Positions 1-64,000 of a stretch of 64,000 nt of DNA are shown here, one piece after another. How positions within the stretch are numbered: the first letter of the stretch is position 1; every line of letters starts with the position of its first letter. Both the position numbers and the translations under genes were made by a program. The notes under the pieces were generated by a model, which had not been told where the DNA came from, made no database searches, and saw nothing but the letters and a program-made list of their open reading frames with translations. Origin of the DNA: Prosthecobacter debontii (GTDB taxonomy: Bacteria > Verrucomicrobiota > Verrucomicrobiia > Verrucomicrobiales > Verrucomicrobiaceae); contig NZ_FUYE01000004.1 of assembly GCF_900167535.1 (NCBI RefSeq), positions 288,709 through 352,708 on the forward strand, written 5' to 3'.

Positions 1-1909
1 GGGTGAGGGGGAGCAAGACCAAAATACCAGTCCCCTGGGTGGCGGCAATGCTCATGATTGGAGCCGCCGTCTCCGGAGTGAAGGCGCTCACGTCAAAGAT
101 AAACACGGTGCTTTCCGCCAGATCCCGAGCCAGGGTGGCAGGCTCGATTTTTGGAAGTGCAATGGCGGATGTGGCCCATTGCCGGAGTGTCTGTTGCAGA
201 ATCTGCTGTGTCGTCGTGTGAGGGCTGTGATAGATGATCCGTTGATCTTTGATGATGTCCTGCCAGCCGATTTCCTCTTCACGGCCAGCGTCATCCTGGG
301 CCACACGAAGGGGAAGCTCAAAGAAGAAGTCTGAGCCCTGCCCCTGCTCACTGATCACACTAATCTCTCCACCCATCATTCGGCAGAGCTTACGGCAAAT
401 GGCCAGGCCGAGCCCCGTACCACCATATTTGCGAGTGGTGGAAGTGTCGGCCTGGGTAAAGGCTTGGAATAGGCTGCCAATCTTGTCCGACGGAATACCG
501 ATGCCGGTATCGCGGACGGAGAAATGAAGATGTGCAAGATCGCCTTGAGGCGTCTTGCGGCTCACCTGCCGAGCGAGAATGAGGATCTCGCCTTTTTCTG
601 TGAACTTGATGGAGTTGCCGACGAGATTGACCAAGACCTGCTTGATGCGCTGAAAGTCTCCTTTGAACATCCGCGGTAAAGCAGGATCCATGTGGAAATT
701 CAATTCGATCGCCTTCTCGGCGGCTCGATAAGAGAAGACGTCGGCCACCTCCGCCAAAAGCTTCTCCATATCGACAGGCATATCCTCGATTTCCATCTTA
801 CCAGATTCGATTTTGGAGAAGTCCAAGATGTCATTGATCAGATGCAGCAGCGACTCACCGGAGGAACGGATCATACGAACCAATTCCTCCTGCTCGTGGT
901 CCAATCCCATCTCTAGAAGCAGGGAGGTCGTGCCGATGATGCCGTTCATCGGAGTGCGGATCTCATGGCTCATGTTGGCCAGGAAATCTCCTTTAGCCGC
1001 AGTAGCTACCTCGGCTTGTTTGCGCGCCTTTTGGAATTCCCCCAGCATCTGCTGACGTCGTGATTCTTCCTGTTGGAAGCCGGTGATGGCATGATTGAAC
1101 TGATCCTGAAGCGAATCCAAATCATCAAGGCCGGAGGCGGGCAGGCGATGATTGAGATTGCCTTGTTTGAGAGCCTCGAAACCCGCCTTGAGCGCTTCGG
1201 TTTTGCGGGTGATGGCACAACCTACCAGATAAAAACCGAGAATAGCCGGGAGTAACCCGATGGCGGTGCCGAGTGCAGGCACCATGAGGCGAGGAAGATT
1301 CAAAAGATGCCGAATGTGTACCCGCGGCTGGCGGGCGATGATGACCCCGGCGATCCGTCCATCGGCATTCATCAGCGGTGCACCTGCCAGCAACCATTCA
1401 TAAGGACGCTTGAGGCTGGCTTCGAGGGGATTGTTGGCATCGCCAATGACCACGGAGGAACCCGCCATCACACGATACACGATGTCCTGGAGTTGCTGGG
1501 TGTCTGGCTCCATCGGCTGGAGATTGAGCGCCGTATCATGTACGATAATAAACGGCGTCTTCGTCATGGGGGGCAGCCCGGGATTGGCATTGGGGCCGAC
1601 GATTTCCACGCGTAATCCAAGGTCTTGGATCAAGGTGGGAACGTCCACAATTTGCAGACGCATCTTCAGGTGAACGATCGACTCACTGGTTAGGTTGCGA
1701 GAGCCCACCAAGGTCTCAGGAGTCAAGTTTTGGGCGCGGAGTTCCGCTTGAGCCGCTTGTACAATGCTGCCCATGTAGGCGCGTTGAGAGAGGCGGAGGA
1801 TCTGGAAATCCTGCCATAAAAACGCAGCTGCTGTGACTGTGGCTCCCATGAGGACGGCCAGCACTCCCAGCAGCATGAAACGGCTAGCGATGGAAAAGCG
1901 AAGCTTCAT
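1..1909 (-). CDS. Membrane hybrid histidine kinase, C-terminus cut by window edge
   Basis: The reading frame starts at ATG 1909 and stays open to base 1 (at least 636 codons), so the 3' end is missing. The first helix is near residues 10-30 and a second lies near residue 205-230, enclosing a periplasmic sensor region; a HAMP-like linker and short coiled coil follow. The H-box reads [15 protein letters not shown], and the ATPase domain shows an N-box ([11 protein letters not shown]), DTGIGIP and GGTGLGLAI. After the ATPase domain the protein continues into a receiver-like stretch with a strand ending in Asp (VFIFDVSAF); whether it can be phosphorylated cannot be judged from this part. The start codon overlaps the stop of the upstream response regulator (ATGA), so the two are translationally coupled at the end of the pilus operon. 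Ligand unknown. Confidence 0.85.
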
Positions 1910-2340
1910 GCCAACGTATCATGAGCAGCCCGGTCACGTGCAATGCCACGGCGAACCGTGGCGACGAGATGCTCCAAGGTATAAGGTTTTTGCAAGACGT
2001 CTGTGAAACCGATGGCCATGCAAAGGTCGCGGGCGTCTTCTTGAAAGAACCCACTGCAGGCGATCACAGGGAGTTCGGCATCAATTTTTTTTAACCCGTC
2101 GAGTGTTTCGAACCCGGAGATATCTCCTGGCATGGTGAGATCTAAAACCACGGTCGCAAATCGATTATGGGTCTGGATGGAATGAGCCACCATCTGAAGT
2201 GCTTGCGAACCTGTGTCAGATACTTCGACTTCCATGCCATGTGCATTCAGGATGGCTTTGGCAACGGCGAGCATCTGTGGTTCGTCATCCACGACGAGGA
2301 TGCGCCCATGAGAACGACTGGATGGAGCTGGATAAGACAT
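1906..2340 (-). CDS. Single-domain response regulator (receiver only)
   Basis: This 144-residue protein is a CheY-like receiver domain with no output domain. The acidic pair is D18-D19 (VVDDEP), the expected phosphorylation site is D67 in VVLDLTMPG, and the conserved Lys is in LQKPYT near residue 118. It lies 42 bases downstream of the GspE/PilB-type ATPase gene and overlaps the hybrid kinase by four bases, so it is probably co-transcribed with the pilus genes and phosphorylated by the kinase or its receiver. A role in pilus control or chemotaxis-like signalling is inferred from position only. Confidence 0.85.
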
Positions 2341-2382
2341 AGCCGGGAGAAGAAGGCGGTGATTTTGAGGGGAAAAAGAAAA

Positions 2383-4551
2383 TTAGGCTGCTGTATACGC
2401 AAGGCATTTGATCTCATCGAGAGTGGTATGCCCTCCGATGACTTGCATGAGCCCTTCTTGATAGAGCGAGAAGAATCCGTGTTTGAAAGCGCAGGCACGC
2501 ATGGCCGACATCGGTGCCGCTTCTTCGATGAGGTCGCGCAATTCTGTACTAATTTCGCAGAGCTCCATGAGGGCGACACGACCGGAATAACCTGTGCCAT
2601 GACACTCTGGGCAGCCAACAGCTGTGTAGATGGGCTGGGTCAACGGTTGTGAAATGACACTTTGTTTGGCCATCAGTTCCTGGACATCTTGAGGCACTTG
2701 CATCGGACGCTTGCAGTAACCGCAGAGACGGCGGACCAGACGCTGGGCTTGTGACAGGGCAAGTGAATCGGAAAGCAGGTACTTTTCGACACCCATGCTC
2801 ATGAGGCGAGACACGGCTCTAAGGCTGTCGTTGGCGTGGAGGGTGGTCAACACCAAGTGACCGGTGAGGGCAGCATTGACAGCCGCATTGGCCGTCTCCG
2901 CATCACGTGATTCACCAATCAGAATGATGTCGGGGTCGGCACGTAGAAGGGCTCTCAATCCATTGGCGAAATCCAGGCCCACGTGGTGATTCGTTTGCGT
3001 CTGGTTGATACCTTCGACTTCGTATTCGATCGGGTCCTCAATCGTCTGAATGTTGACCCCATCGTCATTCACACTGTTCAGCAAGGCATACAGCGTGGTG
3101 GTTTTACCTGAACCTGTCGGCCCCGTTACCAAGACCAGTCCTTGGTCACGAGTCATCGTACGGGTCAGGATATCGAGCTGACGTTGCCCCAAGTTAAAGT
3201 CAGACAGGCGGCGCACTCCATCCTGCTTATCCAAAAAGCGCATGATCACTTTTTGAAATTCGCGCCGGGTCGGCACAGCCGCCACACGAACATCCACCCG
3301 GCGGCGCCCGATGCTGAGGCCAAAACGGCCGTCTTGGCATTCCTGGCGATTTTGGTTCATCCCGGCGTAGTTTTTGAGGAGCGCTACGAAGCGGTTGAGC
3401 TGCTCTTCAGGAGCCGTCAGAATGGTCTTCATATTGCCATCCATGCGGGCGCGGAAACGCGCGAGATTGTAGTATTTCTCCAAATGAAGGTCAGAGGCGC
3501 GGCAGCGAACGGCGGTGAAAAGTGCCCATTGCACAAGTTCCTCCGCGCTGTGGTTGGGATTGGCCGGATTGATCCGCGCCATATCCTCAGCCATGATATC
3601 CACCACATTTTCATTGCCGGAGACGGAGGCCGTGAGATTGGCCTTATCCATCTTGACCACCCCACTGGGATCAAAGGTGGCACCAGCGCGATTGATCGCA
3701 TCGCGAATGCCCGCAGGGTCTGCTAAAACGGGCACGATCTTCACCGCCGAATTGCCCATGGAGAGCCATTCGTCTTCGAAGGCATAACAATCGGCGTGTT
3801 CGGTTAGCAGGAAGACGGCGTTTTTGCCGATGTAGAGCGGATAGACGGTGTGGCGCTCCAGAAGAGGGAGGGGAAAGAAAGATTGCCGCTGCGCTTCATT
3901 GGCTGAAAAGCACAAGGCACGTCCGCCGCTGACCATGTACTGCAAAGCCGGTCCTAGATTTCGCTGAATCGAATTGAAGTGAGAGGATTCGAGGGTGGGA
4001 TGTTTTTCCTTCTGACTTTCGAAGAAGCCTTGCATCTTCGTCACCTCGGATGGTTCGAAGGGGTAATTCTCCATCAACCAGCGGAAAGTTCCCTCCAGCC
4101 CTAACTCAGCAAAGTTAGGATGATGAGCATTTTCCATCGCATTTTGTTGAGCGATGGGAAGCTGTCCAAAACGTTGAACGAGGTCCTTGCGCGTCTTTTG
4201 ATACTGATCTTGAGAGATCAAGACCCGAATGGTGAGAAACGAGGGTACCCCCCAGGTGTCTCCTGCCCTGGGATTGTGATGTGCCATCACCAGCAGAGGG
4301 CCGATCATGGTCACTGGAAGCCATGGATCAGCGACATAGGGCACACGGCCCAGCTTCCTCACGATACGCTCAGCTTCGGGGGAGCAACTTTCCCGAACCA
4401 GCGTCACTGGCAGCATATTGAATTGCAGAGCTAAACCTTCAATTGAGATGATCGCTGCCTGCTTCGCGTCGATAGTCGCGCCTGGTGAATTACTTGCTTG
4501 TCCGAACGATTGCGGAGCAAGCGAGGGTTGGGAAATAACGTGAGCAGACAT
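2383..4551 (-). CDS. GspE/PilB-family assembly ATPase
   Basis: This 722-residue cytoplasmic ATPase should power assembly of the pilin-like proteins encoded just upstream. The C-terminal half has the family signatures: Walker A GPTGSGKTTT near residue 477, an Asp box (IQTIEDPIE), Walker B (DPDIILIGESRD), a His box (LTTLHANDS), and a tetracysteine zinc site made of CGYC near residue 610 and CPEC near residue 650. The zinc site points to the PilB/GspE extension type rather than the retraction ATPase PilT. The N-terminal third is long and poorly recognisable. The start is 15 bases downstream of the stop of the preceding prepilin gene. No inner-membrane PilC/GspF partner, secretin or prepilin peptidase is in the window, so type IV pilus and type II secretion cannot be separated. 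Confidence 0.92.
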   Translation of the reverse strand: MSAHVISQPSLAPQSFGQASNSPGATIDAKQAAIISIEGLALQFNMLPVTLVRESCSPEAERIVRKLGRVPYVADPWLPVTMIGPLLVMAHHNPRAGDTWGVPSFLTIRVLISQDQYQKTRKDLVQRFGQLPIAQQNAMENAHHPNFAELGLEGTFRWLMENYPFEPSEVTKMQGFFESQKEKHPTLESSHFNSIQRNLGPALQYMVSGGRALCFSANEAQRQSFFPLPLLERHTVYPLYIGKNAVFLLTEHADCYAFEDEWLSMGNSAVKIVPVLADPAGIRDAINRAGATFDPSGVVKMDKANLTASVSGNENVVDIMAEDMARINPANPNHSAEELVQWALFTAVRCRASDLHLEKYYNLARFRARMDGNMKTILTAPEEQLNRFVALLKNYAGMNQNRQECQDGRFGLSIGRRRVDVRVAAVPTRREFQKVIMRFLDKQDGVRRLSDFNLGQRQLDILTRTMTRDQGLVLVTGPTGSGKTTTLYALLNSVNDDGVNIQTIEDPIEYEVEGINQTQTNHHVGLDFANGLRALLRADPDIILIGESRDAETANAAVNAALTGHLVLTTLHANDSLRAVSRLMSMGVEKYLLSDSLALSQAQRLVRRLCGYCKRPMQVPQDVQELMAKQSVISQPLTQPIYTAVGCPECHGTGYSGRVALMELCEISTELRDLIEEAAPMSAMRACAFKHGFFSLYQEGLMQVIGGHTTLDEIKCLAYTAA

Positions 4552-4566
4552 GGGAAGCGCAGTGGT

Positions 4567-5100
4567 TCACCGACCACTGGATTGATAGTTCTCAGGAAAC
4601 GGAAACGGTTCCGTAAAGTCAGAGCCGTCAAAGACCATGAGTAGCCCTGTTCCTGCCTCGCCTGGACGCACAAGTTCAAAAGTGCGCCCATTCCAACGAA
4701 TACGAAAATCTTTGTCCGAAGATGAATTGCCTGGGTTGTACTCAGGCGGTACATATGGCGAGCCTACTGAGGCTAAGGCTTGATTCGGATTACGGTATTG
4801 CAGGTCTCGAAGGACGACTAGCTCATCGGAGGTGGTTTCATCCCGACGCATGAAACTCATTTCACGGTTCGCTGAAGACCATGAATGGAGGGCGGAATTC
4901 AGCATCTCGACTCGGGATGTGGCAAGCGTTTCCTGGCTTGCTCCAAAGGCTCCCCACATGCGGACGATGACGATGCCAGCTAAGATTCCCAAAATCGATA
5001 TCGCGATGATCAATTCGGACATGGAAAAACCTGCTCTCAACGGGCGGTTAGACCGTGAGGCAAGGCAGCTAGAAACAAAACTGTTTCGGGGCTTATCCAT
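4567..5100 (-). CDS. Prepilin-like protein (minor pseudopilin)
   Basis: The protein has 177 residues and a type IV prepilin N-terminus: a basic leader of 24 residues, a processing site G24|F25, Glu at mature position +5 (E29, within FSMSELIIAI), and a hydrophobic helix of about 20 residues. The rest is a polar globular domain with no recognised family. The leader is long for a type IVa pilin and closer to pseudopilins with extended leaders. It lies 19 bases after the previous prepilin gene and directly before the assembly ATPase gene, so it is one of the minor subunits of the same machine. Confidence 0.85.
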   Translation of the reverse strand: MDKPRNSFVSSCLASRSNRPLRAGFSMSELIIAISILGILAGIVIVRMWGAFGASQETLATSRVEMLNSALHSWSSANREMSFMRRDETTSDELVVLRDLQYRNPNQALASVGSPYVPPEYNPGNSSSDKDFRIRWNGRTFELVRPGEAGTGLLMVFDGSDFTEPFPFPENYQSSGR

Positions 5101-5119
5101 GAGGGGCGATGAGGGATTT

Positions 5120-5551
5120 TTAATAAGGGATGATTTCTTGTCCGCTGGTACCAGACGGCCCTCGGAGCTGCATCTTGGTCATCGTGGTGATGGTCGGATT
5201 GAACGTGACGGTATAACCAGCCGGCATGTAGAGTAGGAGCGTCAATTCCGCATAACTCATGTAGGGCCGCAGCAATTGATAGCGGGCTTCATCACTCGTG
5301 GCAGCGGCCCAGTCGATCGCTGCCTGGGTGCGCCCCCGGACCTGGATGAAAGATGCTTGGGCCAAATTTAGAGCTTCAGCTCGTGTGATGGCTAGATTCT
5401 TCTCGCTGTCCGCCCGCATACGTGTAATGGAGGGGATAGCGAGGAAAGCAATGATCCCAATGATGGAAACGCAAGCCATCATTTCAACCAACGAAAATCC
5501 CAAATGACGGACACGCTGATTGGGATTGGAGGATGATGGCAAAAGGCTCAT
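5120..5551 (-). CDS. Prepilin-like protein (minor pseudopilin)
   Basis: This 143-residue prepilin has a polar leader of 18 residues with two Arg and one His near the cut, a cleavage site G18|F19, Glu at +5 (E23), and a hydrophobic segment (CVSIIGIIAFLAIPSI) containing the Pro near position 22 that is typical of type IVa pilins. The C-terminal domain is short and Thr-rich, with no disulfide pair. It sits 26 bases downstream of the 172-residue prepilin in the same operon. Confidence 0.85.
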   Translation of the reverse strand: MSLLPSSSNPNQRVRHLGFSLVEMMACVSIIGIIAFLAIPSITRMRADSEKNLAITRAEALNLAQASFIQVRGRTQAAIDWAAATSDEARYQLLRPYMSYAELTLLLYMPAGYTVTFNPTITTMTKMQLRGPSGTSGQEIIPY

Positions 5552-5577
5552 GGTCTGTAGATCAGAGGTTTTCGTGT

Positions 5578-6096
5578 TTACTCATCCATGAGAACGACTC
5601 GCGGCATATCTCCGTCTTCCCATGCTGGGAGAGTGAGGTATTGTTTGGCCCCATAAAGAGCCGAAGAGATCAGCTTATCAGATCCCGCTTTGCTTTTGTA
5701 CTCGTCAAAATGTGCCACGGTGGTGGCATCGAGAAATCCAGCCCGCTTATTGGGGTCTGTGTTGGTGGGGTCTGGGCGGAGCTTCTCAAACTTGGCCGAG
5801 GTCGTCGGCAAAGCATTGTAGATGGCCCGAATCGCACTGAGTGTCTGAACTTGAGCGGTCTCCTGTCCATTGACGCTGGAGCGCACACGGGTCTGGGACA
5901 TGACCCACGCGTTCACAGCTTCCTGCACGGCGGACTGTTGTTGGCGGGCAACGATCCGGTTCGCATCGCGTGCTCCGTTCGAAATAGCACTGACGGCTAG
6001 CGCGGCCATGATGCCAATGATGGCGATGGTGAAAATGGCCTCCACGAAAGTGAAGGCAGAACGAATGGGTTTCCTTGGGGGCATGGAGCTTTGCAT
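5578..6096 (-). CDS. Prepilin-like protein with Ala at the -1 cleavage position
   Basis: The 172-residue protein has a basic leader (MPPRKPIRSA), a mature N-terminus FTFVEAIFTI with Glu at +5 (E19), and a pilin helix. The residue before the cut is Ala14, not the usual Gly; prepilin peptidases often tolerate Ala, but it is unusual. Met5 (6084) is an alternative start giving a 10-residue leader. The mature domain has a long helical region followed by a polar tail. It is the first gene after the terminator that follows the major pilin gene, so it is expressed either by read-through or from a promoter in the short gap. Confidence 0.8.
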   Translation of the reverse strand: MQSSMPPRKPIRSAFTFVEAIFTIAIIGIMAALAVSAISNGARDANRIVARQQQSAVQEAVNAWVMSQTRVRSSVNGQETAQVQTLSAIRAIYNALPTTSAKFEKLRPDPTNTDPNKRAGFLDATTVAHFDEYKSKAGSDKLISSALYGAKQYLTLPAWEDGDMPRVVLMDE

Positions 6097-6109
6097 TCGA
6101 TGGAGAGGT

Positions 6110-6147
6110 TAAAAAAAATCCGCCGGGGAACATGTCCCCGGCGGATC
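6110..6147 (-). terminator. Rho-independent terminator after the major pilin gene
   Basis: A perfect 12-bp stem (6118-6129 pairing with 6135-6146) with a 5-base loop is followed, in the minus-strand direction, by eight consecutive T residues (6118-6111). It lies about 85 bases past the pilin stop codon and before the next prepilin gene, which fits partial termination giving far more major pilin than minor pilin mRNA. Confidence 0.9.
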
Positions 6148-6229
6148 AGAGTCTGCCCGGACTTCGTCAGCTCATGATGGTAAAATCAGGAGATGGCGTC
6201 CAGAGCCTGGAGCCGGGTATGGTCACGAA

Positions 6230-6637
6230 TCAAGGGGCGGTGTCGTTCTTCGCCTTGTACTTGACCTGCTTGTTGGTGTCGTCCCACTCAAGGTAGGTCT
6301 TCACAGCAGCTTCTTCTTCGTCATCAATGTCACCCACGGTGAACACTTTGCCGTTGAATGGGCCCGAGGTAGGCTTGACGGTGTCACCCTGAGCAGAGGT
6401 CAGCACATCGTCGATGGTAGACCAAGCTGGCTCATAGCCGGCAGCGATAGCGGCATTCATGACGGAAGCCACGGACTGGGCGTTACGCTGGGCGGTCGCC
6501 TGCTTGGCGCTGTCGTTGATGTTACCGATGTTTGGGATGGCGATCGCAGCGATGATGCCGATGATCGCGATCACCACGAGCATTTCCACCAGGGAGAAAC
6601 CAGCTTTCAGGGAGCTGTTAAGATTAACTTTTTTCAT
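6230..6637 (-). CDS. Major type IV pilin-like protein
   Basis: The product has 135 residues when started at ATG 6637, giving a short basic leader (MKKVNLNSSLKAG) cut at G13|F14. The mature protein begins FSLVEMLVVIAIIGIIAAIA with Glu at +5, the classic type IVa/pseudopilin helix. The remaining domain of about 95 residues is small, acidic and lacks Cys. A GTG 42 bases upstream would add a 14-residue polar extension not needed for a leader, so I reject it. Its own promoter and terminator, and its first position in the operon, suggest it is the abundant structural subunit. Major pseudopilin (GspG-like) is an equally possible label. Confidence 0.88.
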   Translation of the reverse strand: MKKVNLNSSLKAGFSLVEMLVVIAIIGIIAAIAIPNIGNINDSAKQATAQRNAQSVASVMNAAIAAGYEPAWSTIDDVLTSAQGDTVKPTSGPFNGKVFTVGDIDDEEEAAVKTYLEWDDTNKQVKYKAKNDTAP

Positions 6638-6715
6638 AGTGTGTTGTTTGTTGGGCTGTTGGTTTGTTGTCTTCCACACCCGGGTCCTATGAGGATTCGT
6701 GTTTGGAATATGGAA

Positions 6716-6743
6716 ATTATAAACGCATGCTGAATATGGGCAA
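6716..6743 (-). promoter_or_regulatory. Sigma-70-like promoter of the pilin gene
   Basis: On the minus strand a perfect -10 box TATAAT (6721-6716) stands 16 bases from a -35-like TTGCCC (6743-6738) in an AT-rich region. It would give a leader of about 70 nucleotides before the ATG at 6637. No sigma-54 GG-N10-GC element was found here, although many pilin genes use one. Confidence 0.6.
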
Positions 6744-6926
6744 TATTTTTTTCATATATATCATAAAAAAGTGAATTTATTAATCCTGGTCGCCATTGCG
6801 ATGTTTTCTCAAATTACTGCGAATTCAGATAATTGTCGATGTCCATCACCTCAGAGCCGATCTTCGTCATTTCGATACTGAGGTCCCGTGTTGCACCGGA
6901 GGCCGTCTGGATTTTCAGTCGGACCC

Positions 6927-8210
6927 ATGCAACCAACCCTTCAGATTGCCCTCGTCGGAGCCGGTATGTTCGGCGGAGATGTCCACCTACGTGCCTATGC
7001 AGATCTTCAGCGATTTGGAATCGCTGGGCAGTTAGCTCGGGTCGGGTTAGACAAGTATTCGCGTGAGCTCGCGCCCGTCCAAATTGACCTCGTTGCGGTG
7101 GCTACCCGCTCGGAGAAGTCGGCGTTGAAGTCAGCCGCAGCATTCAAAGAATGGACCGGGCACGAGCCGAAGGCTTATCATGGGGATACCCCGTGGGACG
7201 ATATCCTGCGCGATTTCCCAGATCTCGATATCTTAGCCGTCGCAACACCAGATCATCTTCATACGCAGCCCATCCTCGCTGCTTTGGCGCGTGGTGTACA
7301 TGTCCTGACAGAGAAGCCCATGTGCCTAAGCATCCAGGAGTCAGATGAAATCATCGCTGCGGCTAAAGCCAAGAACTGCATCGTCGCTGTGGATATGCAT
7401 AAGCGCTACGATCCTGATCACCTGCGCATTCGTGATGATATCCAGAACCGCATTGGGCCGCCACTTTATGGTACAGCCTATTTGGAAGAGCCGCTGGAAG
7501 TCAGCACCAGCACTTTCAAATGGGTGGAGTCTTCTGATCCATTTAGCTATGTGGGCCCGCACTGGACGGATCTGATTTGGTCCTATTATAAATCCAAACC
7601 TGTTAGCTTGACCGCCGTTGGGCAGAAGAAGCGCCTCATCCGCGACGGCATCAATGCCTATGACGCGGTCCAAGTCCGTGTGGACTTTGACAACGGAATG
7701 AGCATCAATTTCCATAACAACTGGGTGACTCCAGCCGACTTTGAAGGGCCTGTGAATCAGGGACACGAGATTGTGGGGGCAGATGGCAAAGTGGAGAGTG
7801 ATCAGCAGTATCGAGGCTTCCGTTGGTGGAATCAGGGCGGAGGCTCACGCACGAGCAATAACCACTTTACCCGTGATGTGATGCGCCCCGATGGCACCAA
7901 AGGGTATATCGGTTACGGGGTGGATAGTCTGACCGTGGGGATTGTGGCCATCAGCCGGGTCAAGTTTGCGGGAGAAAGCCGAGATGCCGTGGCGGATCTT
8001 TACCCAACTGCTGAGGAGGCACGCATCACCAGTGCCCTGGTGGATGCCGCTGCCAAAGTGAGGGACCTTAATTTCAAGTACATGCAGGAAGGCAAGGGCG
8101 CGACCGTGACGGCGCGCTTCGGTGAAGACGGTATCACGATCATTGATCCCAATCGCATCGCGGAAGGAGCCGAGGCCGTGTTTGAAAAAATCTACGACAA
8201 GCCTTTGTGA
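6927..8210 (+). CDS. Gfo/Idh/MocA-family oxidoreductase
   Basis: This 427-residue protein starts with a Rossmann fold (ALVGAGMFGG) and carries the family signature EKPMCL, whose Lys is the usual catalytic or substrate-binding residue, followed by a GFO/IDH/MocA C-terminal sheet domain. Members use NAD(P) to oxidise or reduce sugars, inositols or their derivatives. I chose ATG 6927 because the glycine-rich loop then begins within 10 residues; a GTG 39 bases upstream would add a non-conserved extension. No signal peptide is seen, so it should be cytoplasmic. It is divergent from the pilin operon and followed by a TonB receptor. The substrate cannot be told. Confidence 0.88.
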   Translation: MQPTLQIALVGAGMFGGDVHLRAYADLQRFGIAGQLARVGLDKYSRELAPVQIDLVAVATRSEKSALKSAAAFKEWTGHEPKAYHGDTPWDDILRDFPDLDILAVATPDHLHTQPILAALARGVHVLTEKPMCLSIQESDEIIAAAKAKNCIVAVDMHKRYDPDHLRIRDDIQNRIGPPLYGTAYLEEPLEVSTSTFKWVESSDPFSYVGPHWTDLIWSYYKSKPVSLTAVGQKKRLIRDGINAYDAVQVRVDFDNGMSINFHNNWVTPADFEGPVNQGHEIVGADGKVESDQQYRGFRWWNQGGGSRTSNNHFTRDVMRPDGTKGYIGYGVDSLTVGIVAISRVKFAGESRDAVADLYPTAEEARITSALVDAAAKVRDLNFKYMQEGKGATVTARFGEDGITIIDPNRIAEGAEAVFEKIYDKPL

Positions 8211-8330
8211 GCTAATTTTATCCGGTTCCGAGGAATGGCTGGTGATTGTTATTCATGCAAGCCATTCCTGATCGCATTCGACCCTCGGCAAGTGACAAGC
8301 GGGCGACAATTTTATTTTTCTGCGTCTCCC

Positions 8331-10505
8331 ATGATGCAGAAAAAATACATCCTGACGCCCTTGTTTGCTCTGGCTGGTCTCTTGCCTGGGCAAACGGTCG
8401 AGCTGCCTGCGGCTACCGATAAGCCTAAAAAGGAAGAGTCCGCTTCGGCAGTCCTCCCTGAGATTGTCGTTACAGCGACTCGCACAGAGGAAGAGTCCAT
8501 CAAGGTACCTGCACAGGTTCGTCAGCTTTCGGCGAAACAATTGCAGGAACGACAAGTCCGCAGCTTGCCTGAAGCCTTGAAAGAGCTGCCTGGCGTGAAT
8601 GTGCAAAAGACGGCCAATGCGCAGGGATCCCCCTACATTCGAGGATTCACGGGCTTTCGTAACTTGGCCTTGATTGACGGAATCCGATTCAATAACTCGA
8701 CCTTCCGTGACGGGCCTAACCAGTATTGGAATACCATCGATTCCTATGCAATTGACCATCTGGAATTGGTGCCAGGGCAGGGTTCCGTGCTCTATGGCAG
8801 TGATGCCATTGGCGGCACCTTGAACCTATTCACCAAAAGCTCGAATTTCCGTGAGGAATCTCCAGGCTACTTCTTCCATGGACTAACCTCATGGCGCGGT
8901 TCAACGGCAGAAGAGAGTAATGTCGGACGTCAGGAGTTCCAGTTTGGTGAAGGTGGCAAATGGGGATTGCACCTCGGCGCCAGCTTGAAGTCTTTTGGCA
9001 ATGTGCATGCCGCAGGGATTGGAGATCAACCCGAGACGGGTTATGATGAGTGGGCTTATGATCTGCGTTTGGACGTTGCTCTAGACGACCATTGGACGCT
9101 TACAGCCGTTCATCAGCAATTGCGGCAAAATGATGCTTGGCGCACCCATCAGACCCGGGAGGGAATATCCTGGCATGGAACGACCATCGGCAACGACACC
9201 AAACGTGCCTATGATCAAGAGCGTTCACTGTCTTACCTACGACTGGATGGGCATGATTTAGACAATTCCCTCGGTTTCATCGACGCGGCCAGCTTCACGG
9301 TGTCTTTGCAAAGTGCCAATGAGTATGAGCACCGGGTGAGATATGATCAGCCAGGCACCCCACCTCCGGCGGACCGTGTGGACTACAGCCAGGTCGAATT
9401 ACGGACCTTGGGACTCGACCTTCAATTGCAAAGCGATACTTCCTTGGGCCGGTTCATTTACGGCGTGGATTATTATCGGGATTGGGTCAGCAGTGGCAGC
9501 CAGCGCTACCGCCGGAATGGCACGCTGCACTCCATGGGCGTGCAGGGACCAGTCGGGGATGATGCGACTTATGATTTGTTAGGCGCATTCCTGAATTATG
9601 AGGTGGATCTCGGCTCGCGTGTGCATCTGTTCCTGGGAGCTCGTGAGACCTACGCACGTGCAGACATTGGCCGCTTTAATAACCCGGCGACAGCAGCTGC
9701 GGTGGATTCCTTCACCGACGATTGGACGAACTTTTCTGCTAGTGGTCGCATGGTTGTGGACCTTGATGAACAGGACCATTTTAAACTCTTTGTAGGCATT
9801 TCACAGGGGTTTCGAGCCCCCAATCTTTCCGACCTCTCTCGCCTGGATACTGCGCTCAGTGGGGAGACGGAATTGCCTTCGCCTGAGTTGGATCCTGAGC
9901 AATTCATCAATTATGAGATCGGTCTGAAAGCGGAAACTGAGCACTTCAGCGGTAGCCTGAGCTATTTCTACACTCAGATGGAGGATGTCATCATTCGTCG
10001 TCCAATCGGAGGAAATGCGGCTATCAAGGACAATGCTGGAGAAGGCTACATTCAGGGAGTCGAGTTCACGGGCGAAGTTCGCTTCAATTCCAGCTGGTCC
10101 ATCTTTGGACATGTAACGTGGACTGAAGGCCGCCTCGATCAGTATCCGCGTGCGAATGATCCCACCATTCGTCAAGAAAATGCCAGCCGAGTCGTGCCGT
10201 GGATGGGGCGAGCTGGCATTCGCTGGCAGACCGCGGATCGGCGCATCTGGACTGAACTGGTCAGTCTCTCCCATTCACAATATGACCATTTGACCTCTGG
10301 AGACCTGCGCGACACCCAACGCATGCCGCGTGATGGCAATCCGAGCTTCAATCTCGTTTCTCTGCGGGGTGGTTGGCAAATCACGCCAAATCTCGGGGTG
10401 ACATTGGCTGTCGAGAACCTGTTGGATGAGGAATATCGCTACACGGGGTCCGGTTCCAATGAACCTGGGTTAGGTGTGGTCGGTGGCGTAACGCTGACTT
10501 TTTAA
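8331..10505 (+). CDS. TonB-dependent outer-membrane receptor
   Basis: With the start at ATG 8331 the product has 724 residues and a signal peptide (MMQKKYILTPLFALAGLLPG). A TonB-box/plug start (EIVVTATRTEEE) follows, then a plug domain with PEALKELPGVNVQ, the RGF motif and GSVLYGSDAIGG, then a beta-barrel ending LGVVGGVTLTF with the terminal Phe typical of outer-membrane barrels. It resembles the haem, siderophore and cobalamin receptor group; the barrel segment QGFRAPNLSDLS and the C-terminal NLLDEEYRYTGS match that family. No TonB/ExbBD or uptake transporter is nearby, so the ligand is not known. It ends at a strong terminator. Confidence 0.92.
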   Translation: MMQKKYILTPLFALAGLLPGQTVELPAATDKPKKEESASAVLPEIVVTATRTEEESIKVPAQVRQLSAKQLQERQVRSLPEALKELPGVNVQKTANAQGSPYIRGFTGFRNLALIDGIRFNNSTFRDGPNQYWNTIDSYAIDHLELVPGQGSVLYGSDAIGGTLNLFTKSSNFREESPGYFFHGLTSWRGSTAEESNVGRQEFQFGEGGKWGLHLGASLKSFGNVHAAGIGDQPETGYDEWAYDLRLDVALDDHWTLTAVHQQLRQNDAWRTHQTREGISWHGTTIGNDTKRAYDQERSLSYLRLDGHDLDNSLGFIDAASFTVSLQSANEYEHRVRYDQPGTPPPADRVDYSQVELRTLGLDLQLQSDTSLGRFIYGVDYYRDWVSSGSQRYRRNGTLHSMGVQGPVGDDATYDLLGAFLNYEVDLGSRVHLFLGARETYARADIGRFNNPATAAAVDSFTDDWTNFSASGRMVVDLDEQDHFKLFVGISQGFRAPNLSDLSRLDTALSGETELPSPELDPEQFINYEIGLKAETEHFSGSLSYFYTQMEDVIIRRPIGGNAAIKDNAGEGYIQGVEFTGEVRFNSSWSIFGHVTWTEGRLDQYPRANDPTIRQENASRVVPWMGRAGIRWQTADRRIWTELVSLSHSQYDHLTSGDLRDTQRMPRDGNPSFNLVSLRGGWQITPNLGVTLAVENLLDEEYRYTGSGSNEPGLGVVGGVTLTF

Positions 10506-10550
10506 CGCCTTCAAACTGCGCTTGAAACGTCTTGATGAGATAAAGCCCGT

Positions 10551-10579
10551 CCCGCCAGTGATGACTGGCGGGTTTTTTT
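10551..10579 (+). terminator. Rho-independent terminator after the TonB receptor gene
   Basis: A 9-bp GC-rich stem (10551-10559 with 10564-10572), a 4-base loop and seven T residues (10573-10579) lie about 45 bases past the receptor stop codon. Confidence 0.92.
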
Positions 10580-10683
10580 ATGGGATGGATGAAAGGGGCC
10601 TTGCGATGCAGAGATGTGCCTTCTCTGCACGATTTGCGTGACATTGTGCTGCTTTTGTCCGTTATCTTAAATTCAGTCTTCGA

Positions 10684-11043
10684 ATGTCCGAAATCCCCCC
10701 GACTCTTCTTTATTGCCGTTGCGCTTATGCGCAGGTCGTGCCGTCCGGTGTTAAAAACGCGGTGTTGGAGAAACTTTGTGCTTCGGGAGCCAGTTTTGAA
10801 ACCGTTGCCGACTTGTGTGAAATGGCCGCGCATCGTGATCCACGCCTGCAAGAATTGGCTGCCTGTGGGAAGCTTAAAATCGCAGCCTGCTATCCCCGAG
10901 CCGTGACTGGTTTATTTCATCAAGCGGGTGCTCCCTTACCCGAGGGCACGGAGATCCTCAACATGCGCACCCTGACCGCCGAAGAGGTCGCTACAGACAT
11001 GCTAACCTCTGCCGAGACCGTGACTGCTTCCGAAGCAGTTTGA
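10684..11043 (+). CDS. Small Cys-rich protein resembling the HdrA N-terminal module
   Basis: The 119-residue cytoplasmic protein has six cysteines: C11 and C13 as CxC near the N-terminus, then C32, C45, C61 and C69. The layout LLYCRCAY ... LC ... KIAACYPRAVTGLF recalls the start of HdrA, the flavin subunit of heterodisulfide reductase, where a CxCG motif, a later Cys and AACSPRTHEPTF bind an iron-sulfur cluster. Here that module would stand alone without the flavin domain. This likeness is my reading of motif order, not an alignment. The gene is 37 bases upstream of a two-cluster ferredoxin-like gene on the same strand, so the two probably act together in electron transfer. A zinc-binding protein is the alternative. 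Confidence 0.55.
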   Translation: MSEIPPTLLYCRCAYAQVVPSGVKNAVLEKLCASGASFETVADLCEMAAHRDPRLQELAACGKLKIAACYPRAVTGLFHQAGAPLPEGTEILNMRTLTAEEVATDMLTSAETVTASEAV

Positions 11044-11080
11044 CTGTTATTTTACCACTTAAATATCGCCAGCCATTGTC

Positions 11081-11956
11081 ATGATCACTCACACCGCACG
11101 TCCGCTTAAAGTTGTGCTTTATGAAGGGCAGGGGGCCTTACCCCTACCCGCAGAATCGCGAGCAAAGGTGATGGCTGCATTGCTGGATAAAGGCTACGCG
11201 GTGGCGCGTGTGACGCAGACCGCTGGCGCGAGTGCAAGAGCCTCCCGGGATGATCACACACTTCTGTTACTCGGCGCGTTTCCTGATCGCCTAGCTCCAG
11301 CTCTGGAAGACGTGGCTGGGCAGGTTAACATTGAAGCTCGAGATATTACCGATCTCGATACCGACGGTGTCCTGGCTTTGGTGGATAAAGCTCGCGGGAC
11401 CAAACCGATGAATGAGCCTGGGAAATGGAAACCCTGGTTTCCAGTGATCGACTACAGTCGCTGCACCAACTGCATGCAGTGTCTGAGCTTCTGCCTCTTT
11501 GATGTTTACGGCGTCAGCACAGACAACAAGATCCAGGTGCAGAACAATGACAACTGCAAGACCAACTGCCCAGCTTGCTCACGTGTCTGCCCTGAGGTGG
11601 CCATCATGTTCCCCAAATACCAAGCAGGGCCGATTAATGGGGACGAAGTCAGTGCTCTGGATCACAGTCGCGAGAAAATGAAGGTGGATATTTCATCTCT
11701 GCTGGGAGGAGATATTTACGCCGCTCTCAAAGATCGTAGCGCCGCCGCTAAAAGCCGTTTCGGCAAAGAACGCAGCCCTGATAAGGCCCTGGATGAGCGG
11801 AAAAAATGCCTCACGAAGCTGGTCAGCGACGGCTTCATTCCCATGGATGTGCTGGCCTCTTTACCCAGCCCCGATGAGATTTTACGCAAGGCGGAGGTGG
11901 CTAAAGCTCGAGCTGCGGCCGCACTCGCTGCCCAGCCCAACACAGAGCAGGCCTAA
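11081..11956 (+). CDS. Two-cluster [4Fe-4S] ferredoxin-like protein
   Basis: In this 291-residue protein, residues 1-110 form an unrecognised alpha/beta domain. A ferredoxin-like domain follows with C128, C131, C134 and C138 (CTNCMQCLSFC) and C159, C163, C166 and C170 (CKTNCPACSRVCP), enough ligands for two [4Fe-4S] clusters, with a non-standard first spacing in the second set (CX3C). The tail from 200 on is charged and helical. There is no signal peptide or membrane segment. It follows the HdrA-N-like gene in an apparent two-gene operon; the SET gene starts 61 bases later. An electron carrier role is supported by the motifs; the partner enzyme is unknown. Confidence 0.8.
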   Translation: MITHTARPLKVVLYEGQGALPLPAESRAKVMAALLDKGYAVARVTQTAGASARASRDDHTLLLLGAFPDRLAPALEDVAGQVNIEARDITDLDTDGVLALVDKARGTKPMNEPGKWKPWFPVIDYSRCTNCMQCLSFCLFDVYGVSTDNKIQVQNNDNCKTNCPACSRVCPEVAIMFPKYQAGPINGDEVSALDHSREKMKVDISSLLGGDIYAALKDRSAAAKSRFGKERSPDKALDERKKCLTKLVSDGFIPMDVLASLPSPDEILRKAEVAKARAAAALAAQPNTEQA

Positions 11957-12017
11957 AAACGCGCCAAGCTTGACTTTTTCTTAGCGGACAGGCATCACAT
12001 CCGCTGCATATCTCCGC

Positions 12018-12629
12018 ATGCCTGACTCAGACTCTCAAAAATGGTGGATCGTTCGTCGCTCAGCTATTCATCAGCGGGGCATCTTTGCCCGCACCGACAT
12101 CCCCAAAGGCACCCCTGTCATCGAATACATCGGGGAGAAAATCACCAAGGCCGAAAGTGAACGTCGTGGTAATGCTCTGGCAGAAAAGGCAGCGAAGACG
12201 GGGGGAGCAGCCGTTTATATTTTCACGCTGAACAAGCGGTATGATCTGGATGGCGGGAAGCCCTACAACACAGCTCGCCTCATCAATCACTCGTGTGAAC
12301 CGAATTGCGAAGCCTTCATCTCACGCGGCAAAATCTGGATCTATTCCAAACGCGACATCGCGGAAGGTGAAGAGCTTTCCTTCAACTACGGCTTTGGCTT
12401 GGAAACCTGGGAAGATCACCCCTGCCGCTGTGGCAAGCCTCGCTGCATTGGCTACATTTTAGGTGAGGAATTCTGGCCGAAGTTGCGCCGCATTTTAAAG
12501 ACCAAAGAAGCTCGGAAAGAAAAGCTCGCCGCGTTGGAAGCACGGGCTGAACAACTGAAGCAGGAACTCAAAGAACTGGAGACACCGGTGGCGAAAAAGC
12601 GCAAATCGTCCAAGAAGAAAGCGGCCTGA
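12018..12629 (+). CDS. SET-domain protein (putative lysine methyltransferase)
   Basis: The 203-residue protein has a SET domain over residues 8-147: GIFARTDIPKGTPVIEYIGE, then the SAM-binding RLINHSCEPNC (N90-C97), the catalytic-site ELSFNYGF with Tyr124, and a post-SET zinc motif C136-x-C138-x4-C143 that normally joins the NHSC Cys. Residues 150-203 are a Lys- and Glu-rich coiled tail ending in KKRKSSKKKAA, resembling histone-like basic tails. SET proteins transfer methyl groups from SAM to protein lysine; bacterial members are few and their substrates mostly unknown. The basic tail suggests DNA or nucleic-acid association, or self-methylation. It is cytoplasmic. Start ATG 12018 puts the SET domain right at the N-terminus. 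Confidence 0.9.
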   Translation: MPDSDSQKWWIVRRSAIHQRGIFARTDIPKGTPVIEYIGEKITKAESERRGNALAEKAAKTGGAAVYIFTLNKRYDLDGGKPYNTARLINHSCEPNCEAFISRGKIWIYSKRDIAEGEELSFNYGFGLETWEDHPCRCGKPRCIGYILGEEFWPKLRRILKTKEARKEKLAALEARAEQLKQELKELETPVAKKRKSSKKKAA

Positions 12630-12712
12630 AAGAATCACGATCTTCCAGGCAAGTTCTGCTTTTCAAGTGGGGCAGATGCTCTAATATGACGGTCCGCAAC
12701 GCACGGACACTT

Positions 12713-12803
<91 letters not shown>

Positions 12804-12914
12804 CATCCTTTTTCGTGGTCAATGGTCCATATTCTCAATAGAACGAGATGGTTTCTCCCGTGCGTGTCCGCCGCATCGAGAAAATGAGCCGACGATGGGC
12901 AATTTTCGACAGCT

Positions 12915-13913
12915 TTAAGAAACGAGGTGCAAACGCTTTCGATACTCCGCGTCCAGCTTTTCACAGGCCGCCCAGAGCGGTGGGGGCGTGTTGCCACTGA
13001 GACGTGCATGAAGGAAGGCGGTGTGGATATGCCAGCCGGAGCTGACATCGGCGCGTTCATGCTCGCTGCCCAGGCAACGGTGAGTTAAAATTAGGCGTAC
13101 CTCGTTGCCTTCTGGGAAGAGTTCAAAAACGACTGCGGACTCTTGCTCGGCTGTTTCGCCTTCCCAGGTGAAGCCGAGCCGATGAGGAGGCTCGCATTGA
13201 GTGATGCGGCCTTTCATGGGGACTCCGGGTTCATGGACCTCTCGGTATTTCTCAGGAGGATTTTCATCGGGCGATAGCAGACCGTGTCGGAAAAGCAGTT
13301 GGAGAGTTGCGCCCTCACGTAATTCCATAGGGCCGCCTGCGAACCATTGGCTGCGTTTGTCTGGATCCGTGAGGTAATCCCAGACGCGCTCAATAGGTCC
13401 CGGCATCAGGCGGATAAAACGCACCTCACCAGGCTGGGACGCATCACCGGGTTGACGATTGAGAGCGGCTTGTGGATCGCCTAGGCATGCGGCCAGCCCT
13501 TCCAGAATAGTGATCCAGCCGAGCTGTGAACGATGTTTGAAGGCTGCCCATTGTGGGGCCACCGTCTGGGTCAGTGTCACGGTGCAACCTTCACCCCGGG
13601 GCTGAATCTCCACCGTGACCTGACTGACATCGGCTGAATACTTGGGCACACCGAAGGTAAAGACCAAGCGAGAAGGACGTGAGATCTCGAGATATTCACC
13701 CGTGTGCTCAACGTCTTCGCCACCGCGTCGCTCCGTAAAGGTGAAGTGGCCTCCGACACGTGGATCCGTCTCGGCACGGATCATCTCGCCCTCGGGTGTC
13801 GCGAACAACCATTTCGCGGCAAAGGTCGGATCCAGCCAAGCATCGAACACACGTTCTGGCGAGAAGGGGAGGTTTCGGGTGATGCACACCGAGGGGGCGG
13901 ATGAAGAGTTCAT
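12915..13913 (-). CDS. Tandem SRPBCC (AHSA1-type) protein
   Basis: With the start at ATG 13913 this is a 332-residue protein made of two AHSA1/START-like domains in a row. The first begins ITRNLPFSPERVFDAWLDP and the second VRFIRLMPGPIERVWDYLTDPDKRSQWF. Single-domain members are about 150 residues long, so this is a fusion or duplication. The fold binds hydrophobic ligands or acts as a co-chaperone. The gene follows an ArsR-type regulator by 10 bases, the usual arrangement for this family, and should be controlled by it. The longer in-frame extension overlapping the regulator gene has low-complexity Arg/Pro content and is rejected. Confidence 0.85.
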   Translation of the reverse strand: MNSSSAPSVCITRNLPFSPERVFDAWLDPTFAAKWLFATPEGEMIRAETDPRVGGHFTFTERRGGEDVEHTGEYLEISRPSRLVFTFGVPKYSADVSQVTVEIQPRGEGCTVTLTQTVAPQWAAFKHRSQLGWITILEGLAACLGDPQAALNRQPGDASQPGEVRFIRLMPGPIERVWDYLTDPDKRSQWFAGGPMELREGATLQLLFRHGLLSPDENPPEKYREVHEPGVPMKGRITQCEPPHRLGFTWEGETAEQESAVVFELFPEGNEVRLILTHRCLGSEHERADVSSGWHIHTAFLHARLSGNTPPPLWAACEKLDAEYRKRLHLVS

Positions 13914-13923
13914 GAGAATTGAA

Positions 13924-14289
13924 TCAAGAGTTAGGCCTGCGGGTGGATTTCTTCTTGGGATTCGTTTTCGTCGGGTGTTGGTCGGCTGCGTCCTCGGCTC
14001 GGAGGGCTTGCTCCAGCGCATCCAGACGCTGACTCCAAAACTGCCGCGTGCGCTCCAGCCAGATGGAGATTTCGTCCAGCCCTGCCGGATTGAGTGTCTG
14101 AATGCGCGATTGGCCCTCCACTCGAGATTGGACGAGGCCCGCCTCTCGCAAGACCTTCAAATGCTGGGAAATGGCGGGTGCCGTCATTTGAAACTCCGCC
14201 ACGATCTCACCCACGGTGTGTTCACCCTGCGCCAACATCTCGACAATGCGACGGCGGGTGGGATCAGCAATGGCCTCGAGACTGAGCAT
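13924..14289 (-). CDS. ArsR-family transcriptional repressor
   Basis: The 121-residue protein has a winged-helix domain (residues 1-85): IADPTRRRIVEMLAQGEHTVGEI and the recognition helix region APAISQHLKVLREAGLV. The metal-binding ELCVCDL motif of arsenic sensors is absent, so it belongs to the SRPBCC-linked ArsR subgroup rather than the metalloregulators. The C-terminus is Lys-rich. It is the first gene of a two-gene operon, and a palindrome just upstream of its start suggests autoregulation. Confidence 0.88.
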   Translation of the reverse strand: MLSLEAIADPTRRRIVEMLAQGEHTVGEIVAEFQMTAPAISQHLKVLREAGLVQSRVEGQSRIQTLNPAGLDEISIWLERTRQFWSQRLDALEQALRAEDAADQHPTKTNPKKKSTRRPNS

Positions 14290-14296
14290 GCTTCAG

Positions 14297-14318
14297 TATT
14301 TAAGTAAAAACTTAAATA
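14297..14318 (-). promoter_or_regulatory. Palindromic operator upstream of the arsR-type gene
   Basis: A perfect inverted repeat with 9-bp arms, TATTTAAGT-N4-ACTTAAATA, lies 8 bases upstream of the ATG at 14289. Size, symmetry and place fit an ArsR dimer site that blocks the gene's own promoter. Binding is inferred. Confidence 0.7.
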
Positions 14319-14371
14319 AGCAAGCGCTAAAGTGAGGTGCCGGTGATGGCTGACTGCTGAAGAGAGCTAGC

Positions 14372-17026
14372 TTAGCGAGTCCTGAAGGTCTTGCTCTCCA
14401 TCAGAGCGAGCAGCAGATCGCGGAAGCCACCTTTGTCCTGTTCGATTTGGGTGACGATCTGTTTGAGCTCTTGTCGTTCCGCATAGCTGGGGAGGCGGCC
14501 TGTGGCATAGATCATCAGCTTCTCGGCGAGGCACTGACCAAAGACGGTGATGTTCTGAGCAATCCAGCGTTTCAGGTCAGGATATCCAGTGATGCGGGTG
14601 CCATCTGGCAACACCCCCGAGGGATCAATTTTGACCTTGATGGCGGGCCATTGATCACGCCAACCGCCAACGGGGTTGAAGTTCTCGAGCACGAAACCAA
14701 TGGGGTCAATCTGCTGATGGCAGGCGCGGCAACTCGCAGATTTCGTATGAGCTGCCAAAAGCTCGCGAGGTGTTTTGGCACCTTGGGTATCCGGAGTGAG
14801 GGCTGGGACATTGTTTGGCACGGGGGGAAGGGGCGTGCCAAGGATGTTCTTTAGAACCCAGACACCGCGCAGCACGGGCTGGGTATCCACGCCATTTGCA
14901 GTGGCCATGAGAATGGCCGATTGGCCTAACAAACCACCTCGGACGCCGCCCCGCTCGATGGGTAAACGCTCAATCTTCCGCTGCTCCGTCGTGTAGTTGC
15001 TTCGAGGATTGGCCCGCTTCTCATCGGTGAGTTTGTAGCCATAGTTTTCCATGGCAAAGCGCTTGGAGGTGGTGATGAAATCGGGATCGATGAAATCCCG
15101 TAGAGGTCGGTTCTCTGTCAGAAGAGTAAAGAAGAAATGCTCCACTTCCGCTTTGGCCAGTTCCACCTCCTCGGCGCTGAAACCAAAGACCTCGTCCGGC
15201 ATGATCTCTGGCAGGAGTCGGGTGTCCAGCCACTGCTCGGTGAAGTCTCGGATCATGGGCGAGCCGGGGGAACGCGGCAGGAGAGACTCTAAAGTGGCTC
15301 GATAGACGGCGGGGTCCTTCAGCTTGCCGCTGCGGGCTTGATGGACGATGACGCTGGTGGGGGGATCGCGGGTGAGGAAATACGCCACTCGGCTCGCGAG
15401 GTCGTAGATGTCCAGTTCACCAGCATTGGTTTCACGATATAAGAAGCGTGGAGAGACCAGAGTGCTGCGCAGCATGAGGTGCATGCCTTCATCGAAGCGA
15501 TGACCCGCAGCCCAATGCTGTTTGGCAATGTCCAGATAACTGTGGCGAATCTCATCGGAAACAGGACGGCGGAACAGCCGAGGGAGGAAGAGTCGAAGAC
15601 CGCGATCTGCAAACTCTTCATCCGTTTCGCCTTTTTTCCGAACGCCAAAGTTCCACTCACGCCAGTTGCGGCGTTGCAGATCCTGAGGGCCGTCCACCAG
15701 CTTGAAGGGCCCTTCCACCGTGACTTGATGAAGCTGTAGGGAGGGTCCGTTGTTGTGATAATAATACGTTAGGGCATCTCCCAGTTGGCGCGAAGTACCA
15801 GGATCTTTGGCCATGGTCAAGGCCGCTTGGGTGTAGCGGTTATCCAGCGTCGCATCCGCCAGATTCAGGTTAGGGTCTTGATAGTGCCGTTGAAAGATGT
15901 CCCAGCCATTGCGACCACGCAGCGGTGTGATGGAGACACGCTTTCTGGGTTTGCCAGGGAATAGCATCTCTTGCCACGCAGCCAGGAAGCGGGGTTCTTG
16001 AAATCGTTCTTCGAGCAGGGCTGCAAAGGCGTCGGCTTCGTGATCCAGCTCGGCATTCACCCAGCGGAATAAGGGGGTTTGGCCCTCATACAATTCCACA
16101 TCAAAGGTCACCGTCTCAGGTGTTTCCTGAGTGACTTGGATTTCCTTCAGGAGGCGAAAGCTTGTGGCACGGGAGCGGTCACTGGCGGCGATATCTCGGG
16201 CACGCACTTCGAGGATCATGGGTTTGTCACCCTTTTTCGGACGAAAGGCAGAGGTCTTCACGCTCATGCGATAGGTGCCAGAAGATGTGATCTCGATCTT
16301 ACTCGGCCAGGTGCAACTCCGCATGATGTCTGGACTGCGTGATGCCAGACGCAAAGCATCCCCATGCAGGGTGGCGGCGGAAAAGCTCAGCACTAGATCA
16401 TGGATGCCCGCTTTCCAGGTCTTCACAGGGGGCTTCTCTTTCGCGGGAGGAAACAACTCATCGGCAATTTGCCAAGCCACCTGTTGATAGGCCTCCAGCA
16501 GCGGAGGTGAAAGCACCAGGGCCTCGCTTACGGTATCGAATCCCTGCTCGCGGGTATCCCGTGGGAAGCCCGGTGACAGATCAAAGTCCGGCATCTGAAA
16601 CACCGTGCGGATGGAGTTGCGATACTCGAGGCGGTTCAGGCGGCGCGGTAGCGTGCCTCCGAAGCGAGTATGCTGGGTGAGCTGGGTGTTGAGAAAACCT
16701 AACAGGGTTTGCTTTTCTTCGGGAGTGAGTTGCACACGATTCACCGGGGGCATTTGTTGATAGGCCACCACGTTGAAGGTTTTTTCCCACATCTTGGCGG
16801 CAGCGCCCGTGTGCCAGTCGATCTCCTCGCGTGCGAGATTGATGTCTCCCTTAGTGGTATCCGCATCGTGGCAGTCATAGCAATGCTGATTCAGCACCGC
16901 TATCACCGCTTCAGGAATGGGGGATGATGTCTTCTTTGCCTCGGCAGCCAGAGTTGTTCCTATCCAAGCTGAGGAGAAGCCTAACCAGAGCGATGTTTTA
17001 ACAACGACAACCAAACGAGACGACAT
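14372..17026 (-). CDS. DUF1592/DUF1587 Planctomycete-type cytochrome C protein, long form
   Basis: This 884-residue exported protein has a signal peptide (about residues 1-28) and an N-terminal c-type haem motif CYDCH (C49, C52, H53). DUF1587-like (RRLNRLEYRNSIRTVF), DUF1592 and DUF1588-like segments follow, then a second CRACH motif before DPIGFVLENFNPVG and a DUF1585 end. Between DUF1587 and DUF1592 lies a domain of about 200 residues rich in beta strands that is missing in the 638-residue paralogue at 41603-43519; it may be a carbohydrate-binding insert. Such proteins are typical of Planctomycetota and Verrucomicrobiota and nearly always precede a DUF1552 gene. The exact reaction is not established. 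It overlaps the DUF1552 gene upstream by three bases. Confidence 0.9.
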   Translation of the reverse strand: MSSRLVVVVKTSLWLGFSSAWIGTTLAAEAKKTSSPIPEAVIAVLNQHCYDCHDADTTKGDINLAREEIDWHTGAAAKMWEKTFNVVAYQQMPPVNRVQLTPEEKQTLLGFLNTQLTQHTRFGGTLPRRLNRLEYRNSIRTVFQMPDFDLSPGFPRDTREQGFDTVSEALVLSPPLLEAYQQVAWQIADELFPPAKEKPPVKTWKAGIHDLVLSFSAATLHGDALRLASRSPDIMRSCTWPSKIEITSSGTYRMSVKTSAFRPKKGDKPMILEVRARDIAASDRSRATSFRLLKEIQVTQETPETVTFDVELYEGQTPLFRWVNAELDHEADAFAALLEERFQEPRFLAAWQEMLFPGKPRKRVSITPLRGRNGWDIFQRHYQDPNLNLADATLDNRYTQAALTMAKDPGTSRQLGDALTYYYHNNGPSLQLHQVTVEGPFKLVDGPQDLQRRNWREWNFGVRKKGETDEEFADRGLRLFLPRLFRRPVSDEIRHSYLDIAKQHWAAGHRFDEGMHLMLRSTLVSPRFLYRETNAGELDIYDLASRVAYFLTRDPPTSVIVHQARSGKLKDPAVYRATLESLLPRSPGSPMIRDFTEQWLDTRLLPEIMPDEVFGFSAEEVELAKAEVEHFFFTLLTENRPLRDFIDPDFITTSKRFAMENYGYKLTDEKRANPRSNYTTEQRKIERLPIERGGVRGGLLGQSAILMATANGVDTQPVLRGVWVLKNILGTPLPPVPNNVPALTPDTQGAKTPRELLAAHTKSASCRACHQQIDPIGFVLENFNPVGGWRDQWPAIKVKIDPSGVLPDGTRITGYPDLKRWIAQNITVFGQCLAEKLMIYATGRLPSYAERQELKQIVTQIEQDKGGFRDLLLALMESKTFRTR

Positions 17027-18351
17027 CAGGAGAAGAGATGGTTGAGATTCCGTGAGGCGTTGGAGAAGGTGTCTGACTCCAGGCCGAGCCGCTGTTTCAG
17101 CGTGATGTAGAGATCGCCCAGCAGCGGCGCATCCTTGGCTTTGGCATCGATGGCGAGATGCTGCCCGTGTTTGAAACCGCCGCCAGCCACCAGGATGGGC
17201 AGGTTCGCATTGCTGTGGCGGCTGGCATCGCCCATGCCAGTGCCCACCAGGATGACCGTATCATCCAGGAGAGACTTACCTTCGGGGTTCTTCTTCTCTG
17301 AGAGCTGGCGCAGGAAGCCTGCGAAACACTCCATGTGAGCCCGCTCGATAGAGATCAAATCACGGATCATTTCGGGATCGTTGCCGTGATGAGAAAGGGC
17401 ATGGTAACCCGCCTTCAGCACCTCCCCATGGATGGCGAAGACTTGGCCCAGGCCATCGAGGAAAAGCGACATCACACGCGTGGAGCCCGTCTCTAGAGCC
17501 AGCGTCATCAGGTCATACATGATCGTGCCCGCCTCCATCTGGAGATTCGGCGTAATAGGATCGTAGCTAGGCAGCTTGTAGTCCGGCTCCGGCACTGGTT
17601 CATCCAGCACGGCCAGCTGACGCCCCATCTTCTTTTCCACCGTGCGGAAGGAATCGAAAAACTCGTCCAATTTATCTTTGTCCCGTTGCGGGAGGCTGGC
17701 CTGGAGTCGTTTCGCGTCCTCACGCACACTGTCCAAGGCACTCTGGCCGCTTTTTAGCAGATACTCCGTGCGCTCGCGGGAGGCTTGAGAGGCGAACAAC
17801 TGCCGGTAGAGCACGCTCGGGCGGATGATGGTCGGGAGGCCTACCCCTTGCTGGGTAAAGCTCATCGACTTGGCTCCCTCACCCATGCCTGTGGCGAGTT
17901 CCAGAGAGGCAAATCGCGATTTGCCGCCGAGCTGATCGGCGATTTGTTGATCCAGAGAATAGGCTCCCGGGGTGTTGCCCGAGAGGAAATTTGGCCAAGC
18001 CTTATGACCGTTCGCGGCCCGGTGATCCAGGCCTGAGAAAACCGTGAAGGCCTCCCGAAACGGTGTCAGGGGTTTCAGCGTCTCCGGCATCGTGTAATCC
18101 CGCCCCACGTCCTTGGGAAAAAACGCCGGCTGATGCCAACCCAGATAAGAACCGATGGCCACAAAGTTCTTCGCTCCATGGGCGACGGCGGAGGTTGTCC
18201 CCGCTCGGGCCGAGGCTTTCGTCGCTTCGCTTGCCAACGATTGTGTTCCCCCGAGAGCCTCCAGGGCAGGCAATGCAATCAGGGCCGAAGCACTGCGCAG
18301 AAAATGACGACGTCCAAGACCGGACGCCGATGACAAAGAAGATCGGGACAT
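17026..18351 (-). CDS. DUF1552 exported protein with Tat-type signal
   Basis: With start ATG 18351 the product has 441 residues, beginning with a twin-arginine signal (GLGRRHFLRSASALIALPAL), which suggests export in a folded state. The body matches DUF1552: FVAIGSYLGWHQPAFFP near the start, later SHHGNDPEMIRDLISIER and DDTVILVGTGMGDASRHSNANLP, and the C-terminal loop HLAIDAKAKDAPL. The layout recalls the alkaline-phosphatase/sulfatase-like DUF1501/DUF1552 group, but its activity is unknown. It is the first gene of a two-gene operon with the DUF1592 gene; the TGATG junction implies coupled translation. An upstream in-frame TTG/GTG extension is rejected because the Tat signal would then be internal. 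Confidence 0.9.
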   Translation of the reverse strand: MSRSSLSSASGLGRRHFLRSASALIALPALEALGGTQSLASEATKASARAGTTSAVAHGAKNFVAIGSYLGWHQPAFFPKDVGRDYTMPETLKPLTPFREAFTVFSGLDHRAANGHKAWPNFLSGNTPGAYSLDQQIADQLGGKSRFASLELATGMGEGAKSMSFTQQGVGLPTIIRPSVLYRQLFASQASRERTEYLLKSGQSALDSVREDAKRLQASLPQRDKDKLDEFFDSFRTVEKKMGRQLAVLDEPVPEPDYKLPSYDPITPNLQMEAGTIMYDLMTLALETGSTRVMSLFLDGLGQVFAIHGEVLKAGYHALSHHGNDPEMIRDLISIERAHMECFAGFLRQLSEKKNPEGKSLLDDTVILVGTGMGDASRHSNANLPILVAGGGFKHGQHLAIDAKAKDAPLLGDLYITLKQRLGLESDTFSNASRNLNHLFS

Positions 18352-18773
18352 AGGCGGGGGGATTTTGACTTCAGGCGGAACCCCGAGCCAAGCTGGGCAC
18401 CATCCAGAAGAGAAACTTACGTGCAAAACATGCGCCAGCTTTCTGGAATCCTGGTGGGACGCGGCCCAGCTGTTTAGATCGGCATTTGGGGAGTTCGGGT
18501 TTAGGCGACGAGAAATTCGGTGACGTGGGGTAGGTTTGTCCGGCTATGGACTCTTTTTCGATCCGTCACTTCGGTGCCTGAATAAGCTGGGTCGTTCGTG
18601 AGCTGGCTGCTTTTCCGTGTCCATTACTTTATTGTTCTGAGTTTATTCATCACCGCGTCAGCTTCCGAGGCGTTTCTTTGAAGAACAACCGAGTTAGGCC
18701 ACGGAATCCCCAAGCTGAAGGAGAGATTTCCTCACGCCATGGTTAGGCTGTCTTTTCGGTATTCCCTGTGCTC
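18352..18773 (+). other. Intergenic stretch without recognised content
   Basis: These 422 bases between two divergent genes hold no ORF with coding features, no convincing -35/-10 pair, and no hairpin or repeat that I can support. They must contain the promoters of both flanking genes. Confidence 0.5.
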
Positions 18774-19256
18774 ATGACTACTGAACGAAAAGTAATTCTC
18801 GACAAAGCCTCCAGCCAAGAGCTCTGGCGTCTATTGGCTGAGCCACCGGCGGATGCTGTGGAGGCCGCCTACATTTGTGATTGTCTGGAGCGTCAAGCCC
18901 AGGCAGAGACGCTGAAAAAGCTAGATGATATCGCTCGACGCCTCCACGCCGTGGAGACTTCTCAGAGCCGCTCCAGCCTCATCACACCTACTTTTTGGTT
19001 GGCGTTGTTGGCGGCTGGATTTGCCTCCTTTTCGGTGCCCTGGGATAAAGTGAAAGTCGAGTTGCAACGATGGGAAAGGCAATTCCAGCAGTCGGGGCAG
19101 CAAGCCCGTCGCTCACCCCAAACCTCCACTCGTGTCGAGCGGAGTTCGTATGCTGAGCCCATTCTGCCGCAGGAAGATCCGTCATCGCCCCTGGCAGATG
19201 CGCTGCTCTTGCTGCCGAGAACGGATGTTCATCCTGAGCGTTTCCCCGAACTGTGA
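18774..19256 (+). CDS. Small single-pass membrane protein of unknown function
   Basis: The 160-residue protein (start ATG 18774; a GTG two codons earlier is possible) has an N-terminal helical region with charged residues, a coiled-coil-like stretch (AQAETLKKLDDIARRLHAVE), one membrane helix (FWLALLAAGFASFSV, about residues 73-90), and a polar, Ser/Gln-rich C-terminus. I recognise no family. It precedes the TetR-type gene by 120 bases, with that regulator's palindromes in between, so it is probably not in the same transcript. Confidence 0.6.
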   Translation: MTTERKVILDKASSQELWRLLAEPPADAVEAAYICDCLERQAQAETLKKLDDIARRLHAVETSQSRSSLITPTFWLALLAAGFASFSVPWDKVKVELQRWERQFQQSGQQARRSPQTSTRVERSSYAEPILPQEDPSSPLADALLLLPRTDVHPERFPEL

Positions 19257-19285
19257 GAGGATATCCAGGGGTGATTTCAAAATAG

Positions 19286-19330
19286 AGACAGGTCTGTCTT
19301 GTTTTTTGAAATGGTAAGACAGGTCTGTTC
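19286..19330 (+). promoter_or_regulatory. Two operator-like palindromes upstream of the tetR-type gene
   Basis: AGACAG-GT-CTGTCT (19286-19299) is a 6+6 inverted repeat, and AGACAG-GT-CTGTTC (19317-19330) repeats it with one half imperfect. Centres are 31 bases apart, about three helical turns, so two dimers would bind the same face. They lie 47-91 bases upstream of ATG 19377. TetR-family sites of this kind are common; binding here is inferred. Confidence 0.65.
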
Positions 19331-19376
19331 AAACCTTTCCTCAGATGCTAGGCTGTGCTTGAACTGGTCACCCGTC

Positions 19377-20048
19377 ATGAAAACACCTCGTTCCGCGCAG
19401 CCCCGGACTTCGCCTCGACGTTCGACAAAACTTAAGCCTCGTGAACGGCTGGTGACCGTGGCCTCCAAGCTCTTTTACCAGCACGGTCTGCGGGCCACCG
19501 GGATTGATTGGATCATCGCCGATGCTGAGGTCGCGAAGATGTCGTTTTACCGGCATTTTCCTTCGAAGAGCCATCTCATTGCTGAGTATTTGCGGCTTCA
19601 GCATGAGCGTTGGATGAAACGTCTGACTATGAGGATGTCGCTCCGTCAGGAGCAGACTGCTGGGGCAGGGGGGATTGAGCAGTTGGCTGAAGTTCTCACG
19701 GCATGGTTTGAGGAGCCGGACTTCCGAGGCTGTCCGTTTATCAAAGCTCAGGCGGAAGCCAGCGCTGAGGATGAACGGGTGAGAGAGATGATCCGACTTC
19801 ATCAGAGGGAACTTGAAAGCTACCTCACCGATTTATTGATTCAGATGGGGTATGCCAGCCCCCGAAGCACTGCTATTTCTGTGCTGGTGATTCTTCAGGG
19901 CAGTATTGTGCAGGCGCAGATTTCGGGAGATGCCCTCTCGGCGGGAGAAGCTTGCGGGGCTGTGCTGCGCAGACTGAGCCGCATGGCTCGTCGTATCGAG
20001 GAGGGGGAGGATGATGTGGCGGAGCATCAGTTGCTTTTGGCACTGTAG
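19377..20048 (+). CDS. TetR/AcrR-family transcriptional regulator
   Basis: The 223-residue protein (ATG 19377) has a basic N-terminal tail and then a TetR HTH: LVTVASKLFYQHGLRATGID, with the recognition region VAKMSFYRHFPSKSHLIAEY. The C-terminal domain contains FRGCPFIKAQAEA, similar to the C-terminal region of YxaF/LmrA-type TetR proteins. The effector is unknown. It probably represses itself through the two palindromes upstream. The sialic acid lyase gene begins 88 bases downstream on the same strand, so the two could share a transcript, but a separate promoter is also possible. Confidence 0.88.
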   Translation: MKTPRSAQPRTSPRRSTKLKPRERLVTVASKLFYQHGLRATGIDWIIADAEVAKMSFYRHFPSKSHLIAEYLRLQHERWMKRLTMRMSLRQEQTAGAGGIEQLAEVLTAWFEEPDFRGCPFIKAQAEASAEDERVREMIRLHQRELESYLTDLLIQMGYASPRSTAISVLVILQGSIVQAQISGDALSAGEACGAVLRRLSRMARRIEEGEDDVAEHQLLLAL

Positions 20049-20136
20049 GTAAGTTGAGTCTGCCTGTTCTCTAAAAGAACAGGTGGTGGAGTGACGCATT
20101 CGTGGGCAAGATCACGTTATATCCCTCATCACCTGC

Positions 20137-21051
20137 ATGCTCTCCCACCCTATCCATGGTCTTGTCGCGGCGACTCATACGCCCTTTCATACGGACGGTT
20201 CGTTGAATCTCGCTGTTGTCGAGCAGCAAGCCGCGCATCTACAGCGCACGGGCATTTCGGCAGCTTTCATTGGCGGAACGACAGGCGAGAGTCACTCTCT
20301 GAGCTTGGCGGAGCGGCAAGCCCTAACCGAACGTTGGATGGAGGTGACTCGTGGTAGCTCGCTCAAGGTCGTGGTGCATGTCGGTGCCAATTGTCTGGGA
20401 GATGTGGCTGATCTCGCCGCACAAGCCCAGGAACTGGGGGCGGATGCCATCAGTGCCTTGGCGCCGAGTTATTTTAAGCCACGTTCGGTTTCGGCCTTGG
20501 TGGAGTGCTGCGCGCAAATCACCTCAGCGGCACCTGAATTGCCCTTTTTCTTGTATGACATCCCGTCCTTTACCGGGATATCACTCTCCATGCCCGAGTT
20601 TCTCACTCTGGGTAAAGAAGCACTGCCGACGCTGGCGGGCATTAAGTTTACCAACCCTGATGGGATGATGTTTCAGCAGTGCCTGCATCATAGCGAGGGC
20701 GCGTTTTCGATCTTGTGGGGCACGGATGAGTGCTTGTTAGCCGGGTTGGCTCTGGGAGCTACGGGTGCTGTCGGAAGCACCTACAATTTTGCCGCACCGA
20801 TCTACCAACGGATCACCGCAGCCTTTGAGAGGCATGATTTCGCCACCGCCCGTGCTGAACAAAAACGCTCGGTCGAGCTCGTGGCTCGGCTAGCCTCCAT
20901 CGGTTACATGAGTGCGGCCAAGGCGGTGATGAAAATGCTTGGCGTCGATGTCGGCCCAGCCCGCTTACCTCATGGTAGGCTGGACGCTGCTCAGGAGAAA
21001 GCTTTGCAAACTGACCTGGAAGCCATGGGCTTTTTCGAGTGGGTGAAGTGA
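20137..21051 (+). CDS. nanA: N-acetylneuraminate lyase (sialic acid aldolase)
   Basis: This 304-residue class I aldolase belongs to the DapA/NanA superfamily. It splits N-acetylneuraminate into N-acetylmannosamine and pyruvate in the cytoplasm. The Schiff-base Lys is K170 (AGIKFTNPD), Tyr140 is in FFLYDIPSFTG, and the carboxylate-binding loop is GGTTGESHSL (46-54); SYFKP and the glycine-rich GTDECLLAGLALGATGAVGS are also conserved. GTTGE followed by Ser-His rather than Ala-Thr favours NanA over dihydrodipicolinate synthase. A sialidase-family gene follows after 48 bases, which supports sialic acid use. No NanE, NanK or transporter is in the window. Confidence 0.82.
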   Translation: MLSHPIHGLVAATHTPFHTDGSLNLAVVEQQAAHLQRTGISAAFIGGTTGESHSLSLAERQALTERWMEVTRGSSLKVVVHVGANCLGDVADLAAQAQELGADAISALAPSYFKPRSVSALVECCAQITSAAPELPFFLYDIPSFTGISLSMPEFLTLGKEALPTLAGIKFTNPDGMMFQQCLHHSEGAFSILWGTDECLLAGLALGATGAVGSTYNFAAPIYQRITAAFERHDFATARAEQKRSVELVARLASIGYMSAAKAVMKMLGVDVGPARLPHGRLDAAQEKALQTDLEAMGFFEWVK

Positions 21052-21099
21052 TCACCTGCTATTCCCTGCTTTACCATTCAATCCTCCAACCCAACCCTG

Positions 21100-22248
21100 A
21101 TGAAGTCTTTTAGCCTTCGGGCCTGCTTTATTGTCGTAGCCTCCGCTTCCGCCTCGCTCCTTCAAGGCGAGGGGGACCCGGTGCTTCACGTCCAGACACT
21201 GGATCTTGCCGCTCAAACCCAGAGACAGGTGCAGGTGGATCGGGAGGCGGGTCAATATCTGGGGCACCCCACGACGGTGTTGTTGGAGGATGGCCGGACG
21301 ATGCTGTGTGTCTATCCGAAGGGACATGGCAAAGGCGGCATCGTTTACAAACGCAGCCTTGATGCAGGTCTCACCTGGAGTGAGCGTCTGCCCACTCCAG
21401 AAAATTGGTCCACCTCCAAGGAAGTGCCGACGCTGCATCGGGTGGTGGATGCGGCAGGGAAAAAGCGCCTCATCATGTGGAGCGGACTCTACCCTGCACG
21501 ACTCGCGGTCTCTGAAGATGATGGCAGCACCTGGAGTGACCTCAAGCCCGTGGGAGACTGGGGAGGCATCGTGGTCATGGGCTTCACCGAACCCCTGAAG
21601 ACCCCTGGGCGCTATCTGGCCATGTTTCATGATGACGGACGCTATTTCAGCACTGAGAACACGCATCGTAAGCCGCCTCTGTTCACGCTCTACAAGGTTT
21701 TCTCTGACGATGGCGGTTTGACCTGGGGTAAACCGGAAGCCGTGTATGAAAACGATGCGGTCAACCTCTGCGAGCCTGGTTTCATCCGCTCACCGGATGG
21801 TCAAGAAATCGCAGTATTGCTGCGGGAAAATGCACGTGCAAAAAACGCACACATCATTTTCAGTCGGGATGAAGGCCAGACTTGGACGACGCCTCGTGAA
21901 CTGCCGGACAGCCTGAATGGGGACCGTCACACAGGTAAATACACAGCTGACGGTCGCCTCTGGATCTCCTTCCGTAGCGTCGCCCCGAAAGGCAAAAACA
22001 CGCCTTATCAGGGAGACTGGGTGGCCTGGGTCGGCCGGTATGAAGATCTGGCTCAGGGCAAGCCCGGCCAGTATCAGGTGCGGCTCATGGACAATACCAA
22101 GGGGGCGGATTGCGCCTATCCGGGAGTCGAGGTGCTGCCAGATGACACCATTGTCACGACGACCTACGGCCACTGGACCGAGGGAGAGATGCCTTACATC
22201 ATGAGCGTGCGCCTGAAACTCAGCGAGCTGGATGCCATGGCGAAGTGA
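21100..22248 (+). CDS. Secreted sialidase-family (BNR-repeat) protein
   Basis: The 382-residue protein has a signal peptide (residues 1-22) and a six-blade beta-propeller indicated by four Asp-box motifs (SLDAGLTW, SEDDGSTW, SDDGGLTW, SRDEGQTW). The family releases terminal sialic acid or related sugars; some members act on other glycans. Residues that could contribute to an Arg triad appear in HRVVD, LLRENA and the C-terminal part, but I cannot confirm all three. The N-acetylneuraminate lyase gene lies 48 bases upstream in the same direction, so release outside the cytoplasm and breakdown inside form a short pathway. Confidence 0.82.
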   Translation: MKSFSLRACFIVVASASASLLQGEGDPVLHVQTLDLAAQTQRQVQVDREAGQYLGHPTTVLLEDGRTMLCVYPKGHGKGGIVYKRSLDAGLTWSERLPTPENWSTSKEVPTLHRVVDAAGKKRLIMWSGLYPARLAVSEDDGSTWSDLKPVGDWGGIVVMGFTEPLKTPGRYLAMFHDDGRYFSTENTHRKPPLFTLYKVFSDDGGLTWGKPEAVYENDAVNLCEPGFIRSPDGQEIAVLLRENARAKNAHIIFSRDEGQTWTTPRELPDSLNGDRHTGKYTADGRLWISFRSVAPKGKNTPYQGDWVAWVGRYEDLAQGKPGQYQVRLMDNTKGADCAYPGVEVLPDDTIVTTTYGHWTEGEMPYIMSVRLKLSELDAMAK

Positions 22249-22473
22249 GAGGCCGGAGCCTGTGAGTGTCTTCGCGCATTCCCAGAGCAGATGCCAGAGA
22301 TTGAGGAGCGTCTGAAATGAGGCGGGCTCCGTAGGTTGCTTCGACCTTGTGGAGAGTGTCAGCATCCATCCACTCAGCGGCGTGTTTGGATGGGTTTCGT
22401 CAGCTTGAGATAATATTCATTTTCCACAAACTTCATGCTTTCCTAAACCCTTCTCTGAACTAATCTCGCCCTC

Positions 22474-23355
22474 GTGACTTTCAAACGCATGTATCTCAGT
22501 ATTTGGCTTGGTGTTCTCATGGGCAGCGCGAGCTGCAGTTCCACGGATAAAAAGCCAGATGATCTCGCCGAAGTCAGAAAGGCCACACCGATGGTGGATC
22601 CGGTGCTTCAAGACAACCCCCTCGCTCGCCGCCTGAATAACCCCTCCTCCATGCCTACCGTGCCGCCGGCTGGAGCCAAGATCAGTTATTCGCAGGTCAA
22701 TATCACCGAGAAGGTGCTGGCCATGACCTTTGATGACGGCCCGCATCCGACCCTGACCCCGAAGCTGCTGGACATCCTGAAGGCCCGTAACATCAAGTGC
22801 ACCTTCTTTGTGATCGGTAAAAGCGCCAAAGCCTACCCCAATATCATCAAGCGCATGATCGCTGAAGGGCATGAGGTGGCTAACCACACCTGGACCCATG
22901 CCAGCCTGACCAGCCGCTCAGATGCCCAGATCCGCAATGAGCTGCAGATGAGCGAAGACGCTCTCGTGGCGGTGGCCAATTACCGCCCGCACCTCATCCG
23001 CCCGCCGTATGGTGCCATCAATACCCGCATCAAGCAGCTTATGTTCTCGGAGTTCGGTTACTCCACCATTCTCTGGTCGGTTGATCCGCAAGATTGGCGT
23101 CGCCCAGGTGTCTCTGTCGTGACCAGCCGCCTCGTCAATGGCGCGCATCCTGGGGCCATTATGCTGGCTCACGATATCCATCCGCCCACGATTGAGGCGA
23201 TGCCTTCGATGTTCGACCAATTGCTGGCCAAGGGATATCAGTTCGTCACGGTTAGCCAACTTCTCAATATGGAGAAGGCTAACATGCCCGTAGGTGTGGT
23301 CATCCGCCCTGCTGTGCCAGTGGATTCCAAGGATCCAACTCCCTTGCCTCAGTAA
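22474..23355 (+). CDS. NodB-type polysaccharide deacetylase lipoprotein
   Basis: This 293-residue protein begins at GTG 22474, which gives a basic residue pair before the hydrophobic core (MTFKRMYLSIWLGVLMGSASC). The lipobox GSAS-C21 marks a lipoprotein. The NodB domain (residues 80-270) has motif 1 TFDDGPHP with D87-D88, the metal ligands H138 and H142 (NHTWTHAS), RPPYGAI, WSVDPQDW and the C-terminal MLAHDIH. All catalytic motifs are intact. It should remove N- or O-acetyl groups from peptidoglycan or another polysaccharide at the envelope. It has no clear operon partner. Confidence 0.92.
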   Translation: MTFKRMYLSIWLGVLMGSASCSSTDKKPDDLAEVRKATPMVDPVLQDNPLARRLNNPSSMPTVPPAGAKISYSQVNITEKVLAMTFDDGPHPTLTPKLLDILKARNIKCTFFVIGKSAKAYPNIIKRMIAEGHEVANHTWTHASLTSRSDAQIRNELQMSEDALVAVANYRPHLIRPPYGAINTRIKQLMFSEFGYSTILWSVDPQDWRRPGVSVVTSRLVNGAHPGAIMLAHDIHPPTIEAMPSMFDQLLAKGYQFVTVSQLLNMEKANMPVGVVIRPAVPVDSKDPTPLPQ

Positions 23356-23461
23356 GAGACGTGTTTCAGGCTTGAGGGTTCGGGTTCCAGTTGAGACAGT
23401 GCCCTCATTGGTACATGTCTCTTGTCAATCCCGTCCGAATTCCCCATCCTGAACCCTGCTG

Positions 23462-25189
23462 ATGATCGGCGACGAGTATTTCCAGCTTCGCACACGCCTC
23501 AGTTCGGAGCTACATGCTCTGGCTGAGGCCATTCGTGATGCCGGTGGGGATACGGAAGCCATCGCCATCACGGAAAATCTCATTGCCAGTCTGAAGGACC
23601 CCTTCGTCTTTGTCGTGGTGGGGGAGGTCAATGTGGGCAAGTCCACGTTTTTGAATGCCCTTTTTGGGCAGGATTTTTCTCGGACAGGCGTCATGCCCAC
23701 CACGGATAAGATCTACTTTTTCAAACACGGTCCCCGTCATGAGATCGTGCCCATCACGCCGACTCTGGACGAGGTGCACGTTCCGTTGGACCTGCTGAAG
23801 GATTTCCACATCGTCGATACCCCGGGGACCAACTCCATTGAAGATGAGCATCAGGAAATCACCGAGCGGTTTGTTCCCATCGCAGATTTAGTCATCTTCG
23901 TTTTCAGCGCCATGAATCCCTGGGGCGCTTCGGCTTGGCAATTCCTGGACAAAGTTCACCGCCACTGGATGCGCCATGTCATCTTCGTCCTTCAGCAGTG
24001 TGATTTGCGCACCCAGGAGGAAATTTCAGTCATTACGGACTACATGGGGCAGCTCTCCAGGCAGCGTTACGGACAGGATTTTCCACTGTTCGCCGTGTCG
24101 GGCCGAGATGCCAGCCTCGCACGTCGAGCGCCTGAAGGAGGAGAGCGGCAGCGCCTCCTCGAAGAGAGCGGTTTCTTGGCCTTGGAACAGCACGTGTCCA
24201 CGCTGGTGGGAAAAAACGCCGCCCGACTTAACAAGCTTTCGAGCACTGTGCGTATGGCGCGACAATTGCTCAACCATCTACGGGAGAACCTCGAACAACA
24301 GATCCAACTGGTGCAGCAGACTGCGGGACTGATTCAGGAGTTCCTCACGGAACGGGAAATGCAGGTCGATCGCACCCTGAAGAAAATTCTTCCTGCCCTG
24401 GACGCAACCGAACGAGACTATCATGAATCTTGTGTGCGCGTGGCCGACATGGCGGATGACGTCCTCTCCACCAGTCAGGCCTTCAAGAAAGGGCCGGGCG
24501 AGGAGGAGGAAATCAAGCCCGAGAGTCTGGACCATCGTCTCTTTCAGGATCTCCAGCATCGCAGTGGAGACAGGTGGCGCCAGGTTGGCATCATCCTGGA
24601 GGAAGACTACCTGCAATACGATCGCTTCCTGCATGTGCAGGGGCGCGGCAGTCTGTTCCCATCAGACGCTCCATTACCCGCCGAGACAGACCCAGATATC
24701 CGTCGTCTCTTCGCTGTGCACATCGATAGCACCATCCGCCGCTTCGTGCTTGGGCTGAAGCTCGATGAAGCCATCGAACCCGGTCTGCTGCGGGCGCGCA
24801 AACGCGCTCGTTGGGTGCCTTGGCTAATTCTTCCCGTCATTACCGCCGTCGCCATCGCGTGGTATTTTGATGGGCCCATCGGTGCCGCCATCACGGGGGC
24901 CGGAGGGCTGCTCTTGCTGGGATTTGCTCTTCTCATCACTCAGACCACGCTGAACTCCACCCGTGCTCAGTTAGCAGATCGTCTGGAGACCTCGACGGTC
25001 AAGCTACGCGAGATGCTTCAGACCCAGGTGCATCATGATGTCTCCACCCTCTTTGGCAGGTTTCTACCTTTGCTAGAACCTGCCAAGGAAGATGCTCAAG
25101 CTCGCGAGCAATACCTGCTCGCTCAAAGAGATCGCCTCCAGACCCTCTCTGAATCCCTCCATGCCTTCCAGCATGAGTTGGTCAGGTGA
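23462..25189 (+). CDS. Dynamin-like GTPase with C-terminal membrane hairpin
   Basis: The 575-residue protein has a dynamin-type G domain: G1 GEVNVGKST (54-62), G2 MPTT (T80/T81), G3 DTPG (119-122), and a G4-like QQCD (178-181) in place of the usual T/NKxD. A long helical part (residues 250-420) precedes two membrane helices (about 448-495) and a short coiled-coil tail. Bacterial dynamin-like proteins bind and remodel membranes; this one has no second dynamin gene next to it, so it may act alone. There is no N-terminal signal, so the G domain faces the cytoplasm. The G4 variation could alter base specificity. Confidence 0.88.
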   Translation: MIGDEYFQLRTRLSSELHALAEAIRDAGGDTEAIAITENLIASLKDPFVFVVVGEVNVGKSTFLNALFGQDFSRTGVMPTTDKIYFFKHGPRHEIVPITPTLDEVHVPLDLLKDFHIVDTPGTNSIEDEHQEITERFVPIADLVIFVFSAMNPWGASAWQFLDKVHRHWMRHVIFVLQQCDLRTQEEISVITDYMGQLSRQRYGQDFPLFAVSGRDASLARRAPEGGERQRLLEESGFLALEQHVSTLVGKNAARLNKLSSTVRMARQLLNHLRENLEQQIQLVQQTAGLIQEFLTEREMQVDRTLKKILPALDATERDYHESCVRVADMADDVLSTSQAFKKGPGEEEEIKPESLDHRLFQDLQHRSGDRWRQVGIILEEDYLQYDRFLHVQGRGSLFPSDAPLPAETDPDIRRLFAVHIDSTIRRFVLGLKLDEAIEPGLLRARKRARWVPWLILPVITAVAIAWYFDGPIGAAITGAGGLLLLGFALLITQTTLNSTRAQLADRLETSTVKLREMLQTQVHHDVSTLFGRFLPLLEPAKEDAQAREQYLLAQRDRLQTLSESLHAFQHELVR

Positions 25190-25236
25190 TCGATGTTTCA
25201 TTTTGAGTGCCATTGAGGTGCAGGGGGATGCCATTC

Positions 25237-26619
25237 TCAAAAGCTGTAGCTGGACTCAATGGTACCATTGGCGGTATCGTTCCGGGTGACTCCGGAAACT
25301 TGGCTTCTGACGTAGTCCACTTGACCGCCATCGAGACGCACGGTGACGCGCAGGTGGCCGCTGCTGCCGTGGATAATGCCAGAGTAACCATATTCTTCGG
25401 CACTGCGGGTGCCTCCGCTGGGGTGTCCAGGTTGCGGCACTTCCTGGTAAATGATGCCGTCCCGTTCCTCTTTCACGTAGAGGTGATCATGACCGTGAAA
25501 GACGATTTTGACACCATATTTAACCAGCAGCGCATGGATCGGTAGAGACCAATCAGGACGATTCTGGGAAAAACCGTTGCTGCCGTTGGCATCGAGTCCC
25601 CCCCATTCCATATAGGCGGCTGTTTTGGCACCGCCGCGAACATCTCGGCCAAGGCCGCCCACGAGGTGATGGATGAACACCAACTTTTGCTTGGCACGGC
25701 TGTTGGCTAAGGTTTGGTCTAACCACTGATATTGTCTTTTGCCCAAGGTCATGCTCCAGGGATCATCACTCCGGCGCTGTGTCGTCTCCCAGAAGGGATC
25801 CAAAACGATGAAAAGGGCATCTCCCCACTCCCAGGCATACCAGTTTTCCTTCGGCTCAGGGTTGCCTGTGTAGATGCTTCCAGGCTGAGGATTCGGGAAC
25901 CACTTTTTGCGCTGGGTTAATGACCATTCAGCCATCTCAGGTCGATCTCCTCGCTCGCCGTCGTGGTTTCCCAGCACCATAAAAAGCGGCACACTATGGG
26001 CCACCTGTCCCAGGTAATAACGTTGGGCTTTGTATTGAGATTCGGCGCGGGTGTAAAAGCTGCCAAACTTGTCCACCATGGTCGTATCTCCCAAATCGAT
26101 CATGAAGTCTGGCTGATCTTGACGAATATTGGCCAAGGTCTGGCGATAAACACGCACATCCGTGCTCACGTCCAGATGTGAATCGGCCTGGATCGCAAAA
26201 GTAAAGCTGTGTCCAGGTTGACGCTGAGTGCGGAATTGACGCTCCTCATCGGAGACGGCGACTCCATCGGCCGCACGATAGACAAGATGATAGGAGTAGA
26301 GAGAATCGGGCTTGAGTTGATCCAAAACAAAGCCGTGAGGCTGGCCCGGCTCGAGTTTGAGTGCCGCAGTTTGTCGTGCAGGGGAATCGTATTCGATGAA
26401 CGCTTCCAAGGGTTGCCAAGCAACGACACTGACCGTGATTTGATCCGCGCCAGGGCGGCAGAGCCAAAGGTTAAACAGATAGGAAGGGACTACGGCGGGT
26501 TCGACCTGCCCTCCCGGGCCTGCTCCTCGACCACCACGCTCTTGGCCACCACCTTCTTGACCATGGGTGAGGATCACAATCAAGCCTAACAAAATGAATG
26601 TTGGTAGTATCGTTTTCAT
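25237..26619 (-). CDS. Secreted calcineurin-like metallophosphoesterase
   Basis: The 460-residue protein has a signal peptide and a Gly/Arg-rich linker, then a fibronectin-III-like domain like that of purple acid phosphatases, then a calcineurin-like phosphoesterase domain with all five metal motifs: QADSHLD, IDLGDTT, LGNHDGE, FIHHLVGG and HGHDHLY. Binuclear metal hydrolysis of a phosphate ester is expected. The short C-terminal tail has no anchor. It is the last gene of the three-gene operon, 6 bases after the sulfatase, so it may act on the same extracellular substrate. Confidence 0.88.
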   Translation of the reverse strand: MKTILPTFILLGLIVILTHGQEGGGQERGGRGAGPGGQVEPAVVPSYLFNLWLCRPGADQITVSVVAWQPLEAFIEYDSPARQTAALKLEPGQPHGFVLDQLKPDSLYSYHLVYRAADGVAVSDEERQFRTQRQPGHSFTFAIQADSHLDVSTDVRVYRQTLANIRQDQPDFMIDLGDTTMVDKFGSFYTRAESQYKAQRYYLGQVAHSVPLFMVLGNHDGERGDRPEMAEWSLTQRKKWFPNPQPGSIYTGNPEPKENWYAWEWGDALFIVLDPFWETTQRRSDDPWSMTLGKRQYQWLDQTLANSRAKQKLVFIHHLVGGLGRDVRGGAKTAAYMEWGGLDANGSNGFSQNRPDWSLPIHALLVKYGVKIVFHGHDHLYVKEERDGIIYQEVPQPGHPSGGTRSAEEYGYSGIIHGSSGHLRVTVRLDGGQVDYVRSQVSGVTRNDTANGTIESSYSF

Positions 26620-26625
26620 GGCGGC

Positions 26626-28053
26626 TCATTGAGCTTTTGGATTGCCTTTCTTGCCTGGCCCTTGGCCCCCGCGTCGATCTCCACTGCGTGCGCCCTCAGG
26701 ATCATAGTTGGGATTGGGGCGCGGCAGATCCGCGTGCACCTGATTCAGGTAAGTGGTGAGGCGATGATCGAGTTGGGCTGCGATTTGCGGCTGCTCCTTG
26801 GCTTGATCTTTTCGCTCCTCGATGTCTCCAGAGAGGTCAAACAGCAGACGCTGATCGGTTTCATAAAAGCGGATGAGCTTCCAGTGCTGCCAGTAGAGGG
26901 CAGATGCCGGGCCGAGAGGATCTTTGTCGTAATGAGGAAAATGGATAACTAGGCTGTCCTGAGACCGCCGCAGTTCTTGAGCACCTCGCAGAAGCGGCAC
27001 GAGGCTGCTGCCTTCAAGACCAGGCACAGGGAGCGAACATCGGGCAAGTTCCAGGATAGTCGGCAGCACATCCATCGTGCTGGCAGGTGCATGACAAAAT
27101 AGACGTGGGGGGATGTGCGGGCCTGAGATGAGCAGAGGCACGCGCAGACCACCTTCCCAAACGCTGCCTTTACCCTGATTGAGCACGCCGTTCGCCTTGT
27201 TTCCCTGGGCACCATGATCGGCCGTGTAAATGATATAGGTGTTTTCCAGCGCACCGAGTGCGCGTAGTTTCTCCACCACTAAACCCAGGCTTTTATCGAT
27301 CTCTTCATTGCCTGCGGCCAAACCAATGCGCTGAAAGTCCATGCGCGTGCCCAGGCGACGACGCACCGCCTCCAAGGTGTCCTCCCGCGCCGTCACCGGC
27401 CCACGCCCCGGATACTGCGAGAGCTGTAGCAGGAAGGGGCGGCGCGCTTTGACTTGGCGATCCATGAACGCCATACCTTGCTCGGCAATGGCATAACATT
27501 GTTTAGGATTGGGATCTTCCACCTCATCCGGTCCTCCGTTGCTGTTGGCTCCGTCATTTTCATCGTAACCATGCTCGCGCGGATTGGCCCGACCCAGATG
27601 CCATTTTCCAAAGTGGGCCGTAGCATATCCTTGCTGTTTCAAAAGTGTGGCGAGTGTGGCGATACCGGCGGGCAGCTCTGTGATGCAGGTGGGCTGGATC
27701 ACCCGATCTCCTGGCTGGACGAGACCGTCTTTCTTCCCCTCATTGACAAAGGTCATCTTTAAAGCGGCCGGGTTTCTGCCTGTTACCAAGGCCGCTCGTG
27801 TGGGCGTGCAGCGTGGTGAAGCCGCATAGAAGTCTGAAAAGCGTGCTCCTCGTTCGGCCAGAGCATCCAAGGTCGGCGTGCGAATGAAATCACTGCGGGA
27901 GGCCTCTGGATGACGGTCGTCCTGCGGTGCAGACATGGAGGCCCATCCCTGCGCCTCCGCGAGTATCACCACGAAATTGGGCGGCGTCTCAGCCGCGGGA
28001 AGCCGAGTAACGAAGCTTAACCCTACGAGACTGAGGATGAAAAATCGGTTCAT
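26626..28053 (-). CDS. Secreted sulfatase, N-terminal metal Asp pair replaced
   Basis: This 475-residue sulfatase has a signal peptide (1-21) and the activation motif C82-T-P-T-R86 (SPRCTPTRAALVTGR), which is converted to formylglycine in active members; it would need a formylglycine-generating enzyme, not seen in this window. Later parts follow the family (HFGKWHLG, YTADHGAQ, NQGKGSVWEGG, LLFDLSGDIEERKDQA). The N-terminal motif, normally LADDLGWGD with two metal-binding Asp, reads LAEAQGWAS here (E33, A34), so the calcium site is damaged or changed. Activity is therefore uncertain. It lies between the YHYH-type gene (38 bases upstream) and the phosphoesterase gene. Confidence 0.85.
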   Translation of the reverse strand: MNRFFILSLVGLSFVTRLPAAETPPNFVVILAEAQGWASMSAPQDDRHPEASRSDFIRTPTLDALAERGARFSDFYAASPRCTPTRAALVTGRNPAALKMTFVNEGKKDGLVQPGDRVIQPTCITELPAGIATLATLLKQQGYATAHFGKWHLGRANPREHGYDENDGANSNGGPDEVEDPNPKQCYAIAEQGMAFMDRQVKARRPFLLQLSQYPGRGPVTAREDTLEAVRRRLGTRMDFQRIGLAAGNEEIDKSLGLVVEKLRALGALENTYIIYTADHGAQGNKANGVLNQGKGSVWEGGLRVPLLISGPHIPPRLFCHAPASTMDVLPTILELARCSLPVPGLEGSSLVPLLRGAQELRRSQDSLVIHFPHYDKDPLGPASALYWQHWKLIRFYETDQRLLFDLSGDIEERKDQAKEQPQIAAQLDHRLTTYLNQVHADLPRPNPNYDPEGARSGDRRGGQGPGKKGNPKAQ

Positions 28054-28091
28054 GGTTGTGGCAATTGAGTTGGTTAGGTTTTCTAGCGTGC

Positions 28092-30779
28092 TCAGCGCAT
28101 CGGGGCTTCGGTCACATCCAGGTCAGGTCGAGTATTCCAACGGGGCTGCCAGCCGGGTTTCTCCACTCGGGTGCGGAAGATGACGGTGTTATCCAGTGCC
28201 AGATCCTCAGTCCAAATGAACTTGGCACCTTCGAAGTCATGATCGTAATAAGGCTGTTTCGGGTCCACCGCTTCGAGGCTGTATTCCTGTGCTGACTTCC
28301 AAGCACTGTCGTCAAAGTCCACTTGCCACCAATGGTCGGGTAAAGGCTCCTGGATGACTTGAGGATGGTTGGCATCCCTCTTCAAGGGGCCGTGGAAAAA
28401 GCTTTTGGCTTTCCAGGTGGCATTGGTCACGGTGCCATCACCGAACTTGAGGATGAAACCGCCGTCACCGATACTGCTGCCGTATTCGAGCCCGGTCTTT
28501 GGATCCGCATTATCTTTGGCCAGCACGGCAATCGTCATCGGATATTCAGGCAGGACATCCACGCTGACCACATTGTGAGGCGTGAAGGGGATGCTATCCA
28601 CAGCAGTTAAGCGGCCATTGATATAAAGCATGAACCAGTTATCGGCATAGACATTGAGCTTCATCGTATCCGTCAATGTGGGTTTGATAAGACCAGAAAA
28701 GCCACCGCGTGGGGAGGGTTTATCTCCACGATCAGAGGTGGGAGGCTGAGATGGGCGGTCTCTCCGACTTGTTTCTCCACCAGCACCCAGGCTGGTATGC
28801 ACGACGTGTAGGGACGAGGAAGCCAATATCTTCCCCTGCATGGCGTTCAGCAGTTCTACCCGTCCGGGTGTGCCCGAGATGACGAGCGGGCTGTCCAGGG
28901 CATAAAGCGTGATGACATAGGTGTGCGCACCGGCACCTTTGGAGTGTGGGGGTTCATAGCCGACAGCCCCTTTGAAGCCGGTGCCTGTGCTGCCGATCTC
29001 CCGGTTATCCTTGGGCAGTGAGCGTGCTGAGGCAGGGATGTTATAGACTGTCCAATACCACTTCATGTTTCCATCGCGATCCTGATGATCCATGATTAAT
29101 GCATAACTTTGAGTGTGTTCAGGCGGATTTTCCCAGGTGAGGGCTGGGCTGATACCGGCACCATCTCCGGTGTGTTCAGCCGGGAGTTCTGCGGCATCGG
29201 CCACCGCTGGGCTGCTGAGCAGAAAGCGGCCATCACTGCTGCGGGTGGCCGGAGAGGGGCTCTCGTTTGCCACCTGACTGCGAGTAGGTCGGCGTTTTTC
29301 CTTCGATTCTGTCTCCAACGTTGGGCTAGGTTCGCTCTGCCACTCAGCGGATTCTAGCTGCCCATTTTGATTGGTGTCCTGATCTGCGAAGACTTGCCTA
29401 GCCGCCTGGAGGGCTGAATCTACAGATAGACCTTTTTGACTGGCAGCACGCCTGACATGTGCGGCATATTCTGCAGCGCTGATGAGACCATCCCCATTGG
29501 CATCGGCCTGAGATTCGATGCGGTTTAGGATGGCTCTTGGAGAGGTTGCCGAGGGCTGGGAATCCTTGCGTGGGGGCTCATCGTTTTTCGGCTCCGACCG
29601 TCGGCGTCCTTCTTCCGGCATCCGTTTGCGGTCAGCGTCTCGTTTGGGTTCGCGCCCTCCGCTTCCTGTCGTTAGTGCGCTGTAGGTCTCTTCGACCATG
29701 CCTTCCCGCCCGTTGTTAAAACGAAAGGGATAGGTCCCGTCGGCATTGATTTGGTAGGTGATGCTGCGTGGATCTCCATTCACCTCATAGCGGAGCTGGT
29801 AACCTTGAGGGCCTTGTTTTTCAAAACCGGTGATTTTGGCCCCACGTAGGGCTTGCAGTGCTGGCCGCACCGGGTGAGCGCGCGGTTGTGGGTCCACCTG
29901 CCCCTCCGCTTCGGTGACTTCGCCATGGAAACCGCCAATGACATAGGGATACTTCAGACTGGCATGGTAATGGTAACCGAGCGTGATGCTTTCATGCCCA
30001 TGGCATTCATCCAAGCCGGAGACCGAGCTGCCATCAGGCTCTGTGAGTCCATAGATAGGATACCCGTCCAAGGCATAAGCGACGGGCAGGCCCTTGCCCA
30101 CCCGCGCTTGCAAGTGCAGCGGCACCACGTGGTAATGGTAATCATCCGCCCGCCCGCAATGACCACCCCATTGATCGAGTTCGCCGATTTCTTGGCTGAT
30201 CTCACCGCGATTGTTCTGCGGGTTGAAAATCGGGATGCCATTGGCGGCCAGAGCAATGGCACCCCGCAGAAAGCGGTCTTTGACTAGGGCAGGTTGTGCG
30301 GCAGGTCTGGGATGAAGCGGGAGACGCCAGGTATTATCACCCCAGTAGCTTTGGGGTAAGGGCACCTGCTGCTGCCAAGCAGTGATGCCTACCATCATGC
30401 CATGCTCCGGCAGTCCATCAGAGCCGATGTAGAGGAACCCACCCTCTTCTCGGAGGTCCAACTTTTTGAAGGGCAAGAAGGCTTTGGCCGTCTCGGGGAT
30501 CATCGCTTCAGCTGCGATGGCTTGGGCCGCTAAAGCTAAGACGTGGCTTGAGGAAGCTACCTGCAGCGTATGATGAGGTGAACGTGAAAAGGTGGGAGCC
30601 GAGGCCGTCGCTGATTTGGCCAAACGCTGGGCCTGATACTGGTGCCAATCGCTTAAAATGTGAGCGCGTAAGGCTTCTCGATCTGGATCGTCATCGAGAG
30701 GAACGGTGAGGTCATGTGCCACGCCGAGCAGAGGAAGGAGGCTGAGGATGCCGAGGAAGATGGCTTTCATAAAACCCAT
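28092..30779 (-). CDS. Multidomain secreted protein: YHYH, EF-hands, PEBP, C-terminal sheet domain
   Basis: The 895-residue protein has a signal peptide (Met4, at 30770, is an equally good start). Residues 95-300 form a YHYH-protein domain with the tell-tale DDYHYHVVPLHL, LDGYPIYGL and GYHYHASLKYPYV. A linker rich in Arg, Glu, Pro and Ser follows, then two EF-hand-like loops (DANGDGLISAAEY and DQDTNQNGQLESAEW), a PEBP/RKIP domain (about residues 510-650) with ALTWENPPEHTQSYAL, WYWTVYNIP and HTYVITLYAL, and a C-terminal beta-sandwich ending in a pattern rich in Trp and Asp. Ca2+ probably binds the EF-hands. It is the first gene of the sulfatase/phosphoesterase operon, divergent from a two-component system. 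The role is unknown; a surface ligand-binding part of a sulfate/phosphate ester pathway is inferred. Confidence 0.85.
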   Translation of the reverse strand: MGFMKAIFLGILSLLPLLGVAHDLTVPLDDDPDREALRAHILSDWHQYQAQRLAKSATASAPTFSRSPHHTLQVASSSHVLALAAQAIAAEAMIPETAKAFLPFKKLDLREEGGFLYIGSDGLPEHGMMVGITAWQQQVPLPQSYWGDNTWRLPLHPRPAAQPALVKDRFLRGAIALAANGIPIFNPQNNRGEISQEIGELDQWGGHCGRADDYHYHVVPLHLQARVGKGLPVAYALDGYPIYGLTEPDGSSVSGLDECHGHESITLGYHYHASLKYPYVIGGFHGEVTEAEGQVDPQPRAHPVRPALQALRGAKITGFEKQGPQGYQLRYEVNGDPRSITYQINADGTYPFRFNNGREGMVEETYSALTTGSGGREPKRDADRKRMPEEGRRRSEPKNDEPPRKDSQPSATSPRAILNRIESQADANGDGLISAAEYAAHVRRAASQKGLSVDSALQAARQVFADQDTNQNGQLESAEWQSEPSPTLETESKEKRRPTRSQVANESPSPATRSSDGRFLLSSPAVADAAELPAEHTGDGAGISPALTWENPPEHTQSYALIMDHQDRDGNMKWYWTVYNIPASARSLPKDNREIGSTGTGFKGAVGYEPPHSKGAGAHTYVITLYALDSPLVISGTPGRVELLNAMQGKILASSSLHVVHTSLGAGGETSRRDRPSQPPTSDRGDKPSPRGGFSGLIKPTLTDTMKLNVYADNWFMLYINGRLTAVDSIPFTPHNVVSVDVLPEYPMTIAVLAKDNADPKTGLEYGSSIGDGGFILKFGDGTVTNATWKAKSFFHGPLKRDANHPQVIQEPLPDHWWQVDFDDSAWKSAQEYSLEAVDPKQPYYDHDFEGAKFIWTEDLALDNTVIFRTRVEKPGWQPRWNTRPDLDVTEAPMR

Positions 30780-30895
30780 GCTGGCAGGTCAATGTCAGCG
30801 CTTGATCAAGACCCAGGAACTGTTTTGTCAGGATCTCGTAAAGATGCTGGAGTCCGAGATCTATTCTGGCTAGTTTCTCTTCGAAGTGCCGTGCC

Positions 30896-31594
30896 ATGCG
30901 CCTTTTGATCATTGATGACGATGCCGAGCTCTGCCAGTTGGTGGCCGATTACCTTAGCCCGATGGGGTTCGAGGTCGAAGCTGTGCATGAAGGGCCAAGC
31001 GGTGCCGAGCGGGCAGTTTCTGAAGTTTGGTCAGCCGTCATTTTGGATGTGATGATTCCGGGCTGTGATGGCTTTGAAGTTCTTCGGCGTATCAGGGCTC
31101 ATTCGAAGGTGCCGGTGCTCATGCTAACCGGGCGTGGAGAAGAGGTGGATCGAGTGGTGGGGCTGGAGTTAGGTGCCGATGATTACCTACCCAAGACCTT
31201 TTCCTCACGAGAGCTTCTCGCACGACTGAGGGCGGTATTACGCCGCTCAGGTTGGGTGGCCGAAGCCACACCGCTATCATCGGTCAAAGAGATCGTGGTG
31301 GGAAGTCTGCGCATCAATCCTGAAACGCATGCAGTGGTGCTGGATGACCAATCGCTCCAACTCACACCCGCGGAGTATGGTCTGCTGCTGAGCCTGGCGA
31401 AGGCCCATGGACGGGTCAAAACACGCGAGCAACTCATCGAGGAAGTGGCGGATCGCGAATGGGATGTGTTTGACCGGGCGATTGACATGCACATCTCCGG
31501 ACTGCGGCGTAAGCTGGGCGATGATCCCAAGGAACCGCGTTTCATTAAAACCGTGCGTGGCTACGGTTACCAACTCGTGACCCCAGGCCGATGA
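30896..31594 (+). CDS. OmpR/CpxR-type response regulator
   Basis: The 232-residue protein has a receiver domain with acidic pair D7/D8, phosphorylation site D51 (AVILDVMIPG) and Lys in DDYLPKTF (Thr replaces the usual Pro), and a winged-helix output domain (residues 135-230) with HGRVKTREQLIEEV and VRGYGYQLV. It overlaps the sensor kinase gene by four bases. The receptor operon for it is not proven; the divergent YHYH/sulfatase/phosphoesterase operon starts 117 bases away and is a natural candidate. Confidence 0.93.
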   Translation: MRLLIIDDDAELCQLVADYLSPMGFEVEAVHEGPSGAERAVSEVWSAVILDVMIPGCDGFEVLRRIRAHSKVPVLMLTGRGEEVDRVVGLELGADDYLPKTFSSRELLARLRAVLRRSGWVAEATPLSSVKEIVVGSLRINPETHAVVLDDQSLQLTPAEYGLLLSLAKAHGRVKTREQLIEEVADREWDVFDRAIDMHISGLRRKLGDDPKEPRFIKTVRGYGYQLVTPGR

Positions 31595-33015
31595 AACGAA
31601 TACGTAGGCCCCTTTACAGCCAGATTCTCGTCTGGCTGTTGGTGAATCTTTTGATTCTGGGTTTGTTAGGCTTTGCCTTTCTCTCCGCTCAATTTCGCTT
31701 AGGGATGGACTGGATGCTTTCCGGTGAGCCGGGGGAGCGCCTCTCCGCGCTTGGGGATAAGGTGAGCTACGAATTGTCTCGCCTACCTGAACCCGAGTGG
31801 GATGCCTGGTTGAACGAACTGGCCCAGGCCCATGGAGTCACCCTGGCTCTTTTTTCCGGAGAAGCGCAGCAACTTCATGGCCCGAACGTGCCTGTGCCCG
31901 AGGCCGTCAAACCGAAGCTGGTGGACCGACGTCCCCCTCAAGAGCGCCCTCCTCGCCCCATGCAACGCCGACCAGCAGATGCGCCAGCCAAACCCCGCTT
32001 CATCCTGCGGGCCGGGGATCCTGCTTATTACTGGGCAGGGGTTCAATTGGATTTGATTTCCGCTCAGACGAAGCGCTCCCAGACCCTGGTGATCCGTTCC
32101 AGTGGGCTAGCAGCAGGTGGATTGCTCCTGGATCCATGGCCTTGGGTTTGGATGCTGGCCGCCGCCGTTGTGGTTTCGGTTGTGATCTGGCTCCCCTTCG
32201 TGCATCGCCTGACGCGCTTCATTCAGCGGTTGAATGGTGTCGCGGGTCGCATTGCCGAAGGCCGCTTCCATGAGCGTCTGGAGCCCGGGAGCACGCGTCC
32301 CGATGAATTGGGCGAGCTCTCCGTCTCCATCCATGCGATGGCGGATCAGTTAGGCGACTATGTGAGTCAGCAAAAGCGCATCACTGCAGATGTGGCGCAT
32401 GAACTTTGCAGCCCTATCGCCCGCATGCAGATGGCCATCGGTGTGCTCGGCCAGCGGAGCACGTCCGATCAGGCACCTTATCTGGAGAAACTGGATCGCG
32501 AGCTCCAGCACATGGCTCGTCTCGTCGAGGAAGTGCTGGTGTTTTCCAAAGCGGAGACGCTACCGGAACGGGAGAAACCGGAATCCTTTGAATTGGGGGA
32601 TCTGTTGAAGCAGGTGATCGCACGCGAGGCCGCCGAAGCTACCGTGAATCTGTCGGTGCCCTTGATCCAGCTCCACACTCTGCGACAGGCTCTGGACCGG
32701 GCGCTGGGGAACATTCTGCGGAATGCGGTGCGCTATGCGCCGGGTAGCGCTATTGACATCACTGCCGAGCAGGACGCGACCTATCTCACCCTCACCCTCG
32801 CCATCGAAGATCGTGGCCCAGGGGTGCCTGAAGTCGCCCTCACCCGCTTGTTTGAGCCCTTTTACAGGCCCGAGTCGGCGCGGAATCGCAATACGGGAGG
32901 AAGCGGGCTCGGCTTGGCCATTGCGAAACGTTGCATCGTCGCCTGTGGCGGTGGTATTGACGCTTCTCTGAGGGCAGGGGGAGGCTTGCGGATACGTATC
33001 AATTTACCTTCGTGA
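31591..33015 (+). CDS. CpxA-like membrane sensor histidine kinase
   Basis: The 474-residue kinase has TM1 at about 10-32 and TM2 at about 178-200 flanking a periplasmic domain rich in Pro and Arg (DRRPPQERPPRPMQRRP), then a HAMP domain, the dimerisation domain with His270 (ADVAHELCSPIARMQ; the usual R-T-P is replaced by C-S-P as in CpxA), and an ATPase domain with NILRNAVRYA, DRGPGVPE and GGSGLGLAIAK. It is coupled by ATGA overlap to the regulator gene. The order, lengths and H-box match CpxA-like systems that sense envelope stress, though no CpxP is present. Stimulus unknown. Confidence 0.92.
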   Translation: MKRIRRPLYSQILVWLLVNLLILGLLGFAFLSAQFRLGMDWMLSGEPGERLSALGDKVSYELSRLPEPEWDAWLNELAQAHGVTLALFSGEAQQLHGPNVPVPEAVKPKLVDRRPPQERPPRPMQRRPADAPAKPRFILRAGDPAYYWAGVQLDLISAQTKRSQTLVIRSSGLAAGGLLLDPWPWVWMLAAAVVVSVVIWLPFVHRLTRFIQRLNGVAGRIAEGRFHERLEPGSTRPDELGELSVSIHAMADQLGDYVSQQKRITADVAHELCSPIARMQMAIGVLGQRSTSDQAPYLEKLDRELQHMARLVEEVLVFSKAETLPEREKPESFELGDLLKQVIAREAAEATVNLSVPLIQLHTLRQALDRALGNILRNAVRYAPGSAIDITAEQDATYLTLTLAIEDRGPGVPEVALTRLFEPFYRPESARNRNTGGSGLGLAIAKRCIVACGGGIDASLRAGGGLRIRINLPS

Positions 33016-33169
33016 CTTGTCTGGCTCAGGGCCTTCTCCGTAGAGGCCTTGATTTAAAGCCTTGGAGCTAGAGCGGCGTTTCACTTTAATTAAACGAGTG
33101 GTGCGTTTGATTCATCCGCAAGACAAATGAAGGGTCTACGTTTTCGGGAGTTCTAGTTGTGGATTATTT

Positions 33170-33838
33170 ATGAAAAAAGTTACCCGATTCTTATTGGCAT
33201 GGGCTTCGTTCGCCGCTCTTCCCGCCGCAATGGCGATAGACCACATACCCTTCAAGTCCGAGCTGTTTCAGAAACTTCGTCTTGTTTATGAAGATGACTT
33301 TTCCAAGGGGGTGTTAAATACAGATTTTTGGGAGGTGCGCCAAAGCACGACTTGGGAAATCAAGGATGGCGTGCTGACAGGCAGTCAATCCTCCAAGGAA
33401 TTTCAGACGAAGATGTTGGCCAAAGGTGATAAAGGACATGCGGGCTTTAAGCCGGTGATTTGGCTCAAGAAGGTGCCTGAAAATTTCGTCTATTCGATGC
33501 GGGTGCGTTACGATGGAAAAGGGTATACCAAAGGTTTTCCGCTGCTTGATCTCGGGCATCACATTCACACCCTGATCTTCAGCGAAAAAGCCACGACACT
33601 GACCATCAAGAAAAACGTCGAGACCCTTCCTACCGAGAAGCCGTTGTTTTCGCTCAATGAATGGCACGATGTGGTGATTGAGCTCAAGAAGGGTAAAATA
33701 CTCTTTCAAGTCGATGGCAAGAAACACGTCTTTGAAAGTGCGAACATCGACATGGCAGGCCAAGCTCAGATTGACTTCAAGGGGATAGATCTAGGCATCT
33801 GCCAGATTGATGATGTGAAACTCTGGGCTGGCGAGTGA
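33170..33838 (+). CDS. Secreted jelly-roll-like protein, unknown function
   Basis: The 222-residue protein has a signal peptide (MKKVTRFLLAWASFAALPAAMA). Its body has repeated Trp/Asp beta-strand motifs (FWEVRQSTTWEIKDGVLTG, LNEWHDVVIELKKGKILFQV, KHVFESANIDMAG) like the concanavalin/LamG and DUF1080 (3-keto-disaccharide hydrolase) folds, which bind or cleave sugars. No catalytic residues can be named. It is in the same direction as the two-component system but separated by 154 bases, so it may have its own promoter. Confidence 0.6.
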   Translation: MKKVTRFLLAWASFAALPAAMAIDHIPFKSELFQKLRLVYEDDFSKGVLNTDFWEVRQSTTWEIKDGVLTGSQSSKEFQTKMLAKGDKGHAGFKPVIWLKKVPENFVYSMRVRYDGKGYTKGFPLLDLGHHIHTLIFSEKATTLTIKKNVETLPTEKPLFSLNEWHDVVIELKKGKILFQVDGKKHVFESANIDMAGQAQIDFKGIDLGICQIDDVKLWAGE

Positions 33839-33901
33839 CCTTAAGTCGGTGGGTGTTAGTTAAGCTCTTGCTTTTTTAACTTTTTAGTCCACTCCTCGCC
33901 C

Positions 33902-34693
33902 ATGATGAAAGTGCTTCTCGGGTGGATCTCCTTTGCCGTTTTAGTCGCCACACTCCAATTTGGATCTGTGGCTTATGCCCAGGAAGAGACGGCGCATCAT
34001 CGCAAGATCTATGCAGCCATCAATGCCGCGCAGACCAAGATGCGTCAGGTCAATGCGACCTACCGGGATGAGCCTGTGGAATTTGCCCTCACGGGTTGGT
34101 TCGAGGGGGGCGAGTTGAAAAAGATTGTGGCGCGGTCCAATGGCGACGGGGATGGTGTGACTGAGTATTATCTCGAAGGGCAGCAGCCACTCTTCGTCTT
34201 CAATACGTATCACTTAGGCTCTGTCAGCCAGAAGGGAGCCAAGGTCGAAGAGCGCCTCTATTTCCAAGATGGGGCGATCTTCCGTTGGCTTACCACGGAA
34301 AAGCCTACTCCAGTCCTGCATAGCGAGGATTATCAAGCCACCACGGAGCTTTACGAAACGAACTGCAAAGCCTTTGTCGAGGCTTTGAACAAGGCCAAAT
34401 CTGGCAAAGCTGGGAAGGGGGCAGCGGCGAAAACGCAGCAGCAAGAAGGCGTCTTCATCGGTATTGAGGAAGGCGATTATTTTCATTGGCAACTGCGCAC
34501 TGCTCAAGGTGAGGAAGTCTCGTATTTCATTCTGCAGCCTGACGCCAGCGTCGATCAAGTGGTGGAAGATCCTGGTTCTTATCTCGGTCGTCGTTGTGTC
34601 ATTACCTGGCAGAAAAGCATGGAAGACATCCCAGAGGCCGGAGGCAAGATGGAGATTGAGCAGATTATGTCGGTCAAGTGGCTGACGAAGTGA
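33902..34693 (+). CDS. Secreted protein of unknown function
   Basis: The 263-residue product has a signal peptide (MMKVLLGWISFAVLVATLQFG to ...VAYA; the second Met is an equally good start). Two segments can be seen: an N-terminal beta-rich part (GELKKIVARSNGDGDGVTEYYLEG, broken here as IVARSNGDGDG and EYYLEGQ) and, after a Gly/Lys-rich linker (KAGKGAAAKTQQQ), a C-terminal beta-rich part (YFHWQLRTAQGEEVSYFILQ, shortened). No family is recognised. It follows the jelly-roll-like gene by 63 bases; nothing indicates a pathway. Confidence 0.55.
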   Translation: MMKVLLGWISFAVLVATLQFGSVAYAQEETAHHRKIYAAINAAQTKMRQVNATYRDEPVEFALTGWFEGGELKKIVARSNGDGDGVTEYYLEGQQPLFVFNTYHLGSVSQKGAKVEERLYFQDGAIFRWLTTEKPTPVLHSEDYQATTELYETNCKAFVEALNKAKSGKAGKGAAAKTQQQEGVFIGIEEGDYFHWQLRTAQGEEVSYFILQPDASVDQVVEDPGSYLGRRCVITWQKSMEDIPEAGGKMEIEQIMSVKWLTK

Positions 34694-34732
34694 CGACGGA
34701 GTTTCTGTTCAGTCGAGATCAATCCCCTTGCA

Positions 34733-34761
34733 TTGACTTGGGGCGTCCCCTCAGGTCTAGT
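34733..34761 (+). promoter_or_regulatory. Candidate promoter of the metY gene
   Basis: TTGACT (34733-34738), a 17-base spacer and TCTAGT (34756-34761) form a plausible sigma-70 promoter, giving a leader of about 60 bases before ATG 34826. I saw no SAM-riboswitch core in the leader. Confidence 0.4.
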
Positions 34762-34813
34762 CCGTTGAGCTGGGAGCCAACCTTCCTGGCTTTTTCCAAC
34801 CCAACCAACCTAA

Positions 34814-36112
<1,299 letters not shown>

Positions 36113-36130
36113 ACCAAAGGTTCAAGGTAA

Positions 36131-36156
36131 AGGGCAGGCCAGCTTTGGCCTGCCCT
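36131..36156. terminator. Hairpin between convergent genes (metY / FKBP)
   Basis: A perfect 11-bp stem (36131-36141 with 36146-36156) with a 4-base loop lies between the convergent stop codons. No T-run follows on either strand, so termination strength is doubtful. Confidence 0.5.
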
Positions 36157-36182
36157 AACCAAGAAGACTGTGGCGTGTGTGC

Positions 36183-36704
36183 TTATAACACCTGAATCAA
36201 AGCGACCTGGAAGATGAGATCGCTATTCGGTGGAATCTTGCCTCCGACAGCCCGGCTGCCATAGGCCAGATTAGATGGGATGTAGAGCACCCATTGATCG
36301 CCGGGCTTCATCATCCTCAAGGCTTCGGTCCAGCCAGGGATGACCTGACCGACGCCAAAGGTAGCAGGCGTTCCGCGCTCAATGGAGCTATCAAACACCG
36401 TGCCATCTGTAAGCGTGCCGCGGTAGTGAACCATGACGGAATCAAACATCGTCGGTGACCGCCCTTCTGCGGGGCCGGAGCTCAGCACCTTGTATCGCAG
36501 GCCACTGGCTGTGGACACCCAGCCAGAAGCGTCGGGTGTGGTGGAAGCAGGTGGCACGGGGGCGGAAATAGTGGGGGAAGCAATGGCTGTTGGTGTTTCT
36601 GTCTCGGGGACGCTCCCGGTTTTATCGGTGGTTTGGCAACTGGCTAAAACCAGGGCGGCGCTAAGTGATCCGAAGCGAATGAGAGAAAAGGAACAAGACT
36701 TCAT
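36183..36704 (-). CDS. FKBP-type peptidyl-prolyl isomerase lipoprotein
   Basis: The 173-residue protein has a lipoprotein signal ending LVLASC (C23), a Thr/Pro/Ala-rich spacer and a C-terminal FKBP domain (about residues 70-173) with VMVHYRGTLTDGTVFDSS, IPGWTEALRMMKPGD and the final PPNSDLIFQVALIQ. It is an envelope folding helper acting on prolines in exported proteins. It is monocistronic. Confidence 0.93.
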   Translation of the reverse strand: MKSCSFSLIRFGSLSAALVLASCQTTDKTGSVPETETPTAIASPTISAPVPPASTTPDASGWVSTASGLRYKVLSSGPAEGRSPTMFDSVMVHYRGTLTDGTVFDSSIERGTPATFGVGQVIPGWTEALRMMKPGDQWVLYIPSNLAYGSRAVGGKIPPNSDLIFQVALIQVL

Positions 36705-36877
36705 GGAGTGAGGATCGAGAGTTGAAGTGAGGGAAGCAATGGTTGCAAACCCAACCAGACATAGCTTAGGGAGGGCTTAAACGGCGAGGACTTTCTTTCA
36801 TCAAAAGAGTCCGGGTGATGAAATGATAAAACAGGCTTCCCTCCAGCTAGGCGAAGCGTGTAAAAGAAAGATTCTAG

Positions 36878-39244
<2,367 letters not shown>

Positions 39245-39275
39245 TCGGATGTCTTGGTCCGATGGAGCGGTGCTA

Positions 39276-39297
39276 GAGTGATCGGTAAAGATCACTC
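39276..39297. terminator. Weak hairpin downstream of katG
   Basis: An 8-bp inverted repeat GAGTGATC/GATCACTC (39276-39283, 39290-39297) with a 6-base loop lies 32 bases past katG's stop, between convergent genes. No T-run follows. Confidence 0.3.
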
Positions 39298-39383
39298 AGA
39301 CGTCGCTTATCGGACAGTCGGGAGCAAAACGGGTAAGCTGGCCGTGTTGAATTCGCGACTTCACGCGCACCGGATCGATTTTC

Positions 39384-39959
39384 TCAGGAGGGTGAGGGGG
39401 CTTCCCCCAGCACCTTTTCCTGGGGAATGTCGCCGTAGTGTTTGGCGACACACTTGGGACAAACGCTGTGGCTGAATTGCGCTTCAGTGCGTGAGGTGAC
39501 ATAGTCTTCGATTTCGTGCCAGCACCCGTTCTCATCACGAATGTCTTTGCAAAACCCGCAGGTGGGCAAGATACCTTCGAGAGTGCGCACGCGTGCTCGA
39601 AGAGCTTTGGTCTGCTGAGAGAGCTTGCCGATCAAGAAGGTAATGAAGAAGAGAATCCCAACCCGCAAAACGGCGTTGATCACAGCCACATGCACTTCAT
39701 ACGGAATGCCCCATGCATACTGAATGCAGAAGCGAATGATGCAGAGAACTGCCCCCATTTTAAGGGCTGTGCGGAGTCCGCAATTCCAGGCTAACAAAGC
39801 CACAGGAATCACAAAAAAGACAGGGAACATGATCACAGGGCCCGCCAGAAAATCGAAACAGGACATGGCCAAGGCAAGCCCAAACAGCACCCAATGATTA
39901 TTCCAGGGCGGATGCTCAAAAAAGTATTCAGTTTGGGGTGGAGGCAGGCGCTCACTCAT
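39384..39959 (-). CDS. Small membrane protein with Cys-rich sensor-like tail
   Basis: This 191-residue protein has about four membrane helices (residues 22-120), a short coiled coil (GKLSQQTKALRARVRTLEG), and a C-terminal motif LPTCGFCKDIRDENGCWHEIEDYV ... SVCPKCVAKHYG (shown in parts). That motif, with two CxxC pairs, often ends PAS or histidine-kinase-like sensor proteins (typically LPICxxCKxIRDxxGxW) and probably binds a metal. Here it is attached to a membrane domain without a kinase or PAS domain. Function unknown; signalling is inferred from the tail. Confidence 0.7.
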   Translation of the reverse strand: MSERLPPPQTEYFFEHPPWNNHWVLFGLALAMSCFDFLAGPVIMFPVFFVIPVALLAWNCGLRTALKMGAVLCIIRFCIQYAWGIPYEVHVAVINAVLRVGILFFITFLIGKLSQQTKALRARVRTLEGILPTCGFCKDIRDENGCWHEIEDYVTSRTEAQFSHSVCPKCVAKHYGDIPQEKVLGEAPSPS

Positions 39960-40204
39960 GGAGGTCGCCGAATCTAACGCCTAAGATAACACCGCCGACA
40001 AGTCTTTAATCCAAGTTAGAATAAAATGTGAAATGCTACCTGTTAGGCCGCATGATTGGTTGTTTTGATTAGCTCATGTCGGATAATTGGCGGTCGCAAT
40101 CAATCAGAACCAAATGTCAGCGAGCATTTTTCAGCACGCTCTCGTGAACGAGCAAAGGCACAGAAGAGGGGCACAACTCAAACCATATAGGACACAGTGA
40201 CTTG
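39960..40204 (+). other. Intergenic region without gene
   Basis: This stretch of 245 bases between two minus-strand genes shows no coding features. An AT-rich part (39990-40040) may hold the promoter of the sensor-like gene. No stable terminator is evident. Confidence 0.4.
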
Positions 40205-41587
40205 TTAGGCCTTCATCATCTCTTGAATCTGTTTGGTAGCGATGCCGATCGGTCGATCCAGCGGCACCCCCGCACAGGTCAGGATAGTCGTGAGAAGATC
40301 GCCTTGGTTGCCTTTAGTCTCTGCAAGAAAACGTCCGGTGTTGAGGGAGCCGCCACCTTTGCCCGCCAGGATGAAGGGGAGGTTTTCGCGACTGTGTTTG
40401 TTTCCATCTTCCAAACCAGAACCCCACATCATGATGCAGTTATCCAGCAGAGTTCCGTCCCCTTCACGAAGCGTGGCCATCTTTTTCACCATGTAGGCAA
40501 ACTGGGAAATGTTGAACGCCGTGATGGCAGCCACTTTGGCCACTTGCTCGGCTCGATTGTTGTGGTGCGTCTGAGAGTGGTGTGTGTCGGTGAAGCCAAG
40601 TTCAGGATAGGAGACGCCGTTGGGTGTCGAGCCGATGTAGGTGCTCACTCGGGTGGTATCCGTCTGGAAAGCCAAGACGTTCAGGTCACACATCACCTGC
40701 ATGTATTCGCTACGCTTGTCACCGTCTGGAATACGGATGTCGATGGGTGGAGAGTCCGTTGCACTCCGCTTGCTGGGAGCCATTCCAGCTTTTTCGAGAG
40801 CGGCTTCTTTCTGGCGCATTTCAATGGCAGCGATGCGTCGTTCGACGGAGCGCACGCTATCCAGATATTCATCCAGTTTTTGTTGATCTCCGTGAGGTAG
40901 TGTTTTGCGCAAGTTGCGGGCACCCCCGATCACCAGATCCAGCATCTGGCGTTCCAGGGGATCTGCTTGACGCTGGCTGTTGTCTGGGTCGGACTTGCCG
41001 AACAAGCGATTCAATGCGCTGCGCGGATTGATCTCAGCGGGCATCGCTTGAGTTGGTGAGCGGTAGCTGCAGTGAGAATAATACCCCTCGTTCAACCCCT
41101 CTTGATTCTCCTTGTGCGTCTGTGGCATCGTAGCCAGTTCCAACGAGGGTAGGGATGTCATCGCGCCGATGTAGTTGGCGGCGATCTGGTCGGCTGAGAT
41201 GGCGATGTGGATTTGATTTCGCTTGCTCGGGTCAGGCAGGGTTGCCGTAAGCCAGGTGGAGAGCTCCAGGGCATGCGGAGCACCGTTGAAAGGTGAAATC
41301 GGCACTCCTGAGATGCCTTTCATCAGGAGGCACTGATCCAACACGGGCTTCAGAGACTCCAAGGCCGGTGGTGGTGACTTGAGGAAAGACTCAGGCGATG
41401 CTGGCCAAAATTGATCCATGATGACCCCATGGGGCATGTACATGAAACCGATGCGCACCGGAGGTTTGTAAGAGGTCTTGCCTTTCACCGCATCCGCCCA
41501 GCCCATGGTTTCGAGCAACGGCAGGCCTAGGGTGGCTCCGAGACCTTTGAGGCAGGTGCGGCGGTTGATGAGGTGTTTGTGAGTCAT
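40205..41587 (-). CDS. DUF1552 exported protein (second copy)
   Basis: The 460-residue protein has a Tat-like signal ([21 protein letters not shown]) and the DUF1552 features [35 protein letters not shown] and [19 protein letters not shown]. It is related to the protein at 17026-18351 but not a recent copy: residues and spacing differ widely. It is the second gene of a two-gene operon, 15 bases after the DUF1592 gene, the reverse of the first pair, where DUF1552 is upstream. Activity unknown. Confidence 0.9.
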
Positions 41588-41602
41588 GGGGTATTATAAC
41601 AG

Positions 41603-43519
41603 TTAATCTTCGATCCGCCGATTCAAAAACGGGTAGCTGGCCACCACTTCACTGATGAGCGTTTGCATCCGATAACCATCCTTGGCGATGGTTTTTAGAA
41701 GCTGATCCACGACGATTTTGTCATAGCCTTCCAGCTGTCGGCACAGGGCATAGGCCAGAAGTTTTTCGGTGAGGTTTCGGGCCAAGTCATCCTTTCGTGC
41801 GGCGATGATGCTCTTCAGTTCTTTGGGAGAGGTGAAGTGTTTTCCTCCCGGCAGTTCACCTGCCGCATCAATGGCACCTCCTGCATCATCGGTATCACGC
41901 CAACGACCAATCGCATCAAAGTTCTCGAGACCGAATCCAATGGGGTCGAGGATCTTGTGGCAGTTCGCACACACAGCATTCGTGCGGTGGAGTTCGGTGC
42001 GTTGGCGTAGCGTCAGGTTCTCCACCTGCTTCTGATTCTGCTTTTCCAGGGCCGGGACATTCGGTGGTGCAGGAGGCACATGCTCACCCAGCACCTGTTC
42101 CAGCACCCAGACACCGCGGTTGACGGCACTGGTCCGGTTTGGGAAGGAGGTGGTGGCCAGGATGCCGGGCATACCGAGGATACCACCGCGGTTGGCGTTG
42201 GTCAGCTTGACCTTGCGCATCTTGGTGCCCGTCACTTCTTTCTCCAATCCGTAGATGGCAGCAAGCGGCTCATTGAGGAAGGTGTAGTCGCTTTGAATGA
42301 AGGCGACCACACTGCGATTCTCTCGTACGATGCTGCCGAAAAAGAGCCGCGCTTCCTCATACATGGCGGTGCGTAGAGCGGGGGTCATCTGGGGGAATTT
42401 CTTGGCATCGAAGGTCTTACTATCTAGCCCTCCCAAGCCTAGCCACTGCGCCCCAAAGCCATCAAATAAGGCGCGTGATCTGGCATCGGTCAGCAGGCGT
42501 TTGACTTGGGCTTTCAAGACGCCGGGCTCATGCAGTGTGCCTGCATCGGCCAGGGCACTCAGTTCCGAGTCGGGCATGGTGGCCCATAGCAGATAGGAGA
42601 GGCGGGAGGCCAGTTGATAGTCATCCAATGGCACGATCTTCTGGCCTGCGGCGGTGGCCTGTGCGGGGGTGATGAAGAGAAACTGCGGAGAGACTAGAAC
42701 CGCTTTCAACATCAGCCTGAGAGAGGCAGAGTGATCCAGTTTGTTCTGCTGACCGAGTGCATAAACCTTTGTGAGCAGGGTCACTTCTTCTTCGGAAGCT
42801 GGGCGTCGAAACGCCTGTCTGGCCCAGGAACTTGCCAGTTGAGTGGCCGTGCTTGTGGAGGATTGGTCTAACCAATGTTTTTGAAAGTGTGCCGAGGGTT
42901 GACCTGCTTCGGGCCAGATTTGATCCAGCACCGCATTGGCAATCTCCAAATACTGCTCCGTTTGCATCGGGGAGAGCGAGTTGAGATAGCCTTGCCCGGC
43001 CACTTCATCGGGTAGCTCCTTCGCGACCGCTGCATCCACACCAAACAGATCATGCAGCGTATTGCCATACTCCACTTTGGTCAGACGTCGGATGACAAAC
43101 GGCCCCGGGTCTTTATGGCTCAGGTATTTGATCTGATTCAGAGCATCCAGAAACTGCTGCCGCTCTTTCGCTGCCGGTTGATCCGAGTCATCGGGCGGCA
43201 TGTCATGGGCGTTGACGTTGGCAAATGCCTGCATCCATTTCCGGCTGGCGGAAGACTCGCCGGGATTTTTCAGAGCGGGTTCGAGATTCAGGCCTCCCTT
43301 GGTGCGCCGATTGCCGTGACAGTCCAGGCAGAAGTCTTTGACGAAAGGGGCCACATGCTCCTTGAACGCTTTTTTGGCCTCGGCTTGTAAACCTGTCAGT
43401 TCTTTGTCAGCGATGGTCTCTGCTTGGATCAGACATGGGACCACCAGCATGAGCCTCAGGCCCCATCTCAAAAATCGAGAGACGAGAGGTCGATGGCTGG
43501 GGAATTCGTGGTTACTCAT
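41603..43519 (-). CDS. DUF1592/DUF1587 Planctomycete-type cytochrome C protein, short form
   Basis: With start ATG 43519 the product has 638 residues and a signal peptide ([18 protein letters not shown]). An N-terminal haem motif [14 protein letters not shown] is followed by DUF1587-like ([18 protein letters not shown]), DUF1592, DUF1588 and DUF1585 segments, and a second [18 protein letters not shown]. It lacks the inserted domain present in the 884-residue paralogue. The TTG at 43531 would add four residues and is rejected. It pairs with the DUF1552 gene downstream. An electron-transfer or dehydrogenase-like role outside the cytoplasm is suggested by the haem motifs. Confidence 0.9.
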
Positions 43520-43679
43520 TCGGAACGTCAAGGGGGGTGCCCTGACTACGCCTGTTGTTGGACAAGCTTTTCACGAGAAAAGCTGGTTCAAAGTTAAAAC
43601 CAGTGATGGAGAGACACCAAATTGTCTTGTCGAATAATAAGAATCTATGCGATGATTCAATTGATGGGTTTTTGATTCT

Positions 43680-44135
43680 ATGAAACGCCCTCGTGCCCTA
43701 ACTTTTTTGGCTTGGGTGTTTATTTTGTTTGGATGCTCAGCCGGATGGCGGATCACAGAAGCTTTGTTGTCCCACAAGACATCGATTAACTTGTCCATCC
43801 TCATGATCCCTGTGGGCATCGGCCTATTGAAAGGACGGCTTAGCTCCCTTGGCTGGGCCAAGCTCTGGATCGGATTGTTCTTTCTCTTGGTGTTGGCAAT
43901 CACCTGCGCTTATCCCTTCGATCCCGGGTCGTATTCGGTCACTTGGTTTGGGGCAGAAATCCAAGGTCCCTTGCGTCACCTTGCTGTCGTGGGCATATCC
44001 GCCACCTTGATGGGATTACTCTTGTGGGGCTGGCGGATTTTAGTTTCCGCCCCTGTCTGTGCCTATTTTGAGGAGCGTGATCGAACGCATTTCGAGAGCT
44101 TTGATACCTCTGAAACGCCTACGCTGCCGCAATGA
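43680..44135 (+). CDS. Small integral membrane protein, unknown function
   Basis: The 151-residue protein has four hydrophobic segments (about 7-22, 38-52, 62-80, 98-118) and a short polar C-terminus. I recognise no family. It stands alone, divergent from the DUF1592 gene. Confidence 0.55.
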   Translation: MKRPRALTFLAWVFILFGCSAGWRITEALLSHKTSINLSILMIPVGIGLLKGRLSSLGWAKLWIGLFFLLVLAITCAYPFDPGSYSVTWFGAEIQGPLRHLAVVGISATLMGLLLWGWRILVSAPVCAYFEERDRTHFESFDTSETPTLPQ

Positions 44136-44228
44136 TTATCCAACGCTCAGCAGTCACCCAGAGTGAAAACAAGTTTATCTCCAGGTGATTGCATTGGTCA
44201 TTCAGTCAGTTCATGACTCTAGCCATCA

Positions 44229-44612
44229 TTAGGCTCGACGCTTCTCGCTGGCCTCAATCATTTCATTTAGATCCGCGGCAGGGCGAATCTCAAACGGTCC
44301 CGCTTTCACACCGGGGTGCTTGGACATGAGTTCGATGGCGTGATTGAGGTCACGAGCTTCCAGGATCAGAATGCCGCCGAGTTGCTCTTTTGTTTCTGCA
44401 TAGGGGCCATCCGTGACCGTCACTTGGCCATCCTGCCAGCGTAGGGTCATGGCCGTATTCGGGCCTTGCAGCGCATGGCCTCCTGCAAAGTGGCCATGGC
44501 TTCTCAGTTCATCATCATAGCGGAAGCAGTCGTCCATCATTGCATGGCATTCGTTTTCCGGCAGAGACTCCAGTTTGTTGGGTTCGATGTAACCTAGGCA
44601 GATGTATTTCAT
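44229..44612 (-). CDS. YCII-related (DGPF) protein
   Basis: With ATG 44612 the product has 127 residues ([13 protein letters not shown] start), the DGPF-type signature [23 protein letters not shown] and the C-terminal [15 protein letters not shown] proteins have a ferredoxin-like fold and a conserved His-Asp pair; their reaction is unknown. The gene lies 123 bases downstream of an ECF sigma factor of the ECF42 type, whose genes are known to sit beside such proteins, so it is the expected target or partner of that sigma factor. Confidence 0.85.
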
Positions 44613-44735
44613 GATCGGTTTTGTGTTTGGTTTGAGTCTGGCGACGATCCTCAAACGGGGATCGTTTCATAGGCTGGTCGGATGGAGGAGTCTGAATTCG
44701 ACAGCGCTGAATCTTTTTTGAAAAGATTTATGGGA

Positions 44736-45995
44736 TCACACTGAGGCCAATTCCCTCAGGCGTCGCTCGATGAATCGGCGTTCAGGTTCCAACTGGGAAT
44801 GCACGAGAGCGCATTCGTAGGCCGCCCGGGCTTCTTCATGCTGACCGAGACGTCGGTGTAAATCCGCCCGCGCCGAATGGCTCAGCGCGTAGCGTGACAG
44901 TTCACCCGATTTCATCAGGGCGTCCATGAGCTTCAGACCTGCTTCAGGGCCGTCTCGCATCGCTACAGCCGCCGCTCGATTCAGTTCGACGATGGGGGAC
45001 GGGGCGACTTCAGCCAGTTTGGTATAAAGCGCGACGATCTGAGGCCAATCGGTGGCGGTCGCATTCGGAGACTCTGCATGCACCGCCGCAATGGCTGCTT
45101 GGAGAGTGTAGGGACCAAAGCGGCGGGAGATCAGGGCTTGCTCGACCAGGGCGATCCCTTCCTCGATCAAGGAGCGATTCCACAAGGAACGATCCTGATC
45201 TTCCAGCAGGATGAGTTCTCCCGAGGCCGCGCTCCGGGCCGACCGGCGAGACTCTTGCAGGAGCATCAGAGCGAGCAGGCCCTGCACTTCAGGTTCCGGC
45301 AAAAGCTCCATCACAAGCCGCCCCAGCCGAATCGCTTCGGCAGAAAGGTCCAAGCGGGTGAGAGACGCGCCGGAGGAGGCAAAATAACCTTCATTGAAGA
45401 CCAGATAGATCACTTGCAGCACGGGGGGCAGCCGCTCGGGCAAGGCCTCACGATCAGGCACTTCATAAGGAAGACGGGCTTCGCGGATCTTGGCCTTCGC
45501 TCGAACAATCCGCTGAGCCAAAGTGGGGGCGGGAATGAGGAAGGCGCGCGCGACTTCTTCTGTGGTTAGGCCGCAAATTTCACGCAGCGTCAGGGCGATG
45601 CGGCCCTCCGGAGCCAGGGCCGGATGACAGCAGGTGAAGATCAATCGCAAACGGTCATCTCCGATGTGCTCTTCCTGGGAGTCTAACGGCTCACAGATGG
45701 CTGCGGATTCCAGCTGTGCAGCGATCTTTTCCAGCTTGGCATCAAAGCGCGCGCGACGTCGCAATGTATCAATGGCCTTGAAACGTCCTGTGGAGATCAA
45801 CCAAGCGGTGGGGTTGGCTGGCTCTCCCTCACGCGGCCAATGCTCCAGAGCTGCGGTAAAGGCATCGTGCAGAGCATCCTCCGCCAGATCAAATTGACCC
45901 AGCAGCCGAATCAGGGTCGCTCGGATACGCCCCGATTCCGCCCGATAAAGCGATTCCAGTTTGGCTCGAATCTGTTCCGGAGCTGTGTCTTGCAT
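44736..45995 (-). CDS. ECF42-type sigma factor with C-terminal TPR-like extension
   Basis: The 419-residue protein has sigma region 2 (residues 10-75, with DLAEDALHDAFTAALEHW and TGRFKAIDTLRRRARF), sigma region 4 (about 118-180, GRIALTLREICGLTTEEVARAF) and a long C-terminal helical extension of about 230 residues ending RRFIERRLRELASV. Normal ECF factors have about 180 residues. This layout, together with the YCII gene, matches group ECF42, where the extension replaces an anti-sigma factor. No anti-sigma gene is present. The start is ATG 45995. Confidence 0.9.
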   Translation of the reverse strand: MQDTAPEQIRAKLESLYRAESGRIRATLIRLLGQFDLAEDALHDAFTAALEHWPREGEPANPTAWLISTGRFKAIDTLRRRARFDAKLEKIAAQLESAAICEPLDSQEEHIGDDRLRLIFTCCHPALAPEGRIALTLREICGLTTEEVARAFLIPAPTLAQRIVRAKAKIREARLPYEVPDREALPERLPPVLQVIYLVFNEGYFASSGASLTRLDLSAEAIRLGRLVMELLPEPEVQGLLALMLLQESRRSARSAASGELILLEDQDRSLWNRSLIEEGIALVEQALISRRFGPYTLQAAIAAVHAESPNATATDWPQIVALYTKLAEVAPSPIVELNRAAAVAMRDGPEAGLKLMDALMKSGELSRYALSHSARADLHRRLGQHEEARAAYECALVHSQLEPERRFIERRLRELASV

Positions 45996-46086
45996 GGGGA
46001 TCTGGATATAGACGAAAATAAATCGCAGAAAAGTGTCCTCAATCGCTTCCTCGGTTCGTCATCACATTGCCCCCGTTACACTTCCC

Positions 46087-46545
46087 ATGACTACTGATAC
46101 CCAAACCATCCGTCTGCATCGCGTCCTGCGTGCTAAACCTGAACGAGTCTATCGAGCCTTTATTGATGCTGATGCCAAAGCCAAATGGCTGCCGCCGTTT
46201 GGTTTCACAGGCAAGGTGCATCACTCCGAAGGCCGCGTGGGTGGCACCTATCGCATGTCCTTCACCAACTTCACCACGGGCTCCAGTCATTCCTTTGGCG
46301 GCACCTATACCGAACTCACGCCCAATGAACGCATCCGCTACACCGATCAGTTTGAAGATCCCAATCTGCCGGGGGAGATGCACGTCACCATCGAACTCAA
46401 GGAAGTCTTCTGCGGCACGGAGTTGAACATCACCCAGGCCGGAGTGCCTGCCGTCATTCCTGCGCCTGCGTGTTATCAGGGATGGCAGGAGTCCCTGATC
46501 CAACTGGCTCAACTGGTCGAGCCGGAAATCCCTGATGAAGGTTAA
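46087..46545 (+). CDS. SRPBCC (AHSA1-type) protein
   Basis: The 152-residue protein has a single START-like domain: RLHRVLRAKPERVYRAFIDADAKAKWL (shortened), GGTYRMSFTNFTTG, and YQGWQESLIQLAQLVE at the end. It is divergent from the ECF42 sigma gene; such proteins are often found in the same neighbourhoods as YCII and ECF42. Ligand unknown. ATG 46087 puts the domain close to the N-terminus; the earlier in-frame ATG adds a short non-conserved tail. Confidence 0.85.
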   Translation: MTTDTQTIRLHRVLRAKPERVYRAFIDADAKAKWLPPFGFTGKVHHSEGRVGGTYRMSFTNFTTGSSHSFGGTYTELTPNERIRYTDQFEDPNLPGEMHVTIELKEVFCGTELNITQAGVPAVIPAPACYQGWQESLIQLAQLVEPEIPDEG

Positions 46546-46659
46546 TCGCTTCGCATGCTCACCCCCTTTCTCACGGAGAGGACGGGGGATGATATCTAAG
46601 GGGACAATTTCCCACCCGCTACTTCGATGAGGGTGAGCACCCCGGATCGCCTGTGGCGT

Positions 46660-47397
46660 TCATTTCTTCAGGCTCGCTGTGATCTTTTGAAGGTTCTCCT
46701 GGTCTTGAGATGATTGAAAGCGATCCGCGAGCTTGCCAAATTTGTCGGCCATTTCCTTCTTGGTCTCTTCTCCGAGGACCGTGGCAAATTGAGGAACGGT
46801 CAAAGAAACTGCCTCCAGGATGGCAGAGCGCTGAGCGTCCGTGTAGATCTCATCTTCTGCGATGGAGGTATAAGCCCCGGCAAAGACCGTCGCCAAGCCT
46901 GACTTCATTTTCACCAGACCTGCCATTCGGGTTTCGTAGGAACTGTCATCTTTAGGAAGGGTGGGTAAAAACTCATCGACCAAATCGATACCCAAGGCTG
47001 AGGTGTGGAGCATGAAACTCAAAAGCAGGCTCATTTCAGCTTCGCCCTTTCTGCCTTCTGCGACCTCGCCGACGTAGAGGGTCACCATCTGGGCCGTTCC
47101 CTGATGCAGGGTTAAAAAGTCTTGCAGCCGAGTCTCCAACGGTAGGCCTCGATTTCGGCCAAAGGACAGATTTTCTAGAGCACAAAATCTCCGGAGAATC
47201 TTTTGTCCGTCTGGATCGGATAAATAGGGCAGGGGCACCTTTTTTTCACGGATCAGTTTCAGTAGCACTCGGTAGTCCGAGGCTCGCCACTCCCGGTCCG
47301 AAGCCGATGCTCCTGCAGCCAGATAGCGATCCTCTCCATGGGATAAACCACAGCCGAGAAGGAAAGTGACACTCAGAAGGCAAAATAGGCGCATCAT
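46660..47397 (-). CDS. Secreted or lipoprotein of unknown function
   Basis: The 245-residue product starts at ATG 47397 (or 47394) with a signal ending LLGCGL, which could be a lipobox. The rest is helical, rich in Leu, Glu and Lys, without motifs I can assign. It is monocistronic and has no functional neighbours. The stop lies next to the SRPBCC gene in convergent order. Confidence 0.55.
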   Translation of the reverse strand: MMRLFCLLSVTFLLGCGLSHGEDRYLAAGASASDREWRASDYRVLLKLIREKKVPLPYLSDPDGQKILRRFCALENLSFGRNRGLPLETRLQDFLTLHQGTAQMVTLYVGEVAEGRKGEAEMSLLLSFMLHTSALGIDLVDEFLPTLPKDDSSYETRMAGLVKMKSGLATVFAGAYTSIAEDEIYTDAQRSAILEAVSLTVPQFATVLGEETKKEMADKFGKLADRFQSSQDQENLQKITASLKK

Positions 47398-47538
47398 GGG
47401 ATGAGAGAATCGAGATTCGTTCAAAGCCCCCTTTAAGAGAAACAATCCCTCTCAAGCAAGGTGAAAATCACAAGGCATCTATCTCGCTTTGTCGGGGTGC
47501 CAGATGATGTTCCCCGACCTGCAGGTCAAGACAGGTAA

Positions 47539-47991
47539 TTGCTTCGTCCTGGATCGTATCCGCTAGAACGGTTTCCCGCGAGACGCGTGAAACAGCAGGC
47601 GTCTCGCCTGCGCTCCAGGTCCTGCGGCATGTTGGGCAATGGCACGGCGGGGAAGACGCAGATCTGTCGGCAACTGCGGGGCTTGGGATTTGATCCGCAG
47701 GTGCCCAGCACGCATGCGGTGCAGCTTGTGTCTCTGCATCACCATTCACTCACCTATTGGCTGGACTATGTGAGGTCGCTGGCGGGGGAGAAGGCAGCGA
47801 TCATCGTGGTGCAGGCCCCGTGTGACAAGGAGAGCGACCGGACCACCCCACCTCTGCCTGAGATGCACGGTTTCACGCGGCCCCCGGCGGTGGTGACGTG
47901 CAGTGCCAAGACCGGTGAGATGGATGAACTCAGAGCGGCTCTGCGCTCGGCCACGCGTTATCTGCTGGAGGCGCTGGGGAAAGGGATGTAA
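47539..47991 (+). pseudogene. Remnant of a Roc/Ras-like GTPase
   Basis: The frame encodes GNGTAGKTQICRQLRG, a G1 loop of a Roc (Ras of complex proteins) GTPase, continues to VPSTHAVQLVSL, then jumps straight to LTYWLDYVRSLAGEKAAIIVVQAPCDKES and VVTCSAKTGEMDELR. In intact Roc proteins a DxxG segment and switch region lie between these parts, so about 40-50 residues appear missing. The preceding Leu-rich-repeat part and the COR domain after it are also absent; the region directly before the G1 loop (LQVLRH in another frame) hints at a frameshift. It is probably a decayed fragment. If translated, ATG 47629 could start it. No relatives lie nearby. Confidence 0.65.
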
Positions 47992-48014
47992 GGCCCTGGC
48001 GCGGTGGTTTCAAC

Positions 48015-49541
48015 TCAAGGCTGGACGGTCTTTTTCCCGCCGAAGAGGCCCTTGACCTTGGTGAAGAAGCCGCGCTTGGACTCGGGCACGGTGCGGGCGG
48101 CGGGGTCGGGGATGACGGCAGGGAGGGCACCGGGCTGGGCGGGGTCCCATCCACCGCCGAGGGCCTTGATCAGGGAGACGGTGGCGATGAGACGCTGGCT
48201 GGCGACTTGAACTGTGGCGCGCTGGGTGGCGAGGGTGGTGCGGTTGGCCTCGATGACGTCTAGGTAGGGGCTGGTGCCGGACTCGTAGCGAGTGTGGGCG
48301 AGGCTGGAGGCGCGGCCTGCACTGGTGCTGGCGCGCTGCTGGGCCTCAGCGGCGACGGCGAGGTGACGGATGGAGGAGAGGCTGGTCTCGACATCGGCCA
48401 CGGCGGCGAGAAAGGCCTGACGGTAGCCGGCGAGGGCTTCGTCGTGGGTGGCCTTGGCTTTGTTCAGGTTGAAAATGTTCTTACCACCGCTGAAGAGGGG
48501 GAGGCTGATGCTGGGGCCGTAGCTCCAGATGAGGGACTCGGGCTGCATGAGGAGATCGATGTCCGTGCTCTGGAATCCGGCGCGGCCGATGAGCTTGATG
48601 CTGGGGAAGAACTGGGCTTTGGCGACGCCGATGCGGGCAGTGGCGGCGGCGAGGGTGCGCTCGGCCTGGGCGACATCGGGGCGGCGCTCCAGGAGATCGC
48701 TGGGCACGCCGGTGGGGATGGCCGGGGGGCTACGCAGGGGGGCACCGGTGGGGGCGATGCGGAAGCTGGCGGCATTGGTTCCGAGGAGGATGGCGATGGC
48801 GTTCTCCAATTGGTCGCGCTGGGCCTGGAGGGTGGAGATTTCCGCTTCGGCGGAGGCGACTTCGGTTTCGGACTGCGCCTGCTCCAACTCGCTACCGGCA
48901 CCAGCATCGACGCGGGCTTTGGCGATCTTGTACGCCTCCCCACGGAGTCCGACGGCCTCCTTGACGTAGCGGATCTCTTGATCGAGAGAGCGCAGCTTAA
49001 AGTAGTTGGTGGCGACATCGGCCTGGATGCCTAACAGGACGTTGTGCACGGTGTCGGCGGCGGCTTCGGCCTCAGCGCGGCCGGCCTCGGCCCCACGACG
49101 GATTTTCCCAAACAAGTCGAGCTCCCAACTGAGGTCGGTGAGGGCATTGTAGGAGGGGCCTTCATAGTAGAGGCCGTTCAGGGGGATGGGGCTGATGGCA
49201 TTCTCCGAGGTGCGCTGGCGGTCGGCAGTGAGCGGCACGCTGAGCACGGGGAAGAGATCGGCACGAGCGAGACGAGCGGCGGCACGGGCCTGATCAAAGC
49301 GGGCGATGGAGGCCTTGAGGTTCTGGTTGTTGGCGGTGGCCTCGGCCATGAGCTCATTGAGCTTGGCGTCCTTAAAGACACTCCACCAGTTGCCTTTGGG
49401 CTGATCTGCGGCGGGGCGGGCTTCACGCCAGGTGACGCCTTTAAAGTTAGGCGGGGTGACGGTGGCGGGGCGCTCGTAGTTTGGCCCCACCTGGGCCATG
49501 GCGGCTGTGGTGGTGAGGAGGAGGGGAAGAAGGTAGCGCAT
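48015..49541 (-). CDS. RND efflux outer-membrane factor (NodT/OprM type)
   Basis: The 508-residue protein has a signal peptide without a lipobox Cys (AAMAQVGPNYERP), the VGPNYERP start typical of the OMF family, and two OEP repeats; motifs such as WWSVFKDAKLNELMAEATANNQNL (shortened) and LLERRPDVAQAERTLAAATARIGVAKAQF are classical. It forms the outer-membrane tube of the pump encoded upstream. It is the last of the TetR-MFP-RND-OMF series, 45 bases after the RND gene. The G+C content here looks higher than in neighbouring genes. Confidence 0.92.
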   Translation of the reverse strand: MRYLLPLLLTTTAAMAQVGPNYERPATVTPPNFKGVTWREARPAADQPKGNWWSVFKDAKLNELMAEATANNQNLKASIARFDQARAAARLARADLFPVLSVPLTADRQRTSENAISPIPLNGLYYEGPSYNALTDLSWELDLFGKIRRGAEAGRAEAEAAADTVHNVLLGIQADVATNYFKLRSLDQEIRYVKEAVGLRGEAYKIAKARVDAGAGSELEQAQSETEVASAEAEISTLQAQRDQLENAIAILLGTNAASFRIAPTGAPLRSPPAIPTGVPSDLLERRPDVAQAERTLAAATARIGVAKAQFFPSIKLIGRAGFQSTDIDLLMQPESLIWSYGPSISLPLFSGGKNIFNLNKAKATHDEALAGYRQAFLAAVADVETSLSSIRHLAVAAEAQQRASTSAGRASSLAHTRYESGTSPYLDVIEANRTTLATQRATVQVASQRLIATVSLIKALGGGWDPAQPGALPAVIPDPAARTVPESKRGFFTKVKGLFGGKKTVQP

Positions 49542-49586
49542 GGGAGGTGCGGGAGTGAGCGAGTGGAAGATGGCGCGAGAGGGGGA

Positions 49587-52500
49587 TCAATGCTCAGCGA
49601 TCAAGGCTGGGGCTGGGCTAGGGGCGGCCTCGTGGAGGGAGGTGGGCTTCTTCTGGCGGCCGAGTTTCATGACGAGCACATAAAACACCGGGGTGAGGAA
49701 GAGTCCAAGGAAGGTGACGCCGATCATGCCGGCAAACACGGCGGTGCCCATGGCGCGGCGCATCTCTGAACCTGCGCCGGTGGAGACCACCAGAGGATAC
49801 ACCCCGGCGATGAAGGCGATGGAGGTCATGAGGATGGGGCGCAGACGCAGGCGGCAGGCTTCCAGGGCGGCCTCCAGCGGGGAGAGGCCGTGCTCGAACT
49901 TCTCCTTGGCGAACTCGACGATGAGGATGGCGTTTTTACAGGCCAAGCCGATCAACACGATGAAGCCAATCTGAGTGAAGATGTTGTTATCCCCCCCGAC
50001 AATCATCACGCCTGTGAGGGCGAAGAGAAGGCAGACGGGCACGATCAGGATGATGGCCAGGGGCAGGCGCAGGCTCTCATACTGAGCGGCCAGCACCATG
50101 AACACGAGGAGGATGCACAGCGGGTAGATGTACACGGCGGTGTTGCCCGCGATGATCTTCTGATAGACGAGGTCGGTCCACTGATACTCAAAGCCGGGGG
50201 GGAGGGCCTTGGCCAGATCGGCCATAACCTGTTCACCTTGCCCGGAACTCAGCGCCTGCTGGGTGGCGGGGTCCATACCTGCGGCACCGTTGATGTCTGC
50301 CGCGAGATAGCCGTTGTAGTGCGTCACGCGGTCGGGCCCGTTGGTTTCCTTCACCTTGATGAGGGAACCGATGGGTACCATCGCCCCAGAGGCATTGCGA
50401 GTCTTCAGTCGGGTGATGTCGCTGACATCATCCCGGAACTGCGGTTCAGCCTGAGCGATGACCTGATAGGTGCGGCCAAATCGGTTCATGTCATTCACAT
50501 AAAGACTGCCGAGATTGATCTGAAGCGTCTCGAACAGATTGGCCAAAGGCACGCCCTGGACCTTGGCCTTTTCACGATCCACTTCGGCTTCGAGCTGGGG
50601 CACGTTGACGGTGTAGCCGGAATAGACCTGCTGGAGCTTACCTCCGGTGCCATAGGCCGAGCCAATGAGATCCTGCGTAGCTTTGTAGAGGGCGTCATAG
50701 CCTTGGTCACTGCGGTCTTGGACCATGAGCTTGAAGCCCCCGGTGGTGCCGATGCCGTTCACGGGTGGCGGGGAGAGCACCATGACCATGGCGTCTTGGA
50801 TGGCCATGAACTTGCCATTGAGCTCCTGAGAGATGGCGTCCGCAGAAAGCTCAGGCGTGGTGCGCTTCTCGAAGTCTTCAAGACCCACGAAGACGATGCC
50901 GCTGTTCGGGCTAATGCTGAAGCCATGGATGGACAAGCCCGGGAAGGCGATGGCATCTTTTACGCCGGGATGGTCCAGAACGATGTCTGACATGCGGCGC
51001 ATGACATCTTCCGTGCGGTCGAGCGAAGAGCCGTCGGGAAGCTGGGCAAAGCCAACCAGGTATTGTTTATCCTGCCCAGGCACGAAGCCCGAAGGCACGC
51101 GGTCAAAGACTCGCACCGTGAGCCAAACGAAGCCGCCATAGAACACCAGGGCGATGAGGCTGAACCGAATGATCCGCTTCACAATGCCGACATAGAAGTT
51201 AGACGACCACTCAAAGAAGCGATTGAAGGGACGGAAGAACCAACCCAGCAGGGCTTCCATCAGGCGAGTGAGAATGTCTTTCTTCGCATGGTGATCCTGC
51301 AACAACAGGGCGGAGAGAGCCGGACTGAGGGTGAGGGAATTGATCGCAGAGATGACTGTGGAGATGGCGATGGTCACCGCGAACTGTTTGTAGAACTGAC
51401 CGCTGAGGCCGCTGATGAAGGCGGTGGGAATGAACACGGCACAGAGCACGAGTGCGGTGGCCACGATCGGGCCTGTCACTTCACTCATGGCCTGCTTCGT
51501 CGCATCGACCGGTTTCAAACCATTGCGGATGTTACGCTCGACGTTCTCCACCACCACGATGGCATCATCCACCACGATCCCGATGGCGAGCACGAGGCCG
51601 AAGAGGGACAGGTTGTTGATGGAGAACCCGAGCGCATGCATCACGGCAAAGGTACCGACCAAGGAGACAGGCACGGCGGCCAAAGGAATGATGGAGGCAC
51701 GCCAGGTCTGAAGGAAGATGACCACCACGAGCACCACGAGAAGCACAGCTTCAATGAGGGTGTGAATCACCGCGTCGATGGATTTATCCACGAAAACGGT
51801 GGGGTCGTAGGCGATGGCGTAATCAAGATCTTGGGGGAACTTTTTCTTCAGTTCCTCCATCTTCTCACGCACCCCTTGAGAGAGCGCGAGGGCGTTGGCT
51901 CCGGGGAGCTGAAAGATGGGGATACCTACGGCACTCTTGTTGTTCAGCAAGCTACGCAGAGCGTATTCACTGGAGCCCAGCTCGATGCGGGCCAAGTCCT
52001 TGAGGCGCAGCTTTTCACCATGTTCGCCGACTTTGACGATGATGTTGCCGAACTCTTCTTCGGTGATGAGACGTCCCTTGGTATTGACCGTCAGTTCGAA
52101 AGGCACCGCACTCTTCACGGGTTGCTGTCCGATCACCCCGGCGGCCACCTGCACGTTTTGTTCGCGGATGGCATTGACGATGTCGGAGGAGGTTAAGCTA
52201 CGAGCTGCGGCTTTATCGGGGTCGATCCAGACGCGCATGGCGTAATCACCACCTCCGAAGATTTGGACTTGGCCCACTCCGGGAAGGCGCGCCAGTTCGT
52301 CCTTCACGTTCAGAGTCGCGTAGTTACGCAGGTAGAGCTCGTCATACCTCCCGTTAGGTGAGAGCAAGTGAACCACCAAGGTCAAGTCGGGCGATGACTT
52401 CACGGTGGTCACCCCGAAGCGGCGCACTTCCTCAGGCAATTTGGGGAGCACCTGCGAGACGCGGTTTTGCACCTGCACCTGGGCGAGGTCCACATCCGTG

Positions 52501-52796
52501 CCCAGCTTGAAGGTGATGGTGAGGGTCATCACGCCATTGGCCGTGCTCTGCGAGGACATGTAGAGCATGTTCTCAATACCGTTGATCGTTTGCTCCAAGG
52601 GAGATGCGACAGTCTCGGCAATCGTCTTCGGGTTAGCACCTGGGTAGGTGGCCGTCACGATTACGGTGGGTGGGGCTACTTCCGGGTATTCGGAGATGGG
52701 CAACTGAAAGAGTGAAATGCCCCCCAAGATGAAGATCAGGAGAGAAAGAACACCGGCAAAGATGGGACGTGTGATGAAGAACCGGGAGATGTTCAT
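49587..52796 (-). CDS. RND-family efflux permease (HAE-1/AcrB type)
   Basis: The 1069-residue inner-membrane pump begins MNISRFFITRPIFAGVLSLL and has twelve predicted helices, two large periplasmic loops, and the HAE-1 motif GIVVDDAIVVVENVERN in TM4, whose Asp residues carry the proton relay. The end of the protein has ANGVMTLTITF and QNRVSQVLPKLPEEVRRFGV in the pore region. Substrates are probably drugs, detergents or dyes but cannot be told. It follows the adaptor gene by 124 bases. Confidence 0.95.
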   Translation of the reverse strand: MNISRFFITRPIFAGVLSLLIFILGGISLFQLPISEYPEVAPPTVIVTATYPGANPKTIAETVASPLEQTINGIENMLYMSSQSTANGVMTLTITFKLGTDVDLAQVQVQNRVSQVLPKLPEEVRRFGVTTVKSSPDLTLVVHLLSPNGRYDELYLRNYATLNVKDELARLPGVGQVQIFGGGDYAMRVWIDPDKAAARSLTSSDIVNAIREQNVQVAAGVIGQQPVKSAVPFELTVNTKGRLITEEEFGNIIVKVGEHGEKLRLKDLARIELGSSEYALRSLLNNKSAVGIPIFQLPGANALALSQGVREKMEELKKKFPQDLDYAIAYDPTVFVDKSIDAVIHTLIEAVLLVVLVVVIFLQTWRASIIPLAAVPVSLVGTFAVMHALGFSINNLSLFGLVLAIGIVVDDAIVVVENVERNIRNGLKPVDATKQAMSEVTGPIVATALVLCAVFIPTAFISGLSGQFYKQFAVTIAISTVISAINSLTLSPALSALLLQDHHAKKDILTRLMEALLGWFFRPFNRFFEWSSNFYVGIVKRIIRFSLIALVFYGGFVWLTVRVFDRVPSGFVPGQDKQYLVGFAQLPDGSSLDRTEDVMRRMSDIVLDHPGVKDAIAFPGLSIHGFSISPNSGIVFVGLEDFEKRTTPELSADAISQELNGKFMAIQDAMVMVLSPPPVNGIGTTGGFKLMVQDRSDQGYDALYKATQDLIGSAYGTGGKLQQVYSGYTVNVPQLEAEVDREKAKVQGVPLANLFETLQINLGSLYVNDMNRFGRTYQVIAQAEPQFRDDVSDITRLKTRNASGAMVPIGSLIKVKETNGPDRVTHYNGYLAADINGAAGMDPATQQALSSGQGEQVMADLAKALPPGFEYQWTDLVYQKIIAGNTAVYIYPLCILLVFMVLAAQYESLRLPLAIILIVPVCLLFALTGVMIVGGDNNIFTQIGFIVLIGLACKNAILIVEFAKEKFEHGLSPLEAALEACRLRLRPILMTSIAFIAGVYPLVVSTGAGSEMRRAMGTAVFAGMIGVTFLGLFLTPVFYVLVMKLGRQKKPTSLHEAAPSPAPALIAEH

Positions 52797-52920
52797 GACG
52801 ATGGCTTGAGGTCGGGGACCTACAGGTGATCTCTAGCGCCGACGATCTGGAGCGATGGCTCGCCGATCAAAAGCCAGGAGACTCTGAGGCTGATGGGAAA
52901 AGGAGGGAGGATGCGCGAAC

Positions 52921-54066
52921 TCAATTTGCCGACGCCGTTGTTTTAGCCGGTGGGGTATCCACGGGAGCAACAGGCATGCCGGGCTGAGGTAAACGGGCTT
53001 GGCCGTTGATGATGATCTTGTCACCAGCGTTCAGACCGCTGCGAATGATGCGCTTGCCATTGATGCTCGGACCGATGACGACAGGCTTGTAAGTGCTCAT
53101 GTTCTTGTCATCTACCCCCAGAACAAACTTATTGGCCTGATCAGTGAGAATGCTTTTTTCATCCACCAGCAGCGCTGGGTATTCCGAAGTCATCGGGAGA
53201 CGAATGCGAGCAAACAAACCCGGGGTCAATGTGCCATCGCTGTTGGGAAATTCAGCGCGGATGATCATGCTGCCCGTGCTGGCGTCCAGACGGTTATCGA
53301 AAGACTCGATATGACCCTTATGAGGAAATCCGGTTTCATTGGAAAGCTGGAGTTCAACGGGGACACGACCTTTACCATTGGTGTAAAGTTTGTTCTCCCG
53401 TTTCAAGGCTTCCAGCTTCAGCAGGCTGTTCTCATCGATGTCCGCATAGACATATACGGGATCTACCGTCACGATGGTGGTGAGGAGGGTAGAGCCAGCG
53501 GTCACATAGTTGCCTTCCGTGGTGATGGCGCGGCTGATCCGGCCCGAAATGGGCGCTTTCACCTCGGTATGTTCGAACTCGATCTCGGCACTGTGTTGGC
53601 TCGCGCGAGCTGACTCCAGAGCGGCGAGGCTTTGCTTATACGTGGACTCACGGGTCTCGGCCTGTTCGGGTGCGATGGCCTTAGCGGCCAGCAGGGCAGA
53701 AACACGGTCGTATTCACGTTTAGCCGCCTCGGTGCTCGCTTCGGCACGTTGCACTTCAGCTGTGGCGATCCGCAGTTTCGTCTGGAAGGGGCGTTGGTCG
53801 ATGATGAACAGCACGTCGCCTTTTTTAACCAAGGCCCCGGCCTGGAACTTAACGTCGGTGATGTAGCCGGCGACGCGAGGACGCAACTCCACGGTTTCGG
53901 CAGGTTCCACACGCCCAGTGAACTCCTCCCACTCGACAAGCTTCCGTTGCTCAACGGGTTGTATCGTCACCGGAGCGGGTGGCATCTGTCCACCATGGCT
54001 TACCTGTGAATGCTTTCCACAGGCAGCGAGCAGCAAGACGAGCGGGAGGAGGGTTTGGGGTTTCAT
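52921..54066 (-). CDS. RND periplasmic adaptor lipoprotein (MFP)
   Basis: The 381-residue protein has a lipobox LLLAAC16, a lipoyl-like and hairpin region (GRVEPAETVELRPRVAGYI, FIIDQRPF, a helical hairpin at about 95-170) and beta-barrel domains up to the C-terminus (INGQARLPQPGMPV). It links the RND pump to the outer-membrane channel. It is the second gene after the TetR regulator, 38 bases downstream. Confidence 0.93.
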   Translation of the reverse strand: MKPQTLLPLVLLLAACGKHSQVSHGGQMPPAPVTIQPVEQRKLVEWEEFTGRVEPAETVELRPRVAGYITDVKFQAGALVKKGDVLFIIDQRPFQTKLRIATAEVQRAEASTEAAKREYDRVSALLAAKAIAPEQAETRESTYKQSLAALESARASQHSAEIEFEHTEVKAPISGRISRAITTEGNYVTAGSTLLTTIVTVDPVYVYADIDENSLLKLEALKRENKLYTNGKGRVPVELQLSNETGFPHKGHIESFDNRLDASTGSMIIRAEFPNSDGTLTPGLFARIRLPMTSEYPALLVDEKSILTDQANKFVLGVDDKNMSTYKPVVIGPSINGKRIIRSGLNAGDKIIINGQARLPQPGMPVAPVDTPPAKTTASAN

Positions 54067-54104
54067 GGGGTTCGGGGGGGGAGGGGAGAAAGTTGACTGG
54101 TTGG

Positions 54105-54761
54105 TTAATTTGAAATCGCAGAAAAGGCTTTCGCCTTCTTTTTGGCAGGCTTCGCTTTTGAATTTGGTCGGGATACACCCAGGATGATCATGGCTCCTGA
54201 TTCAAACTCATCCAAATAACTCAGGTCATTCCACATGCGTGCATGCAGTAGAAGCCCCTCGCTATAGGCGAATATGATCCTGGCTAAGGCCGTGGGATCA
54301 TCCGCTTTGATGAGTCCCTGCGCGGAGGCATCCCGGATGGCGCATTCATAGTAGAGGATGAACTGGCTGAGGATCTCCTGTAACTTGTTACGCAGTCGAT
54401 CATCCACGGTGCTGACTTCGGCTCCTAGAGAATGAATGGGGCAGCCAAGCACGCGGCCATGTTTTTTTTGCAGGTCCTCCTGCTCCTGGCGGAAGTTTCT
54501 GAAACAATTCAAAATGCGCTCCAAGGGAGGCACCACGGGTGAAAAGGTCTGGTCCAGTTCACGCCGATGCTCTTTCCAACTGTGATCGATACCCGTCAGT
54601 GCGAGATCAGTTTTAGATTCGAAGAAGTGATAAAAACTGCCTTTCTTCACGCCAGCGCGTTCACAGATTTGATCTACGGAGGTGCTGCCATAGCTACCCG
54701 TCCAAATCAGTTCGATGACTGCTTCGATGAGTCGTATTTTGGCGTCGCTTGTGCGTCCCAT
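54105..54761 (-). CDS. TetR-family regulator of the RND efflux operon
   Basis: The 218-residue protein has an N-terminal HTH (SYGSTSVDQICERAGVKKGSFYHFFESKTDLA, shown in part as AGVKKGSFYHFFESK) and an all-helical ligand domain; the C-terminus is Lys-rich. It is first in the efflux operon and most likely controls it, by analogy with AcrR/TtgR. The ligand is unknown. Confidence 0.9.
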   Translation of the reverse strand: MGRTSDAKIRLIEAVIELIWTGSYGSTSVDQICERAGVKKGSFYHFFESKTDLALTGIDHSWKEHRRELDQTFSPVVPPLERILNCFRNFRQEQEDLQKKHGRVLGCPIHSLGAEVSTVDDRLRNKLQEILSQFILYYECAIRDASAQGLIKADDPTALARIIFAYSEGLLLHARMWNDLSYLDEFESGAMIILGVSRPNSKAKPAKKKAKAFSAISN

Positions 54762-54792
54762 AAGACGGACATTGGCGAAACTAGACGAACAG

Positions 54793-56091
54793 TCAACTAT
54801 TTTTCTGAACGGCAGCCATTCGGGGTTCTGGAATCCAGTTTAAAATGAGCATCGAGATCACCGAAAAGACCGCGGCTGCTCCGGCGACAACTCCAAAAGA
54901 ATGAGTCCAAGCATACAGCCTGCCGCTGATAAACGTGGCCAGCAGCAAGGAGAAGACGTTACAAAAGCCCAAGATGGCTTGAAGGGTTGATCGCCGTTCA
55001 GCCGGACAGAGTTCGGCGGCCAGTGTGAGGTCACCAACACGGTCAAGAAATAGGCCAAAACCCAGGACAAAGTAGGCCAGCATGAACCCAGAAAACGATC
55101 CGGTGTAGGATACCCAGAGGCAGAGTGCCAAGCAGACAATGCGCGAGGCCTGAAGTAGAACCTTGCCTCCGCTTCTGTATCCTACCCAGCCAGCCAGAAG
55201 ACTGCCGAGCACAACCCCCACGGCTTGGCAGGTCACAAAACGTCCTTCATCCGCTTCCGGCCGTTCTGTCAGCTTCAAGGCATGGATGGTGAGAAAAGAA
55301 ACCACCATGAGATAGCCCGTGCCTGTGAAGCGGGCGATCGCGAGCTTGATCAAATTTGGCTGACCTCGCAAAAGGCGGGGTAGCTCTCGAAGGTACTGTA
55401 GATAAGGACCATAAGGTGATGAGGGATGCCGATGTCGAGTATGCTCATCCTCATGCATAAAGAGTTGTGAAACCCACGAGATGGAGAGGAGGGCGAATGC
55501 CGTGAGATGCAGCCATCCATAGGCCTCATGGTTGGGATAATGGGTCAGCACATGATGAATGACGGTGCCTGCCACGACGCCAATAATCGCCTGAATGATA
55601 TAACGAACAGCCCAGCCTGCTGCCCGGACTTTTTCAGGCACCATCCGAGTGACCATTTCCATCCATGCGACTACGGTCATGCCTCCGATCATCCCTGAGA
55701 TCACTGGAGTGAGGACAACGATGGGTAACAGAATTCCTTCAATCTTATCAGAGCATAGCAAGATAAGGCCTGTGATCAGGTAGGGAAGGCGCTGGAGAAA
55801 GCCAAAAAACAGAACCCACGGCTTAAACCGCGCCAATCGTTCGACGATAGGAGCGATGAAAATGCCCATGCTGGCAGACGCCGCAGGGAGAAGCACGGGC
55901 ATCATGGCGATGATCCAAGCCTTGCCGCCTAAGGTGTCCACCATCTTAGGAAGCACGCTTTCCGGCGCTAGGAAAGCCGTGCCACCCATATAGAGCCCTC
56001 CTTCCAGGCAATGGCAGATGAAATTACGCCTTACCGCATGATTGTGATGATGCTGGGAGGCGGGGGCGGCCGACATGTGGTGGGTCACCAA
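54793..56091 (-). CDS. MFS transporter
   Basis: The 432-residue protein has twelve predicted membrane helices and a His-rich N-terminus (HHHNHAVRRNF). The central cytoplasmic loop carries EDEHTRHRHPSS. Residues FLDRVGDLTLAAELCPAERRSTLQ (in part) before TM10 resemble MFS sugar or drug transporters. Substrate unknown. Its stop codon lies 31 bases from the TetR start, so the regulator's promoter would overlap its 3' end. It lies 37 bases downstream of the isomerase-like gene and may be co-transcribed with it. Confidence 0.88.
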   Translation of the reverse strand: MVTHHMSAAPASQHHHNHAVRRNFICHCLEGGLYMGGTAFLAPESVLPKMVDTLGGKAWIIAMMPVLLPAASASMGIFIAPIVERLARFKPWVLFFGFLQRLPYLITGLILLCSDKIEGILLPIVVLTPVISGMIGGMTVVAWMEMVTRMVPEKVRAAGWAVRYIIQAIIGVVAGTVIHHVLTHYPNHEAYGWLHLTAFALLSISWVSQLFMHEDEHTRHRHPSSPYGPYLQYLRELPRLLRGQPNLIKLAIARFTGTGYLMVVSFLTIHALKLTERPEADEGRFVTCQAVGVVLGSLLAGWVGYRSGGKVLLQASRIVCLALCLWVSYTGSFSGFMLAYFVLGFGLFLDRVGDLTLAAELCPAERRSTLQAILGFCNVFSLLLATFISGRLYAWTHSFGVVAGAAAVFSVISMLILNWIPEPRMAAVQKNS

Positions 56092-56128
56092 GATGCTTCA
56101 CTTCTGACAAGAAGAAAGCACTTTGAGC

Positions 56129-56542
56129 TCAAGCACCGACTTGGCGTAGCCAATCTTCCAGATTGTAGTAGTTGGTAACCCGAGCCACTTTTCCGTCTCG
56201 AATGTCAAAAAAAGCTCCCACGCGTAAGCGATAGGTCTGCCCCGTCGCTGGTGGTAAACCTTCATCGGTGTGAAGGTAAGTTCCTAAAATGTAAAACTCG
56301 GCTGCCGCACGAGTTCCTTCTTCGTGTGCCATCACGACGAGTTCAGTCACTTCTTCGCGATAACTCCGGTCCATCCGCTGAAGGAATGCCTGGAAGGCGT
56401 CTCTGCCGACTTCGCTCGTGCCCTGATTGATATCATGGATGACGTCTTCCGTCAGCAGGGCCAGCATGGCGTCGCGATCCCCAGAATTGAAGGTGGCGTA
56501 ATAGGTCTCAATGAGGCGAACGGTGTCTTTTACAGCGGACAT
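56129..56542 (-). CDS. Ketosteroid-isomerase-related (NTF2-like) protein
   Basis: With ATG 56542 the product has 137 residues: YYATFNSGDRDAMLALLTEDVIHDINQGTSEVGRDAF (shortened) and RVTNYYNLEDWLRQVG match the SnoaL/NTF2-like family related to steroid delta-isomerase. It is a small cone-shaped fold that binds hydrophobic ligands or acts as an isomerase. The reaction here is unknown. It is divergent from the DUF3817 gene and upstream of an MFS gene. Confidence 0.85.
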   Translation of the reverse strand: MSAVKDTVRLIETYYATFNSGDRDAMLALLTEDVIHDINQGTSEVGRDAFQAFLQRMDRSYREEVTELVVMAHEEGTRAAAEFYILGTYLHTDEGLPPATGQTYRLRVGAFFDIRDGKVARVTNYYNLEDWLRQVGA

Positions 56543-56640
56543 GATTTGCAACAGAATGCAGCCCGGAGACCGGGTCAAGAAGCTGTCCATCAAGAGTTCT
56601 TTTGACAGTGTCGTCGTTCGCATGTCGGTGCGAGGACTTC

Positions 56641-56946
56641 ATGCCTGCCTCTCCTCTAGCCTCACTCCTTCGCCGTCTCACCCTTGTGGAAGGTGTGTCG
56701 TTTCTCCTTTTGCTGGGAGTGGCGATGCCGCTCAAATACTTCGCTGAGCTGCCGATAGCGGTCAAGATCGTCGGATGGGCTCATGGTCTCTTGTTTGTCG
56801 TCGTTTGCGCGTTGCTGTTGCAGGTCATGATCAAGGCGCAATGGCCAGTCCTGCGTTGCGTGCTGGTGCTCATTTCGGCGCTGGTTCCGTTTGGGCCTTT
56901 TCTGTTGGATAGCCGACTGAAAGCTTGGGTTAACGAGGGCAAGTGA
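56641..56946 (+). CDS. DUF3817 membrane protein
   Basis: The 101-residue protein starts at ATG 56641. RRLTLVEGVSFLLLLGVAMPLKYF at the N-terminus and GWAHGLLFVVV after it are the DUF3817 signature; three membrane helices are predicted. Its role is not known. It lies 61 bases before the next membrane-protein gene, with two operator palindromes in between. Confidence 0.85.
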   Translation: MPASPLASLLRRLTLVEGVSFLLLLGVAMPLKYFAELPIAVKIVGWAHGLLFVVVCALLLQVMIKAQWPVLRCVLVLISALVPFGPFLLDSRLKAWVNEGK

Positions 56947-56951
56947 GTTTT

Positions 56952-56968
56952 ACTTTGTTTCACAAAGT
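56952..56968 (+). promoter_or_regulatory. Operator O1: palindrome ACTTTGT-N3-ACAAAGT
   Basis: A perfect 7-bp inverted repeat with a 3-base centre. It precedes the membrane-protein gene and recurs at 56985-57001 and 58004-58018; probably the site of the winged-helix regulator at 57664. Confidence 0.75.
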
Positions 56969-56984
56969 TTCTCTTGCGTGAGTC

Positions 56985-57001
56985 ACTTTATGGCACAAAG
57001 T
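56985..57001 (+). promoter_or_regulatory. Operator O2: palindrome ACTTTAT-N3-ACAAAGT
   Basis: A second copy with one mismatch, centred 33 bases after O1 (three helical turns). It overlaps the in-frame ATG at 56990, so translation more likely starts at ATG 57008. Confidence 0.65.
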
Positions 57002-57007
57002 GAATTC

Positions 57008-57667
57008 ATGAGTCCACAACAAGACGCCCTCGAACATCTTCGGGTGATTCGCTCCCTCATGGAAAAGGCGCATATCTACCGCGCGATTTCAGCCCCTGCG
57101 GCTGCTTTGGGGGGGATTTTATCCGTGCTCTGCGCCGGCTTTGCGGGGTGGAGTATTGTTCAGGGTCAGGGTTTGGCTGAAGAACGAGGCAGTTGGTTTT
57201 TGGTGGAGTGGCTGCTCATCCTGGGGGTGACTGGCACGGTCAATGTCCTCCTCCTGGCGGGAGAGGCTAGGCGGCGTGGTCAGCCGCTTGTCTCGGACGG
57301 CATGCGTATGGCTCTAAGGGCGTTGGTCCCGCCTCTTTTAGTCGGAGGGGTTTTAGGCGTGGGGCTCATCGTTTACCTGCACAATCATGTGATGGCCGTT
57401 CTTATCTGGGTAGTCTGCTACGGTCTGGCTCTTCTGGCGACGTCCAGTTTTTCGCCGAAGTCCTTGATTAGGCTAGGATGGGTGTTTGTGATTCTCGGAC
57501 TCCTGTCATTTGTTGCCTGGGCAAGCTCAGGTGAGATCCGCAATCTGCCTCATGACCAGGGGCTGGCGGCCTTGCTCATGGGTGTTTCTTTCGGCCTGTG
57601 CCATATCATCTACGCTCTGTGCGTGTTTTTAAGTCCCAAACAGGAGGCGTTGGTGGTACCGAGATGA
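57008..57667 (+). CDS. Membrane protein of unknown function, first gene with winged-helix regulator
   Basis: With ATG 57008 the product has 219 residues: a helical N-terminal part (SPQQDALEHLRVIRSLMEKAHIYRAISA) followed by five or six membrane helices from about residue 30. I know of similar proteins placed directly before a winged-helix regulator but cannot name a function. It overlaps the regulator gene by four bases (ATGA). Two copies of the CTTTGT-N3-ACAAAG palindrome precede it, so it should be negatively autoregulated through the regulator. Confidence 0.75.
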   Translation: MSPQQDALEHLRVIRSLMEKAHIYRAISAPAAALGGILSVLCAGFAGWSIVQGQGLAEERGSWFLVEWLLILGVTGTVNVLLLAGEARRRGQPLVSDGMRMALRALVPPLLVGGVLGVGLIVYLHNHVMAVLIWVVCYGLALLATSSFSPKSLIRLGWVFVILGLLSFVAWASSGEIRNLPHDQGLAALLMGVSFGLCHIIYALCVFLSPKQEALVVPR

Positions 57668-57966
57668 TTGATTTCGATCAGCTCGATAAAACGATTCATG
57701 AAAAGAGTCGCCTTTCCATCATGACCTTGCTGGCAAGCCGTGGTGAGTGGGCATTTCAAGAGATGAAATCGGAGTTAGGGATGAGTGATGGCAATTTGAT
57801 CACCCATCTGCGCACCCTCGGGACGGCTGGTTACGTGCGGGAGCAGCGGGATGAGTCGGGCACGCGTCCGCGCACCACCTATCACCTGACCTCAGAAGGC
57901 AGGGTCGCATTCAAGCGCTATGTGGATGTGCTTGAGGCCATCGTGAAGACGATCAATCCCAGCTAG
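57664..57966 (+). CDS. Winged-helix transcriptional regulator
   Basis: The 100-residue protein is almost entirely an HTH domain (IHEKSRLSIMTLLASRGEW, ELGMSDGNLITHLRTLGTAGYV, TTYHLTSEGRVAFKRYV), similar to PF13601-type regulators. There is no sensor domain. Translation is coupled to the membrane-protein gene by ATGA overlap, so membrane protein and regulator may form a sensor-regulator pair. The palindromes O1-O3 around the operon are likely its targets. Confidence 0.9.
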   Translation: MIDFDQLDKTIHEKSRLSIMTLLASRGEWAFQEMKSELGMSDGNLITHLRTLGTAGYVREQRDESGTRPRTTYHLTSEGRVAFKRYVDVLEAIVKTINPS

Positions 57967-58003
57967 CCAAATCGAGAGACCGATCTCGTTACCTACTTTT
58001 AAG

Positions 58004-58018
58004 CTTTGTGTCACAAAG
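58004..58018 (+). promoter_or_regulatory. Operator O3: palindrome CTTTGT-GTC-ACAAAG
   Basis: A perfect copy of the 6-bp arms lies between the regulator stop (57966) and the ispH ATG (58060). It would place ispH and the diiron gene under the same regulator. Confidence 0.75.
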
Positions 58019-58059
58019 TTAATAGACACCGATCCAAACTGAATACCCACATCCTCACC

Positions 58060-58902
58060 ATGACCATCCATCTCGCTCAACATTACGGCATGTGCTTTGG
58101 CGTCCGAGACGCGCTACGTGCCACTCACACAGCGGCTCAGTTGGAGCCTCTGACGGTCCTCGGACAACTGGTCCATAATCCCGTTGTCGATGCTCAAATG
58201 AGCCGGTTAGGCGTGAAACGGGGGGAACTTGACGATTTGAGCTCAGCCACCACTCAGCGGGTGGTGATCACCGCGCATGGATCTGCGCAAAGCCAACGTC
58301 TCCGCTGGGAGCGGGCTGGCTATCAGATCACAGATACGTCCTGCCCATTGGTTAGAAAAGCACATCAAGCCTTAGCGGTGCTGGTGGAAGAGGGATATCA
58401 TCCCGTGATCGTTGGCCAACGCCTGCATGCGGAAGTAAAAGGTCTGTTAGGGGACTGGCCTCATGCCTCGGTCATATTGACAAAAGCAGAAGCTGAAAGC
58501 CTGCCTCCTCATTTAAAGTTAGGCATCATTTCCCAGACGACCCAACCCCTGGATCACGTGCTGAACCTCGTGGCTATGGTCAAGCGTCAACAGCCTTGCT
58601 CTGAAGTGCGTTTTGTGGATACGGTGTGTCATCCTACCAAGCAAAGACAAACTGCGGTGGAGCAATTGGCTCAAGTATGCGGGCTCATTCTGGTGATTGG
58701 TGGCCGCAATAGTAACAACACGCGTCAGCTTGTGGAGAAGGCAAGCTCTCTTGGGGTTCGGGCCCGCCAGATTGAAACTCCCGAAGAACTCCGGCCGGAG
58801 TGGTTTTCCCAGGTGACCGACGTGGGAGTCACCGCTGGCACTTCGACATTGGACGAAACCGTCCGGGCTGTTCTGGACCGCCTCCAGACCTTCAACGCCT
58901 GA
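58060..58902 (+). CDS. ispH: 4-hydroxy-3-methylbut-2-enyl diphosphate reductase (IspH/LytB)
   Basis: The 280-residue protein reduces HMBPP to IPP and DMAPP in the last step of the MEP pathway, using a [4Fe-4S] cluster. The three cluster ligands C12 (GMCFGV), C95 (DTSCPLV) and C190 (DTVCHPTKQRQ) are present, as are H39, H73, H123 and E125 (RLHAEVKG), T160/T161 (SQTT) and the S-N-N substrate motif at 218-220 (GGRNSNNTRQ). It is shorter than typical IspH (about 310-320). ATG 58060 is used; an earlier in-frame start lies within operator O3. Whether a second ispH exists elsewhere cannot be seen. It precedes a diiron protein gene by 51 bases. Confidence 0.9.
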   Translation: MTIHLAQHYGMCFGVRDALRATHTAAQLEPLTVLGQLVHNPVVDAQMSRLGVKRGELDDLSSATTQRVVITAHGSAQSQRLRWERAGYQITDTSCPLVRKAHQALAVLVEEGYHPVIVGQRLHAEVKGLLGDWPHASVILTKAEAESLPPHLKLGIISQTTQPLDHVLNLVAMVKRQQPCSEVRFVDTVCHPTKQRQTAVEQLAQVCGLILVIGGRNSNNTRQLVEKASSLGVRARQIETPEELRPEWFSQVTDVGVTAGTSTLDETVRAVLDRLQTFNA

Positions 58903-58953
58903 TTTCTGCACTGCCTCGTCATCATCATACGCTTTCACCCAACACCCATTTTT

Positions 58954-59760
58954 ATGAACACATCGTTCTGGATCCATCACTATCAAACCAACGCTCTCGT
59001 CCATGATCGTATCCAATTGGAAGAATTGTCCTGTGATTTGCCTGACGCCATCCGAATCCCTCTGGCGGAGTCTTTAGCCATTTTCCAGCTTGGCGAATCA
59101 GGCACAGGTTCGCGTCTTCGACGTTACGCTCGCGAAGTGGCCCCTCTGGAAAATTTCCGCGGTTACCAACGCGCGATCGACCTTTTTGTTTGTGAGGAGC
59201 AAGCACACTCGCGTTTGTTGGGCCGGTTAGTCCGTCATCTCAATGGGACGCTTCTTGAAAAGCAGTGGACGAATTCGGTGTTCCGTCGGCTCCGTTTTCT
59301 GGTCAATTTGGAATTTGCCATTCAAGTGCTGCTGACGGCGGAACTGGTCGCAGAGGTCTATTATGGCACCCTATACATCAAAGTGCCTGATCCGGCGGTG
59401 CATTCGGCCTGCCGTCAGATCCTGCGTGATGAAATGAAGCATTTGGAGTTTCAAAGGCAGTTTCTTGCGGAGAGGGTGGCGTCATTCAGCCCGGTCGGCA
59501 GGTATGCTTGGGCGACACAGTTTCGTTGGATTCATGCGATTACCGTCCGTGTGGTGGCGTGGGACCATCGAGATTGTCTTCGGAGTCTCGGTGTCACACA
59601 GCAGGCGTTTGTAAAACGTTGTCATCAGGCTCACGAAAGCTTCCAGAACCGTTTGGACAACCTTATCGCGAATCTGGAGCAACGTGGTTCCGAACGGCAA
59701 GTCGAGGGGGCAGATGAGCCAGTTCGCTTGGCGTTTTCTCGGACGCCTCCTAAAGAATAA
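58954..59760 (+). CDS. Ferritin-like diiron protein
   Basis: The 268-residue cytoplasmic protein shows the four-helix diiron signature: E48, E82 and H85 (CEEQAHSRLLG), E130 or E134 (TAELVAEVYYG), E160 and H163 (RDEMKHLEFQ). Such carboxylate-bridged diiron enzymes include oxygenases, desaturases and aldehyde-deformylating enzymes. It lies 51 bases after ispH, so both are probably one transcript under operator O3. An oxygen-dependent modification of an isoprenoid or lipid is a reasonable guess, not shown. Confidence 0.8.
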   Translation: MNTSFWIHHYQTNALVHDRIQLEELSCDLPDAIRIPLAESLAIFQLGESGTGSRLRRYAREVAPLENFRGYQRAIDLFVCEEQAHSRLLGRLVRHLNGTLLEKQWTNSVFRRLRFLVNLEFAIQVLLTAELVAEVYYGTLYIKVPDPAVHSACRQILRDEMKHLEFQRQFLAERVASFSPVGRYAWATQFRWIHAITVRVVAWDHRDCLRSLGVTQQAFVKRCHQAHESFQNRLDNLIANLEQRGSERQVEGADEPVRLAFSRTPPKE

Positions 59761-59865
59761 TTGGCCTGTGGCTGGACAAGAGTGAAGGAAAGGTCTTGAA
59801 GATCTTAAATGAGCAGGACATGCTGACATTTTAACCAGATAAAGTGCTGGCCAAGTTTATAGATA

Positions 59866-59871
59866 TATAAT
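59866..59871 (+). promoter_or_regulatory. Candidate -10 box for the OprB porin gene
   Basis: TATAAT in a strongly AT-rich stretch about 30 bases before ATG 59903; no good -35 box at the expected distance. Confidence 0.35.
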
Positions 59872-59902
59872 ATTTATAAATAGTATCGAAATTCACCTCC
59901 CG

Positions 59903-61324
59903 ATGAAGACCCGACTCACAACAGCCGCCGTAGCCTCTCTCTTTTCGAGCTGGGCTTTTTCCCCCGCGAACGCGGGAGAGCCCTTACCTCCCACGCTGGA
60001 GCCGACACCCTCGGCTCTGGAACGTTACTTTATGCAAGATTACATGCTGGGTGACTGGGGTGGTCTGCGAACCAAACTCGCCGAAAATGGTGTGGAATTC
60101 GAGTTTTTCTATGTAGGGTCGATGCCGACCAATCTCGGTGGAGGAATCCGAGCGGGCACAGCTTATCAGCACGGATTCTTAGCCGCATTGGACCTAGATA
60201 CCGAAAAACTCGGTCTATGGGGTGGTGGGCATTTTCATGTGTCTGGTGTCTCTCTGGAAGGCCGCCCTTTTGCTGATACCTATGTCGGCGATCTGAACAA
60301 GACCAACCTCGTGGATTTCCCTGCGGACACGCGTCTCTGGCAGGCCTACTATGAGCAGAGCTTGTTCAATAAAAAGCTGACAGTGAAAGCGGGTCTCATG
60401 TCGGTAGATCGGGACTTCATCACGCCAGAATTGTACAATTCTTTGGCTTCGATCAACTTCCTGAACCAGACCTTCTTTTACCCGACGATGGCATTCAATC
60501 TGTATGACATCCCGGCTTTCCCAACAGGCAATCATTCCTTGCCATCCACTCCTTATGCGGCGCTTGGGGCTCTCATTCGCTGGCAACCCGTGGATAGCTT
60601 TTACATCCAGGCTGCCATTTATGATGGCAATCCAGACCAGAGTTCGTCAGGCACCCGTCTTGCTCTTCGCGGCGAGGAAGGTGCTCTCATGTACTACGAG
60701 GCCGGTTTTCGTCTAAACCAAGGCAAAGATGATCGTGGTCTCCCTGGGAACTACAAGATTGGCGGCTACTACCACACGGACGAGTTTTATGACATTAAGT
60801 CCACGGCTCTCTCTCTGGTGCCTTCACCGATTCCTCTGGACACCGCTAAAACACATGACGGTAACTACGGTTTGTATTTCTTAGCAGAGCAGATGCTGTG
60901 GCGCGAGGTGGGGTGGGACGATCCAGCCCAGCAGGGCATTGTTGGTTTCTTCCGAGTCGCTACAGCCCCAGAAGATCGTAACTTAGCCGAGTTTGGCATC
61001 GACGGGGGACTCGTTTTCAAAGGCCTCATCCCTGGTCGCGACTATGACACTCTGGGCATCGCTGGTTCCTACCTGAAGATCAGCGATGAAGTCAGCCGGG
61101 CTCAGCGTCAGATCAATGAAACCTTCGCTGGTTTTGCTCCTCCAGTTGTTGAAGCTGATTACGAAGCCGTTGTCGAAGTGAACTATAAGCTGCAGTTGGC
61201 GGCTTGGTGGACGCTTCAGGCGAGCCTTCAATATGTCATGCATCCAGGTGGACGTGCCTCTTTTGCTTCCGATACGATCGCCAATGCATGGGTTCTGGGA
61301 CTCCAGACCACGTTACGGTTTTGA
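59903..61324 (+). CDS. OprB-type carbohydrate-selective porin
   Basis: The 473-residue outer-membrane protein has a signal peptide ending PANA and the OprB start LGDWGGLRTKLAENGVEFEF, then a beta-barrel with alternating strands up to the terminal Phe (WVLGLQTTLRF). OprB porins take up sugars. It is monocistronic and ends at a strong terminator. Confidence 0.9.
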   Translation: MKTRLTTAAVASLFSSWAFSPANAGEPLPPTLEPTPSALERYFMQDYMLGDWGGLRTKLAENGVEFEFFYVGSMPTNLGGGIRAGTAYQHGFLAALDLDTEKLGLWGGGHFHVSGVSLEGRPFADTYVGDLNKTNLVDFPADTRLWQAYYEQSLFNKKLTVKAGLMSVDRDFITPELYNSLASINFLNQTFFYPTMAFNLYDIPAFPTGNHSLPSTPYAALGALIRWQPVDSFYIQAAIYDGNPDQSSSGTRLALRGEEGALMYYEAGFRLNQGKDDRGLPGNYKIGGYYHTDEFYDIKSTALSLVPSPIPLDTAKTHDGNYGLYFLAEQMLWREVGWDDPAQQGIVGFFRVATAPEDRNLAEFGIDGGLVFKGLIPGRDYDTLGIAGSYLKISDEVSRAQRQINETFAGFAPPVVEADYEAVVEVNYKLQLAAWWTLQASLQYVMHPGGRASFASDTIANAWVLGLQTTLRF

Positions 61325-61352
61325 TTTTGTTCGGCTAAACGGCTGAGTAAAC

Positions 61353-61384
61353 GGCGGTAAAGCATGATGCTTTACCGCCTTTTT
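61353..61384 (+). terminator. Rho-independent terminator after the OprB gene
   Basis: An 11-bp GC-rich stem (61353-61363 with 61369-61379), a 5-base loop and five T residues (61380-61384) lie just past the porin stop. Confidence 0.9.
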
Positions 61385-61459
61385 GTTGGGCTTTGGATAT
61401 AAAATTGTTGGGAAGGGAATGACCGAAAGATGTATCTATCTGTCCCTGCTCGACGGTTC

Positions 61460-62572
61460 CTATTCTTTCTTTCCGCCTTTTTTAAACAGCTCTTTATAAA
61501 TGCCAACGCCCAGCAGCTTCATGGTGGTGAAGTAGCTATTGGCGATATCCGCCGTTAAGAAGGCGAGATACACATCATTGGACGGGAAGAGACTGTTGGA
61601 GGCATAATAAATCAGTTTCTCGTTGCCACGGTACTTCGACTTGTGGAATGCCAGGCCTTTGAAATTGTAGATTTCACCGCCAAAACGCTCACTCAGTTGG
61701 AAAAACCACTTGGTCATCAGATCATCCGCATAGATCCCGCCCTCGATTTTGGTGAAAGGGCACATGAGGAGATTGAGCACTTCGACACCTTCGGTGCGGA
61801 AGATCTCCATCGCTGTCATATGCACTGCGGTGGCTAGGCGACCGTAGCGAGCTTCATCACAACGGACAGTATTGGCGCTATAACCAAAAATCTTTCCATC
61901 CTGATACATGGGATCGTAGAACACGTAGCCGATCGCCACGCCGTTCTTATCGAATGCGACAAACTTACGCACCTCAGGTTCGGGTTGGTAAACGGGCCGA
62001 CGTGCATAGACCCAGATTTCGCGATCATTGACCTTCTTGCCGAGCAGCCATTTCGACGAAAGTGCTTGGAGCTGATCGACGGGGACCGTGCTGATATCCA
62101 CCTCCCGAATGGTGATACCCTCGCGCTTAGTTTCATTACGAGCGCGTTTGATCATGTCTAACTCTTTCCAATTACCTTGTGTGTTATAGGTTTGGACGGG
62201 GAGCTCAGGCTCGTAGCCCACGCAGTTGACCTTGAATCCCATCTCCCGCAGCACCGTGGCGCAATATTCGGATACCACTGGAAACACCGCTGCTGGATGC
62301 TCCTGAATAAATGCATTCAGCAGCGGCCGGAGATCTTGGCGATCACAGATGGGGTCTGCCAGAACGATGCGTTTGGGTTTCCGAGCAAAGACGGGATGCA
62401 GGGCCGTGGTGAAAGCGATGTAGCCCAAATCATGCACAAAGTACTCCATGCCCTGCTGGAGTGTCGCATAGGAAAGAGACTCTCGGCCATGGCGGCGGAT
62501 ATGAGGCGACAATAGCAACCATTTGGTTTCCGGATCGAGATTTGCTGCCTCATTGCCTAAGATCGAACGCAT
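61460..62572 (-). CDS. DUF2156 (MprF C-terminal-like) acyltransferase domain protein
   Basis: The 370-residue protein shows features of the DUF2156 / lysylphosphatidylglycerol synthase C-terminal domain: a GNAT-like double fold with LDMIKRARNETKREGI, FVAFDKNGVAIGYVFYDPMYQ and LNLLMCPFTKIEGGIY. It has no membrane helices of MprF, so it may be a free-standing aminoacyl- or acyl-transfer protein. The start is ATG 62572. An alpha/beta hydrolase gene lies 42 bases upstream in the same direction; together with the DgkA-family gene they suggest lipid or polar-head-group modification. Confidence 0.7.
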   Translation of the reverse strand: MRSILGNEAANLDPETKWLLLSPHIRRHGRESLSYATLQQGMEYFVHDLGYIAFTTALHPVFARKPKRIVLADPICDRQDLRPLLNAFIQEHPAAVFPVVSEYCATVLREMGFKVNCVGYEPELPVQTYNTQGNWKELDMIKRARNETKREGITIREVDISTVPVDQLQALSSKWLLGKKVNDREIWVYARRPVYQPEPEVRKFVAFDKNGVAIGYVFYDPMYQDGKIFGYSANTVRCDEARYGRLATAVHMTAMEIFRTEGVEVLNLLMCPFTKIEGGIYADDLMTKWFFQLSERFGGEIYNFKGLAFHKSKYRGNEKLIYYASNSLFPSNDVYLAFLTADIANSYFTTMKLLGVGIYKELFKKGGKKE

Positions 62573-62614
62573 ACGATGATGAAGACCGCACCTTGGAGCC
62601 GCTTTGACAAAATG

Positions 62615-63526
62615 CTAGGCGAGATGTTGCTTGAGCCATTCGATCATAACTTCGAAGACCTTCACTCGGTTTCGATCCATGTGTCCCGCATGTCCGTTTC
62701 CAGGAATAATTTCGAGCCGTTTAGGACAGGTCAGTGCGTTGTGGAGAGCATGTGCTGTGCTGACTGGATCCAGTTGATCGTCTTCACCCCAAATGACCAA
62801 CGTTGGGGCCTTGATCTGGGGAACACGTCGAATCGTATCGACGAAAAAGGATTGGGTGGCACCGGGCAGGGGAAAGTTTTGGAAAGCGCGGATTTTGCCG
62901 GGGTCCACCTGAAGACGTGCGTTCACTTCAGGATCAGAAGCCAGTTCAACATCGTCTAGCATCTTGGCGATGGAGATACGCAGATCAGATCCAGTCAGCG
63001 CCTTTTTGATGTGCCCAATCAAGATCAGTAGGCCCATCGTGACGGTGAGCGACCAAGGCAAAGTGTTCATCACCGTGGCATCCATCGCAATCAAGGCCTT
63101 GAGCCGCGGATCGGTCAAAGCTGCTTCCAGAATAGCAGTTCCGCCCGATGAGATGCCAAAGGCACCGACCCGTCCAATATCAACATCCGGGCGGGTTTGA
63201 AGGTAATCTAAGGCTGCTTTGAGGTCAGCCTCCCACTCATCCATGCGCACATGGTAAGCTATTCCCCCGCTGGCGCCATGGCCATGCATATCCATAAGCA
63301 AGCAAGCGATACCATGCTTAGACAAATAGGCTGCCATCTCCAGATAGTTCTCTTTGCAGTCACCGGCACCGTGGGAAACAATTAACACGGGCGCTACTCC
63401 GGGCTGTGTTGCTGGCACGAAATAGGTATTAAGATCCACGCCTAGTGACTTAAAAGTCACCGATTGCTTGGTTGGGACATCCACTTTGGGACTCGCAAAG
63501 GCGGTTGTGGGAGATGATCCGCTCAT
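62615..63526 (-). CDS. Alpha/beta hydrolase
   Basis: With ATG 63526 the product has 303 residues. The fold is shown by VLIVSHGAGDCKENYLEMA (oxyanion His-Gly), the nucleophile motif GISSGG, Asp in GEDDQLDPVS and His in GNGHAGHMD, a full Ser-Asp-His triad. Between the core strands is a short hydrophobic cap (WSLTVTMGLLILIGHI) that could touch membranes. The esterase or lipase substrate is unknown. It precedes the DUF2156 gene. Confidence 0.85.
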   Translation of the reverse strand: MSGSSPTTAFASPKVDVPTKQSVTFKSLGVDLNTYFVPATQPGVAPVLIVSHGAGDCKENYLEMAAYLSKHGIACLLMDMHGHGASGGIAYHVRMDEWEADLKAALDYLQTRPDVDIGRVGAFGISSGGTAILEAALTDPRLKALIAMDATVMNTLPWSLTVTMGLLILIGHIKKALTGSDLRISIAKMLDDVELASDPEVNARLQVDPGKIRAFQNFPLPGATQSFFVDTIRRVPQIKAPTLVIWGEDDQLDPVSTAHALHNALTCPKRLEIIPGNGHAGHMDRNRVKVFEVMIEWLKQHLA

Positions 63527-63663
63527 TTTTTTTATACGCAGTAACAAACACCATAATTAATTTTCATCAAAGACAGAATTCTTGCAGAATGCCATTTTTT
63601 GAAATTTCGAAGATTATAAACCCCTTCATTCTCAAAGGATTACAATCGATTATGAATTTAGTC

Positions 63664-64000
63664 TTAAGTGAAAATGAGTATTCCAATAGCCAAGGCTGCA
63701 ATGGATGCCGCGACAACGGCCGCTGCAGAGACATCCTTAGCTCGGCGGATCATCTCGTCGGGTTCACGAGTGATGCGGTCACAGACTGTTTCAACCGCTG
63801 TATTGAGTAACTCGGCTGCCCAGACGAGACCGATGGCCAATGCCAGCACGCACCATTCCCAATTTTCCAAGGGGTGGAGCCAGCCGAGCGACAAGGCTAA
63901 GCAAGTCGCTAGCAAATGAATCTTCAGATTTCGCTGCGTGCGGAGTGCCCAGACAAGACCTGAGATAGCGGCTTGAAAGGCCCGCAAAACGTGGGAAATC
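63664..64000 (-). CDS. Diacylglycerol/undecaprenol kinase (DgkA family), N-terminus cut by window edge
   Basis: The frame is open to the right edge, so its true start lies outside. The visible 112 residues include RAFQAAISGLVWALRTQRNLKIH, WAAELLNTAVETVCDRIT and EMIRRAKDVSAAAVVAASI (given in part), the core motifs of the trimeric DgkA/undecaprenol kinase family with three membrane helices. The Glu in AAELLNTAVE and the Asp in AKDVSAAAV are catalytic residues of the family. It phosphorylates a lipid alcohol on the inner membrane. Confidence 0.85.
   Translation of the reverse strand, partial: ISHVLRAFQAAISGLVWALRTQRNLKIHLLATCLALSLGWLHPLENWEWCVLALAIGLVWAAELLNTAVETVCDRITREPDEMIRRAKDVSAAAVVAASIAALAIGILIFT

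Follow-up and report, generated by a model that had tools for sequence, protein, structure and literature searches.

IspH, the HMBPP reductase, is described as a rate-limiting step of its pathway, and bacteria using this pathway appear not to bypass it (PMC10663253); the enzyme is oxygen-sensitive owing to its Fe-S cluster (PMC11192765). The main text of the former paper, whose survey of the pathway spans 4,400 species, contains neither 'duplicat' nor 'multiple copies'. Both short-type IspH/LytB (PF02401, TIGR00216), such as the solved chain 3dnf, attributed to Aquifex in PMC11192765, and a long plant/cyanobacterial type (NF009911) belong to this reaction family. In B. subtilis, IspH depletion activates the SigM envelope response, an effect ascribed to lipid-carrier shortage (PMC11081497). 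HTH_34 winged-helix regulators (PF13601) are likewise a known family. Diiron proteins of the R2/R2lox/ADO fold often activate O2. IspH, HTH_34 and the diiron fold are all known, but the literature searched gave no description of them combined with a dedicated operator, and the titles and abstract openings among the matches listed held no description of an ispH-diiron pair or of the operator.

The window analysed here is a whole stretch of 64,000 nucleotides from Prosthecobacter debontii, in which an initial annotation had pointed out an ispH gene followed by a ferritin-like diiron gene. Both open reading frames sit where it had put them (58060-58902 and 58954-59760, plus strand), and the pair is real and conserved. 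What had been missed is a larger unit that includes a regulator, a membrane protein and an operator of its own: as judged from related genomes, the ispH2-diiron pair belongs to a conserved four-gene module made of a membrane protein, an HTH_34 regulator, ispH2 and the diiron protein. Its features are the following:

56953..56967, no strand: operator 1, CTTTGTTTCACAAAG, 5' of the membrane-protein gene; exact match to the palindrome CTTTGYNNNRCAAAG
56986..57000, no strand: operator 2, CTTTATGGCACAAAG, an imperfect copy that follows operator 1 and precedes the likely membrane-gene ATG
57008..57667, + strand: membrane protein with about six hydrophobic segments (hydropathy; start from the position of operator 2)
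57664..57966, + strand: HTH_34 winged-helix regulator, 100 aa (PF13601, 77.6 bits, cut-off 27)
58004..58018, no strand: operator 3, CTTTGTGTCACAAAG, upstream of ispH2; second exact match of the genome
58060..58902, + strand: ispH2, short IspH/LytB (Pfam, TIGR00216, alignment, match to a solved IspH); the genome's second copy
58954..59760, + strand: ferritin-like diiron protein, 268 aa, R2/R2lox/ADO-like fold (predicted model, structural matches, invariant ligands)

The ORF caller puts the start of the membrane protein at GTG 56978, and a conserved ATG lies at 57008; the latter is the likely start, because operator 2 falls between the two. No family was found for this protein in Pfam or NCBIfam. 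Its stop codon is overlapped by the ATG of the regulator (ATGA).

IspH2 reaches 234.7 bits against Pfam LYTB (PF02401, cut-off 24.5) and 221.9 bits against TIGR00216 (equivalog cut-off 187.85), and its closest solved chain by sequence is 3dnf (E 2.1e-44). Across 22 aligned sequences (21 IspH2 and the long IspH1), C12, C95, C190, H39, H123, E125, T160, T161, S218, N220 and S262 show no variation, and H73 is conserved across the IspH2 rows, the long IspH1 being the exception. We take the invariant residues to be the cluster and substrate residues, with C12, C95 and C190 as the three [4Fe-4S] cysteines, and the alignment to the solved IspH agrees with these roles. The completeness of cluster and substrate residues noted in the initial annotation is confirmed at these positions, whereas its description of the protein as short applies against the long IspH1 (280 versus 413 aa) but not against the standard model (282, versus 280 aa for IspH2). 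Like other short-type IspH, such as the Aquifex chain, IspH2 lies above the equivalog cut-off and retains the cysteines and substrate residues; it differs in accompanying a long IspH1 and in having its own HTH_34/membrane-protein pair and operator. With the long type it shares the reaction family, and the genome's other copy is of that type, but IspH2 scores only 103.3 bits against NF009911, below the cut-off of 440.

The genome (6.29 Mb, 99.6% complete) harbors two TIGR00216 loci, both above the cut-off, namely the window copy and a long copy on contig C20, together with one IspG locus. The second ispH that the initial annotation had advised looking for is thus present, on a different contig, and its product, IspH1, has 413 aa and scores 517.7 bits against NF009911 (cut-off 440). 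In a panel of 56 genomes (our genome and 55 relatives, numbered G below, with loci numbered L), whose counts are not independent because most belong to one genus of close kin, ispH2 was found in 35, including 29 of the 35 genomes of the genus (our own counted) and 6 of the 21 elsewhere in the order. Another, weakly matching ispH occurs in 54 of the 56, mostly as a frame of more than 400 codons (not G020 or G021; in pieces in G004 and G026). The searches for ispH2, HTH and operator covered the phylum, and in a sample of 387 genomes IspH2 matches of at least 60% identity were found in six, all of the same family and including our own; the remaining IspH2 matches listed are all at 38% identity or less. 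The tree of IspH suggested by the initial annotation, built here as a quick tree, places 26 IspH2 rows on one side of a branch and 24 other short IspH of the phylum on the opposite side (SH-aLRT 100).

Among 30 regions fetched, the 27 with ispH2 all show the one-strand order mem-HTH-ispH2(-diiron), with the membrane gene in 26 (the single region without it begins at a contig end), HTH in 27, ispH2 in 27 (one truncated) and the diiron gene in 20. An HTH orthologue is present in all 35 ispH2 genomes; in the 21 genomes without ispH2, HTH occurs solely as remnants, in G044 and, beside an ispH2 remnant, in G025. A further and weaker HTH match (36%) was found in G023. Like described HTH_34 regulators, that of the module passes PF13601 (77.6 bits), but its gene is coupled to that of an unnamed membrane protein and accompanies ispH2 in 35/35 genomes. 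The diiron gene adjoins ispH2 on the same strand in 28/35 ispH2 genomes, its match being split in G013 and cut by a contig end in G015, and in 4/5 further genomes with ispH2; it is not beside ispH2 in G010 (where ispH2 is truncated), G014, G037, G045, G049, G050 and G055. A second ispH exists and the ispH-diiron link that the initial annotation had asked to compare in relatives is conserved, contrary to the outcome that it had named as refuting its reading. Decay can also be observed, as G025 (L262) holds a decaying module with remnants of mem, HTH and ispH2, G044 (L263) an HTH remnant broken by a stop, and G010 (L089) a truncated ispH2 and no diiron gene.

Over all four module genes, dN/dS ranges from 0 to 0.21 in eight pairs of relatives (HTH 0-0.134; ispH2 0.056-0.109; membrane gene 0.065-0.214; diiron 0.046-0.192, one pair having saturated dS). 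The module is therefore maintained, from which we infer that IspH2 is a predicted second HMBPP reductase under local regulation. One could argue that it is an ordinary extra ispH with a passenger gene, its conserved neighbourhood reflecting shared ancestry only, as the genomes are close kin and their counts are not phylogenetically independent. We regard this as very unlikely, given that mem, HTH and operator are retained with IspH2 down to about 49-60% identity while the outer neighbours mostly differ between lineages and are common mostly within sub-lineages, that all four genes are under purifying selection in the pairs compared, and that operator and HTH are specific to the module.

The palindrome CTTTGYNNNRCAAAG is common to the upstream regions of the module. 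Its position in the genome is near-exclusive, as exact copies occur twice in 6.29 Mb, both in the module (reversed control, 0), and a third, imperfect copy also lies within it. An exact operator is found 5' of ispH2 in 35/35 genomes, 11-177 bp before the start, a count that partly reflects definition because the consensus was read from the same loci in which copies were counted. The more independent tests are the genome-wide uniqueness, the loci of other IspH and a genome of another order, G433. Of 98 other short ispH, 24 were returned as loci, and none of these 24 carries the operator or an HTH or mem match. In G433 (L204:8112-8841), a diiron gene 34% identical to ours begins next to two exact operators, which lie 16 and 34 bases ahead of the point where its protein match starts, and the nearer of them overlaps a possible ATG; no ispH2-like match was listed for G433 at E <= 1e-30 in the phylum sample, which presumably includes this genome. 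Five further ispH2 loci from that sample have an exact operator in 5/5 cases. Within the 56-genome panel, ispH2-bearing genomes yielded 100 sites versus 51 control sites, and genomes without ispH2 18 versus 30. Of 25 regions scored upstream of the membrane gene, 18 have an operator within 200 bp of the estimated start and seven, the more distant loci and G014, do not; by eye a second copy stands near this start in many relatives. A window-wide scan allowing 3 mismatches was uninformative (4 found versus 2.94 expected) and the exact genome-wide search was used instead. No promoter is claimed, because a sigma-70 scan found about the expected number (1 versus 1.2). As a local regulatory unit, predicted from these sequence patterns, the module is well supported.

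We propose that this unit is a self-contained inducible module in which HTH_34-operator control governs a second HMBPP reductase and its diiron helper, and we give the whole proposal an even chance of being right. The HTH_34 protein, translationally coupled with the membrane protein of about six helices, would bind the palindrome directly and would repress, rather than activate, two transcription units, namely its own with the membrane protein and that of ispH2 and the diiron gene. A membrane-borne signal, passed on by the membrane protein as putative sensor, would relieve repression, and the induced IspH2 would supplement the HMBPP reductase capacity of the long IspH1. The diiron protein would be an O2-activating accessory that clears O2 or peroxide near the O2-sensitive [4Fe-4S] enzyme; alternatively, it may perform an oxidation within the same response. 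The presence of a local regulator, an operator and a diiron gene with the second ispH suggests that the IspH step can be topped up or swapped on demand, and the module provides a short operator open to direct testing.

The initial annotation had recognised a carboxylate diiron protein with two ExxH motifs. Both motifs hold, as the putative metal ligands E48, E82xxH85, E130 and E160xxH163 (4 Glu and 2 His) are invariant in 23 sequences. The predicted model (mean pLDDT 90.3, pTM 0.85) resembles a ferritin-like helical bundle of the R2/R2lox/ADO type, with structural matches to R2lox (Z 20.7), R2 (about 20) and ADO (19-20), including Z 20.7 to 7qbp and 19.9 to 5ux2; Foldseek gave probability 1.00 with a best E of 3.6e-3, none being below 0.001. 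Helical bundles inflate the Z of such matches, but the six ligands are invariant. The likeness to R2, R2lox and ADO extends to fold (Z 19-21) and to the 4 Glu + 2 His pattern, whereas identity is only 7-16% in the structural alignments listed and, in contrast to R2 and ADO, no RNR large subunit or acyl-ACP reductase was recognised among the 8 scanned neighbours of the gene. In the profile comparison an ADO chain was matched at best with E 7.7e-4, over a 57-residue stretch and behind designed helix bundles. Membership in AurF (PF11583) was dropped, the score of 24.7 bits being under the gathering cut-off of 29.6. A contig scan with the protein returned 8 loci, all in MAGs named Verrucomicrobiaceae or Verrucomicrobia. 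The module offers a concrete setting for a diiron family that has no Pfam or NCBIfam name above cut-off.

The initial annotation had raised a special isoprenoid or lipid route. One form of it would have IspH2 and the diiron enzyme act in sequence, the latter oxidising an IspH2-derived or related prenyl compound. The conserved adjacency (28/35) and the intact active-site and diiron ligand residues would suit such a route. However, the genomes suggest that the diiron gene is dispensable to the module, which survives without it in 7/35, and G433 has a related diiron gene and no ispH2-like match listed. The 18 other window genes scanned include none recognised as a prenyltransferase, terpene or hopanoid gene, and specifically no hpn or shc gene was recognised among the 8 neighbours or the 10 further window genes. 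Squalene/phytoene synthases occur in 56/56 genomes irrespective of ispH2 and none was recognised nearby, so the special terpene route is unsupported and was set aside as leading reading; we hold it to be distinctly unlikely.

Oxygen could also be the key to the two copies. The long IspH1 would then serve normal growth and the short IspH2, of anaerobe-like length, low-O2 or post-damage conditions, with the diiron protein protecting or repairing the IspH2 cluster. This would agree with the long type of IspH1 (517.7 versus 440 bits for NF009911) and the shortness of IspH2, and with the frequent O2 activation by diiron proteins of this fold. The review PMC11192765 states that the termini of IspH classes tune O2 sensitivity and that anaerobes have no C-terminal extension. 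Against it, some relatives' IspH2 of 296-298 aa with a C-terminal extension still keep the diiron gene, whereas some of 278-284 aa (G014, G045, G049) are without it; the idea that the diiron protein substitutes for the absent extension was rejected, lengths across relatives showing no trade-off. Moreover, the regulator contains no cysteine, and what paired operators precede in relatives are genes of the membrane or envelope and not redox genes, the diiron gene itself excepted. Such a swap of isoenzymes is possible, but we consider it rather unlikely.

Under the inducible module proposed above, the signal may perhaps concern the envelope and isoprenoid supply, or be oxidative. Envelope or lipid-carrier supply is favoured because tandem operators in relatives precede CreD and a membrane-protein pair, and because PMC11081497 reports that IspH depletion triggers an envelope response in B. 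subtilis. The analogy with the SigM/YhdLK lipid-carrier response of that paper is one of function only, a membrane signal tied to isoprenoid or lipid-carrier supply; SigM/YhdLK is a sigma/anti-sigma system whereas the module has a winged-helix regulator, and no homology is claimed. More tentatively, and as a reading that we consider rather unlikely as a whole, the module may be an undescribed circuit in which a shortage of isoprenoid or lipid carrier, or the oxidative cause of that shortage, is sensed by the membrane-protein/winged-helix pair and answered with a dedicated HMBPP reductase and a diiron oxidase shielding or servicing it, envelope genes having been recruited to the operator in relatives.

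The sites outside the module are those among the sites listed, extra copies being possible in some genomes. Gene A, coding for an unnamed membrane protein, is present in 14/56 genomes, and an exact operator pair precedes it in G018, G023, G033, G034, G037, G045 and G050, the other 7/14 A loci being without exact pair. The pair stands before A in 6/10 ispH2 genomes having A versus 1/4 without ispH2, a weak contrast. G034 has the pair before A and no HTH orthologue was found in this genome, which is 87% complete in 1230 contigs. A second unnamed membrane gene, B, comes after A in the five regions read. At L163:6822-8415, L164:4847-6448 and L165:6643-8236, tandem operators accompany such adjacent multi-helix membrane-protein genes; no Pfam match was found for the A/B proteins of L163 and L165, nor any NCBIfam match for the L163 pair. 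In G055 (L169:5182-6783), tandem operators lie upstream of the envelope-integrity gene CreD (PF06123, 495.6 bits). The envelope link rests on relatives, and for CreD on one genome, since A was not matched in our own genome at E <= 1e-10 and half of the A loci are without the pair. Single extra sites, found near an ABC transporter (G049) and genes for secreted proteins (G050, G055), are close to the number expected by chance (control, 81 in 56 genomes) and may be fortuitous.

A distant paralogue of the diiron protein, dii-B, 27-32% identical to that of the window, was found in 10 of 11 regions examined, the 11th being that of G433. The dii-B regions lack an exact operator as well as any match to ispH2, HTH or mem, and have few neighbour families in common, each in two regions at most. 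Elsewhere in the window, 23462-25189 encodes a bacterial dynamin-family GTPase and 48015-54066 an RND efflux set (outer membrane factor, AcrB-type pump and HlyD-type fusion protein), followed by an MFS transporter (54793-56091). Near the module, 61460-62572 encodes a stand-alone protein with an MprF-type phosphatidylglycerol lysyltransferase C-terminal domain.
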